Below, piece by piece: positions 1 to 64,000 of a DNA stretch of 64,000 nt; position 1 is the first letter of the stretch, and every line of letters starts with the position of its first letter. The notes below the pieces were generated by a model, which saw only the letters and a program-made list of their open reading frames with translations, did no database searches and was not told where the DNA came from. The position numbers were made by a program, and so were the translations under genes. This stretch comes from Leeia oryzae DSM 17879 (GTDB lineage: Bacteria; Pseudomonadota; Gammaproteobacteria; Burkholderiales; Leeiaceae): positions 1-64,000 of the forward strand of contig NZ_AQXU01000024.1 in assembly GCF_000376945.1 (NCBI RefSeq). The letters are read 5' to 3'.

Positions 1-125
1 TAACCGTGGATATTGCGGTTGTTGGTTGACGCTGTGTGAAGTGGATATAATTTAGACCTGAAAAGAATTACTTCTTCCGTTTTTAGTGGTGAGTGATGAA
101 GATCACTTGCTGCGTGACAAGTTAC

Positions 126-240
126 GCTTGGCAGCCATAGCGCGTTGGACCCACGCCTTCCCATTTCGAACAGGACCGTGAAACGACGTAGCGCCGATGA
201 TAGTGAGCATTGCGCTTGTGAAAGTAGGACACTGCCGGGC
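126..240 (+). rRNA. rrf: 5S ribosomal RNA
   Basis: About 115 bases with the typical bacterial 5S layout: a 5' part reading GCTTGGCAGCCATAGCG, the central CCCACGCCTTCCCATTTCGA-type loop region and a 3' part ending in GTAGGACACTGCCGGGC. The ends pair to form the terminal helix. The 5S RNA is part of the large ribosomal subunit. No 23S 3' end is visible in the first 125 bases, so these are probably the 23S-5S spacer and the rest of the operon lies to the left. The exact ends are judged by eye and may be off by a few bases. Confidence 0.93.
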
Positions 241-250
241 ACCCCACAGG

Positions 251-282
251 AAGCCCCTGATCTGACGATCAGGGGCTTTTTA
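251..282 (+). terminator. rRNA operon terminator
   Basis: A perfect stem AAGCCCCTGATC / GATCAGGGGCTT with a four-base loop is followed by a T-run. It begins 10 bases after the 5S gene and fits intrinsic termination of the rRNA operon. Confidence 0.9.
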
Positions 283-408
283 CGTTTGGGGAAGAGAAAA
301 CACCGAGCCAAAAATTCCGAGTGGAAGACCGCAAACCCTCCACAAACACTTCCTGCCATTCAGACTGCTGTCATTGCGCGCCTGATACACATCCCCCTGT
401 CAACTGAC

Positions 409-698
409 TCATGCGAGTGCGACCAGGGCCTGACGCGCCCAGGCGGCGAAGGCCTCGGGGGCGAGGAGTGGGGATGGGGCTTCGCTATTCAGTAAGGGAT
501 CTCCTGCGGGAGTTGCCGGATCTCCATGGTGGCGGTGCCGGTGTCGTCCACGCTTTGCAGTAGCACCGGGAAGCCCCACAGGTTGGTGAAATGCTGTAGC
601 GTCTGCTGGCTGAGACGTAGCTGGTCACTGGCGTTATTGCCTGTGGGCCGTTTCTCCATGGGCAGACGCATGTCGTGGGAGTTACACCGGCTCCTCAC
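409..698 (-). pseudogene. Possible decayed or frame-split coding remnant
   Basis: Two minus-strand frames lie end to end. The first (698 down to 489) reads like protein, with the stretch LRLSQQTLQHFTNLWGFPVL, and stops at 489. Another frame, open below about 540 and stopping at 409, ends in LAPEAFAAWARQALVALA. Both have GC-rich codon use like a real gene, and a single-base shift near 500-540 would join them. No family is recognised and no good ribosome binding site precedes the GTG at 698. This may be the 3' end of a gene broken by deletion and frameshift, or chance open frames in GC-rich DNA. Confidence 0.28.
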
Positions 699-1188
699 AA
701 GGGGGCTGGCTACTCGCCCAACCTTGGCATGCTTTCGTGTTTTCGCTGTCGTATTCAGTCCCCAACAGCACTTAACGTGTTGCCTGGATCATGTACTAAT
801 TACAGCCAGCTGATACTGGCTTATGCTTATGTTTTAAGGCTGCATGTGCATGGTTCATGCGTGATCTGCGACAGCCTCTATCTGAACTCGGGTAATTTCT
901 TCGCCTGTAAAATCCGCACTTTTTGTAGTAAGTCTCCAGAAATCTTTCTCCAGCATTGCTCATGCTGAGTTCACATGTTCATGTATGTAAGTCTTTGAAA
1001 TTAAATAGTTAATATTGGTTTCGGATGTTTGTGTGAATGCTATGTCTCCTTTTGTTTCAATTGTTACAGTCAATTAAAAAATACCGAAATGTGCCATTAA
1101 CGCAAGTGCGGTTTCATGTGTCCAATCCCGGCATAAATCTGCAGTTCCAGATGAATGCCAGGTACGAATCTGCAGAGGCAAACAATGT

Positions 1189-1203
1189 ATTTGCAATGCA
1201 AAT
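1189..1203. promoter_or_regulatory. Palindromic operator candidate upstream of frcB
   Basis: ATTTGCAATGCAAAT is a perfect 7-1-7 palindrome ending 32 bases before the frcB start and just ahead of its ribosome binding site. Its size and symmetry suit a LacI- or ROK-type sugar repressor, but no regulator gene lies next to it in the window. The regulatory role is inferred from position only. Confidence 0.4.
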
Positions 1204-1235
1204 TCATCTAAAAAACTACTTTAGAGGACACTACC

Positions 1236-2231
1236 ATGAAATTTCAAAAAACGATTCTTGCGGTTGCACTGTCTGGCCTGACTTTGTCTGCTTACGCAGC
1301 TCAACCTATCATTGGTCTGATTACCAAGACAGAAACCAACCCGTTTTTCGTGAAAATGAAAGAGGGCGCTGAGCAGTCTGCCAAGCAGTTGGGTGCGAAA
1401 CTGCTGACCGCTTCTGGCAAGTCTGACGGTGATAACGCAGGTCAGGTTACTGCGATTGAAAACATGGTAGCTGCAGGTGCTAAAGCCATTCTGATTACCC
1501 CTAGTGATTCTAAAGCCATTGTGCCTGCCATCAAGAAGGCGCGTGAGCAAGGCGTGCTGGTGATTGCACTGGACAGCCCGACTGATCCGGTTGACGCCGC
1601 TGATGCCCTGTTTGCAACAGACAACTTTGCTGCCGGTATTCTGATTGGTAAATATGCGAAAGCAGCTGAAGCTGGTAAGCCTCTGAAGATTGCGACACTG
1701 GATTTGTTCCCTGGTCATCCAGTGGGTATTGCTCGTCATAACGGTTTCCTGGCGGGTCTGGGCGTGCAGGGCATTACTACCAAGACAACCGATCTGGCCA
1801 AACCTGCTCAGGTGGTTTGTATGGGTGACAGCTATGGTGACCAGGCTAAGGGCCAGACCGTGATGGAAAACTGTTTGCAGAAAAACCCGGACATCAATCT
1901 GGTGTACACCATCAATGAACCTGCCGCAGCTGGTGCATACAAGGCCTTGCAGGCTGCTGGCAAAGAAAAAGACGTGATGATCGTGTCTGTGGATGGTGGT
2001 TGTGATGGTGTGAAAAACGTGAAGTCTGGTGTCATTGCTGCAACCTCTCAACAATATCCGCTGAAGATGGCTGCCTGGGGCGTGAAAGCTGGTGTGAACT
2101 ATGCCAAAACCGGTAAGAAAGTTTCCGGTTATGTTGACACTGGCGTGACCCTGATTGCGACTAAGAAACTGGCGGGTGTTGATTCTAAAGATGCAAACTT
2201 CGGTATTAATGCATGCTGGGGTACCAAGTAA
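1236..2231 (+). CDS. frcB: Sugar ABC transporter, periplasmic binding protein (FrcB-like)
   Basis: A 331-residue exported sugar receptor that binds its ligand in the periplasm and hands it to the permease. Residues 1-21 are a signal peptide (cleavage after AYA). The mature part is a ribose/galactose-type periplasmic binding fold. Landmarks typical of FrcB (fructose/mannose/ribose) are TKTETNPFFVKMKEGA near residue 30, ILITPSDSKAIVPAI near 85, TINEPAAAGAYKAL near 225 and IVSVDGGCDGVKNV near 247. The ATG follows AGAGG by 8 bases. It is the first gene of an operon with permease and ATPase genes. The family is clear; fructose as the actual ligand is inferred from resemblance. Confidence 0.9.
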   Translation: MKFQKTILAVALSGLTLSAYAAQPIIGLITKTETNPFFVKMKEGAEQSAKQLGAKLLTASGKSDGDNAGQVTAIENMVAAGAKAILITPSDSKAIVPAIKKAREQGVLVIALDSPTDPVDAADALFATDNFAAGILIGKYAKAAEAGKPLKIATLDLFPGHPVGIARHNGFLAGLGVQGITTKTTDLAKPAQVVCMGDSYGDQAKGQTVMENCLQKNPDINLVYTINEPAAAGAYKALQAAGKEKDVMIVSVDGGCDGVKNVKSGVIAATSQQYPLKMAAWGVKAGVNYAKTGKKVSGYVDTGVTLIATKKLAGVDSKDANFGINACWGTK

Positions 2232-2255
2232 GCGGATGGCTTGATATAGCCATGT

Positions 2256-2293
2256 CTGGCAGGGTTTGCGCTTCTCCCCGCATGCCTTGCCAG
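2256..2293 (+). promoter_or_regulatory. Intercistronic stem-loop after frcB
   Basis: CTGGCA (2256-2261) pairs with TGCCAG (2288-2293), extendable by a GG/CC pair with one bulge, in the 122-base gap between the binding-protein gene and the permease gene. There is no T-run. Such hairpins often stabilise the upstream message so that more binding protein than membrane parts is made; that role is an inference here. Confidence 0.4.
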
Positions 2294-2353
2294 TCTGTTA
2301 GACGATGCGCCGGCTGGTTGATGATGGCTGGCCGGTAATCAGAGGTGTGCAAA

Positions 2354-3310
2354 ATGAAAAAGATATTTCACCAGATTGCGACGATTCCTGCGGCAGGTGC
2401 GTTCCTGGCGCTGGCAATCGCCTGTCTGTTCTTTAGTATGCAAAGTGACCGGTTCTTGTCCGGGCAGAATTTCTCGTTGATTCTTCAGCAGGTGATGGTG
2501 GTTGGCGTGATGGCGATTGGCCAGACGCTGATTATCCTGACGGCGGGGATTGATTTGTCTTGCGGCATGGTGATGGCGCTGAGTTCGATCATCATGACCA
2601 AATTCTTTGATGCATACGGGTTGAATCCGTATCTGTCGATCTTGTGTGGTCTGGCGGTTGCCATGCTGTTTGGCTGGTTTAACGGCATGCTGGTAACCCG
2701 CATCAAACTGCCACCGTTTATTGTGACCCTGGGAACAATGAACATTGCTTTTGCGATTACCCAGGTATATTCAGGCGCCCAGACGGTGACCAATGTGCCG
2801 GCTGCGCTGACGTTCTTTGGTAATACCTTCCATATTGGCGGCACCACACTCTCTTACGGGACCTTGTTGCTGGTAGCTCTGTATGTGTTTGTGTGGTGGT
2901 TTTTGCGGGATACGGCTCCTGGCCGGCATGTGTATGCTGTGGGTAACAGCCCGGAAGCCGCGCGTCTGACCGGTATTCCGACTGACCGTGTCTTGCTGTG
3001 GGTTTATACCATTGCCGGCTTGTTCTACGGGATTGCTGCGTTGCTATCTGTGGCCCGAACCGGGGTGGGTGATCCGCAAGCGGGGCAGACGGATAATCTG
3101 GACAGTATTACGGCGGTTGTACTGGGTGGTACCAGCTTGTTTGGTGGTCGTGGCGTGGTATTGGGCACATTGATTGGTGCCGTGATTGTGGGTGTGTTCC
3201 GTAATGGTCTGACACTGATGGGTGTGGCTTCTGTCTACCAGATTCTGGTGACGGGTATTCTTGTGATTCTGGCTGTGGCAACTGACCAGATGTCTCGCAA
3301 ACGGGGGTAA
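2354..3310 (+). CDS. frcC: Sugar ABC transporter, permease (FrcC-like)
   Basis: A 318-residue inner-membrane permease of the RbsC/FrcC type. Several hydrophobic helices are evident, for example around residues 15-30, 45-65, 90-110, 160-180, 215-235 and 285-310. The family signatures ILTAGIDLSCGMVMALSS (near residue 60) and GGTSLFGGRGVVLGTLIGA (near 258) are present. The ATG at 2354 is preferred over the GTG at 2345 because CAGAGG sits 8 bases ahead and the product then begins MKKIF. It stands between frcB and frcA, with 2 bases to the latter. Confidence 0.9.
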   Translation: MKKIFHQIATIPAAGAFLALAIACLFFSMQSDRFLSGQNFSLILQQVMVVGVMAIGQTLIILTAGIDLSCGMVMALSSIIMTKFFDAYGLNPYLSILCGLAVAMLFGWFNGMLVTRIKLPPFIVTLGTMNIAFAITQVYSGAQTVTNVPAALTFFGNTFHIGGTTLSYGTLLLVALYVFVWWFLRDTAPGRHVYAVGNSPEAARLTGIPTDRVLLWVYTIAGLFYGIAALLSVARTGVGDPQAGQTDNLDSITAVVLGGTSLFGGRGVVLGTLIGAVIVGVFRNGLTLMGVASVYQILVTGILVILAVATDQMSRKRG

Positions 3311-3312
3311 TC

Positions 3313-4119
3313 ATGAATAACAGTACGCAACAATCGCAAGTACCACTCGTATTGCAGGCAAAAGGGCTGATCAAGCGTTATGGTCATGTGACTGCGCTGG
3401 ACGGGGTGGATCTGGAGTTGCGCCAAGGCGAGATTCTGGCCGTCATTGGTGATAATGGTGCCGGAAAGTCTTCTCTGATCAAGGCGTTATCTGGGGCGAT
3501 CGTACCGGATGAGGGTGAAATCCTGCTGGATGGCAAGCCGGTACATTTCAAGAGCCCGATCGATGCGCGTAAACAGGGTATCGAGACGGTGTATCAGGAT
3601 CTGGCTGTGGCCCCTTCCATGACCATTGCCGAGAACCTGTTTCTGGGGCGTGAAATTTTGAAGCCTGGCATTCTGGGTACCCTGTTCCGGGCGCTGGACA
3701 AGAAGAAAATGCTGGAAGATGCCATTGCGCACATGCAAGACCTGAAGATTGGTATTCGTTCGATGAAGCAACCGGTTGAGACCTTGTCTGGCGGTCAGCG
3801 CCAGGGGGTGGCAGTGGCGCGTAGTGCAGCGTTTGCCCGGCATGTGGTGATCATGGATGAGCCGACTGCGGCGCTGGGTGTGAAAGAAGGCAATATGGTG
3901 CTGGAACTGATCCGCCGGGTACGGGACAAAGGCCTGCCGGTGATTCTGATCAGCCACAACATGCCGCATGTGTTTGAGATTGCAGACCGGATTCATATCC
4001 AGCGTCTGGGTCGTCGTGCCGCAGTGGTGAATCCGAAAAATATCGGTATGTCTGATGCCGTGGCCGTGATGACCGGGGCGATGAAGCCTGAAGAACTGGG
4101 GAGCGAAGCACATGCTTAA
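3313..4119 (+). CDS. frcA: Sugar ABC transporter, ATP-binding protein (FrcA-like)
   Basis: A 268-residue ATPase that powers sugar import. In order it carries Walker A GDNGAGKSS (near residue 45), the Q-loop VYQDL, the signature LSGGQRQGVAVAR, Walker B HVVIMDEPTAALG and the switch histidine in ISHNM. Unlike RbsA, XylG or MglA, which have two fused ATPase domains, this is a single domain, as in the FrcA class. It starts 2 bases after frcC and its end overlaps the next gene by 8 bases, so translation is probably coupled. Confidence 0.92.
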   Translation: MNNSTQQSQVPLVLQAKGLIKRYGHVTALDGVDLELRQGEILAVIGDNGAGKSSLIKALSGAIVPDEGEILLDGKPVHFKSPIDARKQGIETVYQDLAVAPSMTIAENLFLGREILKPGILGTLFRALDKKKMLEDAIAHMQDLKIGIRSMKQPVETLSGGQRQGVAVARSAAFARHVVIMDEPTAALGVKEGNMVLELIRRVRDKGLPVILISHNMPHVFEIADRIHIQRLGRRAAVVNPKNIGMSDAVAVMTGAMKPEELGSEAHA

Positions 4120-4549
4120 GGGAATTGATCCGTTACTGTCGCCTCAGTTGCTGGCGGTGCTGCGCGAGATGGGGCACGGGGATGAAATTGCGGTGGTGGA
4201 TGCTAACTTTACTGCTGCTCGGTTGGCCAAGGGTAAACCGGTAATCCGTCTGGATGGCATTACGCTGCATCGCGCATGTGAAGCGATTCTGTCGGTACTG
4301 GCACTGGATGCTGCTGTCGAGCAGCCGGTATCTTTCATGAAAGTATGCGATACGCCGGATGACTTTGTCTCTTCCGTGCAGGAAGAGGTGATCAATCTGC
4401 TGGTGTCTGAAGGATATGCCGAAGCATCACAGTGTGAGCCGATTGAGCGCTTTGAGTTTTATGACCGGGTAGAGAATGCATATGCCTTTGTGCAAACCGG
4501 TGAGCGGAGAACTTACGCTAACTTCATCTTCAAGAAGGGCGTGATTTAG
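4112..4549 (+). CDS. RbsD/FucU family sugar mutarotase
   Basis: A 145-residue cytoplasmic protein of the RbsD/FucU family, which interconverts anomers of sugars such as ribose, fucose or fructose before phosphorylation. The family motif MGHGDEIAVVDANF is at residues 20-33 and includes the conserved histidine H22 and aspartate D30. A Tyr/Phe-rich C-terminus (YANFIFKKG) matches the FucU end. It overlaps frcA by 8 bases, so it belongs to the import operon and probably acts on the imported sugar. FucU is the closer match than RbsD; the substrate is not decided by the sequence. Confidence 0.88.
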   Translation: MLKGIDPLLSPQLLAVLREMGHGDEIAVVDANFTAARLAKGKPVIRLDGITLHRACEAILSVLALDAAVEQPVSFMKVCDTPDDFVSSVQEEVINLLVSEGYAEASQCEPIERFEFYDRVENAYAFVQTGERRTYANFIFKKGVI

Positions 4550-4680
4550 TTCCGGTTTCATTTAATCTCCTGTTTGTTTTTGGGGCTGTACCTGACCACC
4601 GTAGGTGATTGGCGTACAGCCTTTTTCTTTGCCTGTTGTTCCGGAATGTTCATCAATTTTTGTGGAAGGAGGCGTGGATC

Positions 4681-5532
4681 ATGGTGCCTGATTTTCTGTT
4701 GTCATTGACGGGGTCTTTTGCAATGCCGGCGGCCGAGAACCCGACCGTTGCGATGATGGAGGCGGCGTATCGTCACCATGGTTTGCCTTGGCTGTATATC
4801 AATTGCGAGGTTGCCCCGGAAAATCTGGCGGATGCCGTGCGCGGCGCACGGGCCATGGGCTGGCGCGGCTTTAATTGCTCGATTCCTCACAAGGTAGACG
4901 TAATCAGGCATCTGGACGGGTTGGGAAAGTCTGCGGCCTTGATTGGTGCTGTGAACACGATTGTCCGGCGTGGCGACTTGCTGATTGGCGAAAATACCGA
5001 TGGCAAAGGCTTTGTGCAGGCGATGAAGGAGGTGATTGACCCCGCAGGCAAACATGTCTGGATCTTTGGTGCGGGCGGCGCGGCCAGGGCCGTGAGCGTA
5101 GAGATGGCGCTGGCCGGTGCGGCAAAGATTACCATTGCCAACCGTGGGGCAGAACGGGGGCTGGAGGTGGTGGATTTGCTAAATCGGCATACGCCTGCCA
5201 AAGCAGCGTTTCACGCTTGGCACTCGGAGGTGTCGATTCCGGCGGAGACTGACATCGTGATCAATGCCACATCCATCGGCTTGTATCCGCATACGGAGCA
5301 GCGTTTAAACCTGGATGTTGCATCGCTTCGTCCGGAAATGGTGGTGGCGGATGGTATTCATAACCCGCCCCGCACGCATTTGATCCGTGCGGCCGAGGCG
5401 AGAGGATGTAGGGTGCTGGATGGTCTGGGCATGCTGGTGAACCAGGGGGCTATTGCGATTAAATACTGGACCGGGATAGACGTAGAGGTGAGCGTCATGC
5501 GGCAGGCCCTGAGCGAGATATTTGATGCATAG
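4681..5532 (+). CDS. Shikimate dehydrogenase-like oxidoreductase (AroE family paralog)
   Basis: A 283-residue member of the AroE/YdiB family of NAD(P)-dependent dehydrogenases. The catalytic lysine is present in NCSIPHKVDVI (K71), as are the partner residues N92 (IGAVNTI) and D107 (GENTDGKGF), and the dinucleotide-binding loop GAGGAAR. The N-terminal substrate motif, normally containing S-K-S-P, instead reads GSFAMPAAENP, so both shikimate-binding serines are missing. The ATG at 4681 has AAGGAGG 8 bases upstream. It lies 131 bases behind the mutarotase gene and may be part of the same transcript. True shikimate dehydrogenase activity is doubtful; a related polyol or keto-acid substrate tied to the sugar pathway is an inference. 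Confidence 0.8.
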   Translation: MVPDFLLSLTGSFAMPAAENPTVAMMEAAYRHHGLPWLYINCEVAPENLADAVRGARAMGWRGFNCSIPHKVDVIRHLDGLGKSAALIGAVNTIVRRGDLLIGENTDGKGFVQAMKEVIDPAGKHVWIFGAGGAARAVSVEMALAGAAKITIANRGAERGLEVVDLLNRHTPAKAAFHAWHSEVSIPAETDIVINATSIGLYPHTEQRLNLDVASLRPEMVVADGIHNPPRTHLIRAAEARGCRVLDGLGMLVNQGAIAIKYWTGIDVEVSVMRQALSEIFDA

Positions 5533-5637
5533 CACAGGGACAGATACAGATTTTTACACCTGAAACATTTGCCAGATAGCTTTGGCAGGCGGCATGACAT
5601 TATCCTGTGGTTTTGGATGATGAATGGGAACAGCCAG

Positions 5638-6582
5638 ATGAAACTGTTGCAACGAACGATGTGGCGAGCCGGTTTGGTGGGGATGTTGCTTTGCATGGCG
5701 CAGTCAGAGGCAGGCCCCTTGCTGGATCGTTTGCAGACCCTCAGGCAAACCCGGGCGGAGCAGGGTGGGATGGCGGCAGTCAAACTCCCTGTTGGCGTGA
5801 CTATCAAGAAAGACATTGCTTACGGGCCATTCCAGCAGCAAGGTCTGGACGTGTATGCCCCTGCACATCCGGTGGATGCGCCGATTATGATGATGGTACA
5901 TGGTGGGGCCTGGCGGATCGGCGACAAAAGTAATGACCGAGTCGTTGACAACAAGGTGGCACATTGGGTCAGCAAAGGACTGGTGTTTGTGTCGGTCAAT
6001 TACCGGATGTTGCCGGAGGCGAGGCCCGATATCCAGATGCAGGACGTTGCCCGTGCCTTGGCTTTTGTGCAGCAACACGCAGCTGACTGGGGGGCAAATC
6101 TGGGCAAGGTGATCCTGATGGGGCATTCTGCAGGTGCGCATCTGGTCGCATTGCTGGCGTCTGATCCCGCACCTGTCAGACAGGCTGGCGGTCGGAACTG
6201 GTTGGCAACCGTTGCACTCGATAGTGCCGCGTTTGATATTCCGGCCATTATGCGCAAGCCACATTTTGGTTTCTATGACGAGGCATTTGGTCAGGATGCG
6301 GCCTATTGGCGGCAAATGTCCCCGCTTGAGGTATTAAGTCAGCGGCCATACCCATTCTTGGCCGTTTGTTCTACCCGACGGGTCGAGTCTTGCGATCAGG
6401 CGAATACCTTTATTCAAAAGGCGGGTCGGTTGCAAGGGATGGCACGCTTGCTGCCGGTTGATATGTCTCATGCCGAGATTAACGAGCAGCTAGGGCTGGA
6501 GAGCGAGTATACCCGGCAGGTGGATCAGTTTCTGTCGCAGCAGGATGCACGCTTGCAGCTGTTACTGAACCCTGGCCGCTAA
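5638..6582 (+). CDS. Exported alpha/beta hydrolase (esterase/lipase, HSL-like)
   Basis: A 314-residue carboxylesterase-type protein. Residues 1-27 form a signal peptide (MKLLQRTMWRAGLVGMLLCM...), so it probably works in the periplasm. It has the oxyanion motif HGGAW (residues 88-92), the nucleophile elbow GHSAG (S164) and a likely catalytic histidine in DMSHAE (H278), as in hormone-sensitive-lipase-like enzymes. An upstream start at 5569 would bury the signal peptide, so 5638 is chosen, though its ribosome binding site is weak. It ends 4 bases from the convergent kinase gene with no visible terminator. The substrate is unknown. Confidence 0.8.
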   Translation: MKLLQRTMWRAGLVGMLLCMAQSEAGPLLDRLQTLRQTRAEQGGMAAVKLPVGVTIKKDIAYGPFQQQGLDVYAPAHPVDAPIMMMVHGGAWRIGDKSNDRVVDNKVAHWVSKGLVFVSVNYRMLPEARPDIQMQDVARALAFVQQHAADWGANLGKVILMGHSAGAHLVALLASDPAPVRQAGGRNWLATVALDSAAFDIPAIMRKPHFGFYDEAFGQDAAYWRQMSPLEVLSQRPYPFLAVCSTRRVESCDQANTFIQKAGRLQGMARLLPVDMSHAEINEQLGLESEYTRQVDQFLSQQDARLQLLLNPGR

Positions 6583-6586
6583 CGGA

Positions 6587-8398
6587 CTAGTTACTCCATT
6601 GCTGAACCGCGCGCTTCAGGTGTTCGAACGTAATCGGTTTGCTCAGAAAGTCCGTCATGCCGGCTGCCAGGCAGTTTTCCCGGTCGCCTTCCATGGCATT
6701 GGCGGTCAGTGCGATGATCGGGGTCTGGAAACCCGCTTCACGGATACGGAGGGTGGCTTCAAAGCCATCCATTTCAGGCATCTGGCAATCCATGAAAATC
6801 AGCTCGAACGGTTTCTGCTGCACGGCTTTCACGGCTTCCAGTCCATTGGCGGCAATATCGGGCTCAATATTGAGTTTTGCCAGCATTTTGCGGATCACCA
6901 GCTGGTTGACCAGATTGTCTTCTACCACCAGTACTTGCAACTGGCGTGATGGGCTGCTGGCTTCGAGTACATGGGGTTCAGACGTTGCCGGTGGTGTTGC
7001 CTGTGTCAGTAAAAGCTCAAAAGAGAAGGTCGACCCTACCCCCGGTTCGCTGACACAGGTGACATCGCCTTGCATCAGTCTGGCCAGCTGGCGGCTGATG
7101 GCCAGACCCAGACCTGTTCCGCCAAAACGGCGGCTCATCGAACTGTCTGCCTGGGTAAACTGGTCAAACAGGGTTGGCAGCTGTGCGGCTGCAATGCCGA
7201 TCCCCGTATCCTGGATATCCATTCTGACCCGCAGCTTGTCATCCGCGGCCATCCACTGGGTTCTGACCAGAACGCCACCCGTTTCGGTAAACTTGAGCGC
7301 ATTGCTCAGCAGGTTCAGCACAATTTGCCGGATACGGGACATGTCACCCATAAACCAGTGCGGCATGTCGTGCGGGTAGGAAAACTCCAGCTTCAGGTGC
7401 TTTTCCCGTGCTTGGGGGACCAGTAGTTCAATGCATTCATGAATGGACTGCCGGAGGTTGAACGGTACCGATTCCAGCGCCAGCTTACCTGCTTCAATCT
7501 TGGAAAAATCCAGAATGTCATTGATGATCACCAGCAAGGCTTTGCCTGAATTCAGGATGGTCTGGGTGAACTCTTCCTGCTCAGGTGCCTGTTCGGTCTG
7601 CTGCATGAGCTGCGCCATGCCAAGAATGCCGTTCATGGGAGTGCGAATCTCATGGCTCATGGTGGCCAGAAACTCGCTCTTGGTCTTGACGGCCGCTTCG
7701 GCGGCATTCTTGGCCTGGATCAGGGCTTGTTCCGCGATCAGCCGTTCGCTGATATCCCGCATGGTGGTGGAGTAATACTCCGGGAATCCGTTATCGCCCA
7801 AGTGCGCAATCACCACTTGCGAGACACTGATCACTTCGCCTGTTCGTGTCATAATCGCGGTCTCGCCAGACCAGGCTTTGGACATGAACGCCTGCGGAAT
7901 TGCTTCGTTCATGACCGTATCGACCACACTGGCCGGGATCAGCGTCGACAGGGTCAGGTCAGACAGGTTGTCCTCTGGGGCGTAGCCCAGCATCTGGCGA
8001 CCTGCGGGGTTGATATAGGTAATGTTGCCATCCAGCGAAAACGTGGCAATGAAGTCGGTGGTGGTTTCGATGATGGAGCGTTGAATCCGGTTGACCACCT
8101 GGGTTTCTATGGATTCTTCTGCCGGCACAGCCGCTTGCTCGCCGGTTGAGGCCTCCGTCGCAGGACCAATATCCCAGAAAGCATCATCCGCGGATGGGGG
8201 CTGTGGTGCATCCGTGGCGCTAAGGGTAGGGTCATGACTGACAGGGGCTGGCAGAAATAGCAGGGAGGCCACCAGTATGCACACCGCTACCGGCCAGAAC
8301 CAGTAAGAAAGACTGATGGCCAGCAGGATGACAAACCACAGGCGAACGTCTCTTAAGCGTTGGCTGACATGAAAGCGGTATGAATGATCTATCTGCAT
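6587..8398 (-). CDS. Hybrid sensor histidine kinase/response regulator
   Basis: A 603-residue membrane sensor. Two hydrophobic helices lie at about residues 18-50, then an acidic, Ala/Pro-rich linker and a PAS domain (about 115-235, FSLDGNITYINPAGRQMLGY). The dimerisation domain has the phospho-accepting histidine in FLATMSHEIRTPMNG. The ATPase domain shows LNLLSNALKF, DTGIGIAAAQL and FGGTGLGLAIS. A C-terminal receiver domain (about 486-603) has its aspartate in FMDCQMPEMDG. No Hpt domain is present, so a separate phosphotransfer protein is expected. The long upstream extension to 8716 would run across the divergent gene; the ATG at 8398 is taken as start. The signal sensed is unknown. Confidence 0.88.
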   Translation of the reverse strand: MQIDHSYRFHVSQRLRDVRLWFVILLAISLSYWFWPVAVCILVASLLFLPAPVSHDPTLSATDAPQPPSADDAFWDIGPATEASTGEQAAVPAEESIETQVVNRIQRSIIETTTDFIATFSLDGNITYINPAGRQMLGYAPEDNLSDLTLSTLIPASVVDTVMNEAIPQAFMSKAWSGETAIMTRTGEVISVSQVVIAHLGDNGFPEYYSTTMRDISERLIAEQALIQAKNAAEAAVKTKSEFLATMSHEIRTPMNGILGMAQLMQQTEQAPEQEEFTQTILNSGKALLVIINDILDFSKIEAGKLALESVPFNLRQSIHECIELLVPQAREKHLKLEFSYPHDMPHWFMGDMSRIRQIVLNLLSNALKFTETGGVLVRTQWMAADDKLRVRMDIQDTGIGIAAAQLPTLFDQFTQADSSMSRRFGGTGLGLAISRQLARLMQGDVTCVSEPGVGSTFSFELLLTQATPPATSEPHVLEASSPSRQLQVLVVEDNLVNQLVIRKMLAKLNIEPDIAANGLEAVKAVQQKPFELIFMDCQMPEMDGFEATLRIREAGFQTPIIALTANAMEGDRENCLAAGMTDFLSKPITFEHLKRAVQQWSN

Positions 8399-8498
8399 AA
8401 CTGTATTTATATAGCGTATCTTTCCTCGCTGCTCAAGGTTGTTGACGGGGTGGGAAACCGCTTTATGCAGGCATATTGTCCCAAAGCAAGGAAACAGC

Positions 8499-8906
8499 AT
8501 GACGCTTAGCCTGATGGCACTTGCCGGACTGTTTGCCAGCAGTTTTGTCTCGGCCACCATTTTGCCGGGTAACTCGGAAGTTGCGCTGGTGGCGCTTTTG
8601 CACCAGTGGCCTGCACTATGGCCATGGGCCTGGCTGCTGGCAACCATTGGCAATACCATGGGCGGTATGACTACCTGGTGGCTGGGCCGGCGGGCGCCAA
8701 CCCCCAAGGCGAGCAAGACGGTTGAATGGCTGGACCAACATGGTGCGCCGGTCTTGCTGCTTTCCTGGGTACCGTTGATTGGAGACGGCCTGTGCCTGGC
8801 GGCAGGATGGTTGCGCCTGCCTTTTTGGGCCTCGCTGCTCTGGATGGCGCTGGGTAAAGCCGCCCGTTATGGTGCTTTAATCGTCATCGCCAGAAACCTT
8901 CTGTGA
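8499..8906 (+). CDS. Small membrane protein, YqaA/DedA-like
   Basis: A 135-residue protein with about four hydrophobic segments. The stretches GNSEVALVALL, GNTMGGMTTWWLGRR and WVPLIGDGLCLAAGWLRLP match the YqaA branch of the DedA/SNARE-associated family, which sits in the inner membrane; DedA relatives act as lipid scramblases, but YqaA is poorly known. The ATG at 8499 has AAGGAA 5 bases upstream and is preferred to the earlier TTG at 8439. It is divergent from the kinase gene with a 100-base gap that must hold both promoters. Confidence 0.75.
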   Translation: MTLSLMALAGLFASSFVSATILPGNSEVALVALLHQWPALWPWAWLLATIGNTMGGMTTWWLGRRAPTPKASKTVEWLDQHGAPVLLLSWVPLIGDGLCLAAGWLRLPFWASLLWMALGKAARYGALIVIARNLL

Positions 8907-9002
8907 GCCTCTCAGGCAGTCAGGCAGTGGGTTGTATGAAATTTTCTATATAACCCTATGAAAAATATGGTAATTTAATTCGCTTTTACCAAAAATACTT
9001 GT

Positions 9003-9031
9003 TTGTCAAGCCTAGGCAAATCACCTATAAC
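9003..9031 (+). promoter_or_regulatory. Sigma-70-type promoter of the FAD/Fe-S dehydrogenase gene
   Basis: TTGTCA (9003-9008) and TATAAC (9026-9031) are separated by 17 bases in an A/T-rich stretch 48 bases before the start codon. The expected start site is near 9038. Assigned by consensus match only. Confidence 0.6.
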
Positions 9032-9078
9032 ATAGCAAAATACGACTATAAATTTTCTAAATCCGCCCTGGCTTGATC

Positions 9079-12000
9079 ATGACCGCTCGTTTGCGCGAAA
9101 TTCCGTACAACTATACTTCTTTTTCTGACCGTGAAATTGTAATCCGTCTGTTAGGCGCCCCCATGTGGGATATGCTCGATTCGCTGAGGACCGAGCGCAA
9201 AACAGGCCGTTCTGCCCGTATGCTGTTCGAGGTACTGGGAGACATCTGGGTTGTCGAGCGCAATCCGTACCTGCAAGACGACTTGCTGGATAACAGCAAA
9301 CGGCTGTCTGCGCTGATTGACGCGATGTATCACCGTTTGCACGAGATCGAAAAGCGCAACACAGAAGGTGCGCCTGCTGATCAGGTAGAAAAAGTGAGCC
9401 AGTTGCTGGCCTCTGCCCGTGAAGCTGTCAAACGCTTTGCCGAAGGGTTTGAAGAGACCCGTACGCTGCGCAAGCAGATCCTGAAACGTCTGTCCGGCAT
9501 TACCCGCAAGGACAGCATCTGTTTTGACGGTCTGGCGCGTGTCAGCCATGTGACCGATGCCACTGACTGGCGCGTGGAATACCCGTTTGTGGTGATCAGC
9601 CCGGACAGTGAAGAAGAAATCGCGCCGCTGGTGCGTGCCTGTATCGACCTTGGCCTGACCCTGATCCCGCGTGGTGGTGGTACCGGCTATACCGGTGGTG
9701 CCGTGCCGCTGACCCGTCTGAGTGCCGTCATTAATACCGAAAAACTGGATACCTTGGGCGAGATCGAGCATCTGGTGCTGCCAGGGCACCAGGACAAAAC
9801 CGCGACCATTCGCGCCGGTGCGGGTGTGGTGACACGCCGGGTTGCCGATGCCGCGGATGGCGCTGGATTGGTGTTTGCCGTTGATCCAACCTCTATCGAT
9901 GCGTCCTGTATTGGCGGTAACGTGGCCATGAACGCCGGTGGCAAGAAAGCCGTGATCTGGGGTACCGCGCTGGATAACCTGGCCTGGTGGCGCATGGTGG
10001 ATGTGAATGGCCGCTGGATGGAAATTACCCGGCTGGATCACAACCGCGGCAAGATTCATGACGTTGAGTCCGTCAGCTTCAAGATTGTCCGCTTTGGTGA
10101 CGATGACAAGAGCGTGGTCAGCGAAGAGATCCTGACCATTCCGGGCAGTACCTTCCGCAAGACCGGGCTTGGCAAGGATGTGACGGACAAGTTCCTGGCC
10201 GGTTTGCCGGGCATCCAGAAAGAGGGCTGTGACGGGCTGATAACGGCTGCGCGTTTTGTGCTGCACCGTATGCCAGCGCATGTGCGGACTGTGTGTCTGG
10301 AGTTCTTTGGTGAAGTTAGCCGCGCGACACCGGCCATCGTTGAAATCAAGGACTATCTGGATGCGCATCCGGACGTGCAGTTGGCGGGCCTGGAGCATCT
10401 GGACTGGCGCTATGTGCGTGCCGTGGGTTATGCCACCAAGGCCAAGAGCCGTGGCCGCCCGAAAATGGTGCTGATTGCCGATATCGTGTCTGACAATGAA
10501 AATGCGGTTGGCGAGGCAAGCTCCCATGTGGTGCGTCTGGCCAATGCCCGTGGCGGCGAGGGTTTTATTGCCGTGACGGCAGAAACCCGCAAGAAATTCT
10601 GGCTGGATCGTGCCCGTACTGCGGCCATTGCCAAACATACCAACGCCTTCAAGATCAACGAGGACGTGGTGATTCCGTTGCCGCGCCTGGGGGACTACTC
10701 CGACGGCATCGAGCGGATCAACATCGAACTCTCGATTACCAACAAGCTGGAATTGCTGGACAAGCTGGCCGAGTTTTTCGAGAGCGGCAACCTGCCGCTG
10801 GATGAAGCCGATAGCCAGGTCAGCCACGAAGAATTGATTGGCGAGCGCGGTGCAGATGCACTGTCACTGATCGGTGCAACGCGTGAACGCTGGCAGTGGA
10901 TTCTGGACCATCTGGATTCACCATTCGAAGCCTATACCGGCAAGTATCCGGATGCGCCGCTAGAACGCGCGCTAGCAGCCGATGAAGACATGCCGCAGAG
11001 CGTGTTCCATTCGCTTCGCGATTTTGTGTTGCGCGTCAGCTGGAAACGCGAGCTGCTGGACGACCTGCAAAGCCTGTTTGCGGGCCGCACAGATGCGCCG
11101 GTGCTGGATGGCATTGCCAAGCTGCATCAGCAGGTGCTGCGCGGCCGCGTATTTGTGGCGCTGCACATGCACGCTGGCGACGGTAACGTGCACACCAACA
11201 TTCCGGTGAACTCGGATAACTACGCCATGCTGCAACGTGCCCACAAGGCTGTGGCCCGCATCATGGAACTGGCACGCAATCTGGACGGGGTCATTTCCGG
11301 CGAACACGGTATTGGTATTACCAAGTACGAATTCCTGCAAGACGCCGAGATTCGCCCGTTTATCGAATACAAACAGCGTATCGACCCGAACGGCCATTTC
11401 AACAAAGGCAAACTGCTGCCGGGTTCTGACCTGACCAACGCCTACACCCCGTCATTCAACCTGCTGGGCGCCGAGTCACTGATTCTGGAAGCCTCCGAGA
11501 TCGGCAATATCTCGGACATGATCAAAGAGTGTTTGCGCTGCGGCAAATGCAAGCCGGTCTGTGCCACGCATGTCCCGCGTGCCAACCTGCTGTATTCACC
11601 GCGTAACAAGATTCTTGGCGTCGGCTTGCTGACAGAAGCCTTCCTGTACGAAGAACAGACCCGTCGCGGTATTTCCTTCCGCCATTTTGACGAACTGGGA
11701 GACGTAGCTGACCATTGCACGGTCTGCCACAAGTGCGTGAACCCTTGCCCGGTCAAGATTGACTTTGGCGACGTGACCGTGGCCATGCGCAACTTCCTGC
11801 GCGCAGAAGGCAAAAAGAAATTCAACCCGGGGACAGCGCTTGGCATGGCGTTCCTGACCGCCAAAGACCCGGCTACCATCAAGATGATTCGTGGCGGTCT
11901 GGTCGGTGCGGCCTACAAGGCCCAGCGATTGGCTAACAAGGTTGGCAAAAAACTGGGCGTAGTACAGACCCAAACGGCAGCGCCACCTTCCACGGTAGGC

Positions 12001-12942
12001 AAGCCGACGGTCAAGTCACAGGTGATTCACTTTATCAACAAGCCCATGCCAGGCGGCTTGCCCAAGAAGACATCGCGTGCTTTGCTGGATATCGAAGATC
12101 CGGCCATCGTACCGGTGATTCGTAACCCCGCCAGAACGGCGGAGGACAGTGAAGCCGTGTTCTACTTCCCGGGTTGCGGCTCCGAGCGCTTGTTCTCGCA
12201 AGTCGGGTTGGCCACCCAGGCCATGCTGTATCACGTTGGCGTACAAACAGTACTGCCGCCAGGCTATCTATGCTGCGGCTATCCACAAACCTCGTCCGGC
12301 TTCAAGGACAAGGGCGATGCCATTACCACCGAGAACCGGGTGCTGTTCCATCGCGTGGCCAACACGCTGAACTATCTGGATATCAAGACGGTGATCGTGT
12401 CGTGCGGTACCTGCATGGATCAACTGCAGAAATACCAGTTCGAGCAGATTTTCCCCGGATGCCGGTTGATGGATATTCATGAATACTTGATGGAGAAGGG
12501 TGTCAAGCTGGAAGGCGTGAGCGGTACGCGCTATATGTACCATGACCCTTGCCATACGCCGATCAAGATTCATAATCCGCTCAAGGTGGCTAACGAGCTG
12601 ATGGGTACGCAAGTGGACCTGAATGCCCGTTGTTGCGGCGAGTCCGGCACGTTTGCGGCTACCCGTCCGGATATTGCGACCCAGGTACGTTTCCGCAAGG
12701 AAGAGGAAATGCGCCAAGGGGCAGAGAAGTTGCGTGCCGAAAGTGGTGATGCCAACACGCCGGTCAAGATTCTGACCTCGTGCCCATCTTGCCTGCAGGG
12801 CTTGTCGCGTTACAACGATGATGCCAACACCTCGGCCGATTACATCGTGGTCGAGATGGCTAAACACCTGCTGGGGGCCGAATGGATGGCCGATTATGTG
12901 AGCCAGGCCAGAAGCGGCGGGGTAGAACGTATCTTGCTGTAA
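9079..12942 (+). CDS. FAD-linked dehydrogenase with Fe-S and CCG domains (DUF3683 type, D-lactate/glycolate dehydrogenase-like)
   Basis: A 1287-residue multidomain oxidoreductase. Residues 1-150 are a DUF3683-type region. A vanillyl-alcohol-oxidase-type FAD domain follows ([12 protein letters not shown] near 196), then the FAD-oxidase C domain with [15 protein letters not shown] near 695 and [13 protein letters not shown] near 740. Two 4Fe-4S motifs are [11 protein letters not shown] (near 817) and [12 protein letters not shown] (near 879). Two CCG repeats (CCGYPQ near 1064, CCGESG near 1184) end the chain. It thus joins the parts of GlcD and GlcF in one chain and should oxidise a 2-hydroxyacid and pass electrons to the respiratory chain. 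The ATG at 9079 is preferred to the TTG at 9073. D-lactate is the likeliest substrate but is inferred. Confidence 0.87.
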
Positions 12943-12964
12943 GGCGTGCCTGATGCCGACCCCA

Positions 12965-13000
12965 AAGCCGCACCTATTGAAAAACAGGTGCGGCTTTTTT
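12965..13000 (+). terminator. Intrinsic terminator after the dehydrogenase gene
   Basis: AAGCCGCACCT (12965-12975) pairs perfectly with AGGTGCGGCTT (12986-12996) over a 10-base loop and is followed by six Ts. It begins 22 bases after the stop codon. Confidence 0.92.
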
Positions 13001-13264
13001 GTGTGCAGGTCTGCGGCAAAGCGGGCGGCCGCCAAGGTCGTCAACGATACCTGGCATGGGCGAATGTAATGTAACTTGGATAACTGGACACACGAGTCAT
13101 CCCTCATGGTAAAGATATGTCTTTGCCAAGAACGTTTGTGTTTTCGGGTGGTCTGTATCTTATCCGGCGGGCTACATGGCAGGGCTGCTTCCCCGATGTA
13201 TTAACACATTGTATTTGTGATGCATGCGCGTCATAATTATTTTATTGTCATTCAGGAGACGGGC
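13001..13264. other. Intergenic region with HIT-operon promoter
   Basis: Together with the terminator just before, about 320 bases separate the dehydrogenase and HIT genes. The left part shows nothing I can name. The right end carries the promoter at 13209-13237 and the ribosome binding site AGGAG at 13254-13258. Confidence 0.6.
13209..13237 (+). promoter_or_regulatory. Promoter of the HIT-protein gene
   Basis: TTGTAT (13209-13214) and CATAAT (13232-13237) with a 17-base spacer, 27 bases before the GTG start. The -10 box differs from consensus at the first base. Assigned by consensus match only. Confidence 0.55.
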
Positions 13265-13699
13265 GTGACTGAGCATCAACCATGCGAATTGTGTCAGGGA
13301 ACGGGTGGGACCATGTTATGGCAGGATGGAAGATGCCGCGTTGTTCTGGTGGCGGATGCAGATTATCCCGGCTTTTGCCGCGTGATCTGGACAGAACATG
13401 TCAAAGAAATGACGGATCTTGACGAGACGGAGCGCTTGCACCTGATGTCGATTGTCTTTGCTACCGAGCATGTCATCCGGACGGTCATGAACCCGGACAA
13501 GATCAATCTAGCCAGTCTGGGCAACATGACCCCCCACCTGCACTGGCATGTGATTCCCCGTTTTGAGCATGATCCGCATTTCCCTCAACCCGTCTGGGCG
13601 ACCCGGCTGCGGGATGCCGATGCCACCTGGCACCATGAAGCGCTTTTGCCACGGCTCAAACAAGCGTTAATCCATTTACTGGGGCAGCCAACATCATGA
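13265..13699 (+). CDS. HIT family hydrolase (Ap4A-type nucleotide hydrolase)
   Basis: A 144-residue histidine-triad protein. The nucleophile motif H-L-H-W-H-V-I is at residues 91-97, preceded by the helix region NLASLGNMTPHLH typical of diadenosine polyphosphate hydrolases. Near the N-terminus PCELCQ could bind metal, as CxxC motifs do in some HIT proteins. The GTG at 13265 is chosen because AGGAG lies 6 bases upstream; the longer version from 13217 has no such site. Its stop overlaps the next gene's ATG, so the two are probably co-translated. The exact nucleotide substrate is not certain. Confidence 0.83.
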   Translation: MTEHQPCELCQGTGGTMLWQDGRCRVVLVADADYPGFCRVIWTEHVKEMTDLDETERLHLMSIVFATEHVIRTVMNPDKINLASLGNMTPHLHWHVIPRFEHDPHFPQPVWATRLRDADATWHHEALLPRLKQALIHLLGQPTS

Positions 13700-15318
13700 T
13701 AAGCATGCCCTACAGTTTGCAAGTACCTTCCCCCAAAGGTGAGCCTGCTGGCGCATTTAGCGATGCGAGGGCCGCCAAGCTATGGCTGCAACAGACCCCA
13801 TTACTGAATACACCCGTGGCGCAGGTGCAGCTGCTGGGCTATATGCGGCAGTTGAACCAGGTGGTGTTGTCTCATCGGGAACGCCTGAAAATCCTGGAGT
13901 TGCTGCGGGAGCCGGTGATCATGGTGCAATCGGTCGAGGGGCAGAAATATGTCGCCCGACCATTGCCGTTTGCGACCGAGCAGCAAAAGCAATGGGATCT
14001 GGTCTGCGAACTCTGGATTGAAATGCTGTATGGCTACTGGATCGTGCAGGATGCGGCCAACAAGCATGACCCCGATGCACTGGAATTTGCGGCCTTTTCC
14101 GGTCAGCGAATGATCTATTTCATCAGCCGCTGGATTTACGAGTTCTATCTGACCTACCGTAAAGTACCGGGCATGATCTGGGCCTTGCTGCACCAAACCT
14201 ATCAGACGGCCCAACGCGAGGGCTGGGTGGACAAAAAGGTCCGGGATACCCATCTGCCGGGCGGAGAGGGCTCGGTGTCCATGGCACACATGTTTGCGCA
14301 GGTGATTTTCCTGTCGCAAGCCAATACCAGCAAGCTGAGTATCAAGCAGCTGGCATTTGTGGATGCTTTGCTGTTTGTCTGGCGGGACAAGTGCAGTGTG
14401 TCGACGGAAGCCGATCTGTCAGACAAGTATGAACCGTTTACCATTGATCTGGAGAGTACGTCTGCGGTGTCGTTGCCGCATGAACGGGTCTCTGAGGAAG
14501 TCTGCTATTTGCACCGGGATGCCTTGCTGGTCAGTCTGGCGAAACGCATCAAAATGCTGAGAGATGGCCAGGCGTGGGATTTGCCACAGCTGACGGACAT
14601 GTTTCTCCCTGCCGGTGGCTTGCCGTTCCTCACCTTGCTGTACAAGTTTTTGTCGGAGAAGCGTGGGCGCGTTTTGCCGCGACATCAGGCAAATGAAGAG
14701 GTACTGCTGGGGGGCGACTGGGGGCAGATATACAGCCAATTGAGCGGTATGCTGTTTGACGCCAAGGACAGCGCGCCAGAGCTGAGTGCCAAAACCCTCG
14801 CCGAGTTCCAGTTGTTTGGCAAAAGGGCGAGCGAAACTTACCACGCGCGGGAATATCGTCCGCAAGTGCTGCCTGCGCTGGAGACCTGGTTGCTGAAGGA
14901 CCAGAGCACCAGCGGGCTGGGCTTGATGACCAGGCAGACCATTCAGCGCTGGCAGCAAAACCAGCTGGTGATTTTGCAGCGGACCGGGCAACAACCTGTC
15001 ATGGGTGTGGTCAGACGACTGTTGTTTGATGATGACGGAACTGTCGAGCTGGGGTTAAGCAGCTTTGGCGGGTTGCCAGTCGCGGCGGTTGTCCGGGCGA
15101 CTGGGGCGCAGGCACTGGCGGTTGCACCGCAGCCTGCCGTGATGCTGCCCGCATTTTCTGACCCGCAGCAGCAGGAAATGATATTGATGCCGGCCGGATT
15201 GTTTCACCCCGGCAATGTGGCGCAGATTATCTGTGATGGCAAAATCCGCCAGGCCAGACTGGTCACGCTGATCGAGCGAGGTCACAATTTTGACTGTTAC
15301 CAGTTCGACTGGACATAA
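13696..15318 (+). CDS. Conserved protein of unknown function with possible PilZ-like C-terminus
   Basis: A 540-residue soluble protein without signal peptide or membrane helices. The first 400 residues look alpha-helical (for example LLNTPVAQVQLLGYMRQLNQ and the aromatic stretch MIYFISRWIYEFYLTYRK). The last 120 residues look beta-rich: PVMGVVRRLLFDDDGTVELG recalls the strand pair of PilZ-like domains in betaproteobacterial proteins, but the classic RxxxR and D/NxSxxG c-di-GMP motifs are not present in clear form. It overlaps the HIT gene by 4 bases. I do not recognise an established function; a degenerate PilZ fold is a guess. Confidence 0.6.
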   Translation: MISMPYSLQVPSPKGEPAGAFSDARAAKLWLQQTPLLNTPVAQVQLLGYMRQLNQVVLSHRERLKILELLREPVIMVQSVEGQKYVARPLPFATEQQKQWDLVCELWIEMLYGYWIVQDAANKHDPDALEFAAFSGQRMIYFISRWIYEFYLTYRKVPGMIWALLHQTYQTAQREGWVDKKVRDTHLPGGEGSVSMAHMFAQVIFLSQANTSKLSIKQLAFVDALLFVWRDKCSVSTEADLSDKYEPFTIDLESTSAVSLPHERVSEEVCYLHRDALLVSLAKRIKMLRDGQAWDLPQLTDMFLPAGGLPFLTLLYKFLSEKRGRVLPRHQANEEVLLGGDWGQIYSQLSGMLFDAKDSAPELSAKTLAEFQLFGKRASETYHAREYRPQVLPALETWLLKDQSTSGLGLMTRQTIQRWQQNQLVILQRTGQQPVMGVVRRLLFDDDGTVELGLSSFGGLPVAAVVRATGAQALAVAPQPAVMLPAFSDPQQQEMILMPAGLFHPGNVAQIICDGKIRQARLVTLIERGHNFDCYQFDWT

Positions 15319-15343
15319 CCCCGGATCAGTCGTTCATCCGGGG
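15319..15343. other. Stem-loop between convergent genes
   Basis: CCCCGGAT (15319-15326) pairs with ATCCGGGG (15336-15343), starting directly after the upstream stop codon. Neither strand has a T-run, so it may be an RNA-stabilising hairpin or a weak bidirectional terminator rather than a classic one. Confidence 0.5.
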
Positions 15344-15364
15344 TGTCAGCGGCATGACTGGGGA

Positions 15365-16291
15365 TTATACTCTTTTGACCAGTTTCTGGACTGAGTAGAC
15401 AATCAGTAGAATGACGGCGCCGGTCACCATGCCGGCCAGTATGTTCGCTACTGACGGCAGCGTCGCGGCAAAGAATGCCGGGGCGCTACCGAGCGGGTGG
15501 CTGACATAGTCATGCCACGCCGGGATGCCATGAGTGACAATGCCTCCCCCCACCAGAAACATGGCAATGGTGCCGCCGACGGATAGCACTTTCATCATCT
15601 TGGGCGCCGTTGCCAGCAGCAGCCTGCCAATCACGTGGCGGATACGCCCAACGTGGCTGGTGGCAGACTGGCGACACAAATACAGACCCGCATCATCCAG
15701 CTTTACAATGCCGGCCACAAAGCCATAGACGCCAATGGTCATGGCAATGGCAACGGCTACCAGCACCATGACCTGTTGCAACAGGGGCGCATGAGAAATG
15801 GTGCCCAAGGCAATCACAATGATTTCGGCCGACAGGATAAAGTCGGTACGAACGGCCCCATCGATTTTTTCTTTCTCGAATGCCACCATGTCCGTGCTGT
15901 CGGTTGACACGGCCTCCAGCAGCGCCTGATGGTGTGCTTCGTCCTCGGCCGGGCTGTGCAGCCACTTGTGCGCCAGTTTCTCGACACCTTCAAAGCACAG
16001 GTAGGCACCACCTATCATCAACAGGGGCATGACGGCCCACGGGATCAGCGCGCTGATGAGCAACGCCGCCGGTACCAGAATCGCCTTGTTCTTGAGTGAG
16101 CCTTTGGCAACCGCCCAGACAACGGGTAGCTCCCGCTCGGGTTCGATGCCGGTGACCTGCTGGGCATTGAGGGCGAGGTCATCCCCCAGTACCCCGGCGG
16201 TCTTCTGGGCTGCTGTCTTGCTCATGACGGCTATGTCATCCAGCAGGGTGGCGATATCATCAATCAGGGCAAAAAAACTGCTTCCGGCCAT
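15365..16291 (-). CDS. yedI: YedI/DUF808 family inner-membrane protein
   Basis: A 308-residue membrane protein of the DUF808 (YedI) family, whose biochemical role is unknown. The N-terminal MAGSSFFALIDDIATLLDDI, the stretch QQVTGIEPERELPVVWAVAKGSLKNK (split across residues 44-69) and FLVGGGIVTHGIPAWH near 245 are family landmarks. About six to seven hydrophobic helices are spread from residue 70 to the end. The ATG is clear. It stands alone on the minus strand, 48 bases downstream of hemB, and could be read through from it. Confidence 0.87.
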   Translation of the reverse strand: MAGSSFFALIDDIATLLDDIAVMSKTAAQKTAGVLGDDLALNAQQVTGIEPERELPVVWAVAKGSLKNKAILVPAALLISALIPWAVMPLLMIGGAYLCFEGVEKLAHKWLHSPAEDEAHHQALLEAVSTDSTDMVAFEKEKIDGAVRTDFILSAEIIVIALGTISHAPLLQQVMVLVAVAIAMTIGVYGFVAGIVKLDDAGLYLCRQSATSHVGRIRHVIGRLLLATAPKMMKVLSVGGTIAMFLVGGGIVTHGIPAWHDYVSHPLGSAPAFFAATLPSVANILAGMVTGAVILLIVYSVQKLVKRV

Positions 16292-16339
16292 GGTTTGTCC
16301 GTTGGTAGGTAAGGGATATGGGTTTTATGGCGAGACGAA

Positions 16340-17353
<1,014 letters not shown>

Positions 17354-17457
17354 CTATTTAAGGTGTGATACGCAGATAACAGATATAATCCCGATATTGT
17401 AAACGAATATGCCCCATCTCCGCAGCGTCGGATAGGATGGGCTTGGAGTAGATGGAC

Positions 17458-18654
17458 ATGAGCGACGACCGACAGCATGAATTCTTTGCCACTTGCCCGC
17501 GGGGGCTGGAAGGGGTGCTGGCCACCGAACTGACCGGACTGGGGGCGCAAGAAGTCGCGCCGCTGGCAGGCGGAGTCAAGTTTGCAGGTACCTGGATGAC
17601 CTGTGCCAAAGCCAACCGCCAGAGCCGGGTGGCCAGCCGGATTCTGTGGCGTTTGCGCCAGGCACCGTATCAGTCCGAACATGACGTCTATCGTACTGCC
17701 CTGGCGTTGCCATGGGCGCAATGGTTTACCGAGCAGGAAACCATCAAGGTGAGCGTATCGGCCACCAAATGCCCGCTAAACAGCCTCGACTTTGTCACGT
17801 TGCGCATCAAGGATGCCATTTGTGACCACTTCCGTGAACGTACAGGCGTCAGGCCCAGCGTGGATACCGCCAATCCGGATCATCGCATTTATGCGTTTCT
17901 GGACGCGAGAACCGTGACGTTGTATCTGGACACTTCTGGCGAAGCGTTGTTCAAGCGCGGTCTGCGTCAGGTACAAGGCGAAGCGCCGCTGAGGGAGAAC
18001 CTGGCCGCCGGCATTCTGATGCTGACCGGTTGGCAGGCGGATGACGGGCAGGGCAGTTGTCAGCCTTTGCTGGATCCGATGTGCGGTAGCGGTACCTTCC
18101 TGATGGAAGCGGCGCAAATGGCGCTAGGGATTGATGCCGGCCGCGGACGCGAATTCGGGTTCGAACGTATCAAGAATTTCCCACATGCGGCCTGGCAAGC
18201 GTGGCGTGACGAGCGTGATGCGATGCCTGTCAATATCCGGGCATTGCCGATCTTTGGCAGCGACAAATTCGGCGATGCACTGAAACTGGCGCATTACAAC
18301 CTGGAAAATGCCGGTTTGCGTGATGTAGTGGCCCTGAAACAGTGCGATGTACTGGAAGTCAATGCGCCGGCTGAGAATGGCATCTGGGTGACCAACCCGC
18401 CATACGGGGTACGGATTGGCGAACAGGCCGCGCTGCAGGCCATGTACCCGCAACTGGGCGATGTCATGAAGCAGCGCTTTGCCGGTTGGCGCTGTTACTT
18501 CTTTACTGCTGACCCGGCGCTTGCCAAAGGGGTGCGACTCTCTGCCAGCAAGCGGACAGTATTGTTTAACGGCGCGCTGGAATGCCGTCTGTTTGAATAC
18601 AAAGTCATTGCCGGTAGCAACCGTAAACCGGAAACCCCTGTCAAAGAGGATTGA
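17458..18654 (+). CDS. rlmL: THUMP-domain 23S rRNA guanine-N2 methyltransferase (RlmL-type)
   Basis: A 398-residue S-adenosylmethionine-dependent RNA methylase. The N-terminal half (FATCPRGLEGVLATEL to about residue 165) is a ferredoxin-like plus THUMP RNA-binding part. The catalytic half has the SAM motif LLDPMCGSGTFLMEAA near 206 and the NPPY motif in WVTNPPYGVRIGE near 310. E. coli RlmL carries a second methylase (RlmK) at its C-terminus; this protein has only the first, as is common in betaproteobacteria. It should methylate G2445 of 23S rRNA. The ATG at 17458 lies 9 bases from GGAG and is preferred to 17452. Confidence 0.87.
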   Translation: MSDDRQHEFFATCPRGLEGVLATELTGLGAQEVAPLAGGVKFAGTWMTCAKANRQSRVASRILWRLRQAPYQSEHDVYRTALALPWAQWFTEQETIKVSVSATKCPLNSLDFVTLRIKDAICDHFRERTGVRPSVDTANPDHRIYAFLDARTVTLYLDTSGEALFKRGLRQVQGEAPLRENLAAGILMLTGWQADDGQGSCQPLLDPMCGSGTFLMEAAQMALGIDAGRGREFGFERIKNFPHAAWQAWRDERDAMPVNIRALPIFGSDKFGDALKLAHYNLENAGLRDVVALKQCDVLEVNAPAENGIWVTNPPYGVRIGEQAALQAMYPQLGDVMKQRFAGWRCYFFTADPALAKGVRLSASKRTVLFNGALECRLFEYKVIAGSNRKPETPVKED

Positions 18655-18657
18655 TGC

Positions 18658-19503
18658 ATGTCTTGGAGCACGTTGATTTCTGCGGACGCCTTGCTGTCCA
18701 TTCCTGCTGATAAAGTCATTGTGGTGGATTGCCGTCATCAGTTAACGGACCCGGAATATGGACGGCGAGCGTATGCTGCCGGCCATGTGACCGGCGCGCG
18801 CTTTTTTCATCTGGATGAAGACCTGTCCGGTACCAAAACGGGTGTGAATGGTCGTCATCCTTTGCCGCCAGCCGACGTGCTCGCCACCAAGCTGGCTGCT
18901 GCTGGCATCCATAACGACACCCAGGTGGTGGCGTATGACGACGCAGGCGGCATGTATGCGGCCCGCTTGTGGTGGTTGTTACGCTGGCTGGGGCACGAGT
19001 CGGTCGCCGTGCTGGATGGCGGTCTGGCGGCCTATGAACGGGTCGGTGGCGTTTTGACGACAGAGGTGCCTGTACCGGTTGCCGGCAGTTTTTCCATTCG
19101 CCCATCGCTGGAAAAGACCGTCTCTGCGACGGATATCCTGACCGCTGACAGTCATCTGCTGGTGCTGGATGCCCGTGCTCCGGGACGTTATGCCGGTGAG
19201 GGCGAAACCCTTGACCCAGTGGGTGGGCATATTCCAGGCGCACGTAATCATTTTTTCCAGCAGAATCTGGATGCCGATGGCCGCTTCAAGTCGCCGGACG
19301 TGTTGGCGGCTGCATTTGCGGGTGTGCTTGCCGGTACACAACCGGATCAGGTCGTAAACCAGTGCGGCTCTGGCGTCACTGCCTGCCATAACCTGCTGGC
19401 CATGCAATATGCCGGTTTACCGGGGGCCATGCTGTATCCGGGCTCCTGGAGCGAATGGTGTGCGGATGCCACCCGTCCGGTGGCGATTGGTCCCAATCCG
19501 TAA
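18658..19503 (+). CDS. sseA: 3-mercaptopyruvate sulfurtransferase (two-domain rhodanese)
   Basis: A 281-residue enzyme with two rhodanese domains (about 5-130 and 155-275). The first is inactive and the second carries the catalytic cysteine C236 in the loop CGSGVTA. That loop is characteristic of mercaptopyruvate sulfurtransferases, whereas thiosulfate sulfurtransferases usually have CRKGVTA. It moves sulfur from 3-mercaptopyruvate to cyanide or thiols. It starts 3 bases after rlmL, so the two form an operon, and ends 7 bases from convergent lpxH without a visible terminator. Confidence 0.9.
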   Translation: MSWSTLISADALLSIPADKVIVVDCRHQLTDPEYGRRAYAAGHVTGARFFHLDEDLSGTKTGVNGRHPLPPADVLATKLAAAGIHNDTQVVAYDDAGGMYAARLWWLLRWLGHESVAVLDGGLAAYERVGGVLTTEVPVPVAGSFSIRPSLEKTVSATDILTADSHLLVLDARAPGRYAGEGETLDPVGGHIPGARNHFFQQNLDADGRFKSPDVLAAAFAGVLAGTQPDQVVNQCGSGVTACHNLLAMQYAGLPGAMLYPGSWSEWCADATRPVAIGPNP

Positions 19504-19510
19504 GCGGTTA

Positions 19511-20239
19511 TCAGGCTTCAAACTGGTGGAGTGAGAGCTGGTGCTGGTGGAGATGCAGATAACCCCAGTGCTGGCCGTGCCAGTCGGGCAATACCCAGCG
19601 TGTGCGTGTTTGCTGGTCTAGCTGCACATGATGGCAGGCAGGGCGGTGGGTGTGCCCATGAATCATGACGCAGTCAGGGTGCGCTCTGAACAACGCTGCC
19701 ACGGCTTCTGGATTGACATCCATGATCTGCATGGATTTGATCTGTTTTTGCTGTTCGCTCTGGGCGCGCAAACCATTGGCAATCTCACGACGCTCCGTCA
19801 GCGGTTTGGCCAGAAAGCTGGCCTGCCACTCAGGTGAACGAACGTGCTGCCGGAATTGCTGGTACTGAGCATCATCTGTGCACAGCTCATCACCATGCAG
19901 TAGCAGCAGGCTCAACTGGCCAATGCGAAGCAGATGGGGGGCGGCAATCAGCCGCATGCCGGCCTGACGGGCAACCTCCGAACCCACCAGAAAATCCCGG
20001 TTGCCATGCATGTAATACAGATTCACGCCGCGATCGGATGTTGATGTCAGGGCAGCAATAATCTGCTGGTATTCGGGCGCAACGGCCGCATCATCCCCAA
20101 TCCAGGCATCAAAAAAATCCCCCAGCATATACAGTTGATCGCCACTTTTTAGCGTGGGCAGCCAGGCCAGAAAATTCGAGGTCTCAGCCAGGGTTTGGCC
20201 GGAAAGATGCAAGTCAGAGATGAAGTAGATGTCTGGCAC
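19511..20239 (-). CDS. lpxH: UDP-2,3-diacylglucosamine diphosphatase
   Basis: A 242-residue calcineurin-like phosphoesterase that cuts UDP-2,3-diacylglucosamine to lipid X in lipid A synthesis at the inner face of the membrane. Metal-binding motifs appear in order: ISDLHLSG (near 7), LGDFFDAWIGDD (near 39), MHGNRDFLVG (near 78), LLLHGDELCTDD (near 112) and MIHGHTHRPA (near 193). The start codon is GTG with a weak ribosome binding site. It lies downstream of two cyclophilin genes on the same strand, separated by an 80-base gap with a strong hairpin. Confidence 0.94.
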   Translation of the reverse strand: MPDIYFISDLHLSGQTLAETSNFLAWLPTLKSGDQLYMLGDFFDAWIGDDAAVAPEYQQIIAALTSTSDRGVNLYYMHGNRDFLVGSEVARQAGMRLIAAPHLLRIGQLSLLLLHGDELCTDDAQYQQFRQHVRSPEWQASFLAKPLTERREIANGLRAQSEQQKQIKSMQIMDVNPEAVAALFRAHPDCVMIHGHTHRPACHHVQLDQQTRTRWVLPDWHGQHWGYLHLHQHQLSLHQFEA

Positions 20240-20272
20240 GGCAGGGTACCGGTAGGTGAGGGGGCAACGCTG

Positions 20273-20309
20273 GTATCGCCGGAAAACCCGTGAGGCATTC
20301 CGGCGATAC
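20273..20309 (-). terminator. Strong stem-loop between ppiB and lpxH
   Basis: GTATCGCCGGAA and TTCCGGCGATAC form a perfect 12-bp stem over a 13-base loop, 10 bases after the ppiB stop codon. No T-run follows on the minus strand, so termination may be partial or the hairpin may protect the ppiB message. Confidence 0.5.
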
Positions 20310-20319
20310 AGGGGACAGC

Positions 20320-20826
20320 TTAGTCTTCGATCAACTCGGCTTTATCGATCACGACGTCTTCTTTCGGCACGTCCTGATGGAAGCCGGCATTACCGGTTTT
20401 GACTTTGCGGATTTCATCCACGACATTTTGGCCTTCGGTCACTTTACCGAAAACGCAGTAGCCGAAGCCCTGGGAGGTCGGTGCACGGAAGTTCAGGAAG
20501 TCATTGTCGGCCACGTTGATGAAGAACTGGGCGGTGGCGGAGTGAGGATCCGGTGTACGGGCCATGGCAATGGTGTAGCTGTCGTTTTTCAGACCGTTGC
20601 TGGCTTCGTTCTCGATCATGTCACGTGTTTCTTTTTGTTTCATGCCTGGTTCGAAACCGCCGCCCTGAATCATGAAGCCATCAATTACACGGTGGAAAAT
20701 GGTACCGTCGTAGAAGCCGGCTTTGACGTATTCAACAAAGTTGGCTACCGTTTTCGGCGCTTTTTCGGCATCCAGCGCAATTGTGATATCACCAAAGCGG
20801 GTGCTCAGTTTGACGGAAGTAGACAT
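20320..20826 (-). CDS. ppiB: Cytoplasmic peptidyl-prolyl cis-trans isomerase (cyclophilin)
   Basis: A 168-residue cyclophilin that speeds proline isomerisation during folding. It lacks a signal peptide, so it acts in the cytoplasm. Active-site motifs are [21 protein letters not shown] (split around residues 39-59), [20 protein letters not shown] and [11 protein letters not shown]. The start ATG has AAGGA close upstream. It is preceded by a second, exported cyclophilin gene 89 bases away on the same strand, an arrangement that gives one enzyme per compartment. Confidence 0.95.
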
Positions 20827-20915
20827 TAGGATTCCTTTACTAAAATGGCTGTCTGATTATGTGTGGTGTGTTGCTCGGGGCGACATTGCGGATACGGACA
20901 AGGCCACCCGGGGCA

Positions 20916-21566
20916 TCAGGTCGTCTTTTTCTTGACGACTTTTTTCTTTACTGCCGGTTTTTTTGCCGGGGCTGCCGGGCTAGCGGGCGCGGCCTCTGCA
21001 ATGCGGGTAATGGATTCAATCACGACATCGTTAGTCGGTACGTCATCAAAATTACCCACAGCATGGGTCGGTACGGTCGATATTTTTTCTGCGACCTCAT
21101 ACCCTTTGACGATTCTGCCGAACACGGCATAACCGATATAGTCCGGTTGCGGCTTGTAGAAGTTCAGGTGCTTGTTGTCGTTCAGGTTAATGAAAAACTG
21201 GCTGGTGGCTGAGTCTGGGTCGTTGGTGCGTGCCATGGCCAGAGTGCCCGGCTTGTTTTGCAGAAGCGGACTGGCTTCATTCTTGATCGGGTCATGTGTC
21301 GGCTTTTGTTTCAGGCCAGGGGCAAAACCACCACCCTGAATCATGAACTTGGCAATGGTACGGTGAAACACCGTCCCGTTATAAAAGCCGCTGTCGACAT
21401 AGCTGAGGAAGTTCTTAACGGTGAGCGGTGCCTTGTCGGCATACAGCTCGGCCACCAGTGTACCGGTGTTGGTCTTGATTTCGACCATCGGGTTGTTGGC
21501 ATACGCAACACCCACTAGCAGTGCACAGGCAGCCACCATGCTTTGGCATAAAAACTTCAGTTTCAT
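20916..21566 (-). CDS. ppiA: Periplasmic peptidyl-prolyl cis-trans isomerase (cyclophilin)
   Basis: A 216-residue exported cyclophilin. Residues 1-23 are a signal peptide (cleavage near GVAYA-NN). The catalytic core shows NGTVFHRTIAKFMIQGGG, LAMARTNDPDSATSQFFINL and GYAVFGRIVKGYE. Beyond the usual end, the protein has an Ala/Pro stretch and a strongly basic tail KKPAVKKKVVKKKTT, which could bind the acidic cell envelope or nucleic acid; this is speculation. The ATG has AAGGA upstream. It follows the L,D-transpeptidase gene by 16 bases and may be read with it. Confidence 0.92.
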   Translation of the reverse strand: MKLKFLCQSMVAACALLVGVAYANNPMVEIKTNTGTLVAELYADKAPLTVKNFLSYVDSGFYNGTVFHRTIAKFMIQGGGFAPGLKQKPTHDPIKNEASPLLQNKPGTLAMARTNDPDSATSQFFINLNDNKHLNFYKPQPDYIGYAVFGRIVKGYEVAEKISTVPTHAVGNFDDVPTNDVVIESITRIAEAAPASPAAPAKKPAVKKKVVKKKTT

Positions 21567-21582
21567 AGGGTATCCTTAATGC

Positions 21583-22833
21583 TCAGGAAGCATCTTCAAA
21601 AACAATTTTCCAATTGCCATCAATGCGCTGCCAGTACTGGCGTTTCATACTGGTGCCACTGGCGACATTACTCTGATAAGACTGTTCAAAGGTGGCGACC
21701 ATCAAATCCGGTTTGCCTGGGTAAGCCAGCAGGCTCAGGTTATCAACCTTGACCTTGACCCATTTACGCGTGGCATTGACCGCCATTTTTTGCGCTTTCC
21801 ATGCCGCCAGATCCATGGCGCCCGACTTGAACGTATTGGCATAATGGGTCAGGTAGCGGTTGGTATCCAGACTTTCCCAGTCTTTCCGCCATTGTTCTAC
21901 CTGACTCTCCAATACCTGTTTAGTCTTGTGGTTTTCCAGAGAGTTCACCCAGTTGAACTGCTTGCTGATAATCACCGGTGTTACGCCTACCTGAAGGTAT
22001 TTCTTCAGGGCGTTCAGATCCGGGTTGGTCAGGGCTACACAGCCATTGGACGACAGGGGCGGGCGGCTGTAGGTGCCGGACGGGCTGCCGTGCAACCAGA
22101 TGCCATGCCCGGTTCTGCCTTCACGACGATCCCACTCATTCGGATAATTGAGCGGGAAGGCGGCATCGCCATACATGTCTGGCAGGGTGCTCTTTGGCAG
22201 TTCCGAGGTGACAAAATACACGCCCAGCGGGGTCCGCTGGTCGCCTTCGACATACTTGTCGTAACCGTTCTTGCCAATGGTGATATAAAAGTCATCCACC
22301 CGTTTCGGCAAGCCGTTGTCATTTTCGTACACGTACATGCGAGACTTGGTCACGTCGACTGCCAGCAGGTAACGCTGGGCCGGGGACATTTTGACCACAT
22401 TGGCCGGAATCTGGTCAGCCGGCACATCGGCCGTGTAATGACCGATCCGGACCTTGGCTTCATGCCGCAGGTCATTGAGTGCATCTTGCTGGATGGCGGT
22501 CAGGTTGCCCAGATTGGAAATGGGCTGCTGGCGGGCCAGTAGCAGGTCGCCCTGGATCAGGTGCGCCAGTTTGTAGTTGGGGTACTCGGTCAGCAGCTGG
22601 TTGAGCATGCGCTGCGCATTCTCGAGGTCGCCCTGGCGCATGAACGAAATCACACGAATCAGCTGCTCTTCCGGCCGTTTGTGGCCTTGGGTCAGCGGAA
22701 TTTCGCCAAGATGCTGAATGGCAGCCGCATCCGCGCGGATGCTTTGCGCCGGATGCAGGGAAATATTCCCCATGGAGCTCATGGAGGCTGCCGGCAATAC
22801 CGTCAGAATCAGTGCACAGGTACGTTTGATCAT
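21583..22833 (-). CDS. L,D-transpeptidase with C-terminal NTF2-like (Cds6-type) domain
   Basis: A 416-residue exported enzyme that cross-links or modifies peptidoglycan. Residues 1-25 resemble a signal peptide. A helical region near 50-120 is followed by the YkuD catalytic domain with HGSPSGTYSRPPLSSNGCVA: the nucleophile is C265 and its partner is the histidine of the HG motif. The last 110 residues (from VEQWRKDWESLDTNRYL) form an NTF2-like domain of the kind named Cds6 C-terminal domain. That domain is clearly related to the end of the product of the gene just upstream. The start is uncertain: ATG at 22833 gives a sensible signal peptide, while a GTG at 22869 would add 12 residues. Confidence 0.86.
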   Translation of the reverse strand: MIKRTCALILTVLPAASMSSMGNISLHPAQSIRADAAAIQHLGEIPLTQGHKRPEEQLIRVISFMRQGDLENAQRMLNQLLTEYPNYKLAHLIQGDLLLARQQPISNLGNLTAIQQDALNDLRHEAKVRIGHYTADVPADQIPANVVKMSPAQRYLLAVDVTKSRMYVYENDNGLPKRVDDFYITIGKNGYDKYVEGDQRTPLGVYFVTSELPKSTLPDMYGDAAFPLNYPNEWDRREGRTGHGIWLHGSPSGTYSRPPLSSNGCVALTNPDLNALKKYLQVGVTPVIISKQFNWVNSLENHKTKQVLESQVEQWRKDWESLDTNRYLTHYANTFKSGAMDLAAWKAQKMAVNATRKWVKVKVDNLSLLAYPGKPDLMVATFEQSYQSNVASGTSMKRQYWQRIDGNWKIVFEDAS

Positions 22834-22874
22834 GATGCCCGCGCTGGATAGGGTTTTCTTATGTGGCACGATAC

Positions 22875-24059
22875 TTAACGACCGACTCGTTCTTCAATGA
22901 TCACCCAACGGTCGCCGCTTTTGCTAAGCACCAGTGTCTTGGGGGTGACGCTCTTGAGTGCATCGGACTTGTAAGACTGGCTGAAGGTAACCTTGGCCGT
23001 CTTGTCATCAATAAAGGTGACCGACGGCTCATTGATACCGACCGCAATCGATTTGGGGGCCGAGATGCGGTCTTTGCGCTCGCTCTCCCAGTCTTTGCGG
23101 CTCAAGCCTTTAGGCGGGTGGAAGTCTTTGCCATAAGCGCTAAGGTAGGACGATACTCTCTGGCCGGACCAGGCCTGTGCCCAGGATTCGACGGCGCGAA
23201 CCACCGGTTTGCTGTCACGTGGCGTGTCGGCCACTGGTTTTGTGTCCGGTTTGGCATCCGCTTTTGCGGTGGTATCAGGCTTGGTTTTGGTATCTGCCGG
23301 TTTGGTGGCGGTATCCGGTTTTGCCTTGGCATCCGCTACCTTGATGGCAGGCTTGGCGGCGGCATCTGCCGTTTTGCTGGCATCCGGCAACTTGTTCTCT
23401 ACCGATTTTGCATCGACCGGTTTGGCAACCGGGATGGTTGTTGTGTCAACCGGTTTGACCGGCGGTGGTGTTACAGGCTTGGTACTGACATCGACCGGCG
23501 CAATGGTGGCCAGTTTGACCGGATCAGCGGCTGGGGCAATCTTGCCGCCCCCGCTCTTGCGGGAGAACAGCTCACGCACCATCGTCAGCTTGATCTGGGC
23601 ATTGGCATTGCCCTTGTCCAGCTGCAACGCTTTGCTATAGGCCTGACTGGCCATCTCGGCGTAAATGTCGCCCAGGTTTTCGTGGGCAGTGGCATAGCTT
23701 GGATGGGTCTGGATGGCCATTTGCAGCGCCTGACGGGCTTTGTCAAACTGCTTTTGCTGTGCGTACAGCACGGCCAGGTTGTTATAGGGTTCTGGCAGGT
23801 CCGGGAAGTCTTCGGTCAGAGCCTGGAATACCTTGATGGCGTCCGATGATTTGCCAAGCTCGGCCAATGCCAAACCTTTGGCGAAACGTACCTGGGCATC
23901 TTTCGGGAACTTGACCAGATACTGGTTTGCCCGGTCGACGGCTTGGGTGCTTTGTCCTTGCTTGATCAGTTTGCCGATTTCTTGTGCTTCATCGGCCAGT
24001 GCAGGCAAGGCAGCCAGGGCAAGGCAGATAGGCAGGAGTCGCAAGGCGCTAATTTTCAT
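22875..24059 (-). CDS. Exported TPR protein with NTF2-like C-terminal domain
   Basis: A 394-residue protein. Residues 1-22 are a signal peptide (ALPALA-DE). Residues 25-165 are about four TPR units (for example YNNLAVLYAQQKQFDKARQAL), which usually mediate protein contacts. A linker of about 110 residues, rich in Lys, Pro, Asp, Thr and Ala with repeated KPDT/KPAD units, leads to a C-terminal NTF2-like domain (VESWAQAWSGQRVSSYLSAY to the end). That domain aligns with the end of the neighbouring L,D-transpeptidase. The 41-base gap suggests one operon. A joint periplasmic role in cell-wall work is an inference; no enzyme motif is visible here. Confidence 0.82.
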   Translation of the reverse strand: MKISALRLLPICLALAALPALADEAQEIGKLIKQGQSTQAVDRANQYLVKFPKDAQVRFAKGLALAELGKSSDAIKVFQALTEDFPDLPEPYNNLAVLYAQQKQFDKARQALQMAIQTHPSYATAHENLGDIYAEMASQAYSKALQLDKGNANAQIKLTMVRELFSRKSGGGKIAPAADPVKLATIAPVDVSTKPVTPPPVKPVDTTTIPVAKPVDAKSVENKLPDASKTADAAAKPAIKVADAKAKPDTATKPADTKTKPDTTAKADAKPDTKPVADTPRDSKPVVRAVESWAQAWSGQRVSSYLSAYGKDFHPPKGLSRKDWESERKDRISAPKSIAVGINEPSVTFIDDKTAKVTFSQSYKSDALKSVTPKTLVLSKSGDRWVIIEERVGR

Positions 24060-24155
24060 GGCAGGTAGTGGCTTTTCAAATCTCGGTTAAACTGGTGGAT
24101 TCTACCAACACCTGATAGGTACTACAATTGCATCTTGCCCGCTTTGCGCTTTCTA

Positions 24156-24180
24156 CACGCCTTTTGCAACAAAAGGCGTG
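24156..24180. other. Perfect stem-loop in the intergenic gap
   Basis: CACGCCTTTTG and CAAAAGGCGTG form an uninterrupted 11-bp stem over a 3-base loop, between the TPR gene's 5' side and the transporter gene's 3' end. Both flanking genes are on the minus strand, so it could mark the end of the transporter message. No T-run lies directly after the stem on either strand. Confidence 0.5.
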
Positions 24181-24262
24181 CTGCAGAAGCCTGAGGCGAT
24201 TCATGTTTGATTGCTGACTATGCTCGGTTAATTGCGATCTGTTGTTTGAGCATCCAAATATC

Positions 24263-25498
24263 TTAATGAAAAGCCAGGTAGAAGCCAGTCATTGCCAGCG
24301 TGATCAGGGTGATCGGTACGCCGACACGTGCATGGCATCGCCAATCAATCGTGATTTTCTGTCTGGCCGCCGCATCGATGACAATGATATTGGCGATGCT
24401 GCCGACAATCAGCAAATTGCCTGCAAAGGTACTCGCTAGCGCAAGTAAAAGTCCGCTCGTCTCGTGATTTGCGACCGGTAGCAGCAACATGACGGCAGGA
24501 ACATTTGACACCAGATTGGATAGGACGAATGTGGCAAAAAACAGGTGTGATGTCTGTTCTAATTGAATGCCTTTTTGAGCCAGAAACTGGATGGATTCCG
24601 CACTGATGCCGGTTTGTTGGAACGCATGATTGACCACAAAGAGGCTCATGAAGAGTACCAACAACTCCCAATCTACCAGTCCCAGCATTTTGCGGGAATG
24701 CAGTTTTCGGCTGGTCAATAAAATCCCCGCGCCAATTAACGCGACATATTCCGTAGGCCAGGGCCCCACAAGGAAGGCGATTAATAATCCTGCTGCGACG
24801 AGCAGTCCTTTTGTCGTTTGCCAGGGGTCAAATGGCATTAAGTCATCAGTGCCCAGGCTAGGTGAAGCAGGGGTAGATGAATCTAAGGCGTTGAGTTTCC
24901 ATTTACCTTTGGTTTGCCAAGCAATGAGCGCCCAGCAAATGAATAGTCCGAGGGCGACAGGGATGATGGCATCTAGGAAATAGGCGCCAAAAGATATTTT
25001 GAGCGATTGGCCGATGAGCATGTTTTGAGGGTTGCCAATCAATGTTGCCGCGGATCCGATATTGGCTGCACATGCAAGGGCAAGAAGGTAGGGAATGGCC
25101 GCTACTTGCCGTTTTCTGCATACATCAATTAAGACAGGGGCTATCGCTAAGCAGACGATGTCATTGCTGAAAATCGCGGATAGGACGGCGGTAACGATAA
25201 TTAAAGCACCCAAAAAACCTGCAGGGCCGACCCCTAGCCGACCTAGTTTATGCGTGATCCAGTCATAAAATCCTCCCAGGCGCATCTGAGCAGAAACCAC
25301 CATGAAGGAAAAAAGCAGGATGATTGTTGGCAGGTTAATTGCTTTTACCGCCTCATCCAAACTCATGGCATTGATACTGATGATCGCGATTGCACCGAGT
25401 AACGCAACGCCTGTTCGGTCAAGCTGAAGAAATGGCAAGCCACCCAGGATCATGCCTATGTATACGATGAGAAAAATAATCAGGATTGAAAGCGTCAT
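24263..25498 (-). CDS. ArsB/NhaD/CitM superfamily (SLC13-like) anion or ion transporter
   Basis: A 411-residue inner-membrane protein with about 10-11 hydrophobic helices. Motifs fit the ion transporter superfamily holding ArsB, CitM and P-type proteins: FSNDIVCLAIAPVLID near 110, NIGSAATLIGNPQNMLIG near 145, SNLVSNVPAVMLLLP near 330 and STFAGNLLIVGSIANIIV near 362, which are the paired NxxT/SNVPAV-type substrate loops. The ion carried is not decided; arsenite, sulfate or carboxylates are possible, and no arsR or arsC gene is nearby. Codons are richer in A/T than in the flanking genes. The gene stands alone between the TPR gene and glnS. Confidence 0.82.
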   Translation of the reverse strand: MTLSILIIFLIVYIGMILGGLPFLQLDRTGVALLGAIAIISINAMSLDEAVKAINLPTIILLFSFMVVSAQMRLGGFYDWITHKLGRLGVGPAGFLGALIIVTAVLSAIFSNDIVCLAIAPVLIDVCRKRQVAAIPYLLALACAANIGSAATLIGNPQNMLIGQSLKISFGAYFLDAIIPVALGLFICWALIAWQTKGKWKLNALDSSTPASPSLGTDDLMPFDPWQTTKGLLVAAGLLIAFLVGPWPTEYVALIGAGILLTSRKLHSRKMLGLVDWELLVLFMSLFVVNHAFQQTGISAESIQFLAQKGIQLEQTSHLFFATFVLSNLVSNVPAVMLLLPVANHETSGLLLALASTFAGNLLIVGSIANIIVIDAAARQKITIDWRCHARVGVPITLITLAMTGFYLAFH

Positions 25499-25894
25499 TG
25501 TCCAGTGTGTCTTTGAAGATAGGCAGGTAAAAATTATACAGCAGTTCGGTTGAGCAACTGGTGATGTACGTATTACCCCGGTTCATCTTGTTTTTACTGG
25601 CGGAGCGCCGTGTGGTGTTACCCCGATTCGACAAATCAAAACCGCTTGCATGGTCGCTGCGCATCAGGTCGATGGATCGCGTGTCGGCCCGCTCAAGTGA
25701 GTTGGCAAGCCAGTGTGTACCGTTCTTCATGGATGCCAGACTGGGTGGCTTTATGCATGAGGCGCGGTGTATGCCATGTTCCGCGGTTAACGGTAAAATG
25801 CAGTGGGCAACGGTTTGATTCAGGTTTGGGCGTGTTTCGGGTAGAATTAGCATATTCCTATTGATGAGTCTCTTTTGAGAACTGTGCCCAAGAC
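25499..25894. other. Intergenic region upstream of glnS
   Basis: Almost 400 bases between the divergent transporter and glnS genes. It must hold promoters for both. Short open frames exist on both strands (for example 25561-25818 plus), but none has a ribosome binding site or family resemblance. A TAGAAT at 25843-25848 could be the glnS -10 box, with only a poor -35 match. I see nothing else that I can name. Confidence 0.5.
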
Positions 25895-27589
25895 ATGAGC
25901 GACACACCTGTAATCTCCAACTTTATCCGTAACATCATTGATGCAGATATTGCTGCCGGTAAACATGCCTCCATCGTTACCCGCTTTCCGCCCGAGCCAA
26001 ACGGCTACCTGCACGTAGGGCACGCCAAATCCATTTGCCTGAATTTCGGACTGGTACAAGGCGATGCGTCATACCCGGGGGTCTGTAACCTGCGTTTTGA
26101 CGATACCAACCCGGAAAAAGAGTCCGACGAATATGCGCGCTCCATTGCGGCCGATGTGGCCTGGCTGGGGTTCCAGTGGAATGGCGAGATTCGGCATGCG
26201 TCGGATTATTTTCCGCAGTTATACCAGTACGCCGTCGAGCTGATCCAGAAAGGCCTGGCGTATGTGTGCGAGCTAAACGCTGAAGAAATGCGTGCTTATC
26301 GCGGTTCCCTGACCGAGCCGGGTAAAAACAGTCCTTATCGCGACCGTACGGTGGAAGAAAACCTGGATCTGTTCACGCGCATGAAAAACGGCGAGTTTGC
26401 CGATGGCAGCAAAACCCTGCGCCTGAAAATCGACATGTCATCCGGCAACGTGAACATGCGCGATCCGGTCATCTACCGGATCCGTCGTGCGCACCATATC
26501 CGCACGGGTGACGACTGGTGCATCTATCCGATGTATGACTATACCCATTGCATTTCAGATGCGCTGGAAGGCATTACCCATTCGCTGTGCACACTGGAGT
26601 TTGAAGACCATCGCCCGTTGTACGACTGGGTACTGGACAATATCTCGATTGATTGCCATCCGCGTCAGTATGAATTCTCGCGTCTGGAACTGCTGTATGC
26701 GCTGACATCCAAACGCAAGCTGAACCAGCTGGTCACCGAAGGGATTGTGTCCGGATGGGACGATCCGCGCATGCCAACCATTTCCGGTATGCGGCGTCGC
26801 GGTTATTCGCCGGAAGGCATCCGTCTGTTTGCCCAGCGTTGCGGTGTGTCCAAGAGCGAGAACGTCATTGACTATTCCGTGCTGGAAGGTGCCGTGCGCG
26901 AAATGCTCGAAACCCAGGCGCCGCGCGTGATGGCCGTGCTGAATCCGATCAAGGTCACCCTGACCAATTTTGAAGCGGGCGTGACCGGCTCGCGCAGCGC
27001 GCCATTCCATCCGCATCATCCGGAGTTTGGCGAACGTGAAGTGCCTATCGCCAAAACGATTTATGTCGAGCGGGATGACTTTGCCGAAGTGCCGCCGGCT
27101 GGCTGGCAACGCCTGACCCCAGGCGGGGAAGTGCGGTTGCGCTACTCCTATGTGATCAAGTGTGACGAAGTGATCAAGGATGCGTCTGGCCAGGTGGTAG
27201 AGCTGAAGTGTTCTATTGATCCGGCCACGCTGGGCCAAAATCCGGTGGGCCGCAAGGTCAAGGGCGTGATTCACTGGGTATCTGCCGAGCATGCGATTGA
27301 GGCTGATGTCCGTCTGTATGACCGCCTGTTTACCGAACCACGTCCGGATGCCGTACGTGGCGCGGATGGCGAATATGTGGACTTCAAGCAGTTCATCAAT
27401 CCGGCATCGCTGGCGACAGTGACAGCCTATGTGGAAGCCTGCGTGAAGGATGCTGCGCCAGAAACCCGTTATCAGTTCGAGCGACTGGGGTATTTCTGTA
27501 CCGACCGCTTTGAACATGTGGCAGGGCAGCGTCCGGTATTTAACCGTACAGTCACCCTGAAAGACTCATGGGCCAAGGAGCAGGGCTGA
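25895..27589 (+). CDS. glnS: Glutaminyl-tRNA synthetase
   Basis: A 564-residue class I aminoacyl-tRNA synthetase that charges tRNA-Gln. The HIGH-type motif is in [15 protein letters not shown] near residue 32. The KMSKS equivalent is [11 protein letters not shown] near 270. The C-terminal anticodon-binding beta-barrels cover about 340-560 ([15 protein letters not shown] to the end). Size and order match the E. coli enzyme, which shows that the organism charges Gln directly. The ATG lies in GACATGAGC with a weak ribosome binding site. A hairpin with weak terminator features follows. Confidence 0.97.
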
Positions 27590-27669
27590 TGTCTTTGTTT
27601 GCGCCGTATCCGGCCGGAGAACGATGTTGATTGGCTGAATGGATGTGCATTCTGCACTCGCCGTCAAAG

Positions 27670-27698
27670 GGCACCCCGCTGGGGTGCCTGTTCTGTTT
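27670..27698 (+). terminator. Probable terminator after glnS
   Basis: GGCACCCC (27670-27677) and GGGGTGCC (27681-27688) form an 8-bp GC-rich stem with a 3-base loop. The following TGTTCTGTTT is T-rich but broken. It lies 80 bases after the glnS stop. Confidence 0.6.
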
Positions 27699-27751
27699 AA
27701 TAGACTCTGTTAACTTCCCGGATGTGACAGAGCTTGAAAAAGTGAAATCCT

Positions 27752-29128
27752 ATGCTGTCTCTGTATAACACGCTGACCCGTCAAAAAGAGCAATTCGTCC
27801 CGATCGAGCCTGGCAAAGTGCGCATGTATGTGTGCGGGATGACCGTTTATGATTTCTGCCACATTGGCCACGCACGCATGCTGGCCGCCTTTGACGTGAT
27901 CTATCGCTGGTTGTCGGCCACCGGGCTGGAGGTGACCTATGTTCGCAACATTACCGATATCGACGACAAGATCATCAAGCGGGCGGCCGAAAATGGCGAA
28001 ACCATTGGTGCGCTGGTCGAGCGATTTGTCGGCGCGATGCATGAAGATACTGCCCAGCTGCGCCTGCTGCCGCCGAGCTTTGAGCCACGGGCAACCGAGC
28101 ACGTGCCGGGCATGGTGGCGCTGATCGAAAAACTGATCGCCAACGGGCGGGCGTACCCTGCAGCCAACGGCGATGTGTACTATGCCGTGCGCGAATTTCC
28201 CGATTACGGCAAGCTTTCCGGCAAGTCGCTGGACGACTTGCGGGCTGGCGAGCGGGTGGGGGTTGACCCTTACAAGCGCGACCCGCTGGATTTCGTGCTC
28301 TGGAAAGCTGCCAAGCCGGGCGAGCCGAGCTGGCCATCTCCATGGGGTGAAGGTCGCCCGGGCTGGCATATCGAGTGCTCGGTCATGAGCTGCCATCATC
28401 TGGGTGAGCATTTTGACATTCATGGCGGTGGTGAGGACTTGCAGTTCCCGCATCATGAGAACGAGATTGCCCAGAGCGAGGGGGCGCATAACCATGCCTA
28501 TGTGAATTACTGGCTGCATAACGGCTTTATTCAGGTCGATGGCGAGAAAATGTCCAAGTCTCTGGGCAATTTCTTCACGATCCGCGATGTGTTGCAGCAC
28601 TTTGATGGCGAGGTGGTGCGGTTCTTTATTGTCCGCAGTCATTATCGCAGTCCTGTGAACTACTCCGACAAGGTGCTGGAAGATGCGCAGCAGGCACTGA
28701 CCCGACTGTACACGGCGCTGCGCGGGGTGGAGCTGGCTGCAGACCATGGCATTGACTGGTCACAATCGCAGGCAGCGCGCTTTAAGGCAGCCATGAACGA
28801 TGACTTCAATACCCCTGAGGCCGTTGCCGTGCTGTTTGAACTGGCAACTGAAGTCAACCGCTCCAAGGATCCGGCAACGGCGCGTTTGTTAAAGCAGCTG
28901 GCGGGTGTGCTTGGTTTGCTGGAGCGCGATCCTACCGAGTTTCTGCAGGCCGGCAAAGCGGATGAAGGCGGTTTGACACCTGACGCGATCGAGACGCTGA
29001 TTGCAGAGCGTTTGGCTGCGCGTAAAGCCAAGAACTTTGCCGAGTCAGACCGTATCCGGGATGCCTTGCTGGCAGCGGGCATTGTGCTGGAAGACGGTCC
29101 GCAAGGAACTACCTGGCGCCGCCAGTAA
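27752..29128 (+). CDS. cysS: Cysteinyl-tRNA synthetase
   Basis: A 458-residue class I synthetase that charges tRNA-Cys. The zinc/HIGH region is [17 protein letters not shown] (near residue 27), further zinc ligands lie in [20 protein letters not shown] (near 208-227), and the KMSKS loop is [11 protein letters not shown] near 267. A DALR-type helical domain and a C-terminal helix ([18 protein letters not shown]) finish the chain. The ATG is preceded by a weak site. A strong terminator follows 27 bases after the stop. Confidence 0.97.
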
Positions 29129-29154
29129 GCCATTGTCGCTGAGGGTTGAGGCAA

Positions 29155-29190
29155 CAAAAAACCGCCTGCAAGATGCAGGCGGTTTTTTGT
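29155..29190. terminator. Bidirectional terminator between cysS and the lipoprotein gene
   Basis: AAAAAACCGCCTGCA pairs with TGCAGGCGGTTTTTT over a short AGA loop. The A-run on one side and T-run on the other let it stop transcription from cysS (plus) and from the convergent lipoprotein gene (minus). Confidence 0.92.
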
Positions 29191-29212
29191 TGGTAAGTCG
29201 TGGTTCAGACGG

Positions 29213-29557
29213 TTATAGGGCTTCGCAATGAAAACGGCCCTGGGCAACGCGCTGGGCGCCTGTCACTGTATTGTGGATGCCTTTACTGAGGGCGTCGAAG
29301 ACCACTTTGCTGGTGCTGCCGCTGCAGTATGGCTGCGTCACGTTCTCAATGGCGGTTTGCAGGTTGCTGGTCAGTCCCAGCGTGCTGATCGCTACGGTAA
29401 AGGTCCAGTCATTCTTGCCCAACCGCGTCACGTTTCTGTCAAAGCTAAGCCCGTTTTGCCCCCCGAGCCACAGGCCGGTATCAATGGCTTTTTGAGGTAT
29501 GCAGCCGGTTAGCAGAAGCACAATAAGCAAACAGAGGGTTGTCCTCAGAAGGTTCAT
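29213..29557 (-). CDS. Small putative lipoprotein
   Basis: A 114-residue predicted lipoprotein. MNLLRTTLCLLIVLLLTGC is a lipoprotein signal with the lipobox L-T-G-C, so the mature protein would start at C19. The rest (GLWLGGQNGLSFDRNVTRL, then a short C-terminal domain with two further cysteines) is not a family I recognise. The ATG at 29557 gives a clean signal; the longer frame to 29647 does not. It is convergent with cysS and divergent from mraZ, with 480 bases of non-coding DNA in front. Confidence 0.7.
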   Translation of the reverse strand: MNLLRTTLCLLIVLLLTGCIPQKAIDTGLWLGGQNGLSFDRNVTRLGKNDWTFTVAISTLGLTSNLQTAIENVTQPYCSGSTSKVVFDALSKGIHNTVTGAQRVAQGRFHCEAL

Positions 29558-29783
29558 GGATTTGGCCGTTTGTTGACTGGATATGTTGTTCTGATGGCAT
29601 GTCAGGACAATCCCTGCATGCCTTACGTGGTTCACAGTGTATTGCAAGCGGGTGTTTCTATAAAGAGGGTGGTTCTTCGGGGTTTTCGGGTCTGTGCATG
29701 GTCTTGGCAGCAGGAAGTAGTGAACGGCTGATCCATTCAGTATCCACGCCCAAGGCCATTTTTTGTGGATTTCTGGTGGTTTT

Positions 29784-29820
29784 TGGGAGAATCTCCCACC
29801 ACTTGCCTGCAGCCAAGTGG
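29784..29820. repeat. Two adjacent inverted repeats upstream of the mra promoter
   Basis: TGGGAG/CTCCCA (29784-29798, 3-base centre) is directly followed by CCACTTG/CAAGTGG (29799-29820, 8-base centre). They lie about 130 bases before the mraZ -35 box. No T-run follows, so they are not a terminator. They could be protein-binding sites or upstream RNA hairpins; the role is unknown. Confidence 0.55.
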
Positions 29821-29946
29821 CATGACATGCGAGTTTATATTTTACTTTCTAAAGCAGCGCTATCTCATTCATTTTAAAGGATATTCACAAAAAAAGCTTT
29901 GCGCGCTAAGTCTTTGTTGCATAAGGGAAAAATCTTGTTTTCTACC

Positions 29947-29975
29947 TTGACCATAGGGTCTTTTTTCTCTATAGT
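29947..29975 (+). promoter_or_regulatory. Main promoter of the dcw cluster (Pmra)
   Basis: TTGACC (29947-29952) and TATAGT (29970-29975) with an ideal 17-base spacer. The expected start site is near 29982, about 60 bases before the mraZ GTG. It is the best promoter match in front of the cluster. Confidence 0.8.
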
Positions 29976-30008
29976 GGTAAAAGGTGGGAGAAAGTGGGTT
30001 TTTGTGGT
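29975..30008 (+). promoter_or_regulatory. MraZ operator boxes
   Basis: Four direct repeats recur every 10 bases: TGGT at 29975, TGGG at 29985, TGGG at 29995 and TGGT at 30005. MraZ proteins are known to bind TGGG-type repeats spaced by about 5 bases in front of their own operon. Here the boxes start at the last base of the -10 element and cover the predicted start site, so binding should repress the cluster. Confidence 0.8.
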
Positions 30009-30040
30009 GGTTTTTCCCTTGTCAGACAAGAGAGGTTTCC

Positions 30041-30490
30041 GTGAGTTTTCGGGGTAGTGCAACGCTAAATCTGGATAGCAAGGGGCGCTTGGCGATCCCG
30101 GCACGCTATCGCGATGCGTTGGCCGAAATTTCTGCCGGCAAACTGGTCTTGACTGCAGACCCGAGCAAGTGTCTGTTGCTTTATCCAGTGACAGAATGGG
30201 GTCCCATCGAAGAGAAGTTGAACAGTGTATCCAGTTTCAATCCTCAGTTGCGTGCTTACCAGCGTGTGGTTGTGGGTTATGCAGAAGATGTGGAAATGGA
30301 TTCTGCGGGGCGCATTCTGGTTTCTCCGGAGTTGCGCACATTTGCCGGGCTGGACAAGCGTGTGGTGCTTATCGGGCAAGGCAAGAAATTTGAATTGTGG
30401 GATGAACTTGGTTGGCAGCGGCAGTGTGATGTGGCACTGGAATACAGTGCTAACGGGATGCCTGCTGAGCTTGAAGGGTTCTCTCTATAA
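30041..30490 (+). CDS. mraZ: Transcriptional regulator MraZ
   Basis: A 149-residue DNA-binding protein made of two AbrB/SpoVT-like repeats. The first is [24 protein letters not shown], spanning residues 2-25, and the second is [16 protein letters not shown] near 85. It forms a ring and regulates its own dcw operon. The start is GTG with AGAGG 5 bases upstream; this begins the protein exactly at the first repeat, while the longer frame from 29984 would overlap the operator. The stop TAA overlaps the next ATG by one base (TAATG). Confidence 0.94.
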
Positions 30491-31431
30491 TGTCTGCACC
30501 AACTACACACGTCACCGTGATGCTTCAGGAAGCGGTGGCGGGGCTCTCTGTAAAGCCAAACGGTATCTATGTTGACTGCACCTTCGGGCGGGGCGGTCAC
30601 AGCCGTTTGATTCTCTCGCAATTGGACGCCGGGGGGCGTCTGATTGCGTTTGATAAAGATCCTGCGGCCATCGCAGAGGCCAGTCTTGTCAAAGATCCTC
30701 GTTTTCATATCGTTCACGCACCATTCGGAGATTTTGCGGCCGAACTGGATCGGCTGGGTATTGCCCGCGTGGATGGTGTGCTGATGGATCTGGGTGTGTC
30801 ATCACCGCAGCTGGATGAAGCTGAACGGGGGTTCAGTTTCCGGTTTGATGCGCCTTTGGATATGCGTATGGATAACACCCGTGGCCAGACGGCTGCGGAT
30901 TGGATCAATACTGCCGCTGAGGCAGACTTGTCGAAAGTGATCAGGGATTATGGTGAAGAGCGGTATGCTAAACAGGTTGCAAGCGCGATTGTTGCTGCGC
31001 GCAGCCAAGAGCCCATTACCACAACCCGGCAACTTGCCAAGGTCGTGGCGTCGGCCGTCCGTACACGCGAGCAGGGTCAGGACCCCGCGACGCGCACCTT
31101 TCAGGCTGTACGGATTTACATCAATCGCGAGCTTGAAGAGCTCACGCTAGTTCTGCCACAGATTATCAGCCGCCTGAATGTGGGCGGACGTCTGTCGGTC
31201 ATCAGCTTTCATTCGCTGGAAGATCGTATAGTCAAGCATGCATTTCGTGATGCAGTAACAGTGGATACCCTGCCAAGCAGACTGCCTGTCAGGGCGGATC
31301 AACTGGCGCAGCCTGAGGCTCGTCTTGTGGGTAAAGCCATGAAGGCCTCTGCAGAAGAAGTGCGTTCCAACTCCCGCTCGCGCAGCGCAACACTGCGTGT
31401 CCTGGAAAAGTTGGAGGGCAAGCATGTTTAA
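30490..31431 (+). CDS. rsmH: 16S rRNA (cytosine-1402-N4)-methyltransferase
   Basis: A 313-residue SAM-dependent enzyme (formerly MraW) that methylates N4 of C1402 in the ribosomal decoding centre. Visible motifs are [13 protein letters not shown] at the N-terminus, the SAM loop [16 protein letters not shown] near 30, [15 protein letters not shown] near 96 and [12 protein letters not shown] near 240. Its length and position as second dcw gene are standard. It overlaps mraZ by one base and ftsL by 8 bases, pointing to coupled translation. Confidence 0.96.
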
Positions 31432-31723
31432 ACTGAATCTCATGCTGCTGCTCATCGCCATTGTATCCGCACTGTCCGTGGTGACTTCCCAGCACAAGGC
31501 ACGTCGTCTGTATGCGGCGTACCAGCAGGAAGTAAAGCAGAGTCGCCAGTATGGGGAAGACTACGACAAGCTGCTGCTTGAACAAAGTACCCAAGGGATG
31601 CACTCCCGCATCGAGCGCGAAGCGCAAGGTGCACTGAAAATGAATACGCCCGCGCCGGAGCGTACCCGCGTTGTCACCTCGGATGGCGATGCCGTCCTGG
31701 TTGTTCCACCGAAAGAGGAATGA
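31424..31723 (+). CDS. ftsL: Cell division protein FtsL
   Basis: A 99-residue bitopic membrane protein. The N-terminus [19 protein letters not shown] is the membrane helix and the periplasmic remainder is a predicted coiled coil ([20 protein letters not shown]). FtsL works with FtsB and FtsQ to activate septal peptidoglycan synthesis by FtsW and FtsI. Family members are poorly conserved in sequence, so the identification rests on size, topology and the place between rsmH and ftsI. GGAGGG precedes the ATG at 31424. Confidence 0.9.
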
Positions 31724-31725
31724 CC

Positions 31726-33465
31726 ATGGCCCGTGTCCGTTACGCGAATCCTGACCTTGCCCTTAAATTACCAGCCTGGCGTTCAGCCCTGGTTTTTGGC
31801 CTTTTGGGGGCCGGCTTCTTTGCCCTAGTGGGCCGCTCATTGTATTTACAGGTCCAGCAGGATGTGTTCTTGCAAAAAGAAGGTGAAGCACGCTATAGCC
31901 GCATCATTCCGCTGGTGGCCAAACGTGGTGTAATTACCGACCGTAATGGTCTGACCCTGGCCCGTAGTGCGCAGGCGGCGAGCGTCTGGGCTAATCCGGC
32001 TGAATCCGACGGCATTACCGCCGCCCAATACACGATGCTGGCTCAGGAACTGGGCATGAGCGAAAAAGACATTCGTGCCAAGTTTGAAGACAAGAGTCGT
32101 GGCTTTGTCTATCTAAAGCGTCGTATCAATCCGGAAATTGCTACCCGTCTACTGGCACAGAAAATTCCTGGTATCTACCAGCAGCCCGAATACAAACGGA
32201 TTTACCCTGCCCATGAAGTCATGGCGCACATTGTCGGCTTCACTGACCCGGACGAGCATGGTCAGGAAGGCATTGAACGGGCAAAAGATGCCGTGCTGGC
32301 CGGCAAGTCCGGCAGCTGGGGTGTAATCCGCGACCGCCGTGGTTTTGTGGTGGAAGACCTGGGCAATAAAGTGCCGCCAAAAGACGGTGAAACCGTCACG
32401 CTGTCTATCGACAGTGACATCCAGTATCTGGCTTTCCGCGAGCTGGCGGCCGGTGTATCTGCCGCCAAGGCCAAGGCGGGCGGCGTTGTGGTGCTGGATG
32501 CCCATACGGGTGAGGTGCTGGCGCTGGCCAATGTGCCAACTTACAACCCGAATAACCGTGGCACTATCGTGCCCGAAAACATGCGTAACCGGGTGCTGAC
32601 AGACCAGTTCGAACCCGGTTCCATGATGAAGCCGATTTCGATCTCGGCCGCGCTGGATGCTGGCATCGTCAAGCCAGAGTCAACATTTGTGACCAACGGC
32701 AGCATGCAGATTGCCAACCGCACGATTACGGATACCCACAATTACGGTGTATTGACCACCGCTGGCGTGATTCAGAAGTCCAGTAACATTGGTACGGCAA
32801 CCATCGCCCTGAAAATGAGCCCGGAAATGATGTGGAGCATGTATGACCGCGTCGGCTTCGGCAAGATACCCGCCACGGGTTTTCCGGGAGAAGCCAAGGG
32901 CCGTCTGCGCCCGTTCAAGACCTGGAAGCCGGTTGAGCAGGCCACCATGGGCTATGGCTACGGGATTTCCGTCAGCCTGATGCAGATCGCCCGTGCCTAC
33001 ATGATTTTTGCCAATGATGGTGCAATCCGGCCCGTCAGCATCCTCAAGCAGTCTGCCCCGGGCGCGGCGACGCAGGTGATCAAGCCTGAAACCTCCCGCG
33101 AGATGCTGAAAATGCTGGAGATGGTCACGCAGCCAGGCGGTACGGCTCAGCTAGCGCAGGTGGTGGGCTACCGCGTCGGCGGGAAAACCGGCACCGCCTA
33201 CAAGCACGCGGCTGGCGGCTACTCAAAAGACAAATATGTGGCGTCATTTGTTGGCGTGGCACCTATTTCTGCGCCACGTGTCATCGTGGCGGTCATGGTG
33301 GATGAACCAGACCCTACCAAACACTATGGCGGCCAGGTTTCTGCCCCCATTTTCAGCAAAATTACGGCAGGCATCATGCGCAAACTGGGCGTACAGCCCG
33401 ATGCTCCTGCACAAACCGTTGTGATCCCAGGTTTTGATGAGCCAGAAGCGGAGACGGGGCTATGA
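31726..33465 (+). CDS. ftsI: Penicillin-binding protein 3, septal peptidoglycan transpeptidase
   Basis: A 579-residue class B penicillin-binding protein that cross-links septal peptidoglycan. One membrane anchor lies at about 20-40, a PBP dimer domain follows, and the transpeptidase domain has the active serine in FEPGSMMKP (S299, SxxK), S352-S-N354 in KSSNIGT, and K487-T-G in KTGTAYK. The ATG at 31726 is preferred over 31720 because AGGA lies 6 bases upstream. It overlaps the next gene by 4 bases. Beta-lactams acting on PBP3 should target it. Confidence 0.96.
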   Translation: MARVRYANPDLALKLPAWRSALVFGLLGAGFFALVGRSLYLQVQQDVFLQKEGEARYSRIIPLVAKRGVITDRNGLTLARSAQAASVWANPAESDGITAAQYTMLAQELGMSEKDIRAKFEDKSRGFVYLKRRINPEIATRLLAQKIPGIYQQPEYKRIYPAHEVMAHIVGFTDPDEHGQEGIERAKDAVLAGKSGSWGVIRDRRGFVVEDLGNKVPPKDGETVTLSIDSDIQYLAFRELAAGVSAAKAKAGGVVVLDAHTGEVLALANVPTYNPNNRGTIVPENMRNRVLTDQFEPGSMMKPISISAALDAGIVKPESTFVTNGSMQIANRTITDTHNYGVLTTAGVIQKSSNIGTATIALKMSPEMMWSMYDRVGFGKIPATGFPGEAKGRLRPFKTWKPVEQATMGYGYGISVSLMQIARAYMIFANDGAIRPVSILKQSAPGAATQVIKPETSREMLKMLEMVTQPGGTAQLAQVVGYRVGGKTGTAYKHAAGGYSKDKYVASFVGVAPISAPRVIVAVMVDEPDPTKHYGGQVSAPIFSKITAGIMRKLGVQPDAPAQTVVIPGFDEPEAETGL

Positions 33466-36266
33466 CAAACACAGCACTCATCGATCAATTCCGTGCATTA
33501 ACTGCCAACGTAAACGCCCTGGTGATCGACAGCCGCGAGGTGTTGCCCGGCGCTGCTTTTTTTGCCTTGCCTGGTGAACACGGAGATGGCCGCGATTACA
33601 TCCCGGCCGCCATTGCCGCAGGGGCGACACTGGTGGTGTGGGAATCTGAGGGATTTAGCTGGCAACCTGACTGGCAGGTGGCTAATCTGGGTGTCGCAGA
33701 TCTACGGCAAGCGATAGGCTGGCTGGCTAGCGAGTTTTATGGGCATCCTGCCGAGGGGATGTCCTTTGTTGGTGTTACGGGTACCAATGGCAAGACATCT
33801 TGCACGCACTGGCTGATGCAGGCCTTTGATCTGCTGGGGCGCAAAACGGCCGTGGTTGGTACGGTGGGTAACGGGTTTGCCGGTCACCTGACCGAAGCGA
33901 CGCATACCACACCAATGCCGATTGCGTTGCAGCAGTTGCTGCGCGACTTCAAGGCAGCAGATGCCCAAGTTGTTGCGATGGAAGTGTCATCGCACGCGCT
34001 GGAGCAAGGTCGTGCCAACGGCGTGCCATTTTCAACCGCGCTGTTTACCAACCTGACACGTGACCATCTGGATTACCACGGCGATATGGCAGCTTACGCT
34101 GCGGCCAAGGCCCGGTTGTTCAAGTGGCCAAACCTGAAACATGCCGTCATCAATGCTGACGATCCATTTTCTGGTGAATTGCTGACCATCGCGGAAGCTC
34201 ATCAGGTCAAGGTACTGACCTATGGCATTTCGCAGGGGGATATCCATTGCTCCCGCATTGCGATGGATCTGAATGGACTGGATCTGGATATCCAGACACC
34301 AGAAGGCGTTATTCGCGTCCAGAGCGGGTTGATTGGTGAGTTCAACATTTCCAACCTGCTGGGGGTGCTTGGCGTACTGTTGGCAGAAGGTGTGGCGCTG
34401 GCTGATGCGGGTAAAGTCCTTGGCCAAATCCGCAGTGTTGCGGGGCGGATGCAACGCGTTGGCGGGCAAGACCAGCCGCTGATTGTCATTGATTACGCGC
34501 ACACGCCCGATGCCTTGGAAAAAGCACTGACCACCCTGAAGGTGGTGTTGCCTGAAGGCGGCAAACTGTATGTGGTCTTTGGTTGCGGTGGTGACCGTGA
34601 CAATGGCAAACGCCCTGTGATGGGCGGAATTGCCGGGCGCATCGCAGATGTCGTGATTGTAACCAGCGATAACCCAAGAACCGAAGATGCCAGCACCATC
34701 GTCCAGCAAGTAGCAGCTGGTGTGGATGAAAACCCGCACGAGGTGGTCATCGACCGTCACCAGGCAATTCGCCGTGCCGTTGCGCTGGCCAAGGCCGGTG
34801 ATATTGTGCTGATTGCCGGTAAAGGGCATGAGGACTATCAGATTATCGGCAAGTCCAAGCATCATTTTGATGATGTCGAAGAAGCTTGCCTCGCGCTTTT
34901 GAATGCCCCCGACGACACGATGACCACGCTGCATGTGGCGGCCTTGGCGGTTGGTGGAGCACTTCGGGGTGCTGATGTTGCATTTAACCATGTCACGCAT
35001 GACACGCGCGCTGTTCAGCCTGGCAGCCTGTATGTTGCCCGCAAAGGCGCAGCCATGGATGGCCATGCGCTGATTCCTCAGGCACTTGCTGCCGGTGCCG
35101 TAGCGGCACTGGTGGAAGATATCCCGGCAGAAGGTTACGGCTGCCCGGTCATTCAGGTCGCGAATACGGATCTGGCGCTAGGCAGACTGGCGGCCTGGTG
35201 GCGTGGCAGGTTCCGCATTCCAGTGGCCGCCATTACTGGCTCCTGCGGCAAAACCACCGTGAAGGACATGCTGGCATCAGTGTGTGCTTCCGCAGTCGGG
35301 GCGGCCAATGTGGTAGCCACCGAAGGCAGTTTCAACAACCATACCGGTTTGCCGCTGACCTTGTTGCGCCTGCGTGACAATCACCGCTATGCCGTGATTG
35401 AAATGGGCATGAATCACCCTGGCGAAATCGCCTACCTGACCCAACTGACACGTCCTACCGTTGCTATGGTGAATAATGCACAGCCTGTCCATCTGGAAGG
35501 CGTCGGCTCACTGGACGGTGTCGCCCGTGCAAAAGGCGAGATTTATGCCGGTCTGGCACGAAATGGCACCGCCATTGTCAATGCAGAAGATGCTTACGCA
35601 CCTTACTGGAAATCCCTGAATACCCAGCACAAAACTGTGACGTTTGGCTTTGAAAATGCTGACGTTACCGTTTCCGGTGAATGCCTGCCCCTGGAAAGCC
35701 ATATCTGCTTGCATGGTGCCCAGGGAGATTTCAAGACCACGCTGCCTACGCCGGGCAAGCACAATGTACTGAACGCTGCAGCCGTGACTGCTGTTGCACA
35801 GGCACTTGGCCTGGCGGATCAGGATATTGCGGCGGGTCTGGCGAACTACAAGGGTAGTAAAGGGCGTCTGCAGCAAAAGCCGGCCCGTTTCGGTGGCCGC
35901 CTGATCGACGATAGCTACAACGCCAACCCGGCCAGCATGCGCGCCGCACTGGATGTGCTGTCTGCACTGGATGGGCAGCGGATTTATGTGATGGGCGGCA
36001 TGGGCGAACTGGGTACGGATAGCAAGGCACTACATGCTGGTGTGGGTGAATATGCCCGCGGCAAAGTGGAGCATCTGCTGTGCTGGGGCGGCGATAGCGC
36101 CGAAGCTGCAGCCGCATTTGGCCCGAACGGACGATATTTTGAAGATTTTGATGCCTTGCTGGCCGCGCTGGATGCGCTGGTGTCCCCAGATACCACCATG
36201 CTGGTGAAAGGTTCCCGTTCCATGAAGATGGAACGGGTGGTAGAACATTTTATCAAGGAGGCCTGA
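33462..36266 (+). CDS. murE-murF: Bifunctional MurE-MurF: UDP-MurNAc-tripeptide and UDP-MurNAc-pentapeptide ligase
   Basis: A 934-residue fusion of two consecutive cytoplasmic peptidoglycan-precursor ligases. Residues 1-486 are MurE, which adds meso-diaminopimelate: ATP loop VTGTNGKTSCTHW near 105 and the diaminopimelate signature D403-N-P-R406. From M487 (TTLHVAALAVGG) the MurF part begins, which adds D-Ala-D-Ala, with its own ATP loop AITGSCGKTTVKDML near 589 and IEMGMNHPGEIAYLTQ near 646. The frame is open across the joint. In most bacteria these are separate genes; such fusions are known in some betaproteobacteria, for example Bordetella. MurF might also be made from an internal ATG at 34920, but no clear ribosome binding site is seen. 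Confidence 0.95.
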   Translation: MTNTALIDQFRALTANVNALVIDSREVLPGAAFFALPGEHGDGRDYIPAAIAAGATLVVWESEGFSWQPDWQVANLGVADLRQAIGWLASEFYGHPAEGMSFVGVTGTNGKTSCTHWLMQAFDLLGRKTAVVGTVGNGFAGHLTEATHTTPMPIALQQLLRDFKAADAQVVAMEVSSHALEQGRANGVPFSTALFTNLTRDHLDYHGDMAAYAAAKARLFKWPNLKHAVINADDPFSGELLTIAEAHQVKVLTYGISQGDIHCSRIAMDLNGLDLDIQTPEGVIRVQSGLIGEFNISNLLGVLGVLLAEGVALADAGKVLGQIRSVAGRMQRVGGQDQPLIVIDYAHTPDALEKALTTLKVVLPEGGKLYVVFGCGGDRDNGKRPVMGGIAGRIADVVIVTSDNPRTEDASTIVQQVAAGVDENPHEVVIDRHQAIRRAVALAKAGDIVLIAGKGHEDYQIIGKSKHHFDDVEEACLALLNAPDDTMTTLHVAALAVGGALRGADVAFNHVTHDTRAVQPGSLYVARKGAAMDGHALIPQALAAGAVAALVEDIPAEGYGCPVIQVANTDLALGRLAAWWRGRFRIPVAAITGSCGKTTVKDMLASVCASAVGAANVVATEGSFNNHTGLPLTLLRLRDNHRYAVIEMGMNHPGEIAYLTQLTRPTVAMVNNAQPVHLEGVGSLDGVARAKGEIYAGLARNGTAIVNAEDAYAPYWKSLNTQHKTVTFGFENADVTVSGECLPLESHICLHGAQGDFKTTLPTPGKHNVLNAAAVTAVAQALGLADQDIAAGLANYKGSKGRLQQKPARFGGRLIDDSYNANPASMRAALDVLSALDGQRIYVMGGMGELGTDSKALHAGVGEYARGKVEHLLCWGGDSAEAAAAFGPNGRYFEDFDALLAALDALVSPDTTMLVKGSRSMKMERVVEHFIKEA

Positions 36267-37379
36267 GTGTTATTACTACTGGCACAATGGCTAGGGTCTG
36301 AAGTCCGGGCTTTTAACGTCATCAACTACATTACCCTGCGCGGCGTTCTGGCCATGCTGACTGCTTTGGCCTTCTCTCTGTTGCTGGGCCCTGGCGTGAT
36401 CCGCAAGCTGACCGAGCTGAAAGTTGGCCAACCCCTGCGCGAAGAAAAACTGACCACGCACGTCACCAAGGTCGGCACCCCGACCATGGGCGGTACGCTG
36501 ATTCTGGTCTCGATTGCCCTGACTACCCTGTTGTGGGCCGACCTGCACAACCACTATGTCTGGCTGCTGCTGTTTGTGACCTTGGGGACCGGTGTAATCG
36601 GCTTTATCGATGATTACAAAAAGGTGGTTTACAAAAACCCGGCCGGCTTGTCCGGTAAAGCCAAGATGCTGGGGCAAAGCATCATCGCCCTGATTGCCGG
36701 TTACTGGCTGGCAACCCACGGAACGTTTTCTCTGGCTGCGTTCAAAGAAGCGGGCGCCCAGACTACGCTGATTGTGCCTTTCTTCAAAACCATCGCATTC
36801 CCGTTTGGCGTGGGTGGCTTCATGGTGCTGACGTATCTGGTGATTGTGGGCAGCAGCAATGCGGTGAACCTGACCGACGGGCTGGATGGTCTGGCCATCA
36901 TGCCATCCGTGATGGTCTCCGGTGCACTGGCCATTTTTGCGTACGTGGCCGGTAACGTGATCTTCTCCAAATACCTAGGGTTGCCGCATATCCCCGGTTC
37001 AGCCGAGGTGGTGGTGTTCTGTGCCGCGCTGGTGGGGGCCGGGCTCGGGTTCCTCTGGTTCAATGCCTATCCTGCCGAAGTCTTCATGGGCGACGTTGGG
37101 GCGTTGGCCATTGGTGCTGCGCTGGGCACGGTAGCCGTCATTGTCCGTCAGGAAATCGTGCTGGCCATCATGGGGGGCGTATTCGTGATGGAGGCAGTAT
37201 CGGTGATGTTGCAGGTGGCTTATTTCAAGTACACCGGGGGCAAACGGATTTTCCTGATGGCGCCTTTGCACCATCACTATGAGAAAAAAGGCTGGAAAGA
37301 AACGCAAGTTGTCGTGCGTTTCTGGATTATTACCATGATGTTGGTGCTAGCTGGTCTGGCAACCCTGAAACTGAGGTAA
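36267..37379 (+). CDS. mraY: Phospho-N-acetylmuramoyl-pentapeptide transferase
   Basis: A 370-residue membrane enzyme with about 10 helices that moves phospho-MurNAc-pentapeptide onto undecaprenyl phosphate, making lipid I. Active-site landmarks are [12 protein letters not shown] near 113, [13 protein letters not shown] near 200, the loop [18 protein letters not shown] near 266 and [12 protein letters not shown] near 333. The start is GTG directly after the murE-murF TGA, with AAGGAGG 5 bases upstream. Its product is the substrate of MurG, encoded three genes on. Confidence 0.97.
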
Positions 37380-37384
37380 TCATT

Positions 37385-38770
37385 ATGTACGGCAATCAAC
37401 GGGTACTGGTTCTGGGAATGGGTGACAGCGGGTTGTCTGCATGTCGCTGGCTGGACGCGCACGGCGCAACCGTAACCGTTGCCGATAGCCGTCAGTCGCC
37501 GCCGCAGCTGGCGCGTTTTCAGCAAGACATGCCGCACATGACGCTGCATCTGGGGCCGTTTGACGACATGATCTTTGGCGGAATCGACTACGCAGTCGTC
37601 AGCCCGGGTGTGCCAATTTCTGACCCGGCCATTGCCCGTGCCATCGCTCGCGGCATTCCAGTGATTGGTGATGTGGAGCTGTTTGCCCGCTGGATCGCTA
37701 CCTGGCCCAGCAAAGTGATTGCCATCACCGGGTCTAACGGCAAGAGCACCGTGACCAGCATGGTCGGGCATCTGTGCGAAAAGGCCGGTCTGAAAACGGT
37801 TGTAGCCGGTAATATCGGCCTGCCAGTACTGGATGCTCTGGAAGCATGCGAAGAAGACCGAGCAGATGGTGCCGGTTACCCTGATGTGTTTGTGCTGGAA
37901 CTCTCCAGCTTCCAGCTGGAAACCACGCAAAGCCTGCGTTGCGAGAGTGCCACCGTCCTGAATGTGTCAGAAGACCATCTGGACCGCTATGACGGCATGG
38001 ACGGCTACGCCGCTGCGAAAGCCAGAATCTTTGCCCATAGCAAGGTACAGGTACTGAACCAGCAGGATGTACGCAGCCTTGGCATGCAGAAGCCTTTGCA
38101 AAAAGTGCTGACATTTACGCTGAATACACCAACCGATCCAAACCAGTTTGGTTTGCTGGATCAGGGTAAAGGCATTCAGCTGGCCAAGGGGAATACGCCG
38201 CTGTTTCCGCTTATTGATCTGCCACTGGCTGGTCTGCATAACGCAGCCAATACCCTGGCAGCGCTGGCACTGATCGACGGCGCAGACATCCCGCTAGCCA
38301 GCGTGTTGCCGCATATCCGCAGCTTCAAAGGTCTGGCACATCGCGTCGAGCCGATATTAACGCTAAATGGTGTCACCTTCATTGATGACTCCAAAGGGAC
38401 CAATGTCGGGGCAACAGAAGCGGCACTAAAAGGCATGACCGAGCCGGTACTGCTGATTGCCGGCGGCGATGGCAAAGGACAGGATTTTACGCCGCTGCGT
38501 GATGCCATTCTGCAATCCGGCAAAGCAGTGTACCTGATCGGCAAAGATGCCGATGCGATTGCCGCAGTACTTGCCGGAACGAGCATTCCGCTTAGCCGCC
38601 ATGACTCGCTGGAAGCTGCGGTTGAGGCGGCCTGGTCCAATGCCCGCGAAGGGGATGTGATCTTGCTGAGCCCGGCTTGCGCCAGTCTGGACATGTTCCG
38701 GAATTATGCCCACCGGGCAGACGTTTTTATTGAGGCTGCACATGCAATTGCAGCCAGGACTCAGGGGTAG
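37385..38770 (+). CDS. murD: UDP-N-acetylmuramoyl-L-alanine--D-glutamate ligase
   Basis: A 461-residue cytoplasmic Mur ligase that adds D-glutamate to UDP-MurNAc-L-Ala. It opens with the UDP-binding Rossmann part [17 protein letters not shown], followed by the ATP loop [16 protein letters not shown] near 116, the conserved [15 protein letters not shown] near 194 and [17 protein letters not shown] near 330. The ATG lies 5 bases after the mraY stop. Its stop codon falls 8 bases before the ftsW ATG. Confidence 0.96.
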
Positions 38771-38778
38771 TGGTTCAC

Positions 38779-39945
38779 ATGGGCATTTCTTTCCGCCAAC
38801 TTCGCAATCGGCCGCAGCCTGCTGGTACTGACCAGTGGCTGGTGTGGTCCGTATTGTTATTGCTGGCGATTGGCCTGGTGATGGTGTATTCGGCATCGAT
38901 TGCCTATGCGGCAACCGACAAGGATACCGGCTACAGAATGACTTATTACCTGGTTCGCCAGGCCATCTTTTTGGGGGTCGGCTTTGTTGGCGGGTTTATC
39001 GCCTACCAGTTCCCGACCCGTATCTGGCAGCAGTACGCACCGTATGCCTTCCTGTTCGGCCTGGCGTTGCTGGTTTTGGTACTGATTCCGCATGTTGGTC
39101 GCGAAATCAACGGTAGTAAGCGCTGGCTGGGTCTGGTGGTCATCAACCTGCAGCCTTCCGAGCTGATGAAGCTGTTTGCCGTGCTGTATGCCGCAGACTA
39201 CACCGTCCGCAAGGCCGCTTACATGCATAGCCTGGTAAAAGGCTTTGTGCCGATGTTTATGGTGATGCTGATTACTGGCGGTCTGTTGCTGTCTGAGCCG
39301 GACTTTGGTGCATTTGCCGTGATTACTGCCATTGCCATGGGGTGCCTGTTCCTGGGTGGCCTGAACGGCATGCTGTTCATTGGCCTGATCGTGTTTCTGG
39401 CGGTCGGGTTTGTGGCGCTGGTGCTGTTCTCTCCCTACCGTTACGCCCGTTTGGTGGGGTTTCTTAACCCTTGGGCTGACCCGCTGGGCAAAGGGTATCA
39501 GCTGTCTCACTCCCTGATCGCGTTTGGCCGGGGTGAATGGCTGGGTGTAGGGCTGGGTGGTTCCATCGAGAAACTGTATTACCTGCCAGAAGCACATACC
39601 GACTTTTTAATGGCGATTATTGCCGAGGAGCTCGGGTTTGCCGGGGTGGCCGTGGTGATCTTCCTGTTTGTGGTGATGATCTGGCGCATTTTCGTGATTG
39701 GCAAGCAAGCCATGAAGCTGGAGCGCTATTGGTCTGCACTGGCAGCCTATGGGGTAGCCATCTGGCTGGGGTCACAGTCCATCATCAACATGGGCGTGAA
39801 TATGGGCTTGTTGCCAACCAAAGGTCTAACCCTGCCGCTGATGAGCTTCGGTGGTTCCGGTGTGGTGGCCAACCTGGTGGCACTGGCCCTGGTGTTACGA
39901 ATTGACTGGGAATCCCGTCAGATGATGCGGGGGTATCAGGTATGA
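38779..39945 (+). CDS. ftsW: Septal peptidoglycan glycosyltransferase FtsW
   Basis: A 388-residue SEDS-family membrane protein with about ten helices that polymerises lipid II at the septum together with FtsI. Family landmarks are [13 protein letters not shown] near 31, [20 protein letters not shown] near 111, [16 protein letters not shown] near 173, [18 protein letters not shown] near 270 and [17 protein letters not shown] near 340. The ATG at 38779 gives the usual N-terminus; a GTG at 38770 is the alternative. It overlaps murG by 4 bases (ATGA). Confidence 0.95.
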
Positions 39946-41015
39946 GTCAGAAAACGGCAATGATGATGGCAGCCGGTACCGGCGGACATATCTTTCCGGC
40001 ACTGGCGGTAGCCAATGCGCTGGCGGCAAAAGGCTGGAAGATTGTCTGGCTGGGTACGCCCGGCGGCATGGAAAACCGGCTGGTTGAGCCGCATGGCTAC
40101 CCGATGGTGCATCTGGATATCAAGGGTGTGCGCGGCAATGGTGTCATGCGCAAGCTGATGACCCCGCTGATGCTGGCCAAGTCTGTGCTGCAGGCGCGTA
40201 CCGCCATGCGCCAGCATCGTCCGGCCGTAGTGGTCGGGTTTGGTGGTTATGTGGGTGTGCCGGGCGCACTGGCCGCAAAGAGCATGGGCGTGCCGCTGGT
40301 CATTCACGAGCAAAACGCCATTGCCGGCCTGACCAACAAGCTGACGTCCAGACTGGCCAATGTTGTGTTACAAGCTTTCCCTGGTGCATTTGCCGGTGTG
40401 CAGAAAGCCAGAACCGTCGGGAATCCGGTTCGTGCTGACATCCGTACCATTGCCGACCCGGCGGTCCGGTTCGCAGGGCGTCAGGGTGCATTGAAATTGC
40501 TGGTGGTGGGTGGGAGTCTCGGTGCCAAAGTGCTGAACGACACCGTGCCCAAAGCCATTGCCAAACTACCCGACAATCTCCGCCCGGTCGTGATTCACCA
40601 GTCAGGCGAGAAACAGATTGCCGCCCTTGAGGCTGCCTATACCGAGGCTGGCGTGACGGCCAAAACGGTGCCATTCATCCAGGACATGGCCAGTGCGCTG
40701 GCAGATGCAGATCTGGTGATCTGCCGCGCGGGCGCGCTGACCGTCAGTGAGCTGGCCGTTGCCGGTGTGGCGGGCATGTTTGTGCCGCTGCCTCACGCCG
40801 TAGACGACCATCAGACGGCTAATGCCAAGTCGCTGACAGATACAGGGGCTGGCTGGCTGCTGCCACAGGGCCAGTTAACCGACGATGTATTGGCTTCACT
40901 GCTCAACGGGCTGACAAGAGAAGAACTGCAGAAACGGGCGACGATTGCCCGTCAACATGGATTGCCGCATGCAACAGACCTGGTCGTGGCTGCATGTGAA
41001 GAGGTGGCCAAATGA
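39942..41015 (+). CDS. murG: Lipid II synthase (UDP-GlcNAc transferase) MurG
   Basis: A 357-residue peripheral membrane glycosyltransferase that adds GlcNAc to lipid I. The N-terminal loop [18 protein letters not shown] (near residue 10) and [14 protein letters not shown] near 93 bind lipid I. The C-terminal half holds [16 protein letters not shown] near 187 and the UDP-sugar region [17 protein letters not shown] near 261. It starts inside the ftsW stop and its own TGA overlaps the murC ATG, so translation is coupled on both sides. Confidence 0.96.
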
Positions 41016-42403
41016 AACATAAAGTAAAACATATCCATTTTGTCGGTATCGGTGGCGTCGGCATGTCCGGCATTGCCGAGGTACTGCTGAACCTGGATTT
41101 TGATGTCACCGGCTCCGACCTAGCTAGCAACGCTACCACCCAGCGGCTTGAGGCCGCAGGTGCCAAAGTGTATCTCGGACATGCTCACGGGCAGATCCAG
41201 AACGCCGATGTGGTGGTCGTCTCCAGCGCGGTGCACGAAGACAATCCGGAAGTGATGGATGCGCGTGCCGCTGGCATTCCGGTCGTGCCACGCGCCATGA
41301 TGCTGGGCGAACTGATGCGCCTGCGGCAAGGGATTGCCGTCGCAGGGACGCACGGCAAAACCACCACCACCAGCCTGGTGGCCTCCATTCTGGCACGTGC
41401 CGGGCTAGACCCGACCTTTGTGATTGGCGGGCGGCTGAATGCGGCCGGCAGTAATGCCAAGCTGGGAACGGGGGATTTTCTGGTGGCAGAAGCCGATGAA
41501 TCGGATGCCTCCTTCTTGCTGTTGTCTCCGGTGATCTCGATTGTGACCAACATCGATGCTGATCACATGGATACCTATGACCACGACTTTGAAAAGCTGA
41601 AAAGCGCGTTTGTGGATTTTCTGCAGCACCTGCCTTTTTACGGCCGTGCGATCCTGTGCATTGACGATGTAAACGTACGCAGCATCCTGCCTCGGATCAG
41701 CAAGCCGGTGACCACTTATGGTGTGTCCGAAGATGCGCATATCCGTGCCGAGAATATTGTGGCTGCCAACGGCCAAATGAAATTTGATGCAGTCTGGCAG
41801 AACGGAACCGAACACCGTCTGGCCATCACGCTGAATACCCCAGGGCATCACAATGTGCTGAATGCACTGGCGGCGATTGCTGTCTCTCTGGAGGTGGATG
41901 CAGATGAATCCGCCATTCAGGCAGCACTGGCCGAATTCGGTGGCGTAGGTCGCCGTTTCCAGCGCTATGGCGAAGTGACGCTGCCGGAGGGCGGTCAAAT
42001 CACCCTGGTGGACGATTATGGCCACCACCCGGTCGAAATGGCGGCCACATTGGCCGCCGCGCGCGGTGCGTTCCCTGGCCGTCGTCTGGTGCTGGCATTC
42101 CAGCCGCATCGCTACACCCGGACCCGTGACCTGTTTGAAGACTTTGTGCAGGTATTGGGTCGTGCCGATGCCTTGGTGCTGGCGGAAGTATATGCTGCCG
42201 GTGAGGCGCCGATTGTGGCTGCGGATGGTCGCGCACTGGCGCGTGCTGTTCGCGTGCAAGGCAAGATCGAACCCGTTTTTGTGCCGGAAATTGCCGACAT
42301 GCCAGATGCCATCCTGAGAAGCGTGGTGGATGGCGATGTCGTGATCACCATGGGTGCCGGCTCCATTGGCGGCGTACCTGCAAAACTGGTTGCAGCGAAA
42401 TGA
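41012..42403 (+). CDS. murC: UDP-N-acetylmuramate--L-alanine ligase
   Basis: A 463-residue cytoplasmic ligase that adds the first peptide residue to UDP-MurNAc. It shows the N-terminal [18 protein letters not shown], the ATP loop [17 protein letters not shown] near 111, [14 protein letters not shown] near 160 and [15 protein letters not shown] near 333. The ATG overlaps the murG stop by 4 bases and its own TGA overlaps ddl by 4 bases. Confidence 0.96.
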
Positions 42404-43335
42404 GTAAAGACATGAAACAGAAATACGGAAAAGTAGCCGTGATGTGCGGTGGTCCTTCAGCAGAGCGCGAAGTCTCCCTGATGAGCGGCAAGGGGGTGCT
42501 GGATGCGTTGCTGGTCAAGGGCGTGGATGCGCACCATTTCGATCCGCTGGAAAAACCGCTGTCAGCCCTCAAAGACGAAGGCTTTGATCGCGTATTTCTG
42601 ATCCTGCATGGTCCGTTTGGCGAAGATGGCACCGTACAAGGTGCGCTGGAAGTGATGGGTTTGCCATATACCGGTTGCGGCGTACTGGCTTCTGCGGTGG
42701 GTATGGACAAACTGCGTACCAAGCTGCTGTGGCGTGCCCTGGACTTGCCGATTCCGGACTTTGTGGTGCTGGATGATGAAGCAGACTTTGCTGCCGTTGA
42801 AAAACAGCTGGGATTACCGCTGTTCGTGAAACCGGCGACAGAGGGTTCCAGTATCGGTGTGACCAAGGTCAAGCAGGCGGGTGAACTGAAAGCCGCTTAT
42901 GAAGCTGCACGCCAGTATGACCCGATCGTGATTGCCGAAACCTTTATCGGCGGCGGGGAGTACACCGCCAGCGTGTTGGGCAATACCGTGCTGCCGTTCG
43001 TCAAGATTGAGCCGGCTACCGAATTCTACAACTACGACGCCAAGTATTTCCGCGATGACACCGTGTATCGCTGCCCGTGCGGCCTGTCTGAAACGCAGGA
43101 AAAAGAAATCGCCGCGCTGGTGCAAAAGGCATTCTGGGCCATCAATGGCCGCAGCTGGGGGCGTGTGGACTTCCTGATGGATGAAGCCGGTAAAGCGTAC
43201 TTGCTGGAGGTCAACACGGCACCAGGCATGACATCGCACAGCCTGTTCCCGATGGCGGCCCGCCAGACCGGCTTGAGTTACGAAGATGTGGTGTTGCGGA
43301 TTCTGGACACCACACTGCCAAGTGAGGTGGCATGA
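42400..43335 (+). CDS. ddl: D-alanine--D-alanine ligase
   Basis: A 311-residue ATP-grasp enzyme that makes the D-Ala-D-Ala dipeptide used by the MurF half of the fusion protein. Landmarks are [19 protein letters not shown] near the N-terminus, [18 protein letters not shown] near 68, [18 protein letters not shown] near 140 and [17 protein letters not shown] near 268. The ATG at 42400 overlaps the murC stop; an in-frame ATG at 42412 is possible. Being the dcw copy, it corresponds to DdlB of E. coli. A 35-base gap separates it from ftsQ. Confidence 0.96.
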
Positions 43336-43370
43336 TGCTGCGGCCAGCCCGTCTGGTGAGGTGCTGATTC

Positions 43371-44294
43371 ATGTGGGATAAGCCACAGGCCCTGAATGCG
43401 CTATCAAACCTGCTGTATGGTCTGATAACGCTTGCCGTGCTCTATACCGTCGTGTTTCTGACCGTCAACTCCGGTGCTTTCCCGCTAAAGGAAATCCGGG
43501 TTGAAGGCAAGCTGTCACACATCAGCCGGGAGCAGGTGCAGTACATCGCCAAGCATGCCATCAGCGGTAGCTTCTTTACCCTGAGCGTGGATGGAACGCG
43601 CCAGGCTTTCGAGAAACTGCCCTGGGTTCGCCAGGTGAATGTGCGTCGCCGCTGGCCAGGGATTTTGCAGGTCGAGATTGAAGAGCACAAGGCCATGGCG
43701 CGCTGGGGCGAGACCGCGCTGGTGAATACTTCCGGTGAGGTATTCGATGCTGCCAGTGATGAAGAACTGCCAGTATTTATCGGTCCGGATGGCACGAGCG
43801 CCGATGTTGCCAAGGCCTATGCCGATTACAAGCAACTGTTTGCACCCAAGAAACTGGTGCCAGTGAAGATTGAACTTTCCCCGCGCCGTGCATGGCGGAT
43901 GATGCTGTCCAACGGCATGCAACTGGTGATTGGGCGGGATGATGTAGAAGGTCGTCTGAAGCGCTTTGTACAGATTTACGACAAGGCGTTTGCCGGCCGG
44001 ACGGGTATCCAGTATGTGGACTTGCGTTACGCCAACGGCTTGGCGATCAAGTTGCCACCGGAAGCCATGGCGGCCGTACTGGCCCCGGCCAAGCCAGGTA
44101 CACCGAAAGCCGGCGTACCGCCCGTGACGGCCAAGAAAGACGCGAAAGAACAACAAGCCGCAAAGGCTGCGCCAGCGCAACCCGCCGGCAAGCCCAAGAC
44201 CGATGCCGTGAAGAAGAAAGACGTCCCCGCATCGGCCAGGCCCGCAAAAGCAATGAAGCATCCGGATAAGCCGGCTGCTAACAAACAGGTTTAG
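43371..44294 (+). CDS. ftsQ: Cell division protein FtsQ
   Basis: A 307-residue bitopic membrane protein that bridges early and late division proteins. One membrane helix lies at residues 14-34 (LLYGLITLAVLYTVVFLTV), then the POTRA domain (FPLKEIRVEGKLSHISREQV) and the beta domain (RQVNVRRRWPGILQVEIEEH and following). After about residue 232 comes an unusual tail of some 70 residues rich in Lys, Ala and Pro, longer than in E. coli. Its function is unknown. The gene sits between ddl and ftsA, the normal order. Confidence 0.93.
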   Translation: MWDKPQALNALSNLLYGLITLAVLYTVVFLTVNSGAFPLKEIRVEGKLSHISREQVQYIAKHAISGSFFTLSVDGTRQAFEKLPWVRQVNVRRRWPGILQVEIEEHKAMARWGETALVNTSGEVFDAASDEELPVFIGPDGTSADVAKAYADYKQLFAPKKLVPVKIELSPRRAWRMMLSNGMQLVIGRDDVEGRLKRFVQIYDKAFAGRTGIQYVDLRYANGLAIKLPPEAMAAVLAPAKPGTPKAGVPPVTAKKDAKEQQAAKAAPAQPAGKPKTDAVKKKDVPASARPAKAMKHPDKPAANKQV

Positions 44295-44310
44295 AGCAGG
44301 AGTAAACAGG

Positions 44311-45543
44311 GTGAGTAAGGACAGCAAAAACCTAATCGTAGGTCTGGACATCGGCACCAGCAAGATCGTCGCGATTGTTGCTGAGTTGAAGGTCGATGGT
44401 CAGTTGGAAATCATCGGCATGGGGAGTCATGCATCACGCGGCCTGAAAAAAGGCGTGGTGGTGAATATCGAATCGACCGTGACAGCCATCCAGCGCGCAC
44501 TGGAAGAAGCCGAGTTGATGGCGGATTGCAAGATTCGCGAAGTCTATACCGGGATTGCCGGCAGCCATATCAAGAGCTTCAACTCGCACGGGATGGTCGC
44601 CATCAAGGACAAGGAAGTCAGCCAGACCGACGTGGACCGCGTGATCGAGACCGCACGTGCCGTGAACATCCCGACGGATCAGCAGATTTTGCACATCCTG
44701 GAACAGGAATTCATCATTGATGGCCAGGAAGACGTCAAAGAACCGCTAGGCATGAGTGGCGTGCGTCTGGAAGTCAAAGTGCATATCGTGACCGGTGCAG
44801 TCAGTGCCGCGCAGAACATCATGAAATGCGTACGCCGCTGCGGGCTGGAAGTTGCCGACCTGATCTTGCAGCCATTGGCCTCTGCACATGCCGTGCTGTC
44901 TGAAGACGAAAAAGATCTGGGCGTGTGCCTGGTCGATATCGGCGGCGGTACCACGGATATCGCTGTGTTCACCGAAGGCGCTATCCGCCATACCGCTGTG
45001 ATTCCGATTGCCGGTGACCAGATCACCAGCGACATCGCCATGGCATTGCGCACGCCAACCAAAGAAGCAGAAGACATCAAGCTGGCCCACGGCTGCGCCT
45101 TGCGTCAGTTGGCCGATGCCAACCAGATGGTAGAAGTGCCGGGTGTGGGTGATCGTGGTCCTCGTCAGTTGTCGCGTGCGACGCTGGCAGAAGTTATCGA
45201 ACCGCGCGTAGAAGAACTGTATACCCTGGTGCAGGCCGAATTGCGTCGCAGCGGGTTTGAAGATCTGCTGTCTTCCGGCATCGTGATTACCGGTGGGTCC
45301 AGCCTGATGCCAGGCATGGTGGAACTGGGTGAAGAAGTGTTCCACATGCCGGTGCGTCTGGGGGTTCCCCACAACGTGCTGGGGTTTGCCGAAGTGGTGC
45401 GCAACCCGCGCTATGCCACCGGTGTCGGCCTGCTGATGTTTGGCAAGCAACAGAGCCAGCGTCACCAGATCCAGCGGATGCAGGGCGCTTCTGTCGGGCA
45501 GATTTTTGCCCGGATGAAGAGCTGGTTCCAGGGCAATTTTTAA
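44311..45543 (+). CDS. ftsA: Cell division protein FtsA
   Basis: A 410-residue actin-like ATPase that ties FtsZ filaments to the membrane. The nucleotide-binding parts are VGLDIGTSKIVAIVAEL near the N-terminus, CLVDIGGGTTDIAVFTEG near 208 and GIVITGGSSLMPGMVEL near 325. The amphipathic end MKSWFQGNF is the membrane-targeting helix. The start is GTG with AGGAG 8 bases upstream. The region between ftsA and ftsZ (155 bases) probably holds an additional ftsZ promoter, though none is clear. Confidence 0.96.
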   Translation: MSKDSKNLIVGLDIGTSKIVAIVAELKVDGQLEIIGMGSHASRGLKKGVVVNIESTVTAIQRALEEAELMADCKIREVYTGIAGSHIKSFNSHGMVAIKDKEVSQTDVDRVIETARAVNIPTDQQILHILEQEFIIDGQEDVKEPLGMSGVRLEVKVHIVTGAVSAAQNIMKCVRRCGLEVADLILQPLASAHAVLSEDEKDLGVCLVDIGGGTTDIAVFTEGAIRHTAVIPIAGDQITSDIAMALRTPTKEAEDIKLAHGCALRQLADANQMVEVPGVGDRGPRQLSRATLAEVIEPRVEELYTLVQAELRRSGFEDLLSSGIVITGGSSLMPGMVELGEEVFHMPVRLGVPHNVLGFAEVVRNPRYATGVGLLMFGKQQSQRHQIQRMQGASVGQIFARMKSWFQGNF

Positions 45544-45698
45544 TGTTGGGCGCCTGTGAGTGCCAAAAACGGTTTTTTTGATATCAAAAATGTTAAGAAA
45601 CCTAGATTTTTAGCGGCTTACAGGCAAATTGGGCTCCCTCTGCAGGATGCAGATGGGATAAAATAGCTGTTTTACTCGGGCAACAAGGAGACAGACTC

Positions 45699-46856
45699 AT
45701 GTTTGAGTTGATGGAAGAAACAAAACCGGCCGCCATCATTAAGGTGATCGGTGTTGGTGGTTGCGGGGGCAATGCCATCGAGCACATGATTAATGCAGGT
45801 GTGCAAGGGGTGGATTTCATTTGCGCCAATACGGACGTGCAAGCACTCAAGCGCAGCGCGGCCAATGATCAACTGCAACTGGGTATCAACCTGACCAAAG
45901 GTCTGGGTGCCGGTGCCAAACCGGAAGTGGGCCGTGCCGCAGCAGAAGAAGATCGCGAACGCATTGCCGATGCCATTCGTGGTGCCAACATGCTGTTCAT
46001 CACAGCAGGTATGGGTGGCGGTACCGGTACCGGTGCAGCACCCGTAGTTGCCGAAGTTGCCAAAGAAATGGGCATCCTGACCGTGGCGGTGGTAACCCGT
46101 CCGTTCAGCTATGAAGGCAAGCGCCAGCGCGCTGCTGCATCAGGTATTGAAGAACTGCAAAAGCATGTTGATTCCCTGATCATCATCCCTAACGACAAAC
46201 TGATGCAAGTGCTGGGCGATGACGTCTCCGTCCAGGAAGCTTACAACGCAGCTAACGACGTATTGCACGGCGCAGTGGCCGGCATTGCCGAAATCATCAA
46301 TTGCCCAGGCCTGGTTAACGTCGACTTTGCCGACGTGACCACCGTCATGAGCGAAATGGGGATGGCCATGATGGGCTCCGCATCTGCGCATGGCGTGGAT
46401 CGTGCCCGTATTGCTGCCGAACAGGCCGTTGCCAGCCCGCTGCTGGACAATGTCGACCTGCGCGGTGCCCGCGGTATTGTGGTCAACATCACGGCATCCA
46501 GCTCATTCAAGATGCGCGAGATGAACGAAGTCATGGCAGTTATCAATGCATACGCTGCAGATGATGCAGAAATCATCTTCGGTAACGTGTTTGATGAAAA
46601 CATGGGTGACAACCTGCGTGTAACGCTGGTGGCCACTGGTCTTGGCATGGCGGTCGCTCGCAAAGAACAGCAACCGATGAAACTGATCAAAACCGGTACC
46701 GATAACGTTGGCATGGAAATTGACTACGACGCACTGGACAAACCCGCCGTGATGCGTGGTAACCGTTTCAGCAGCCGCTCCCATGTAGAGCCAACCAGCT
46801 CTGCCATGCTCGATACGCTGGATATTCCTGCGTTTTTGCGCAAGCAGGCTGACTAA
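45699..46856 (+). CDS. ftsZ: Cell division protein FtsZ
   Basis: A 385-residue tubulin-like GTPase that forms the division ring. The N-terminal GTP loop IKVIGVGGCGGNAIEHMI, the tubulin signature GGGTGTGAAPVVAEVAKE near 107 and the synergy-loop region NVDFADVTTVMSEMGMAM near 208 are present. The C-terminal peptide DTLDIPAFLRKQAD is the conserved contact for FtsA and ZipA. AAGGAG lies 8 bases before the ATG. Confidence 0.97.
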   Translation: MFELMEETKPAAIIKVIGVGGCGGNAIEHMINAGVQGVDFICANTDVQALKRSAANDQLQLGINLTKGLGAGAKPEVGRAAAEEDRERIADAIRGANMLFITAGMGGGTGTGAAPVVAEVAKEMGILTVAVVTRPFSYEGKRQRAAASGIEELQKHVDSLIIIPNDKLMQVLGDDVSVQEAYNAANDVLHGAVAGIAEIINCPGLVNVDFADVTTVMSEMGMAMMGSASAHGVDRARIAAEQAVASPLLDNVDLRGARGIVVNITASSSFKMREMNEVMAVINAYAADDAEIIFGNVFDENMGDNLRVTLVATGLGMAVARKEQQPMKLIKTGTDNVGMEIDYDALDKPAVMRGNRFSSRSHVEPTSSAMLDTLDIPAFLRKQAD

Positions 46857-46969
46857 GGTATTTGAAAGGGGCATGTATAGCCAGGGTTGATCACCTTCAT
46901 TGATATTACCCATCACCAGTCCCCCGGCTGGTTGTTACAATAGGGAGTATCAACGATGGTAAACACAAG

Positions 46970-47896
46970 ATGATTAAGCAACGCACTCTCAAAAGCCCGG
47001 TCAAGGCAACGGGAATAGGACTCCACTCCGGCTGCAAAGTCGATGTCTGGTTGCATCCTGCCCCTGTTGACCATGGCATTGTCTTCCAGCGTACCGACTT
47101 GCCCGGTACACCGTGTATCCCGGCGAAGCCCGAGTTCGTCAACGATACACGCCTGTCATCTACGCTGGTGGATGGAGATGTGCGTGTCGGTACGGTAGAG
47201 CATCTGATGTCTGCCCTGGCCGGTCTTGGGATCGACAATCTGACAGTGGCACTTTCCGCCCAGGAAGTGCCACTGATGGATGGTTCTGCCGCCCCTTTTA
47301 TCTACCTGATCCAGCAAGCTGGCGTGGTAGAGCAGAATGCCGAAAAGCAGTTTGTACGTGTCAAAAAACCGGTACGTGTCGAAGTCGGTGACAAGTGGGT
47401 TGAGCTATTGCCACACAATGGCTACAAAGTCTCGCTGACCATCGAATTCCGGCATCCGGCCATTCAGAAATCTGACCAGACCGTCGCCATTGATTTTGCC
47501 AATGCATCTTTCATTGACGAAATCAGCCGGGCGAGAACCTTTGGTTTCATGCATGAAGTCGAGTGGATGCGCAGCCAGGGATTGGCGCTGGGCGGAAATC
47601 TGGACAATGCCGTGGTACTGGACGAATACCGCGTGCTCAATAGCGAAGGGCTACGTTTTGAAAACGAGTTTGTCCGGCATAAAGTGCTGGATGCCATTGG
47701 TGATTTGTACTTGCTGGGGCACCCGTTGATCGGGGAGTTCCGCGGTTACAAGTCTGGCCATGCCCTGAATAATCAGTTGCTTCGCAAGATGCTGGCCGAT
47801 GTCAGTAATTACGAAGTCGTCACTTTTGCGGTCCCGGAAGAGGCGCCAGACTCTTTCCATCGCCTGCAAACAGCCAATATTTCCCCAGCGATATAA
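46970..47896 (+). CDS. lpxC: UDP-3-O-acyl-N-acetylglucosamine deacetylase
   Basis: A 308-residue zinc enzyme that performs the committed step of lipid A synthesis. It begins [19 protein letters not shown]. Zinc and catalytic residues lie in [16 protein letters not shown] near 80 and in [17 protein letters not shown] near 260. The gap from ftsZ is 113 bases with a TACAAT at 46936-46941 that may serve as -10 box. It follows ftsZ as in many Gram-negative dcw clusters, tying outer-membrane synthesis to division genes. The ribosome binding site is weak. Confidence 0.96.
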
Positions 47897-47932
47897 ATTA
47901 GCTATTTGTCTGCTGTATCCGTGTCAATCGTG

Positions 47933-47959
47933 AAAAGTACGATTAATAACCGTATTTTT
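47933..47959 (+). terminator. Possible terminator after lpxC
   Basis: AAAAGTACG can pair with CGTATTTTT (one G-U pair) over a 9-base loop, with the T-run forming part of the stem. It is A/T-rich and weak, but is the only candidate for ending the dcw-lpxC message before the convergent gene at 47989. Confidence 0.4.
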
Positions 47960-47988
47960 CGCAGAATTTCGTCGATCTGGCAGAATAG

Positions 47989-48438
47989 TTATTTGCCGCG
48001 ATGATGTTGAATCAGTCTGAGCAGAGCCTGTTGCACACTGCTACCTGCCGGTAATTCGGCAACGGCTTCATTGAGGCTTCCCAGTGCTTTTTTGGAAAGT
48101 CCTGTCTTTGGCGGTTTGGGTAATGGCCGCGGAATCACGTTTTGCACAACGACTTTGATTGCGCTAAGCTGTCCGTCTCCCAGTGCCGGGTTTTGTCTGG
48201 GCTGGTTGAGTAACTGCACCAGAGTCGGCGTGAATTGTCTGAGCCGGGCGGCGGCTGTGCCGTGCGGTACGGCAACCACCAGTGCGCCATTCTCCAGCTT
48301 CATGACAAACACCATGCCTTGCAACGGACCAGGCAGATAGCGGTCCAGCAGGTGTTGCCAGGCAAGCAGATAGTCTGTCGCGGACAAGAGTCGAGACAAT
48401 TCAGTCTGGCCGGAGGAGTAAGAAAGGGCAGTTTTCAC
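47989..48438 (-). CDS. dciA: DUF721/DciA-like protein (replicative helicase loader candidate)
   Basis: A 149-residue protein of the DUF721 family, whose proteobacterial members include DciA, which loads the replicative helicase DnaB. The core VFVMKLENGALVVAVPHGTAAARLRQFTPTLV shows the KH-like fold pattern of the family (described across residues 45-76), followed by a basic Pro-rich linker (IPRPLPKPPKTGLSKK) and a helical end. The start is GTG. It lies opposite in strand to lpxC and the M23 gene, its usual neighbours next to secA. Function is taken from the family, and the match is moderate. Confidence 0.75.
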   Translation of the reverse strand: MKTALSYSSGQTELSRLLSATDYLLAWQHLLDRYLPGPLQGMVFVMKLENGALVVAVPHGTAAARLRQFTPTLVQLLNQPRQNPALGDGQLSAIKVVVQNVIPRPLPKPPKTGLSKKALGSLNEAVAELPAGSSVQQALLRLIQHHRGK

Positions 48439-48622
48439 CTGGTCGATTCTACGCTATTTGGCTCTGGAAGACATGTATAACCGTGCATGACAGGTGGTAT
48501 TCGCTGTTCCATTTCTGGATTGGATCGGGCTCACGGGTGTCCGGGGCCGGGATGAGGTGCCAGAGAGCGCCGTTATCGTAACAAACGCAACATCATGCAA
48601 GCATGCGTGATCCGGAGAATCT

Positions 48623-49525
48623 ATGGAAATTATCCTCATGACTTCCAGAACCAGCCGTGTTCGGCAGTTGAAGCTGAACAAATGGCAGGCATGGATCGTG
48701 TTGCCCGGTGTCCTGCTGGGAACGGTGCTGGGGCTGTTGATGGTCTTCTGGCTGTTGCTGCAGTTGGTGCCCGGTCTGCGAGAAACCATTTTGCTGGACA
48801 TGCTGGATGCCAGTACGGTTGCTGAACAAAGGACCGGGCGACAAAAGGATGCGCTGGATGTGCTGGCGCTGCGTGTCGGGGAAATGCAGGCACGCCAGAA
48901 TTTGCTGAACCTGCATCAGCAAGCGCTGGCCAAGCAGTACGGTCTTGAATTGCCGGTCGCAAACCTGCCGCCTTTGCCGCAAGGCGGGCCGGAAGTTCCG
49001 CTGGGCAAACAGATGTCATCACTGAGTAATCAGGCCGCAGATCTCCAGTACCAAATCAACAAGTCTGCCGCCGACCACCGGCTGCTGAATGACTGGCTGG
49101 CCATGGGCAAGCGCATGAAATACCAGTTACCCGGGCAGATGCCGCTGGACATCGGTGCTTTCACCTCCAATTTCGGGGCGCGTTCAGACCCGTTTACCGG
49201 ACGCCAGGCCATGCATGAAGGCATCGACTTTGCTGCGCCGGTCGGTACGCCCATCCATGCGGCGGCAGCCGGTACGGTTGTTTCTGCGTCGTTTCATAAT
49301 GCGTATGGCAATCTGGTCGAGATTGACCATGGTGCCGGTATCAGCAGCCGTTACGCCCATGCCTCCAAACTGATGGTGAAACAGGGCGACCATGTAAACG
49401 CAGGGGACGTGATTGCGTTGGTAGGAAGTACGGGACGTTCGACAGGGGCGCATTTGCACTTTGAAGTGCGTTTCAAGGGTGAAGCAGAGAACCCGAGCCG
49501 CTTTTTGCCGGCTGCAGCCGGTTAA
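48623..49525 (+). CDS. M23 (LytM-type) peptidase, membrane-anchored
   Basis: A 300-residue cell-wall endopeptidase or regulator. One membrane helix lies at about 22-52 (WIVLPGVLLGTVLGLLMVFW), followed by a coiled coil (about 70-165) and the M23 domain from 180. All zinc ligands are in place: HEGIDF (HxxxD) near 205 and HLHFEV (HxH) near 277, so it should be an active DD-endopeptidase rather than an EnvC-like activator. GGAG lies 5 bases before the ATG. It is the usual gene between lpxC/DUF721 and secA in related bacteria. Confidence 0.9.
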   Translation: MEIILMTSRTSRVRQLKLNKWQAWIVLPGVLLGTVLGLLMVFWLLLQLVPGLRETILLDMLDASTVAEQRTGRQKDALDVLALRVGEMQARQNLLNLHQQALAKQYGLELPVANLPPLPQGGPEVPLGKQMSSLSNQAADLQYQINKSAADHRLLNDWLAMGKRMKYQLPGQMPLDIGAFTSNFGARSDPFTGRQAMHEGIDFAAPVGTPIHAAAAGTVVSASFHNAYGNLVEIDHGAGISSRYAHASKLMVKQGDHVNAGDVIALVGSTGRSTGAHLHFEVRFKGEAENPSRFLPAAAG

Positions 49526-49784
49526 TGCATGGAAAACCGGCATGTCCTCTTGTTTTTTGACGAAATGTCCTTATTTACTGTAAAAATGCAAGCGAGTGTG
49601 ACGGTTTTTGTCCAGGATGTATCGACTTTATCGTGGTAAAAATGACGTGCGGCGTTGCGACAATCCTGCTAAGCAGTTAAAGTGACGCGTTTAATTTATT
49701 TAATTTGACTGGTCTTGGTATAGCCATGCTATCGATGATCCAGAATACTAATGGCAACAAAGCGCCACAGAGTAACCAATACCC
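49526..49784. other. Leader region of secA
   Basis: A 259-base A/T-rich gap. GCCGGTT/AACCGGC (49517-49541) spans the end of the M23 gene and is followed loosely by a T-run, so it may be a weak terminator. A TTGACT at 49706-49711 has no good -10 partner. The last 20 bases before the secA ATG lack a clear Shine-Dalgarno sequence. Confidence 0.45.
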
Positions 49785-52526
49785 ATGATTTCTTCGCTCC
49801 TCAAAAAAGTTTTTGGTAGTCGTAATGAACGGCTGATTAAACAATACTCACAGATCGTCAAGCAGATCAATGCGCTAGAGTCCAGCATCGCCCAGTTAAG
49901 CGATGATGAGCTTCGGGCGAAGACGGAATCATTCAAGCAGCAAGTGGCCAACGGGACGACGCTGGATGCGATTCTGCCAGAAGCGTTTGCAGTATGCCGT
50001 GAGGGCTCCAAGCGCGCGCTGGGCATGCGTCACTTTGATGTTCAGCTGATTGGCGGCATGGTGCTGCATTTTGGCAAGATTTCCGAGATGCGCACCGGTG
50101 AAGGCAAAACCCTGGTGGCGACCCTGGCGGCCTACCTGAATGCACTGTCCGGCAAGGGCGTGCATGTGGTGACGGTAAACGATTACCTGGCAAGCCGGGA
50201 TGCGGCCTGGATGGGGCGGCTGTACAACTTCCTCGGCCTGTCTGTCGGCGTCAACCTCAGCCATATGGGGCATGAAGAAAAGCAGGTGGCCTATGCGGCC
50301 GATATTACCTACGGCACCAACAACGAATACGGCTTTGATTATCTGCGCGATAACATGAAGCATTCGCCAGAAGAGCGTGTGCAGCGTGCCCTGAATTATG
50401 CGATTGTCGATGAGGTGGATTCGATCCTGATCGATGAGGCACGTACCCCGCTGATCATTTCTGGTCAGGCCGATGACAATACCGATATGTATTATCGGGT
50501 CAATGAAATCATTCCTTTGCTCAAGCGCCAGGAAACCGAAGACGGTGAAGGCGACTTCTGGGTGGATGAAAAAGCCCATAGCGTGCTGATGTCCGAAGCC
50601 GGTCATGAGCATGTGGAAGCCATTCTGGTGGAACGTGGCCTGCTGGCTGCCGGTCGCAGCCTGTACGAAGCAGCCAACATCACCCTGATGCATCTGATCA
50701 ATGCAGGCCTGAAGGCCCACCACCTGTATCACCGCGACCAGCATTATGTGGTTCAGAACGGTGAAGTGGTGATTGTGGATGAGTTTACCGGCCGTCTGAT
50801 GGCGGGGCGTCGCTGGTCGGATGGCTTGCACCAGTCGGTAGAAGCCAAAGAAGGGGTCGGCATTCAGAAAGAAAGCCAGACCCTGGCTTCCATTACTTTC
50901 CAGAACTATTTCCGCCTGTACAACAAGCTGGCGGGCATGACCGGTACGGCGGACACCGAAGCCTTTGAATTCCAGCAGATTTACGGTCTGGAAACCGTGG
51001 TGATTCCAACCAACAATGCCGTCAAGCGCAAGGATTTTCTGGATCAGGTATACCGTACGGCGGATGAAAAACACCGTGCGATCATCATGGATATCAAGAG
51101 CTGCCGCGAGCGCCAGCAGCCGGTCCTGGTGGGTACTACTTCTATCGAGAACTCCGAGCTGTTGTCTTCTCTGCTGGAAAAAGAGGGTATCCCGCACAAT
51201 GTGCTGAATGCCAAGCAACATGCCCGTGAAGCCGAGATCATCGCTCAGGCCGGTTTGCCAGGTGCCGTTACCATTGCGACCAACATGGCCGGTCGTGGTA
51301 CGGATATTGTGCTGGGCGGTAATATCGAAAAAGAACAGGACGCGATCAAGGCCGATGAAACGCTGGATGAAGCGGCCAAAGCAAGCCGGCTGGCAGAACT
51401 GAAACAGGCCTGGGGCGTACGCCACGAGGCGGTGCTGAATGCCGGTGGTTTGCACATTATCGGTACCGAGCGGCATGAGTCCCGTCGTGTGGATAACCAG
51501 CTGCGTGGTCGTGCCGGTCGTCAGGGTGACAATGGTTCTTCGCGTTTCTACCTGAGCCTGGAAGATCCGTTGATGCGGATTTTTGCCGGCGATCGCATTG
51601 CAAAAATCATGCAGTTCCTGAAAATGCCGGAAGGTGAGCCGATCGAAGAAAAGATGGTCTCTCGTGCGCTTGAAGGTGCCCAGCGCAAGGTTGAAGCCCG
51701 TAACTTCGATATCCGCAAGCAGTTGCTGGAATACGATGATGTTTCCAATGACCAGCGCAAGGTGATCTACGCTCAGCGTAACGAACTGCTGGAAGCCAGC
51801 CATATTACTGACACCATTACTGCCATGCGTGGTGATGTGCTGAGCCAGCTGGTGTACCGATTTGTACCGCTGGAAGCCGTGGAAGAGCAGTGGGAGCTGG
51901 AAGAGCTGGAGCGTACATTACAGGCGCAATACACGCTGGAACTGCCGGTGCGCGAGTGGGTGAAAGCGGACGAAACACTGGATGCAGAAGGCATTGCCGC
52001 GCGTGTCGTGGCTGCTGCCGATGCCATTTATGCCGAAAAAGTGGCCATGGTGGGTGAAACCTCCATGCAGCAGTTTGAGCGTAGCGTGATGCTGCAAGTG
52101 ATTGACCAGCGCTGGCGCGAACACCTGGCCGCGCTGGACCATCTGCGCCAGGGGATTCATCTGCGCGGTTATGCCCAGAAAAACCCGAAACAGGAATACA
52201 AGCGCGAAGCATTTGAACTGTTCTCCGATATGCTTGATGGCATCAAGGAAGAAGTGACCCGCGTACTGGTTACCGTGCAGGTGCGCTCTGCCGAAGAGGC
52301 GGAAGAAGCCGCAGAAAGCATGCTGGAAGAAGACTCAACCGATAACATGCACTTCCATCATGCAGACTACGATGAAGCGCTGGCAGAGGATAATGAAGGC
52401 GCAGAAGAAGGCGCTAACGCCGGCGGTGCTCCCTTTGTCCGTGCCGGTGAGCGTGTTGGCCGCAATGACCCGTGTCCGTGCGGCTCTGGCCAGAAGTACA
52501 AACATTGTCATGGCAAGCTGGCCTAA
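49785..52526 (+). CDS. secA: Protein translocase ATPase SecA
   Basis: A 913-residue motor that pushes preproteins through SecYEG. Walker A is [18 protein letters not shown] near 100; Walker B/DEAD is [18 protein letters not shown] near 207. The second ATPase domain shows [18 protein letters not shown] near 496 and [20 protein letters not shown] near 555-574. The C-terminus [17 protein letters not shown] is the zinc finger that binds SecB. Length and order match E. coli SecA. Many exported proteins of this window depend on it. Confidence 0.97.
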
Positions 52527-52542
52527 AAGCTAACGTCAGACG

Positions 52543-52583
52543 ACAACATCGCCGGCTATATGCCGGCGATGTTGTTTGTTGTT
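52543..52583 (+). terminator. Strong terminator after secA
   Basis: ACAACATCGCCGGC pairs perfectly with GCCGGCGATGTTGT (14 bp) over the loop TATAT, followed by TTGTTGTTG. It begins 17 bases after the secA stop codon. Confidence 0.88.
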
Positions 52584-52735
52584 GCGTCCGTGCCGGGTAG
52601 GCAGGCCATGGATCAACTATACTGCAGGCTGTATGCGGTTTTCAGGATTCGGTGAAGGCGACCGGATGGGCCCGCGAATCTGTACCTGAACATGTGTTTT
52701 GCGTTTTACCTGATGTAGATGCCGGAGAGATCGAG

Positions 52736-53566
52736 ATGTCTTTATGTGTAAAGTGTCATACCCAGCTGGTGCCGGGCAAGCCGTTCTGTCATCACTGTGG
52801 TGCCCCGCAGCCGGATATTTCCGTCTATAAGGCGTGTCCGACCTGCGGTGCAGCCAATTTGCATGCGGCAGGATATTGTGTGGATTGTGGCCAGGCATTT
52901 GCGAATGAAGAAGCGGAGCCTGCTGATCAGGCAATCCCTGAAGAAATCACGGCGGTGCAAGCTGAGCCAGTGGATGTCCCGCTTGCATTGGCGACTGCTC
53001 CGCTGGCCCATAAGGTGCGCGTTGGCGGTTTGCGGGGCTTGATTCAGCACCGGGAGCTGCCGTCCCCACAAGAAATGAAGCGCTGGCTGGTCATTGCCGG
53101 TGTCGTGGCCGTGATTGCCATGATTTGCATGTTCCTGGTGATCTCGCTCAGTGGGGGTGAGCAAGCGGCTTCTTCGGCAGAGGCGGCTGCCAGCGTGCAG
53201 GTGCAACCTTTGAACGGCGCGGTGGTCCAAGCGGGTGAGCTGGCGCCAGGCGCAGACAAGCCACGTAACGGCATTGTGCCCAAAGCGGTCACCTCGCTGG
53301 GCGGCGGGGGCCAGCCTGCTGCCGAGACGGAGGCCTCCGATGTGGCAAATACCGCACCTGCGGATGCGGCTGCCCCGACAGGAGATGTGAAGGCGGACAG
53401 TGCAACCACGAAACCTGCCGCCACGCACGGGGCGGACCAGACGGCAGCGCCGGCAGCAGATACCTCAGCTGCGGACAAACCCAAAGTGGCTAAACCGGCT
53501 GCGCATGACCCGGAAGTGGATGCAGCCCGCAAGGCCATGAATGAATTTCTGAAGCAGCAACCCTAA
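52736..53566 (+). CDS. Double zinc-ribbon membrane protein of unknown function
   Basis: A 276-residue protein. Two N-terminal zinc ribbons are visible: CVKC...CHHCG (residues 4-25) and CPTCG...CVDCG (36-53). A single membrane helix follows at about 120-142 (WLVIAGVVAVIAMICMFLVI), and the rest is low-complexity, rich in Ala, Asp, Thr and Pro, with a short basic end (EVDAARKAMNEFLKQQP). The ribbons would face the cytoplasm and the tail the periplasm. The ATG at 52736 begins just at the first ribbon, with GGAGAG upstream. I know no function for it. Confidence 0.75.
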   Translation: MSLCVKCHTQLVPGKPFCHHCGAPQPDISVYKACPTCGAANLHAAGYCVDCGQAFANEEAEPADQAIPEEITAVQAEPVDVPLALATAPLAHKVRVGGLRGLIQHRELPSPQEMKRWLVIAGVVAVIAMICMFLVISLSGGEQAASSAEAAASVQVQPLNGAVVQAGELAPGADKPRNGIVPKAVTSLGGGGQPAAETEASDVANTAPADAAAPTGDVKADSATTKPAATHGADQTAAPAADTSAADKPKVAKPAAHDPEVDAARKAMNEFLKQQP

Positions 53567-53613
53567 GCCACAAGGCACAGGGAAGGGCTGCATAGGCGAA
53601 AGGGAGGTTTGAA

Positions 53614-54276
53614 ATGCAACAGTTCATGTCTCGATCTTGGACGCATGTGTTGTACCCTGTGGTGGCGGGCAGTCTCCTGCTGAGTGCTTGCGCGAATAAC
53701 AACCATGCGCAGAAAGATGCGACCGCAGGTGCGGCTATTGGTGGTGCTGGCGGTTATGTGCTTTGCAAGCTGACGGGTGGTTCTGACAGTCATTGTGCCA
53801 AGTTTGCGGTGGCGACCGCCGTAGTCGGCGGGGTGATTGGCTGGCAGCATGGCAAGGAAAAAGATTTGCAGGAGGCGAGAGCCTTTACCGACTCGCTGAA
53901 CAAGAAGGGGATTCCTGCCTACACCGAAACCGCCTATGCCCGGCAAACGGATGCTTCCGGACAGACGGCGACCGTGAACAGCGTGAAGCGGGTTGGGTTC
54001 CCGATCCGGCAGACCATCAGTGCCAAGGATACGGACATGGTCACGGCGATCCGTGAAGTGGGGCGCCGTGCCGCCATTGCCAGCAAGACCGAACCCTACC
54101 AGGTGGTGGCAGTAGTCCCGGCCAGCAACAGGACGCAAGTCAGCCAGTGGATTCAGGAAGGCATCAATCAGGCGGGCAGTAGTGGCAAAGCACCTGCAGT
54201 ACTGGTGGTGGACGCCAAAACGCTGAAAGAGGCGGGCATTTATTATGCACCGACCAATGACAAGCAGTTCATTTGA
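53614..54276 (+). CDS. Glycine-zipper lipoprotein
   Basis: A 220-residue outer-membrane-type lipoprotein. The lipobox is L-L-S-A-C near residue 26 (signal HVLYPVVAGSLLLSAC). A glycine-zipper segment follows (ATAGAAIGGAGGYVLCKLTGG and AVVGGVIGWQHGKEKDLQEA), as in OmpA-associated lipoproteins of the SlyB/YMGG type. The C-terminal 120 residues are a soluble domain I do not recognise. GGGAGG precedes the ATG by 8 bases. It lies 47 bases behind the zinc-ribbon gene, so the two could be one transcript. Confidence 0.8.
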   Translation: MQQFMSRSWTHVLYPVVAGSLLLSACANNNHAQKDATAGAAIGGAGGYVLCKLTGGSDSHCAKFAVATAVVGGVIGWQHGKEKDLQEARAFTDSLNKKGIPAYTETAYARQTDASGQTATVNSVKRVGFPIRQTISAKDTDMVTAIREVGRRAAIASKTEPYQVVAVVPASNRTQVSQWIQEGINQAGSSGKAPAVLVVDAKTLKEAGIYYAPTNDKQFI

Positions 54277-54337
54277 ACGTACGGGGTAACGCTTGATTGG
54301 CTGACCAAGTGTGACCGTGCGGGTGGCCCGTGGGTGA

Positions 54338-54374
54338 AAAAAAGCAGGTCAGGCAGGCGTCTGTCCTGCTTTTT
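54338..54374. terminator. Bidirectional terminator shared with the end of queG
   Basis: AAAAAGCAGG (54339-54348) pairs with CCTGCTTTTT (54365-54374) over a 16-base loop. On the plus strand it ends the lipoprotein message. On the minus strand part of the stem is also the last codons of queG, whose stop is at 54349-54351. Confidence 0.8.
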
Positions 54375-55458
54375 GCTTGTCCAGTGCCCAGCGGATATGC
54401 TCTTGTACCAGAGGGCTGGCGGTGGGAAGTTTGGCTTCCAGCGCACGGATGATTTCCGGTGAGCTGGGGGCATTACCCAGGCCAATGGCCAGATTGCGCT
54501 GCCACTGTTCATGACCGATGCGATAAATGGCGCTGCCAGCCATCTGTTTCTGGAACGTGGCGTCATCCCACTCGAACAAGGTCAGCAGCTTGACGTTATC
54601 AAGACCGTGGCGGATGTCGAAATCTGTCAGTGTGGTTTTCTGGGCAAAGCGGTTCCAGGGGCAAAATAGCTGGCAGTCATCGCAGCCATAGACGCGATTG
54701 CCGATCTGCTCACGAAACTCCACCGGAATACTGCCTTTGAGTTCAATGGTCAGGTAGGAAATGCAGCGCCGGGCGTCGACCTCATACGGGGCGACAATGG
54801 CACCCGTAGGGCAGACGTCCATGCATTTTTGGCAACTGCCGCAATGGGGCTGGACGGGCGCATCGACAGGCAGTGGCAGGTCGGTGAGGATTTCTCCCAG
54901 GAAAAAGTACGAGCCCTGTTCCCGTGTCAGCAGCAGCGTGTGTTTGCCGCGCCAGCCTATCCCCGCTTTGCTGGCTAGCGCGACTTCCAGGATGGGCGCG
55001 CTGTCAGTGAAGACCCGGTATTGATGGGTCTGCTGTGACAAAGCCAGAGCATCCTGGATCTTGCGCGCCAGTTGCTCCAGCCGTTGTTTGAGCACTTTAT
55101 GGTAGTCACGCCCCAGGGCATAGCGGGAGATGTACGCCTGACCATTGGCATCCAGCTGTGTCAGGCTGTCGGCGGGCAGTTCGGACAGGTAGGGCATGCG
55201 GGCGCTGATGACGCGTACGGTACCGGGTAGCAGTTCGGACGGACGGGCGCGTTTTAGCCCGTGTCTTGCCATATAATCCATCTCGCCGTGGTAGCCTTTG
55301 GCGAGCCAGGCTAATAATTCCGGCTCGGCAGCCGATAAATCCGTATCGGCAATGCCAATCTGGCTGAATCCCAGTTCGAGCCCCCAGTGTTTGATATCTG
55401 CCACAAGACCTGTCAGGAGGTCTGTGGCTGGCGTAGAGAAAGTGTTTTCATGTTGCAT
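54349..55458 (-). CDS. queG: Epoxyqueuosine reductase
   Basis: A 369-residue cobalamin-dependent Fe-S enzyme that performs the last step of queuosine synthesis in tRNA. Landmarks are GFSQIGIADTDLSAAEPELL near 30-49, ISRYALGRDYHKVLKQRL near 110, the first cluster motif CGSCQKCMDVCPTGAI near 206 and the second CDDCQLFCPWNRF near 262. A HEAT-like end (QRNLAIGLGNAPSSPEIIRA) is typical. The ATG at 55458 is chosen. Its 5' end lies head to head with tsaE, only 18 bases away or overlapping it. Confidence 0.95.
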   Translation of the reverse strand: MQHENTFSTPATDLLTGLVADIKHWGLELGFSQIGIADTDLSAAEPELLAWLAKGYHGEMDYMARHGLKRARPSELLPGTVRVISARMPYLSELPADSLTQLDANGQAYISRYALGRDYHKVLKQRLEQLARKIQDALALSQQTHQYRVFTDSAPILEVALASKAGIGWRGKHTLLLTREQGSYFFLGEILTDLPLPVDAPVQPHCGSCQKCMDVCPTGAIVAPYEVDARRCISYLTIELKGSIPVEFREQIGNRVYGCDDCQLFCPWNRFAQKTTLTDFDIRHGLDNVKLLTLFEWDDATFQKQMAGSAIYRIGHEQWQRNLAIGLGNAPSSPEIIRALEAKLPTASPLVQEHIRWALDKQKAGQTPA

Positions 55459-55476
55459 GAACCAGATCATACCGTG

Positions 55477-55935
55477 ATGCAGGAATTTTTGCCTGATGAG
55501 CCTGCAACGCAGGCCGCAGGCGCGCGTCTGGCGCAGGTTTTAAAACCGGGCATGGTCATGACCCTGTCAGGAGACCTGGGTGCGGGCAAGACAACCTTGA
55601 CCCGGGCCATCCTCCGGTCCATGGGGGTTAATGGCAGAATCAAGAGCCCGACCTATTCTTTGGTTGAACCTTACGTAATTTCTAACTTATACTTGTATCA
55701 CTTTGATTTTTATAGATTTGAAGATCCGGACGAGTGGGAGGCCAGTGGTTTCCGCGATTGCTTCCGTGAAGACAGCATTTGCCTGATTGAATGGCCTGAA
55801 AAAGCAGCAGGCAGCTTGCCTGCGCCGGATATAGCGTTGACGCTGTCCTGGGTGGGGGAGGGCCGCTCTTTACAGTTAAACGCCTTGAGTAAGGCGGGAA
55901 AATTATGTTTAAACCAGTACGCGCAACTTACCTGA
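55477..55935 (+). CDS. tsaE: tRNA threonylcarbamoyladenosine biosynthesis ATPase TsaE
   Basis: A 152-residue P-loop ATPase that works with TsaB and TsaD to make t6A at position 37 of ANN-decoding tRNAs. It shows FLPDEPATQAAGARLAQVL at the start, Walker A SGDLGAGKTTLTRAIL near 35, KSPTYSLVEPY near 58 and HFDFYRFEDPDEWEASGF near 76. The start is uncertain: ATG at 55477 fits the family N-terminus, while ATG at 55450 would add 9 residues and overlap the queG start. Its 3' end overlaps amiC by 31 bases, a typical tsaE-amiC pair. Confidence 0.92.
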   Translation: MQEFLPDEPATQAAGARLAQVLKPGMVMTLSGDLGAGKTTLTRAILRSMGVNGRIKSPTYSLVEPYVISNLYLYHFDFYRFEDPDEWEASGFRDCFREDSICLIEWPEKAAGSLPAPDIALTLSWVGEGRSLQLNALSKAGKLCLNQYAQLT

Positions 55936-57233
55936 CTGAACCCTTGCCGCAAGTGCGGCAATTGAGACGCCGTTTCCTGCAGATGGCGGGGGCCTCGCTG
56001 TTGCTGACGGTTCATCCTGTCCGGGCGGCGGCGCCGGCCATTTTGTCGGTCCGCGTCTGGCCTGGTAGCGACTATACGCGGGTGACGCTAGAGTCCAGTA
56101 CACCGCTGGATTACAAATCGTTCAGCGTGAAAGACCCGGAACGGCTGGTGCTGGATATTGACGGGGTGGATCTGACAGGCCCGTTGACCCAGCTGGCGGG
56201 CAAAGTGAATGAGTCTGATCCGTACATCAAGCTGCTCCGGGCGGGCAAAAACAAGCCGGGAACGGTGCGACTGGTGTTCGAGCTGAAAGTATCCGTCAAA
56301 CCACAGGTATTCCGGCTGCAGCCGATTGGTGAATATGGCAACCGGCTGGTGGTGGACTTGTACCCGGAGAACCCGGCGGACCCGTTGCTGGCCTTGTTGC
56401 AGGACAAACAACAGGATGCCGCTGCCGCACCTGCGGAAGATGCCAGAGCCCAGAACGGACGCAAACAAGCGACGCCTGATGATGATGTGCCGGATGCCTC
56501 TGCTAACAAGGGACCGATTTTCACCGTGATGATCGACCCGGGCCACGGGGGGGAAGACCCTGGTGCCATCGGCAGCCGTGGAACGCATGAAAAAGCCATT
56601 ACGCTGGCCATTGGCAAGCGTTTGCGCCAGTTGATCAATGAGCAGCCCAACATGCGGGCGTCCATGACCCGGGATGCAGACTTCTTTGTGCCCTTGGCTG
56701 ACCGAGTCCGCAAGGCACGCAGGATCAACGCCGACCTGTTTATTTCGATCCATGCCGATGCGTTTCTGACCCCTACCGCCAAAGGTTCGTCCGTGTTTGC
56801 GCTTTCCGAAAACGGGGCGTCGTCTACGGCGGCCAAGTGGCTGGCGAAAAAGGAAAACGAGGCGGATCAGGTGGGCGGGGTGCGCATGAGTGTGGGCGAC
56901 CCGTACCTGAAACGTACCTTGTTTGATTTGACGCAGACCGCTACCATCAGTGATTCGCTTAAACTGGGCAATTCGGTGCTGGGCGAGATTGGCGGGATCA
57001 ATCGTCTGCACAAAGGGGCCGTGGAGCAGGCCAGTTTTGCCGTCCTGAAAGCGCCAGATATTCCGTCCATTCTGGTGGAGACCGCGTTTATTTCCAATCC
57101 GGATGAAGAGGCCAAACTGCTGGACGAGGCTTATCAGGACAAAATGGCGCGCGCCATTCTGAACGGCATTCGCAAGTTTGCCGCCAAAAACCCGACCGCG
57201 GTCAAACTCAAGGTCGCTTCTGCCAGTTCCTGA
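55905..57233 (+). CDS. amiC: N-acetylmuramoyl-L-alanine amidase (AmiC-type, Tat-exported)
   Basis: A 442-residue periplasmic amidase that splits septal peptidoglycan during daughter-cell separation. The N-terminus carries a twin-arginine signal, RRRFLQMAGASLLL, around residues 23-36. An AMIN domain (about 48-155, SVRVWPGSDYTRVTLESS) targets the septum. After a linker comes the zinc amidase domain with DPGHGGEDPGAIGSRG near 211, SIHADAF near 281 and VETAFISNPDEE near 390. It overlaps tsaE by 31 bases. Activation by an EnvC-like M23 protein is known for the family; the M23 protein at 48623-49525 keeps its own catalytic residues. Confidence 0.94.
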   Translation: MFKPVRATYLTEPLPQVRQLRRRFLQMAGASLLLTVHPVRAAAPAILSVRVWPGSDYTRVTLESSTPLDYKSFSVKDPERLVLDIDGVDLTGPLTQLAGKVNESDPYIKLLRAGKNKPGTVRLVFELKVSVKPQVFRLQPIGEYGNRLVVDLYPENPADPLLALLQDKQQDAAAAPAEDARAQNGRKQATPDDDVPDASANKGPIFTVMIDPGHGGEDPGAIGSRGTHEKAITLAIGKRLRQLINEQPNMRASMTRDADFFVPLADRVRKARRINADLFISIHADAFLTPTAKGSSVFALSENGASSTAAKWLAKKENEADQVGGVRMSVGDPYLKRTLFDLTQTATISDSLKLGNSVLGEIGGINRLHKGAVEQASFAVLKAPDIPSILVETAFISNPDEEAKLLDEAYQDKMARAILNGIRKFAAKNPTAVKLKVASASS

Positions 57234-57282
57234 TCACCCGAATGGTTCGCAGGCGCGGCAAGTTTTTATGGAGTAAGCCATT

Positions 57283-57525
57283 ATGGCACGCATCATTTTT
57301 TTCCTGTTACTGGCGGTGCTGGCGTACATGCTGTTAAAGCGTATTGCCGCCAGCAGCCGTCAGGCGCCGGGTGAAGATACCAGTACTCGCGAACGTTTTC
57401 CGGCGTCTGCCAAGGATGAGGATACGGTTCGCTGTGAAGAATGCGGCGTGTACATGCCGCGCTCTGAAGCGCTGATGACGCAGGGCAAGTTCTACTGTGA
57501 TACGCATCGTCCCAAAGCGCATTAG
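57283..57525 (+). CDS. PP0621 family small membrane protein
   Basis: An 80-residue protein with an N-terminal membrane helix (ARIIFFLLLAVLAYMLLKRI) and a C-terminal C-E-E-C...Y-C-D-x-H motif (CEECGVYMPRSEAL then FYCDTH), which looks like a small zinc-binding site. This is the PP0621 family, often found directly before pilS. Function unknown. It ends 5 bases before pilS, so it is probably translated with it. Confidence 0.85.
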   Translation: MARIIFFLLLAVLAYMLLKRIAASSRQAPGEDTSTRERFPASAKDEDTVRCEECGVYMPRSEALMTQGKFYCDTHRPKAH

Positions 57526-57530
57526 CATGT

Positions 57531-59099
57531 ATGTCAGTTCCCGCTTCCAATACCAGTGACCAGCACTGGCGATCCCTCCAGTATTTTTCTGTTTACCGTC
57601 TTGTCGTTATTGCGGCGCTTGCCTTCCTGCCTTTGCTGGTGCGGTGGGTGTCTCCGACGGCACATGCGACCTTTGTATCATCATCTCTTGTCAGTGAAAT
57701 CCTGGCTGGGTACGGGGCGTTTGCCCTGCTGGCCGGGGTAAGCGCGCACCGCCGCTGGCTGGCATTTGATGCCTTGCTGACCTCGCAGATTGCCGGGGAC
57801 ATCGTATTCATCATCTCGCTGGGCGTGGTGGCAGGGGGGGCTCGTACCGGTCTTCCTTTACTGCTGCTGCCGTACCTGGCGGCAGCCGGGCTGATCAGCC
57901 GCGGGCGGATGTCCATGCTGCATGCCGCACTGGCGAGTATTGCCCTGATCGGCGCTGAGCTGGCGCGCGGGTACGGGCAGAGCATGTCGGATAACCTGCC
58001 GCAAGCCGCGATGCTGGCGCTGGCCTATTTTGCCGTGGCGTGGCTGGCTTTCCGTTTTTCTGTCTACGCGCGGGAGAAGGAGCTGCTGGCCGAGGAACGG
58101 GGGGTGGATCTGGCCAAGCAGGAGGAGGTCAACCGGCTCGTTATCCGGGATATGCATGATGGCGTGCTGGTGATCGACCAGAATGCCCTGATCCGCCACT
58201 ACAACCGTCAGGCACTGGTACTGCTGGGGTTGCCGGAGAATATCGAGTCTCGGCCTTTGAGTGACTGGCCCCATGTGTATCAGGCCCTGTCACGCTGGGT
58301 AGAGTTTGGCCCGTCCGAGGTGACGCTACAGATACCCGAGATGGGGCATCTGGTGACCTTGAATATCAAGCCGGTTGGTGAACATCGCCAGGCTGGGGCG
58401 GTTATCTATGTGCAGGATTCGATTGCAGAACAGAAACTGGCGCAGCAGCTGAAACTGGCCGCCTTGGGCCGGCTGACTGCCAATATTGCCCATGAAATCC
58501 GTAATCCGCTATCGGCCATTACCCATGCGGCTGATTTTCTGGCGGAGGACGAGCATGACCCGGTCCAGCAGCGGCTGATTACCATTGTGCGTGACAATGC
58601 CAACCGGCTGGAACATATTGTGCAGGATGTTCTGCAACTCAACCGGCGTGACCGGCTGCGGGTCGAACATTTTGACTTGCCCGCTTACCTGGCCGAGTTT
58701 GTTAACCAGTTCTGCCAGGTAGAGCAGCTGGACACCGGCCTGATGGTGCTGGACGTGGGGGACGGGCTGGATGTGCCGTTTGACAAAGAACACCTGAACC
58801 AGATTTTGTGGAACCTGTGCCGTAACGCCGTGCGTTATTGCCAGAAACACCCGGGCAGTATCCGCTTATCGCTGCGGAAGTCTGGGCGATCGTGGTATTT
58901 CCGCATTTTTAATGACGGACCGCCGATTCCGGCAGAATTGCGTGTACAGTTATTTGAACCGTTTTTCACGACCCAGTCGTCCGGAACCGGACTGGGGCTG
59001 TATATTGCCCGTGAACTATGTGCCGCCAATGGCGCCACCCTGCAGTATATCGATGCATCCGAGCATGCCATCTTCGAAATTGTGGGTAATCTGAATTAG
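57531..59099 (+). CDS. pilS: Sensor histidine kinase PilS (type IV pilus regulation)
   Basis: A 522-residue membrane kinase. Six hydrophobic helices lie in residues 20-180, then a PAS-like region (MHDGVLVIDQNALIRHYNRQ near 203-222). The dimerisation domain carries the phospho-accepting histidine in NIAHEIRNPLSAITHAADFL near 320. The ATPase domain shows LWNLCRNAVRYCQ, FNDGPPIPAEL and SSGTGLGLYIAREL. In Pseudomonas and relatives PilS senses pilin in the membrane and controls PilR. Its pairing with pilR and the PP0621 gene supports the name. Confidence 0.92.
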   Translation: MSVPASNTSDQHWRSLQYFSVYRLVVIAALAFLPLLVRWVSPTAHATFVSSSLVSEILAGYGAFALLAGVSAHRRWLAFDALLTSQIAGDIVFIISLGVVAGGARTGLPLLLLPYLAAAGLISRGRMSMLHAALASIALIGAELARGYGQSMSDNLPQAAMLALAYFAVAWLAFRFSVYAREKELLAEERGVDLAKQEEVNRLVIRDMHDGVLVIDQNALIRHYNRQALVLLGLPENIESRPLSDWPHVYQALSRWVEFGPSEVTLQIPEMGHLVTLNIKPVGEHRQAGAVIYVQDSIAEQKLAQQLKLAALGRLTANIAHEIRNPLSAITHAADFLAEDEHDPVQQRLITIVRDNANRLEHIVQDVLQLNRRDRLRVEHFDLPAYLAEFVNQFCQVEQLDTGLMVLDVGDGLDVPFDKEHLNQILWNLCRNAVRYCQKHPGSIRLSLRKSGRSWYFRIFNDGPPIPAELRVQLFEPFFTTQSSGTGLGLYIARELCAANGATLQYIDASEHAIFEIVGNLN

Positions 59100-59109
59100 A
59101 CGAGGTTGT

Positions 59110-60489
59110 ATGTCCCGTTACAAAACTGCTTACCGTGCATTGATCATTGATGACGAGCCGGATTTGCTGGAGCTGCTGGACCTGACCCTGATGCGCATGG
59201 GGGTGAATGTCGAGCGGGCCGCCAACGTGAAAGATGCCATTGCCAAATTAAGCCAGGGGGCGTTTCATCTGTGCCTGACCGACATGCGTTTGCCGGATGG
59301 CGAAGGCTTGCAGGTGGTGGAGTATATCCAGCAGCAAGGGCTGGATGTGCCGGTGGCGGTCATTACCGCGTTTGGGAGTACCGAAAATGCGGTAGCCGCG
59401 CTCAAGGCGGGTGCGTTTGATTATCTGTCCAAACCGGTATCGCTGGAACAGTTACGCACGCTGGTGAAATCGGCGCTGAACCTGGACCAGCACAAGACGG
59501 CTGCGATGCCGGTAACGGAGCGGCATGAAGCCCATGCGATTTTGCTGGGCGAGTCACCGGCCATTGCACAGGCACGGCAACTGATCGAGAAAGTCTCAAA
59601 AAGTCTTGCGCCGGTCTACATTACCGGCGAATCCGGCAGCGGCAAAGAGCGTGCCGCCAGGCTGATTCATGCCTTGTCTGTCCGGCAGGAAAAACCCTTT
59701 GTGGCCGTAAACTGTGGCGCTATTCCGGAAAGCCTGATGGAAAGCGAGTTTTTTGGTTATCGCAAAGGCGCGTTTACCGGCGCCAACGAAGACCGCGACG
59801 GGTTTTTTCAGGCCGCTCATGGTGGCACCCTGTTTCTGGATGAAGTGGCTGATTTGCCGCTGGCCATGCAGGTGAAGCTGTTGCGCGTCATTCAGGAAAA
59901 AAAGGTACGCAAGCTGGGCAGCCCCCAGGAGGAACCGGTCGATGTGCGGGTGATTTCGGCCACGCACCAGAACCTGACCGATTGCGTCGAGAACGGCACC
60001 TTCCGTCAGGATTTATTCTATCGCCTGAACGTGATTGCCATCCGCATGCCGTCCCTGCGTGACATGCGCGAAGACATTGAGCGCATTGCCAGTCATATCC
60101 TTGCGCGGTTGAGCGAGTCCCAGCACATACCACAGCCGCTGTTGGCCAAGCCGGCCGCTACGGCGCTTAGCCAGTATGATTTTCCGGGCAATGTCCGCGA
60201 GCTGGAGAATATTCTGGAACGTGCGATGGCTTTGTGCGATGGCGGTACCATTCAGCTGGAAGACCTGCAACTGGCCCCCAGCGCGGAAGTGCACACCCCG
60301 CGTACCATCGAGCAAGGCGAGAAATGGCCGTTGCAGGATTATCTGGACCGGGTCGAGAAAGACGCCATTCTGGAGGCATTGCAAAAAACCCGCTTTAACC
60401 GCACGGCTGCCGCCAAATTGCTGGGCATTACCTTCCGGGCCATGCGGTACCGGATGGAGCGGCTGGGGCTGAATGAACTGGATGCATGA
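59110..60489 (+). CDS. pilR: Sigma-54-dependent response regulator PilR
   Basis: A 459-residue NtrC-type activator. The receiver domain (about 8-125) has D14-D15 and the phospho-acceptor D58 in LTDMRLPDGEG. The AAA+ domain has Walker A TGESGSGKERAARLIH near 173, the sigma-54 contact loop GAFTGA near 220 and Walker B GGTLFLDEVADLPL near 238. A Fis-type helix-turn-helix closes the protein (RTAAAKLLGITFRAMRYRME). It should activate pilA and related pilus genes through sigma-54. It follows pilS by 10 bases and overlaps the longest form of the next gene by 4. Confidence 0.94.
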   Translation: MSRYKTAYRALIIDDEPDLLELLDLTLMRMGVNVERAANVKDAIAKLSQGAFHLCLTDMRLPDGEGLQVVEYIQQQGLDVPVAVITAFGSTENAVAALKAGAFDYLSKPVSLEQLRTLVKSALNLDQHKTAAMPVTERHEAHAILLGESPAIAQARQLIEKVSKSLAPVYITGESGSGKERAARLIHALSVRQEKPFVAVNCGAIPESLMESEFFGYRKGAFTGANEDRDGFFQAAHGGTLFLDEVADLPLAMQVKLLRVIQEKKVRKLGSPQEEPVDVRVISATHQNLTDCVENGTFRQDLFYRLNVIAIRMPSLRDMREDIERIASHILARLSESQHIPQPLLAKPAATALSQYDFPGNVRELENILERAMALCDGGTIQLEDLQLAPSAEVHTPRTIEQGEKWPLQDYLDRVEKDAILEALQKTRFNRTAAAKLLGITFRAMRYRMERLGLNELDA

Positions 60490-60512
60490 ATGCCTGCCGG
60501 AATGAACCTACG

Positions 60513-61349
60513 ATGAAATTTCAATCTGAAAAAGCCCGGCTGTTTGCGGACCTGCACCGCCGGCAGAACGGCCTGTTTGTGATGCCGAATGCGTGGAATG
60601 CCGGCAGTTGCCGCATGCTGGCAAGCGAAGGCTTTGCCGCCATTGGTACCACCAGTGCCGGGATTGCGTTTTCACTGGGGCGTCCGGATTATGCCGGCGC
60701 GGTTTCCCGCGAAGAAATGCTGGACGAGGTTGCCCGCATTGTGGCGGCAACGGATTTACCGGTCAGTGCCGATCTGGAATCCGGCTACGGACAGATGCCT
60801 CGTGACGTGGCGGATACCATCCGGCTGGCGATTGAGGCTGGGGTGGTGGGGGCCAATATTGAAGATGTTTCTCCGGAGACGGGGCAGTTGTTTGCGGTGG
60901 AAGAAGCGGCGGAACGACTGAGCGCGGCCAAAGCCGCTGCACAAGTGGCTTGCCCGGATTTTGTGCTGACGGGCAGAACCGATGTGTTCCTGACTGGGGA
61001 GCCAGACGCGCTTGCCGCCGCCATTCAACGGGCTCGCACCTATCATCGGGCGGGTGCCGATTGCATCTTTGTGCCCGGCGTGCGTTCTGCATCCGATATC
61101 CGTATCCTGGCCGAACAAATTCCGGCGCCCTTGACCGTGGTCATGGGCTTTGCTGGTGCCACCATGGCATTATCCGAGCTGCAGCAACTGGGCGTACAAC
61201 GCGTCAGCATAGGCGGTAGTCTGGCGCGTGCCACCTTTGGCCTGATTCGCCGGGCTGCGAGGGAGATCCGGCAGCAGGGGACCTTCGGATTTGCCGACTT
61301 GCAGATTCCGGATGGCGAGTTGTGCCAGTTTTTTAATCAGGAAGATTGA
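60513..61349 (+). CDS. Isocitrate lyase/PEP mutase family enzyme
   Basis: A 278-residue (beta/alpha)8 enzyme of the PEP-mutase/isocitrate-lyase superfamily. Landmarks are FVMPNAWNAGSCRMLASEGF near 20, the metal-binding VSADLESGYGQ near 88, ANIEDVSPETGQLF near 118 and LTGRTDVFL near 153. The catalytic K-K-C-G-H loop of true isocitrate and methylisocitrate lyases is absent, so it belongs to the broad group of oxaloacetate decarboxylase- or carboxyphosphonoenolpyruvate-mutase-like proteins. The substrate is unknown. The start is uncertain: an ATG at 60486 overlapping the pilR stop would add 9 residues. Confidence 0.82.
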   Translation: MKFQSEKARLFADLHRRQNGLFVMPNAWNAGSCRMLASEGFAAIGTTSAGIAFSLGRPDYAGAVSREEMLDEVARIVAATDLPVSADLESGYGQMPRDVADTIRLAIEAGVVGANIEDVSPETGQLFAVEEAAERLSAAKAAAQVACPDFVLTGRTDVFLTGEPDALAAAIQRARTYHRAGADCIFVPGVRSASDIRILAEQIPAPLTVVMGFAGATMALSELQQLGVQRVSIGGSLARATFGLIRRAAREIRQQGTFGFADLQIPDGELCQFFNQED

Positions 61350-61358
61350 AAGCCATAG

Positions 61359-62117
61359 ATGGATGATCCGCAGCTGCTTCGTTATTCACGGCATATCATG
61401 CTCGATGAAATCGGGATTGAAGGGCAACAGCGCCTGCTGGATGCGACGGTCCTGATTGTCGGCCTGGGCGGGCTAGGGTCTCCGGCTGCCTTGTATCTGG
61501 CGGCGGGCGGCGTTGGACGTTTGTTGCTGGCAGATGGCGACACGGTGGATCTGACCAACCTGCAACGGCAGGTGATTCATACCGAAGACAGTGTTGGCGT
61601 GAACAAGGCCGAATCAGCCAGGCAACAGCTTGCCCGGATGAGCCCGGCAACACAGGTAGAGGTGATACCGGCACGGCTGGACGAGGCGTCGCTGGATAGC
61701 TTGGTCGCACGGGCCGATGTGGTGCTGGACTGTACCGACAATTACAAGACCCGCCACGCGATTAACCGTGCCTGCGTGCAGCATCGCAAGCCCTTGGTGT
61801 CTGGCGCGGCCTTGTCGTTTGCCGGCCAGCTGGCCGTCTTTGACAACCGGCAGGCAGAAGCACCTTGCTACCATTGCCTGTTTCCGGAACAGGGCGACGG
61901 TGGCGCGCAGAACTGTGCGACCTTCGGGGTGTTTTCGCCGCTGGTGGGGATTATCGGTACCATGCAGGCGGCCGAAGCCATGAAATTGCTGGGTGAATTC
62001 GGAAGCCCGGAAACCGGGCGTTTCCTGATGTTTGATGCCTTGAAAAACGACTGGCAGACCCTGCGCCTGCCACGTGACCCGATGTGCCCGGTGTGTGGCG
62101 GGAAACCCCGCCCCTGA
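61359..62117 (+). CDS. moeB: Molybdopterin-synthase adenylyltransferase (MoeB/ThiF family)
   Basis: A 252-residue E1-like enzyme that adenylates the C-terminus of a small sulfur carrier such as MoaD or ThiS. It shows RYSRHIMLDEIGIEGQQRLL at the start, the ATP loop VGLGGLGSPAALYLAAGGVG near 31-50, DLTNLQRQVIHTEDSVG near 65, DCTDNYKTRHAINRACV near 124 and zinc cysteine pairs CYHC near 169 and CPVC near 244. It starts 10 bases after the preceding gene. MoeB and ThiF cannot be told apart safely by eye; gene context does not decide. Confidence 0.88.
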   Translation: MDDPQLLRYSRHIMLDEIGIEGQQRLLDATVLIVGLGGLGSPAALYLAAGGVGRLLLADGDTVDLTNLQRQVIHTEDSVGVNKAESARQQLARMSPATQVEVIPARLDEASLDSLVARADVVLDCTDNYKTRHAINRACVQHRKPLVSGAALSFAGQLAVFDNRQAEAPCYHCLFPEQGDGGAQNCATFGVFSPLVGIIGTMQAAEAMKLLGEFGSPETGRFLMFDALKNDWQTLRLPRDPMCPVCGGKPRP

Positions 62118-62143
62118 TCTGCATCATCTGCAGACTACCAGCC

Positions 62144-62169
62144 AAGGGGAGCGCTTAGCTCCCCTTTTT
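62144..62169 (+). terminator. Terminator after moeB, overlapping the end of bepA
   Basis: AAGGGGAGC and GCTCCCCTT form a 9-bp stem over a 5-base loop, followed by Ts (62165-62169). It ends the plus-strand pilS-to-moeB message. The same bases encode the last residues (KKKGS) and stop codon of convergent bepA. Confidence 0.85.
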
Positions 62170-63600
62170 CTTGACCAGTTCCTGTTCTTCCTGAAGGTTC
62201 TTCAGGCGGGCTTCAATGGCCGACTGGCGATAAAAATCATTATTCTTGGCGTGCGCGGCCATTTGCAACTGGATGATGGCCTCGTCCAGCAAGCCCTGCC
62301 GGTAGTAGTACTCGGCTTGTGCCTGCTGCTGGGCACTTTCCTGACCCTGTTGCGCGTAGGCCTCTGCCAGCAAGGCATAGAAATCGCCATTGCTGGTCCT
62401 GGCGGCGATCTGCTGTTGCGCCAGTTTGATGGCCTCGGTCGGCTGGTGCTGTGCCAGACGACACTGGATCAGGCCATAGTGCAGCCCGTAGTGGTTGGGG
62501 TATTTACCCAGTGCCGCCAGATACTGGCGGACGGCTTCGTCCTTGTTGCCCAGGGCCAGCGAAATCTGTGCGTCCAGCGATTCCAGCAGCGGGTGGGACA
62601 GGGTTTTGCGTGCCTGTACCACGGCCTGGTGGGCTTTCTGGAACTGATGGTCGCGGAAGAGCGCCGTGGCCAGGCCATAGTAACTGGCAGCTTCCAGATT
62701 AAAGCGCCGATCGTTGATGGCGGATTCGAAATAACGGATCTGTGCTACTGCCGAACCGTCTTTGGCCCGCAGTTTTTCGCGCATCAGATGAAATTCCGGG
62801 TTTTCTGCATACTGTTTGTAAGGGTAGGCCGCCGACCGGTTTTGTGATTCGGCAATACGCGCACTATCCAGTGGGTGGGTCCGCAAATACTCGGGGGCAT
62901 TGTTATCGTACAGGCGGTTGGTTTTTTCCATGCGGCCAAAGAAGACCGGCATGGCGCGCGGGTCGAAACCGGCTGCCGCCAGAATCTGGATGCCGATCCG
63001 GTCGGCTTCATATTCATGCTCGCGGGTGAAGTTGAGCTGGCCCTGAATCGTCAGTGCCTGCGAGCCGGCAATGGCGGCTTCCGTGATCTGGCCACTGTTG
63101 CTTCGGGACGCCAGCAACCCCGCAGCCAGTACCGCCAGTCCCAGCAGCATGACGTTCTGGTTTTTCTCGATCGAGCGCGACAGGTGGCGTTGCGTGACGT
63201 GCGCGATTTCGTGCCCCAAAACGGCCGCCAGCTCGGATTCGCTTTGGGCGGTAAAGATCAGTCCGGTATGCACGCCGATATAGCCGCCCGGTAGCGCAAA
63301 CGCGTTGAGGGTGGGGTCGGAGACAATGAAAAACTCGAAGCGCTGGCGAGGGTCCGGACTGGCCGCCACCAGCTTGCCCCCCAGGCGGTTGAGATAGTCC
63401 TTGATTTCCACGTCATCAACCACGTCTCTGGACATGCGGATCTGGCTCATGATGCTGTCGCCCAGTGCTTGCTCTTGCTGGCGGGACAGGGTGGTCTGCG
63501 CGGAGTCGCCCAGGTCCGGCAGGCTGTCTGCCATGACGGGCAGCAGGGTGACGGAGCTCGTGAACGACACAATCAGTAGCGACGAAATCAGTTTTTTCAT
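62155..63600 (-). CDS. bepA: Periplasmic M48 metalloprotease with TPR domain (BepA family)
   Basis: A 481-residue exported zinc protease and chaperone for outer-membrane proteins such as LptD. Residues 1-23 are a signal peptide (MKKLISSLLIVSFTSSVTLL). The protease domain has HEIAH (H130-E131...H134) and a third ligand in REHEYEADRIGIQ near 196. The C-terminal half is TPR-like (YYGLATALFRDHQFQKAHQA and following). A second ATG two codons upstream (63606) is possible. It is convergent with moeB and divergent from the gene at the right edge, with 330 bases between. Confidence 0.9.
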   Translation of the reverse strand: MKKLISSLLIVSFTSSVTLLPVMADSLPDLGDSAQTTLSRQQEQALGDSIMSQIRMSRDVVDDVEIKDYLNRLGGKLVAASPDPRQRFEFFIVSDPTLNAFALPGGYIGVHTGLIFTAQSESELAAVLGHEIAHVTQRHLSRSIEKNQNVMLLGLAVLAAGLLASRSNSGQITEAAIAGSQALTIQGQLNFTREHEYEADRIGIQILAAAGFDPRAMPVFFGRMEKTNRLYDNNAPEYLRTHPLDSARIAESQNRSAAYPYKQYAENPEFHLMREKLRAKDGSAVAQIRYFESAINDRRFNLEAASYYGLATALFRDHQFQKAHQAVVQARKTLSHPLLESLDAQISLALGNKDEAVRQYLAALGKYPNHYGLHYGLIQCRLAQHQPTEAIKLAQQQIAARTSNGDFYALLAEAYAQQGQESAQQQAQAEYYYRQGLLDEAIIQLQMAAHAKNNDFYRQSAIEARLKNLQEEQELVKKKGS

Positions 63601-63606
63601 AGGCAT

Positions 63607-63932
63607 ATGATAGGTGGAATCCCGAACAGTTCCAACGCTTTGTCCCGTGTTTTTCTTGGATGGCAGCAGAAAAAAACACCCCTTATGCTGCACTGCAATA
63701 TTTTGTTCTCCTGTTTATTTAAAACGTCAAGATTAGTTTCCTGAAAATATACTAATATTTGCAAGCTAATTATTTATACTTTTTCACAAAAATCAATTTT
63801 AAGCTGCAATAAAGTATTGAAATTGGTTTTTACAGTACCGAAAGTACAGGTGAATACGTACTAAAGTTACAACCGTCGATGCGTAAAAACATCTGGGGTC
63901 GACAATACCTACAAATACGAGGAGATGCACCA
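63607..63932. other. A/T-rich divergent control region
   Basis: About 330 bases between bepA and the exported-protein gene at the right edge. The stretch 63700-63850 is strongly A/T-rich, with several TATACT-like -10 hexamers (63748-63753, 63775-63780) but no well-spaced -35 partner. This is consistent with a strong or regulated promoter; I cannot name a regulator. Confidence 0.5.
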
Positions 63933-64000
63933 ATGAAACTCAAACTTACTGCTGCCCTGTGCCTGGTTGCTTTTGCGGCTGCTGCCCACGCGGATACCGA
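63933..64000 (+). CDS. Exported protein, N-terminus only (cut by window end)
   Basis: The first 22 residues, MKLKLTAALCLVAFAAAAHA then DT, are a textbook Sec signal peptide with an AHA cleavage site. GAGGAGA lies 7 bases before the ATG. The rest is outside the window, so the product cannot be named; a periplasmic binding protein or porin would fit the strong ribosome binding site and A/T-rich upstream region. Confidence 0.8.
   Translation, partial: MKLKLTAALCLVAFAAAAHADT

What the first reader, a model, noticed from the sequence alone, without database searches (positions are those of the whole stretch)
21583..24059. Adjacent L,D-transpeptidase and TPR genes end in the same paralogous domain
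The last 105-110 residues of both products align by eye. Both begin VE-W...W, continue with Y...Y...F, a tryptophan near W-K or W-E, a strand ending in F-QSY-S, and close with a G-x-W-x-I-x-x-E pattern (DGNWKIVFED and SGDRWVIIEE). One is attached to a YkuD cross-linking enzyme, the other to TPRs plus a KPDT-rich linker of about 110 residues. Seen directly: the shared pattern and the 41-base spacing. Known: the domain is NTF2-like (Cds6 type). Inferred: the two proteins arose by domain duplication, may dimerise through this domain, and act together at the cell wall.
Basis: partly seen in the sequence, partly recalled or inferred. Interest (0 to 1): 0.55.

Follow-up and report, generated by a model that had tools for sequence, protein, structure and literature searches.

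The report
Paired cell-wall trimming enzyme and scaffold
Two neighbouring bacterial genes, one probably for an enzyme that trims the cell-wall mesh and one for a likely scaffold protein, end in the same probable wall-gripping domain and are kept together across many bacteria, which suggests that they remodel the wall as a team.

Summary
The YkuD protein (21583-22833, -) and the TPR protein (22875-24059, -) both end in Pfam Cds6_C, an NTF2-like domain (E 1.6e-27 and 1.6e-14). Profile-profile comparison gives 99.7%, E 2.2e-26; both models have Bdellovibrio Bd1075 as best PDB match. The pair is conserved: 78 of 80 named relatives carry it side by side, and it also occurs outside the order with other neighbours.

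The YkuD enzyme looks like a Csd6/Pgp2/Bd1075-type L,D-carboxypeptidase, not a cross-linker: it has the Csd6 active-site residues and lacks the arginine after GC[IV]. In other orders a secreted MpaA-like M14 peptidase, expected to use its tripeptide product, often sits beside it. NTF2-NTF2 dimerisation is not supported: the ligand pocket is kept in both proteins, the enzyme-facing residues only in the enzyme's copy. The domain duplication looks older than the order.

Cds6_C also occurs on BamE-, TolC-, ShlB- and FimV-like proteins, so it may be a general wall-anchoring module. Activity, wall binding and partnership are inferred, not shown.

The parts
22875..24059 (-). TPR-NTF2 protein gene (394 aa): signal peptide, TPR domain, disordered linker, Cds6_C domain
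   Evidence: signal peptide read by eye
23559..23996 (-). TPR helical domain, residues 22-167
   Evidence: Pfam TPR families; model helices, block pLDDT about 95 over most of it
23214..23552 (-). disordered A/P/K/T-rich linker, residues 170-282
   Evidence: pLDDT about 45-60; length 29-123, median 71, in the family
22884..23210 (-). Cds6_C NTF2-like domain of the TPR protein, residues 284-392; pocket residues W293 W297 Y305 Y309 F313 R328 Y363 K374 E390
21583..22833 (-). YkuD-NTF2 protein gene (416 aa), probable L,D-carboxypeptidase
22432..22674 (-). TPR-like helical N-terminal region, residues 54-134
   Evidence: weak TPR matches below cut-off; helices in the model
21967..22371 (-). YkuD catalytic domain, residues 155-289
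   Evidence: Pfam YkuD 8.6e-21
22039..22092 (-). catalytic motif H248-G249 ... C265 with GCVA (no arginine after GCV)
   Evidence: contrast GCIR in the genome's other YkuD ORF
21595..21912 (-). Cds6_C NTF2-like domain of the YkuD protein, residues 308-413; pocket residues W315 W319 Y327 Y331 F335 K349 Y386 K397 E413
20916..21566 (-). cyclophilin with signal peptide, starts 16 bases downstream; conserved neighbour within the order, absent beside the pair in other orders
20320..20826 (-). second cyclophilin, conserved neighbour within the order
19511..20239 (-). calcineurin-like phosphoesterase, LpxH by recall; conserved neighbour within the order

Best explanation
The two genes form a peptidoglycan-trimming unit of the periplasm. 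(1) The YkuD protein is an L,D-carboxypeptidase of the Csd6/Pgp2/Bd1075 kind: it removes the terminal D-Ala from tetrapeptide stems and leaves tripeptides, so lowering the supply of stems for cross-linking; its NTF2 pocket docks it on peptidoglycan. (2) The TPR protein carries a paralogous NTF2 domain with the same pocket, held by a flexible linker to a strongly conserved TPR arm. It most likely grips the same wall and uses the TPR arm to hold a partner (the enzyme's TPR-like N-terminus or another wall factor), so that trimming is placed rather than diffuse. (3) In other orders the unit is completed by a secreted MpaA-like M14 peptidase that would cut the tripeptides further, as Pgp1 follows Pgp2. 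Shown here: homology, pocket and active-site residues, predicted folds, linkage and co-occurrence. Inferred: activity, peptidoglycan binding by both pockets, and scaffolding.
For: Nearest solved relatives of the YkuD protein are Bd1075, Csd6 and Pgp2 by sequence (1.1e-42, 7.1e-32, 6.2e-21) and by fold (Bd1075 E 8.7e-28 over 281 columns, TM 0.87 by target; DpaA only 5.5e-7). Csd6 active-site positions in 73 aligned YkuD-type proteins: E110 69 of 73, Y133, W158, H160, G161 and C176 73 of 73 each; the position after GC[IV] is V in 65 and A in 8, never R, while the genome's other YkuD ORF has GCIR. Nine of 13 Csd6 pocket positions tested are kept in YkuD-type (38), TPR-type (40) and other (26) domains, K258 as K or R. 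Linkage: 39 of 40 fetched order loci, 125 of 154 genomes in printed rows, 78 of 80 named loci, 40 of 60 positive genomes of the class survey. In 20 paired loci of other orders none of seven window neighbours was found. Secreted M14: beside the YkuD gene in 11 of those 20 loci; present in 32 of 60 Cds6_C-positive against 5 of 309 negative genomes, adjacent in 23; in the order 13 of 13 M14-positive genomes are Cds6_C-positive. Papers (passages): Pgp2 NTF2 pocket binds peptidoglycan (PMC8038945); Bd1075 NTF2 domain targets it to the outer curve (PMC8938487); Pgp2 makes the tripeptide substrate of the M14 enzyme Pgp1 (PMC3961634, PMC3310789).
Against: H155, needed in Csd6 for activity, is H in only 37 of 73 and 20 of 31 family members (it is H in the window), and one relative (L067) has lost the catalytic cysteine. 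Four of 13 pocket positions (246, 257, 268, 307) are not kept, and R245 was not tested. The window's genome has no secreted M14 at E <= 1e-40; in the order the M14 gene is not beside the pair where both places were seen. The M14 query came from nine paired genomes of the same set; without them the class count is 23 of 51 against 5 of 309, and the test is not corrected for phylogeny. Within the order the flanking cysS, cyclophilin and lpxH genes are conserved too, so linkage there is not specific. Three of 15 fetched TPR-type loci have no YkuD gene nearby (L107, L108, L120), and L202 has the enzyme without the TPR gene. Nothing shows that the two proteins touch. Its M14 neighbours score below NCBI's MpaA cut-off.
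Confidence: 0.6

Rival explanations
1. The enzyme is a true L,D-transpeptidase (3-3 cross-links), and the TPR protein helps it.
For: Pfam names the domain 'L,D-transpeptidase catalytic domain'; the His/Cys motif is shared by both activities.
Against: Nearest solved relatives are carboxypeptidases; no arginine after GC[IV] in 73 of 73; co-occurrence and adjacency with an MpaA-like M14 peptidase that would use tripeptides. The Csd6 paper reports carboxypeptidase activity only (passages).
Confidence: 0.1
2. The enzyme cuts or forms a bond between peptidoglycan and a protein, like DpaA or the Lpp-attaching enzymes, with the TPR protein as its target carrier.
For: DpaA is the next fold match (5.5e-7); DpaA-like enzymes also have A at this position (PMC8938487 passages).
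Against: NCBIfam DpaA 22.6 bits against a cut-off of 365; the NTF2 domain and fold match point to Bd1075/Csd6/Pgp2 instead.
Confidence: 0.1
3. Bystanders: the TPR-NTF2 protein is an independent wall-bound envelope protein and the pair is kept by old synteny.
For: cysS, cyclophilin and lpxH genes are conserved beside the pair in the order; the domain occurs on many unrelated envelope proteins; three TPR-type loci lack a YkuD gene nearby.
Against: In 20 paired loci of other orders none of those neighbours was found while the pair stays in the same order and strand (these 20 were chosen because paired).
Confidence: 0.2
4. The two NTF2 domains form a heterodimer that joins enzyme and scaffold.
For: The domains are homologous and many unrelated NTF2-like folds form dimers (recalled).
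Against: Csd6 dimerises through its N-terminal domain and its NTF2 sheet packs on the catalytic domain (PMC4599014 passages); Bd1075 is described as monomeric (PMC8938487 passages); the packing-face residues are lost in the TPR-type copy.
Confidence: 0.08

Closest known systems
Bd1075 of Bdellovibrio (7o21), Csd6 of Helicobacter (4xzz), Pgp2 of Campylobacter (6xj6)
   Same: YkuD carboxypeptidase fold followed by a Csd6-type NTF2 domain, same catalytic and pocket residues.
   Different: The window enzyme has a TPR-like N-terminal region and an adjacent TPR gene with a paralogous NTF2 domain. Bd1075 is called monocistronic (PMC8938487 passages); in the passages seen of the Pgp2, Csd6 and Bd1075 papers the term TPR or tetratricopeptide was found 0 times where searched.
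Pgp1/Csd4 with Pgp2/Csd6 pathway
   Same: An M14 metallopeptidase that acts after the L,D-carboxypeptidase; here an MpaA-like secreted M14 gene sits beside the pair in 23 genomes of the class survey.
   Different: Not present at E <= 1e-40 in the window's genome, and the M14 gene here is closest to MpaA; similarity to Pgp1 itself was not tested.
NlpI, TPR adaptor of wall hydrolases in E. coli
   Same: Periplasmic TPR protein proposed as scaffold for wall hydrolases (PMC7049810 and PMC11211486, outline and abstract).
   Different: Not an NlpI by model (24.1 bits, cut-off 250); no lipobox by eye; carries its own NTF2 domain.
Pfam PF24125 Cds6_C
   Same: Both domains are members over the curated cut-off.
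   Different: Named for the enzyme; the TPR-type lineage and its spread to BamE-, TolC-, ShlB- and FimV-like proteins is described here.

Membership tests
Pfam Cds6_C (PF24125) | score over the curated cut-off of 27 bits | tested here: met
   96.5 bits (YkuD protein) and 54.6 bits (TPR protein)
Csd6/Pgp2/Bd1075-type L,D-carboxypeptidase | YkuD domain followed by NTF2-like domain in one chain | tested here: met
Csd6/Pgp2/Bd1075-type L,D-carboxypeptidase | catalytic His-Gly-Cys and Csd6 residues E110, Y133, H155, W158 | tested here: met
   all present in the window protein; family-wide H155 only 37 of 73 and E110 69 of 73
Csd6/Pgp2/Bd1075-type L,D-carboxypeptidase | no arginine at the position after GC[IV] (A in Csd6/Pgp2, V in Bd1075) | tested here: met
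   A in the window; V 65 and A 8 of 73
Csd6/Pgp2/Bd1075-type L,D-carboxypeptidase | N-terminal dimerisation helices (Csd6, Pgp2; absent in Bd1075) | tested here: inconclusive
   helical TPR-like N-terminal region; resemblance to the Csd6/Pgp2 motif by eye only
Csd6/Pgp2/Bd1075-type L,D-carboxypeptidase | cleaves tetrapeptide to tripeptide, no cross-linking | not testable with these tools
   needs an enzyme assay
cross-linking L,D-transpeptidase | arginine after GC[IV] (most members, per PMC8938487 passages) | tested here: not met
   the other YkuD ORF of the genome has it
DpaA (LdtF) | NCBIfam NF040599 over its cut-off | tested here: not met
   22.6 bits, cut-off 365
NlpI | NCBIfam NF008391 over its cut-off | tested here: not met
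   TPR protein 24.1 bits, cut-off 250
peptidoglycan-binding NTF2 pocket (Pgp2 type) | pocket residues kept | tested here: met
   9 of 13 positions kept in both proteins, K258 as K or R; 246, 257, 268, 307 not kept; R245 not tested
peptidoglycan-binding NTF2 pocket (Pgp2 type) | binds peptidoglycan | not testable with these tools
   needs a pull-down

The most novel reading that the evidence does not exclude
The Csd6-type NTF2 domain is a general peptidoglycan-reading module of betaproteobacteria and relatives. After an ancient duplication from the trimming enzyme it became a free anchor, first on the adjacent TPR scaffold, then on outer-membrane machines (BamE, TolC-like and ShlB-like proteins) and on FimV-like proteins. 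All would read the same stem-peptide state through one conserved pocket, so that the trimming enzyme next door, by turning tetra- into tripeptides, would write the signal that tells trimming, outer-membrane assembly and export where to act.
Probability: 0.3. Interest if true: 0.75.

Novelty: new variant of a known kind. Interest (0 to 1): 0.52.

Why it matters
Csd6, Pgp2 and Bd1075 are known as shape enzymes of helical or curved bacteria, and the Pgp2 paper says that the NTF2 domain appears restricted to helical cells (PMC8038945 passages). Here the domain is in 165 of 300 genomes of the order searched, mostly as an enzyme plus TPR-protein pair. Named carriers include Zoogloea and Dechloromonas, which I recall as rods. 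If the reading is right, these bacteria have a dedicated wall-bound scaffold for a trimming enzyme. BamE proteins that carry the same pocket would give a direct handle on how outer-membrane assembly senses the wall: in E. coli, tetrapeptide-rich wall binds and damps the BAM machine (PMC9242858 passages). The question of how trimming is confined to one side of a cell becomes testable in harmless environmental bacteria.

Tried and rejected
Recent duplication inside this genome: rejected, because the YkuD-type and TPR-type domains of the order fall on two sides of a starred branch (98/89). Limits: 114 columns for 107 rows, bootstrap not settled, the TPR group not one clade (3 changes), L070 outside the main YkuD-type fork.

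Common origin of the two N-terminal TPR regions: only 24% identity over 37 residues, E 0.001, which any two TPRs may show; left open.

Structural second look at the TPR model: the list is filled by TPR chains, so it says nothing of the NTF2 domain. Foldseek had placed 7o21 first.

Promoter and terminator scan of 19400-24350: 5 promoter-like sites against 2.5 expected and 11 terminator-like against 5.9; not used.

Literature: no paper on this gene pair was found in searches of the held open-access library; subscription papers are mostly not held. The LDT review PMC12729407 has no mention of NTF2, TPR, Csd6 or Pgp2 in its main text (find). The Aeromonas homologue AHA0618 (PMC4398505, passages) aligns with the central part of Csd6 and is smaller, so it is not a case of this architecture.

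Rows sorted by hand: for I split the printed rows into the two types, leaving out eight TPR-type rows and two second-domain rows; both tables were cut, so 154 of 165 positive genomes were seen and 125 paired is a lower bound. For the tree and pocket table I left out three of the 20 ORFs (L221, L222, L224). L210, L214, L215, L216, L217, L218 and L223 were named by eye, not by a Pfam scan.
Full report
OBSERVATION. Pfam Cds6_C matches both C-termini over its cut-off, direct BLASTP gives E 6e-6, and family profiles align over 109 columns with 99.7% probability, E 2.2e-26. The genome search shows only these two copies in the window's genome.

ANATOMY. AlphaFold2 models were made from alignments of 73 and 66 sequences. 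The YkuD protein has mean pLDDT 87.9, pTM 0.83: helical TPR-like region 54-134, YkuD domain, NTF2-like domain. The TPR protein has mean pLDDT 78.9, pTM 0.44: TPR helices 22-167, disordered linker, NTF2-like domain 284-392. Foldseek against the PDB puts Bd1075 first for both: TPR protein E 6.7e-9, 108 columns, 33% identity, rmsd 1.7; YkuD protein E 8.7e-28, 281 columns, 30% identity.

ENZYME TYPE. Mapped on Csd6 numbering, the window enzyme has E110, Y133, H155, W158, H160, G161 and C176. In 73 aligned relatives E is kept in 69, H155 in 37, the others in 73 each; in a second set of 31, H155 in 20 and the cysteine in 30. The residue after GC[IV] is V or A, never R. The other YkuD ORF of the genome reads GCIR. 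[quoted passage not shown] I therefore read the enzyme as an L,D-carboxypeptidase; activity is untested.

SAME POCKET, DIFFERENT BACK. Passages of the Csd6 and Pgp2 papers name the NTF2 pocket and the face that packs on the catalytic domain. Of 13 pocket positions tested, nine (223, 227, 235, 239, 243, 258, 297, 313, 329) are kept in most or all YkuD-type (38), TPR-type (40) and other (26) domains, with 258 K in 37 of 38 YkuD-type and R in 40 of 40 TPR-type; 246, 257, 268 and 307 are not kept. On the packing face, 278 is F/L/I/Y in 37, 280 is Y in 33, 281 is P in 37 and 316 is Y in 36 of 38 YkuD-type domains. In TPR-type domains 281 is a gap in 40 of 40 and the others are mixed; 290 and 292 do not separate the groups, and Bd1075 itself lacks Y280-P281. 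So the ligand site is shared while the TPR-type copy has lost the face that holds the enzyme. This speaks for a common ligand, by analogy peptidoglycan, and against a simple copy of the enzyme's domain contact.

LINKAGE. In the order 165 of 300 genomes have Cds6_C. Of 40 regions fetched from the list, 39 have the TPR-type gene directly upstream of a YkuD gene on the same strand; the exception is L073. From the printed, cut tables, 125 of 154 genomes show the pair, TPR-type 1157-1499 bases upstream (median 1251), and no other arrangement was seen. Of 15 regions fetched because the YkuD-type hit was missing from the list (L107-L121), 12 have a YkuD gene beside the TPR-type gene, in three of them without a detectable Cds6_C end (L111, L115, L119), and three have none (L107, L108, L120). 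Of the 80 best named matches, 78 have the pair; L166 starts at a contig end and L202 lacks the TPR gene; these are the nearest relatives, not a random sample. In two genomes of one family the YkuD gene has lost its domain and a separate small Cds6_C gene follows it (L071, L072), so enzyme and domain can work as separate chains.

CONTEXT. In the order the flanks are conserved too: among 80 loci a cyclophilin in 73, lpxH-like in 65, cysS in 59. In the class survey 60 of 369 genomes are positive and 40 of these have two Cds6_C hits 1128-1478 bases apart on one strand. In 20 of these from other orders, none of seven window neighbours was found beside the pair, so the pair itself is what is kept.

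M14 PARTNER. In 11 of these 20 loci a secreted M14 peptidase lies next to the YkuD gene. The five scanned by NCBIfam are nearest to murein tripeptide amidase MpaA, at 79-97 bits, below the cut-off of 157. Searched with nine of them at E <= 1e-40, it occurs in 37 of 369 class genomes: 32 of 60 Cds6_C-positive, 5 of 309 negative (Fisher p 2e-24, not phylogeny-corrected; 21 families among the 32); in 23 it is adjacent. The nine source genomes are in the set; without them it is 23 of 51. In the order 13 of 300 genomes have it, all 13 positive (p 4e-4). The window's genome has none at that threshold; it has two other M14 matches and one bactofilin. Pgp1 is an M14 enzyme that acts on the tripeptides made by Pgp2 (PMC3310789, PMC3961634, passages), so this association supports the carboxypeptidase reading.

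A MOBILE MODULE. Two same-genus genomes carry a third copy at the end of a TolC-like OEP protein (L125, L126). Pfam also finds Cds6_C with BamE (L212, L213 with two copies, L226), OEP (L209), ShlB (L219), FimV_N (L208), DctM (L073) and TPR plus a sub-threshold PgaA barrel (L211); L207 is a TPR protein with two copies. In the tree most of these lie on the TPR-type side; the L211 copy and the four copies of L215 and L216 do not.

VERDICT. A real, conserved and, in the papers searched, undescribed gene pair; a new variant of the Csd6/Pgp2/Bd1075 kind. The mechanism (wall-docked carboxypeptidase plus wall-docked TPR scaffold) is the best-supported reading, with the enzyme part stronger than the scaffold part.

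Noticed in passing
L125:4148-6031 (-), L126:2260-4065 (+): Same-genus genomes carry a TolC-like OEP protein that ends in Cds6_C; the window's genome has no third copy.
   Followed up: partly
L212:2808-3671 (+), L213:2485-3576 (+), L226:1742-2869 (+): BamE lipoproteins fused to one or two Cds6_C domains, a possible direct link between BAM and the wall.
   Followed up: partly
L219, L208, L073, L211: Cds6_C on ShlB-, FimV-, DctM- and TPR/barrel-type proteins. In L208 it lies before the FimV_N domain.
   Followed up: no
L071:2532-5217 (-), L072:2072-4902 (+): YkuD gene without Cds6_C, followed by a separate small Cds6_C gene: a natural split of the enzyme.
   Followed up: partly
L227-L246: Secreted MpaA-like M14 peptidase convergent with the YkuD gene in 11 of 20 loci.
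   Followed up: yes
genomes G115 and G220: Nine Cds6_C matches in one genome each; only part of those of G220 were looked at.
   Followed up: no
L215:2192-3466 (+), L216:2175-3428 (+): YkuD proteins that end in two Cds6_C domains in a row (YkuD read by eye).
   Followed up: no
window 22620-22671 (-): The YkuD protein's N-terminal LIRVI...GDLENA resembles by eye the dimer motif of Csd6/Pgp2 quoted in PMC8038945; the Csd6 dimer helices may be a reduced TPR-like hairpin.
   Followed up: no
L067:2544-3782 (-): A relative whose YkuD catalytic cysteine is replaced by arginine while the pair is kept.
   Followed up: no
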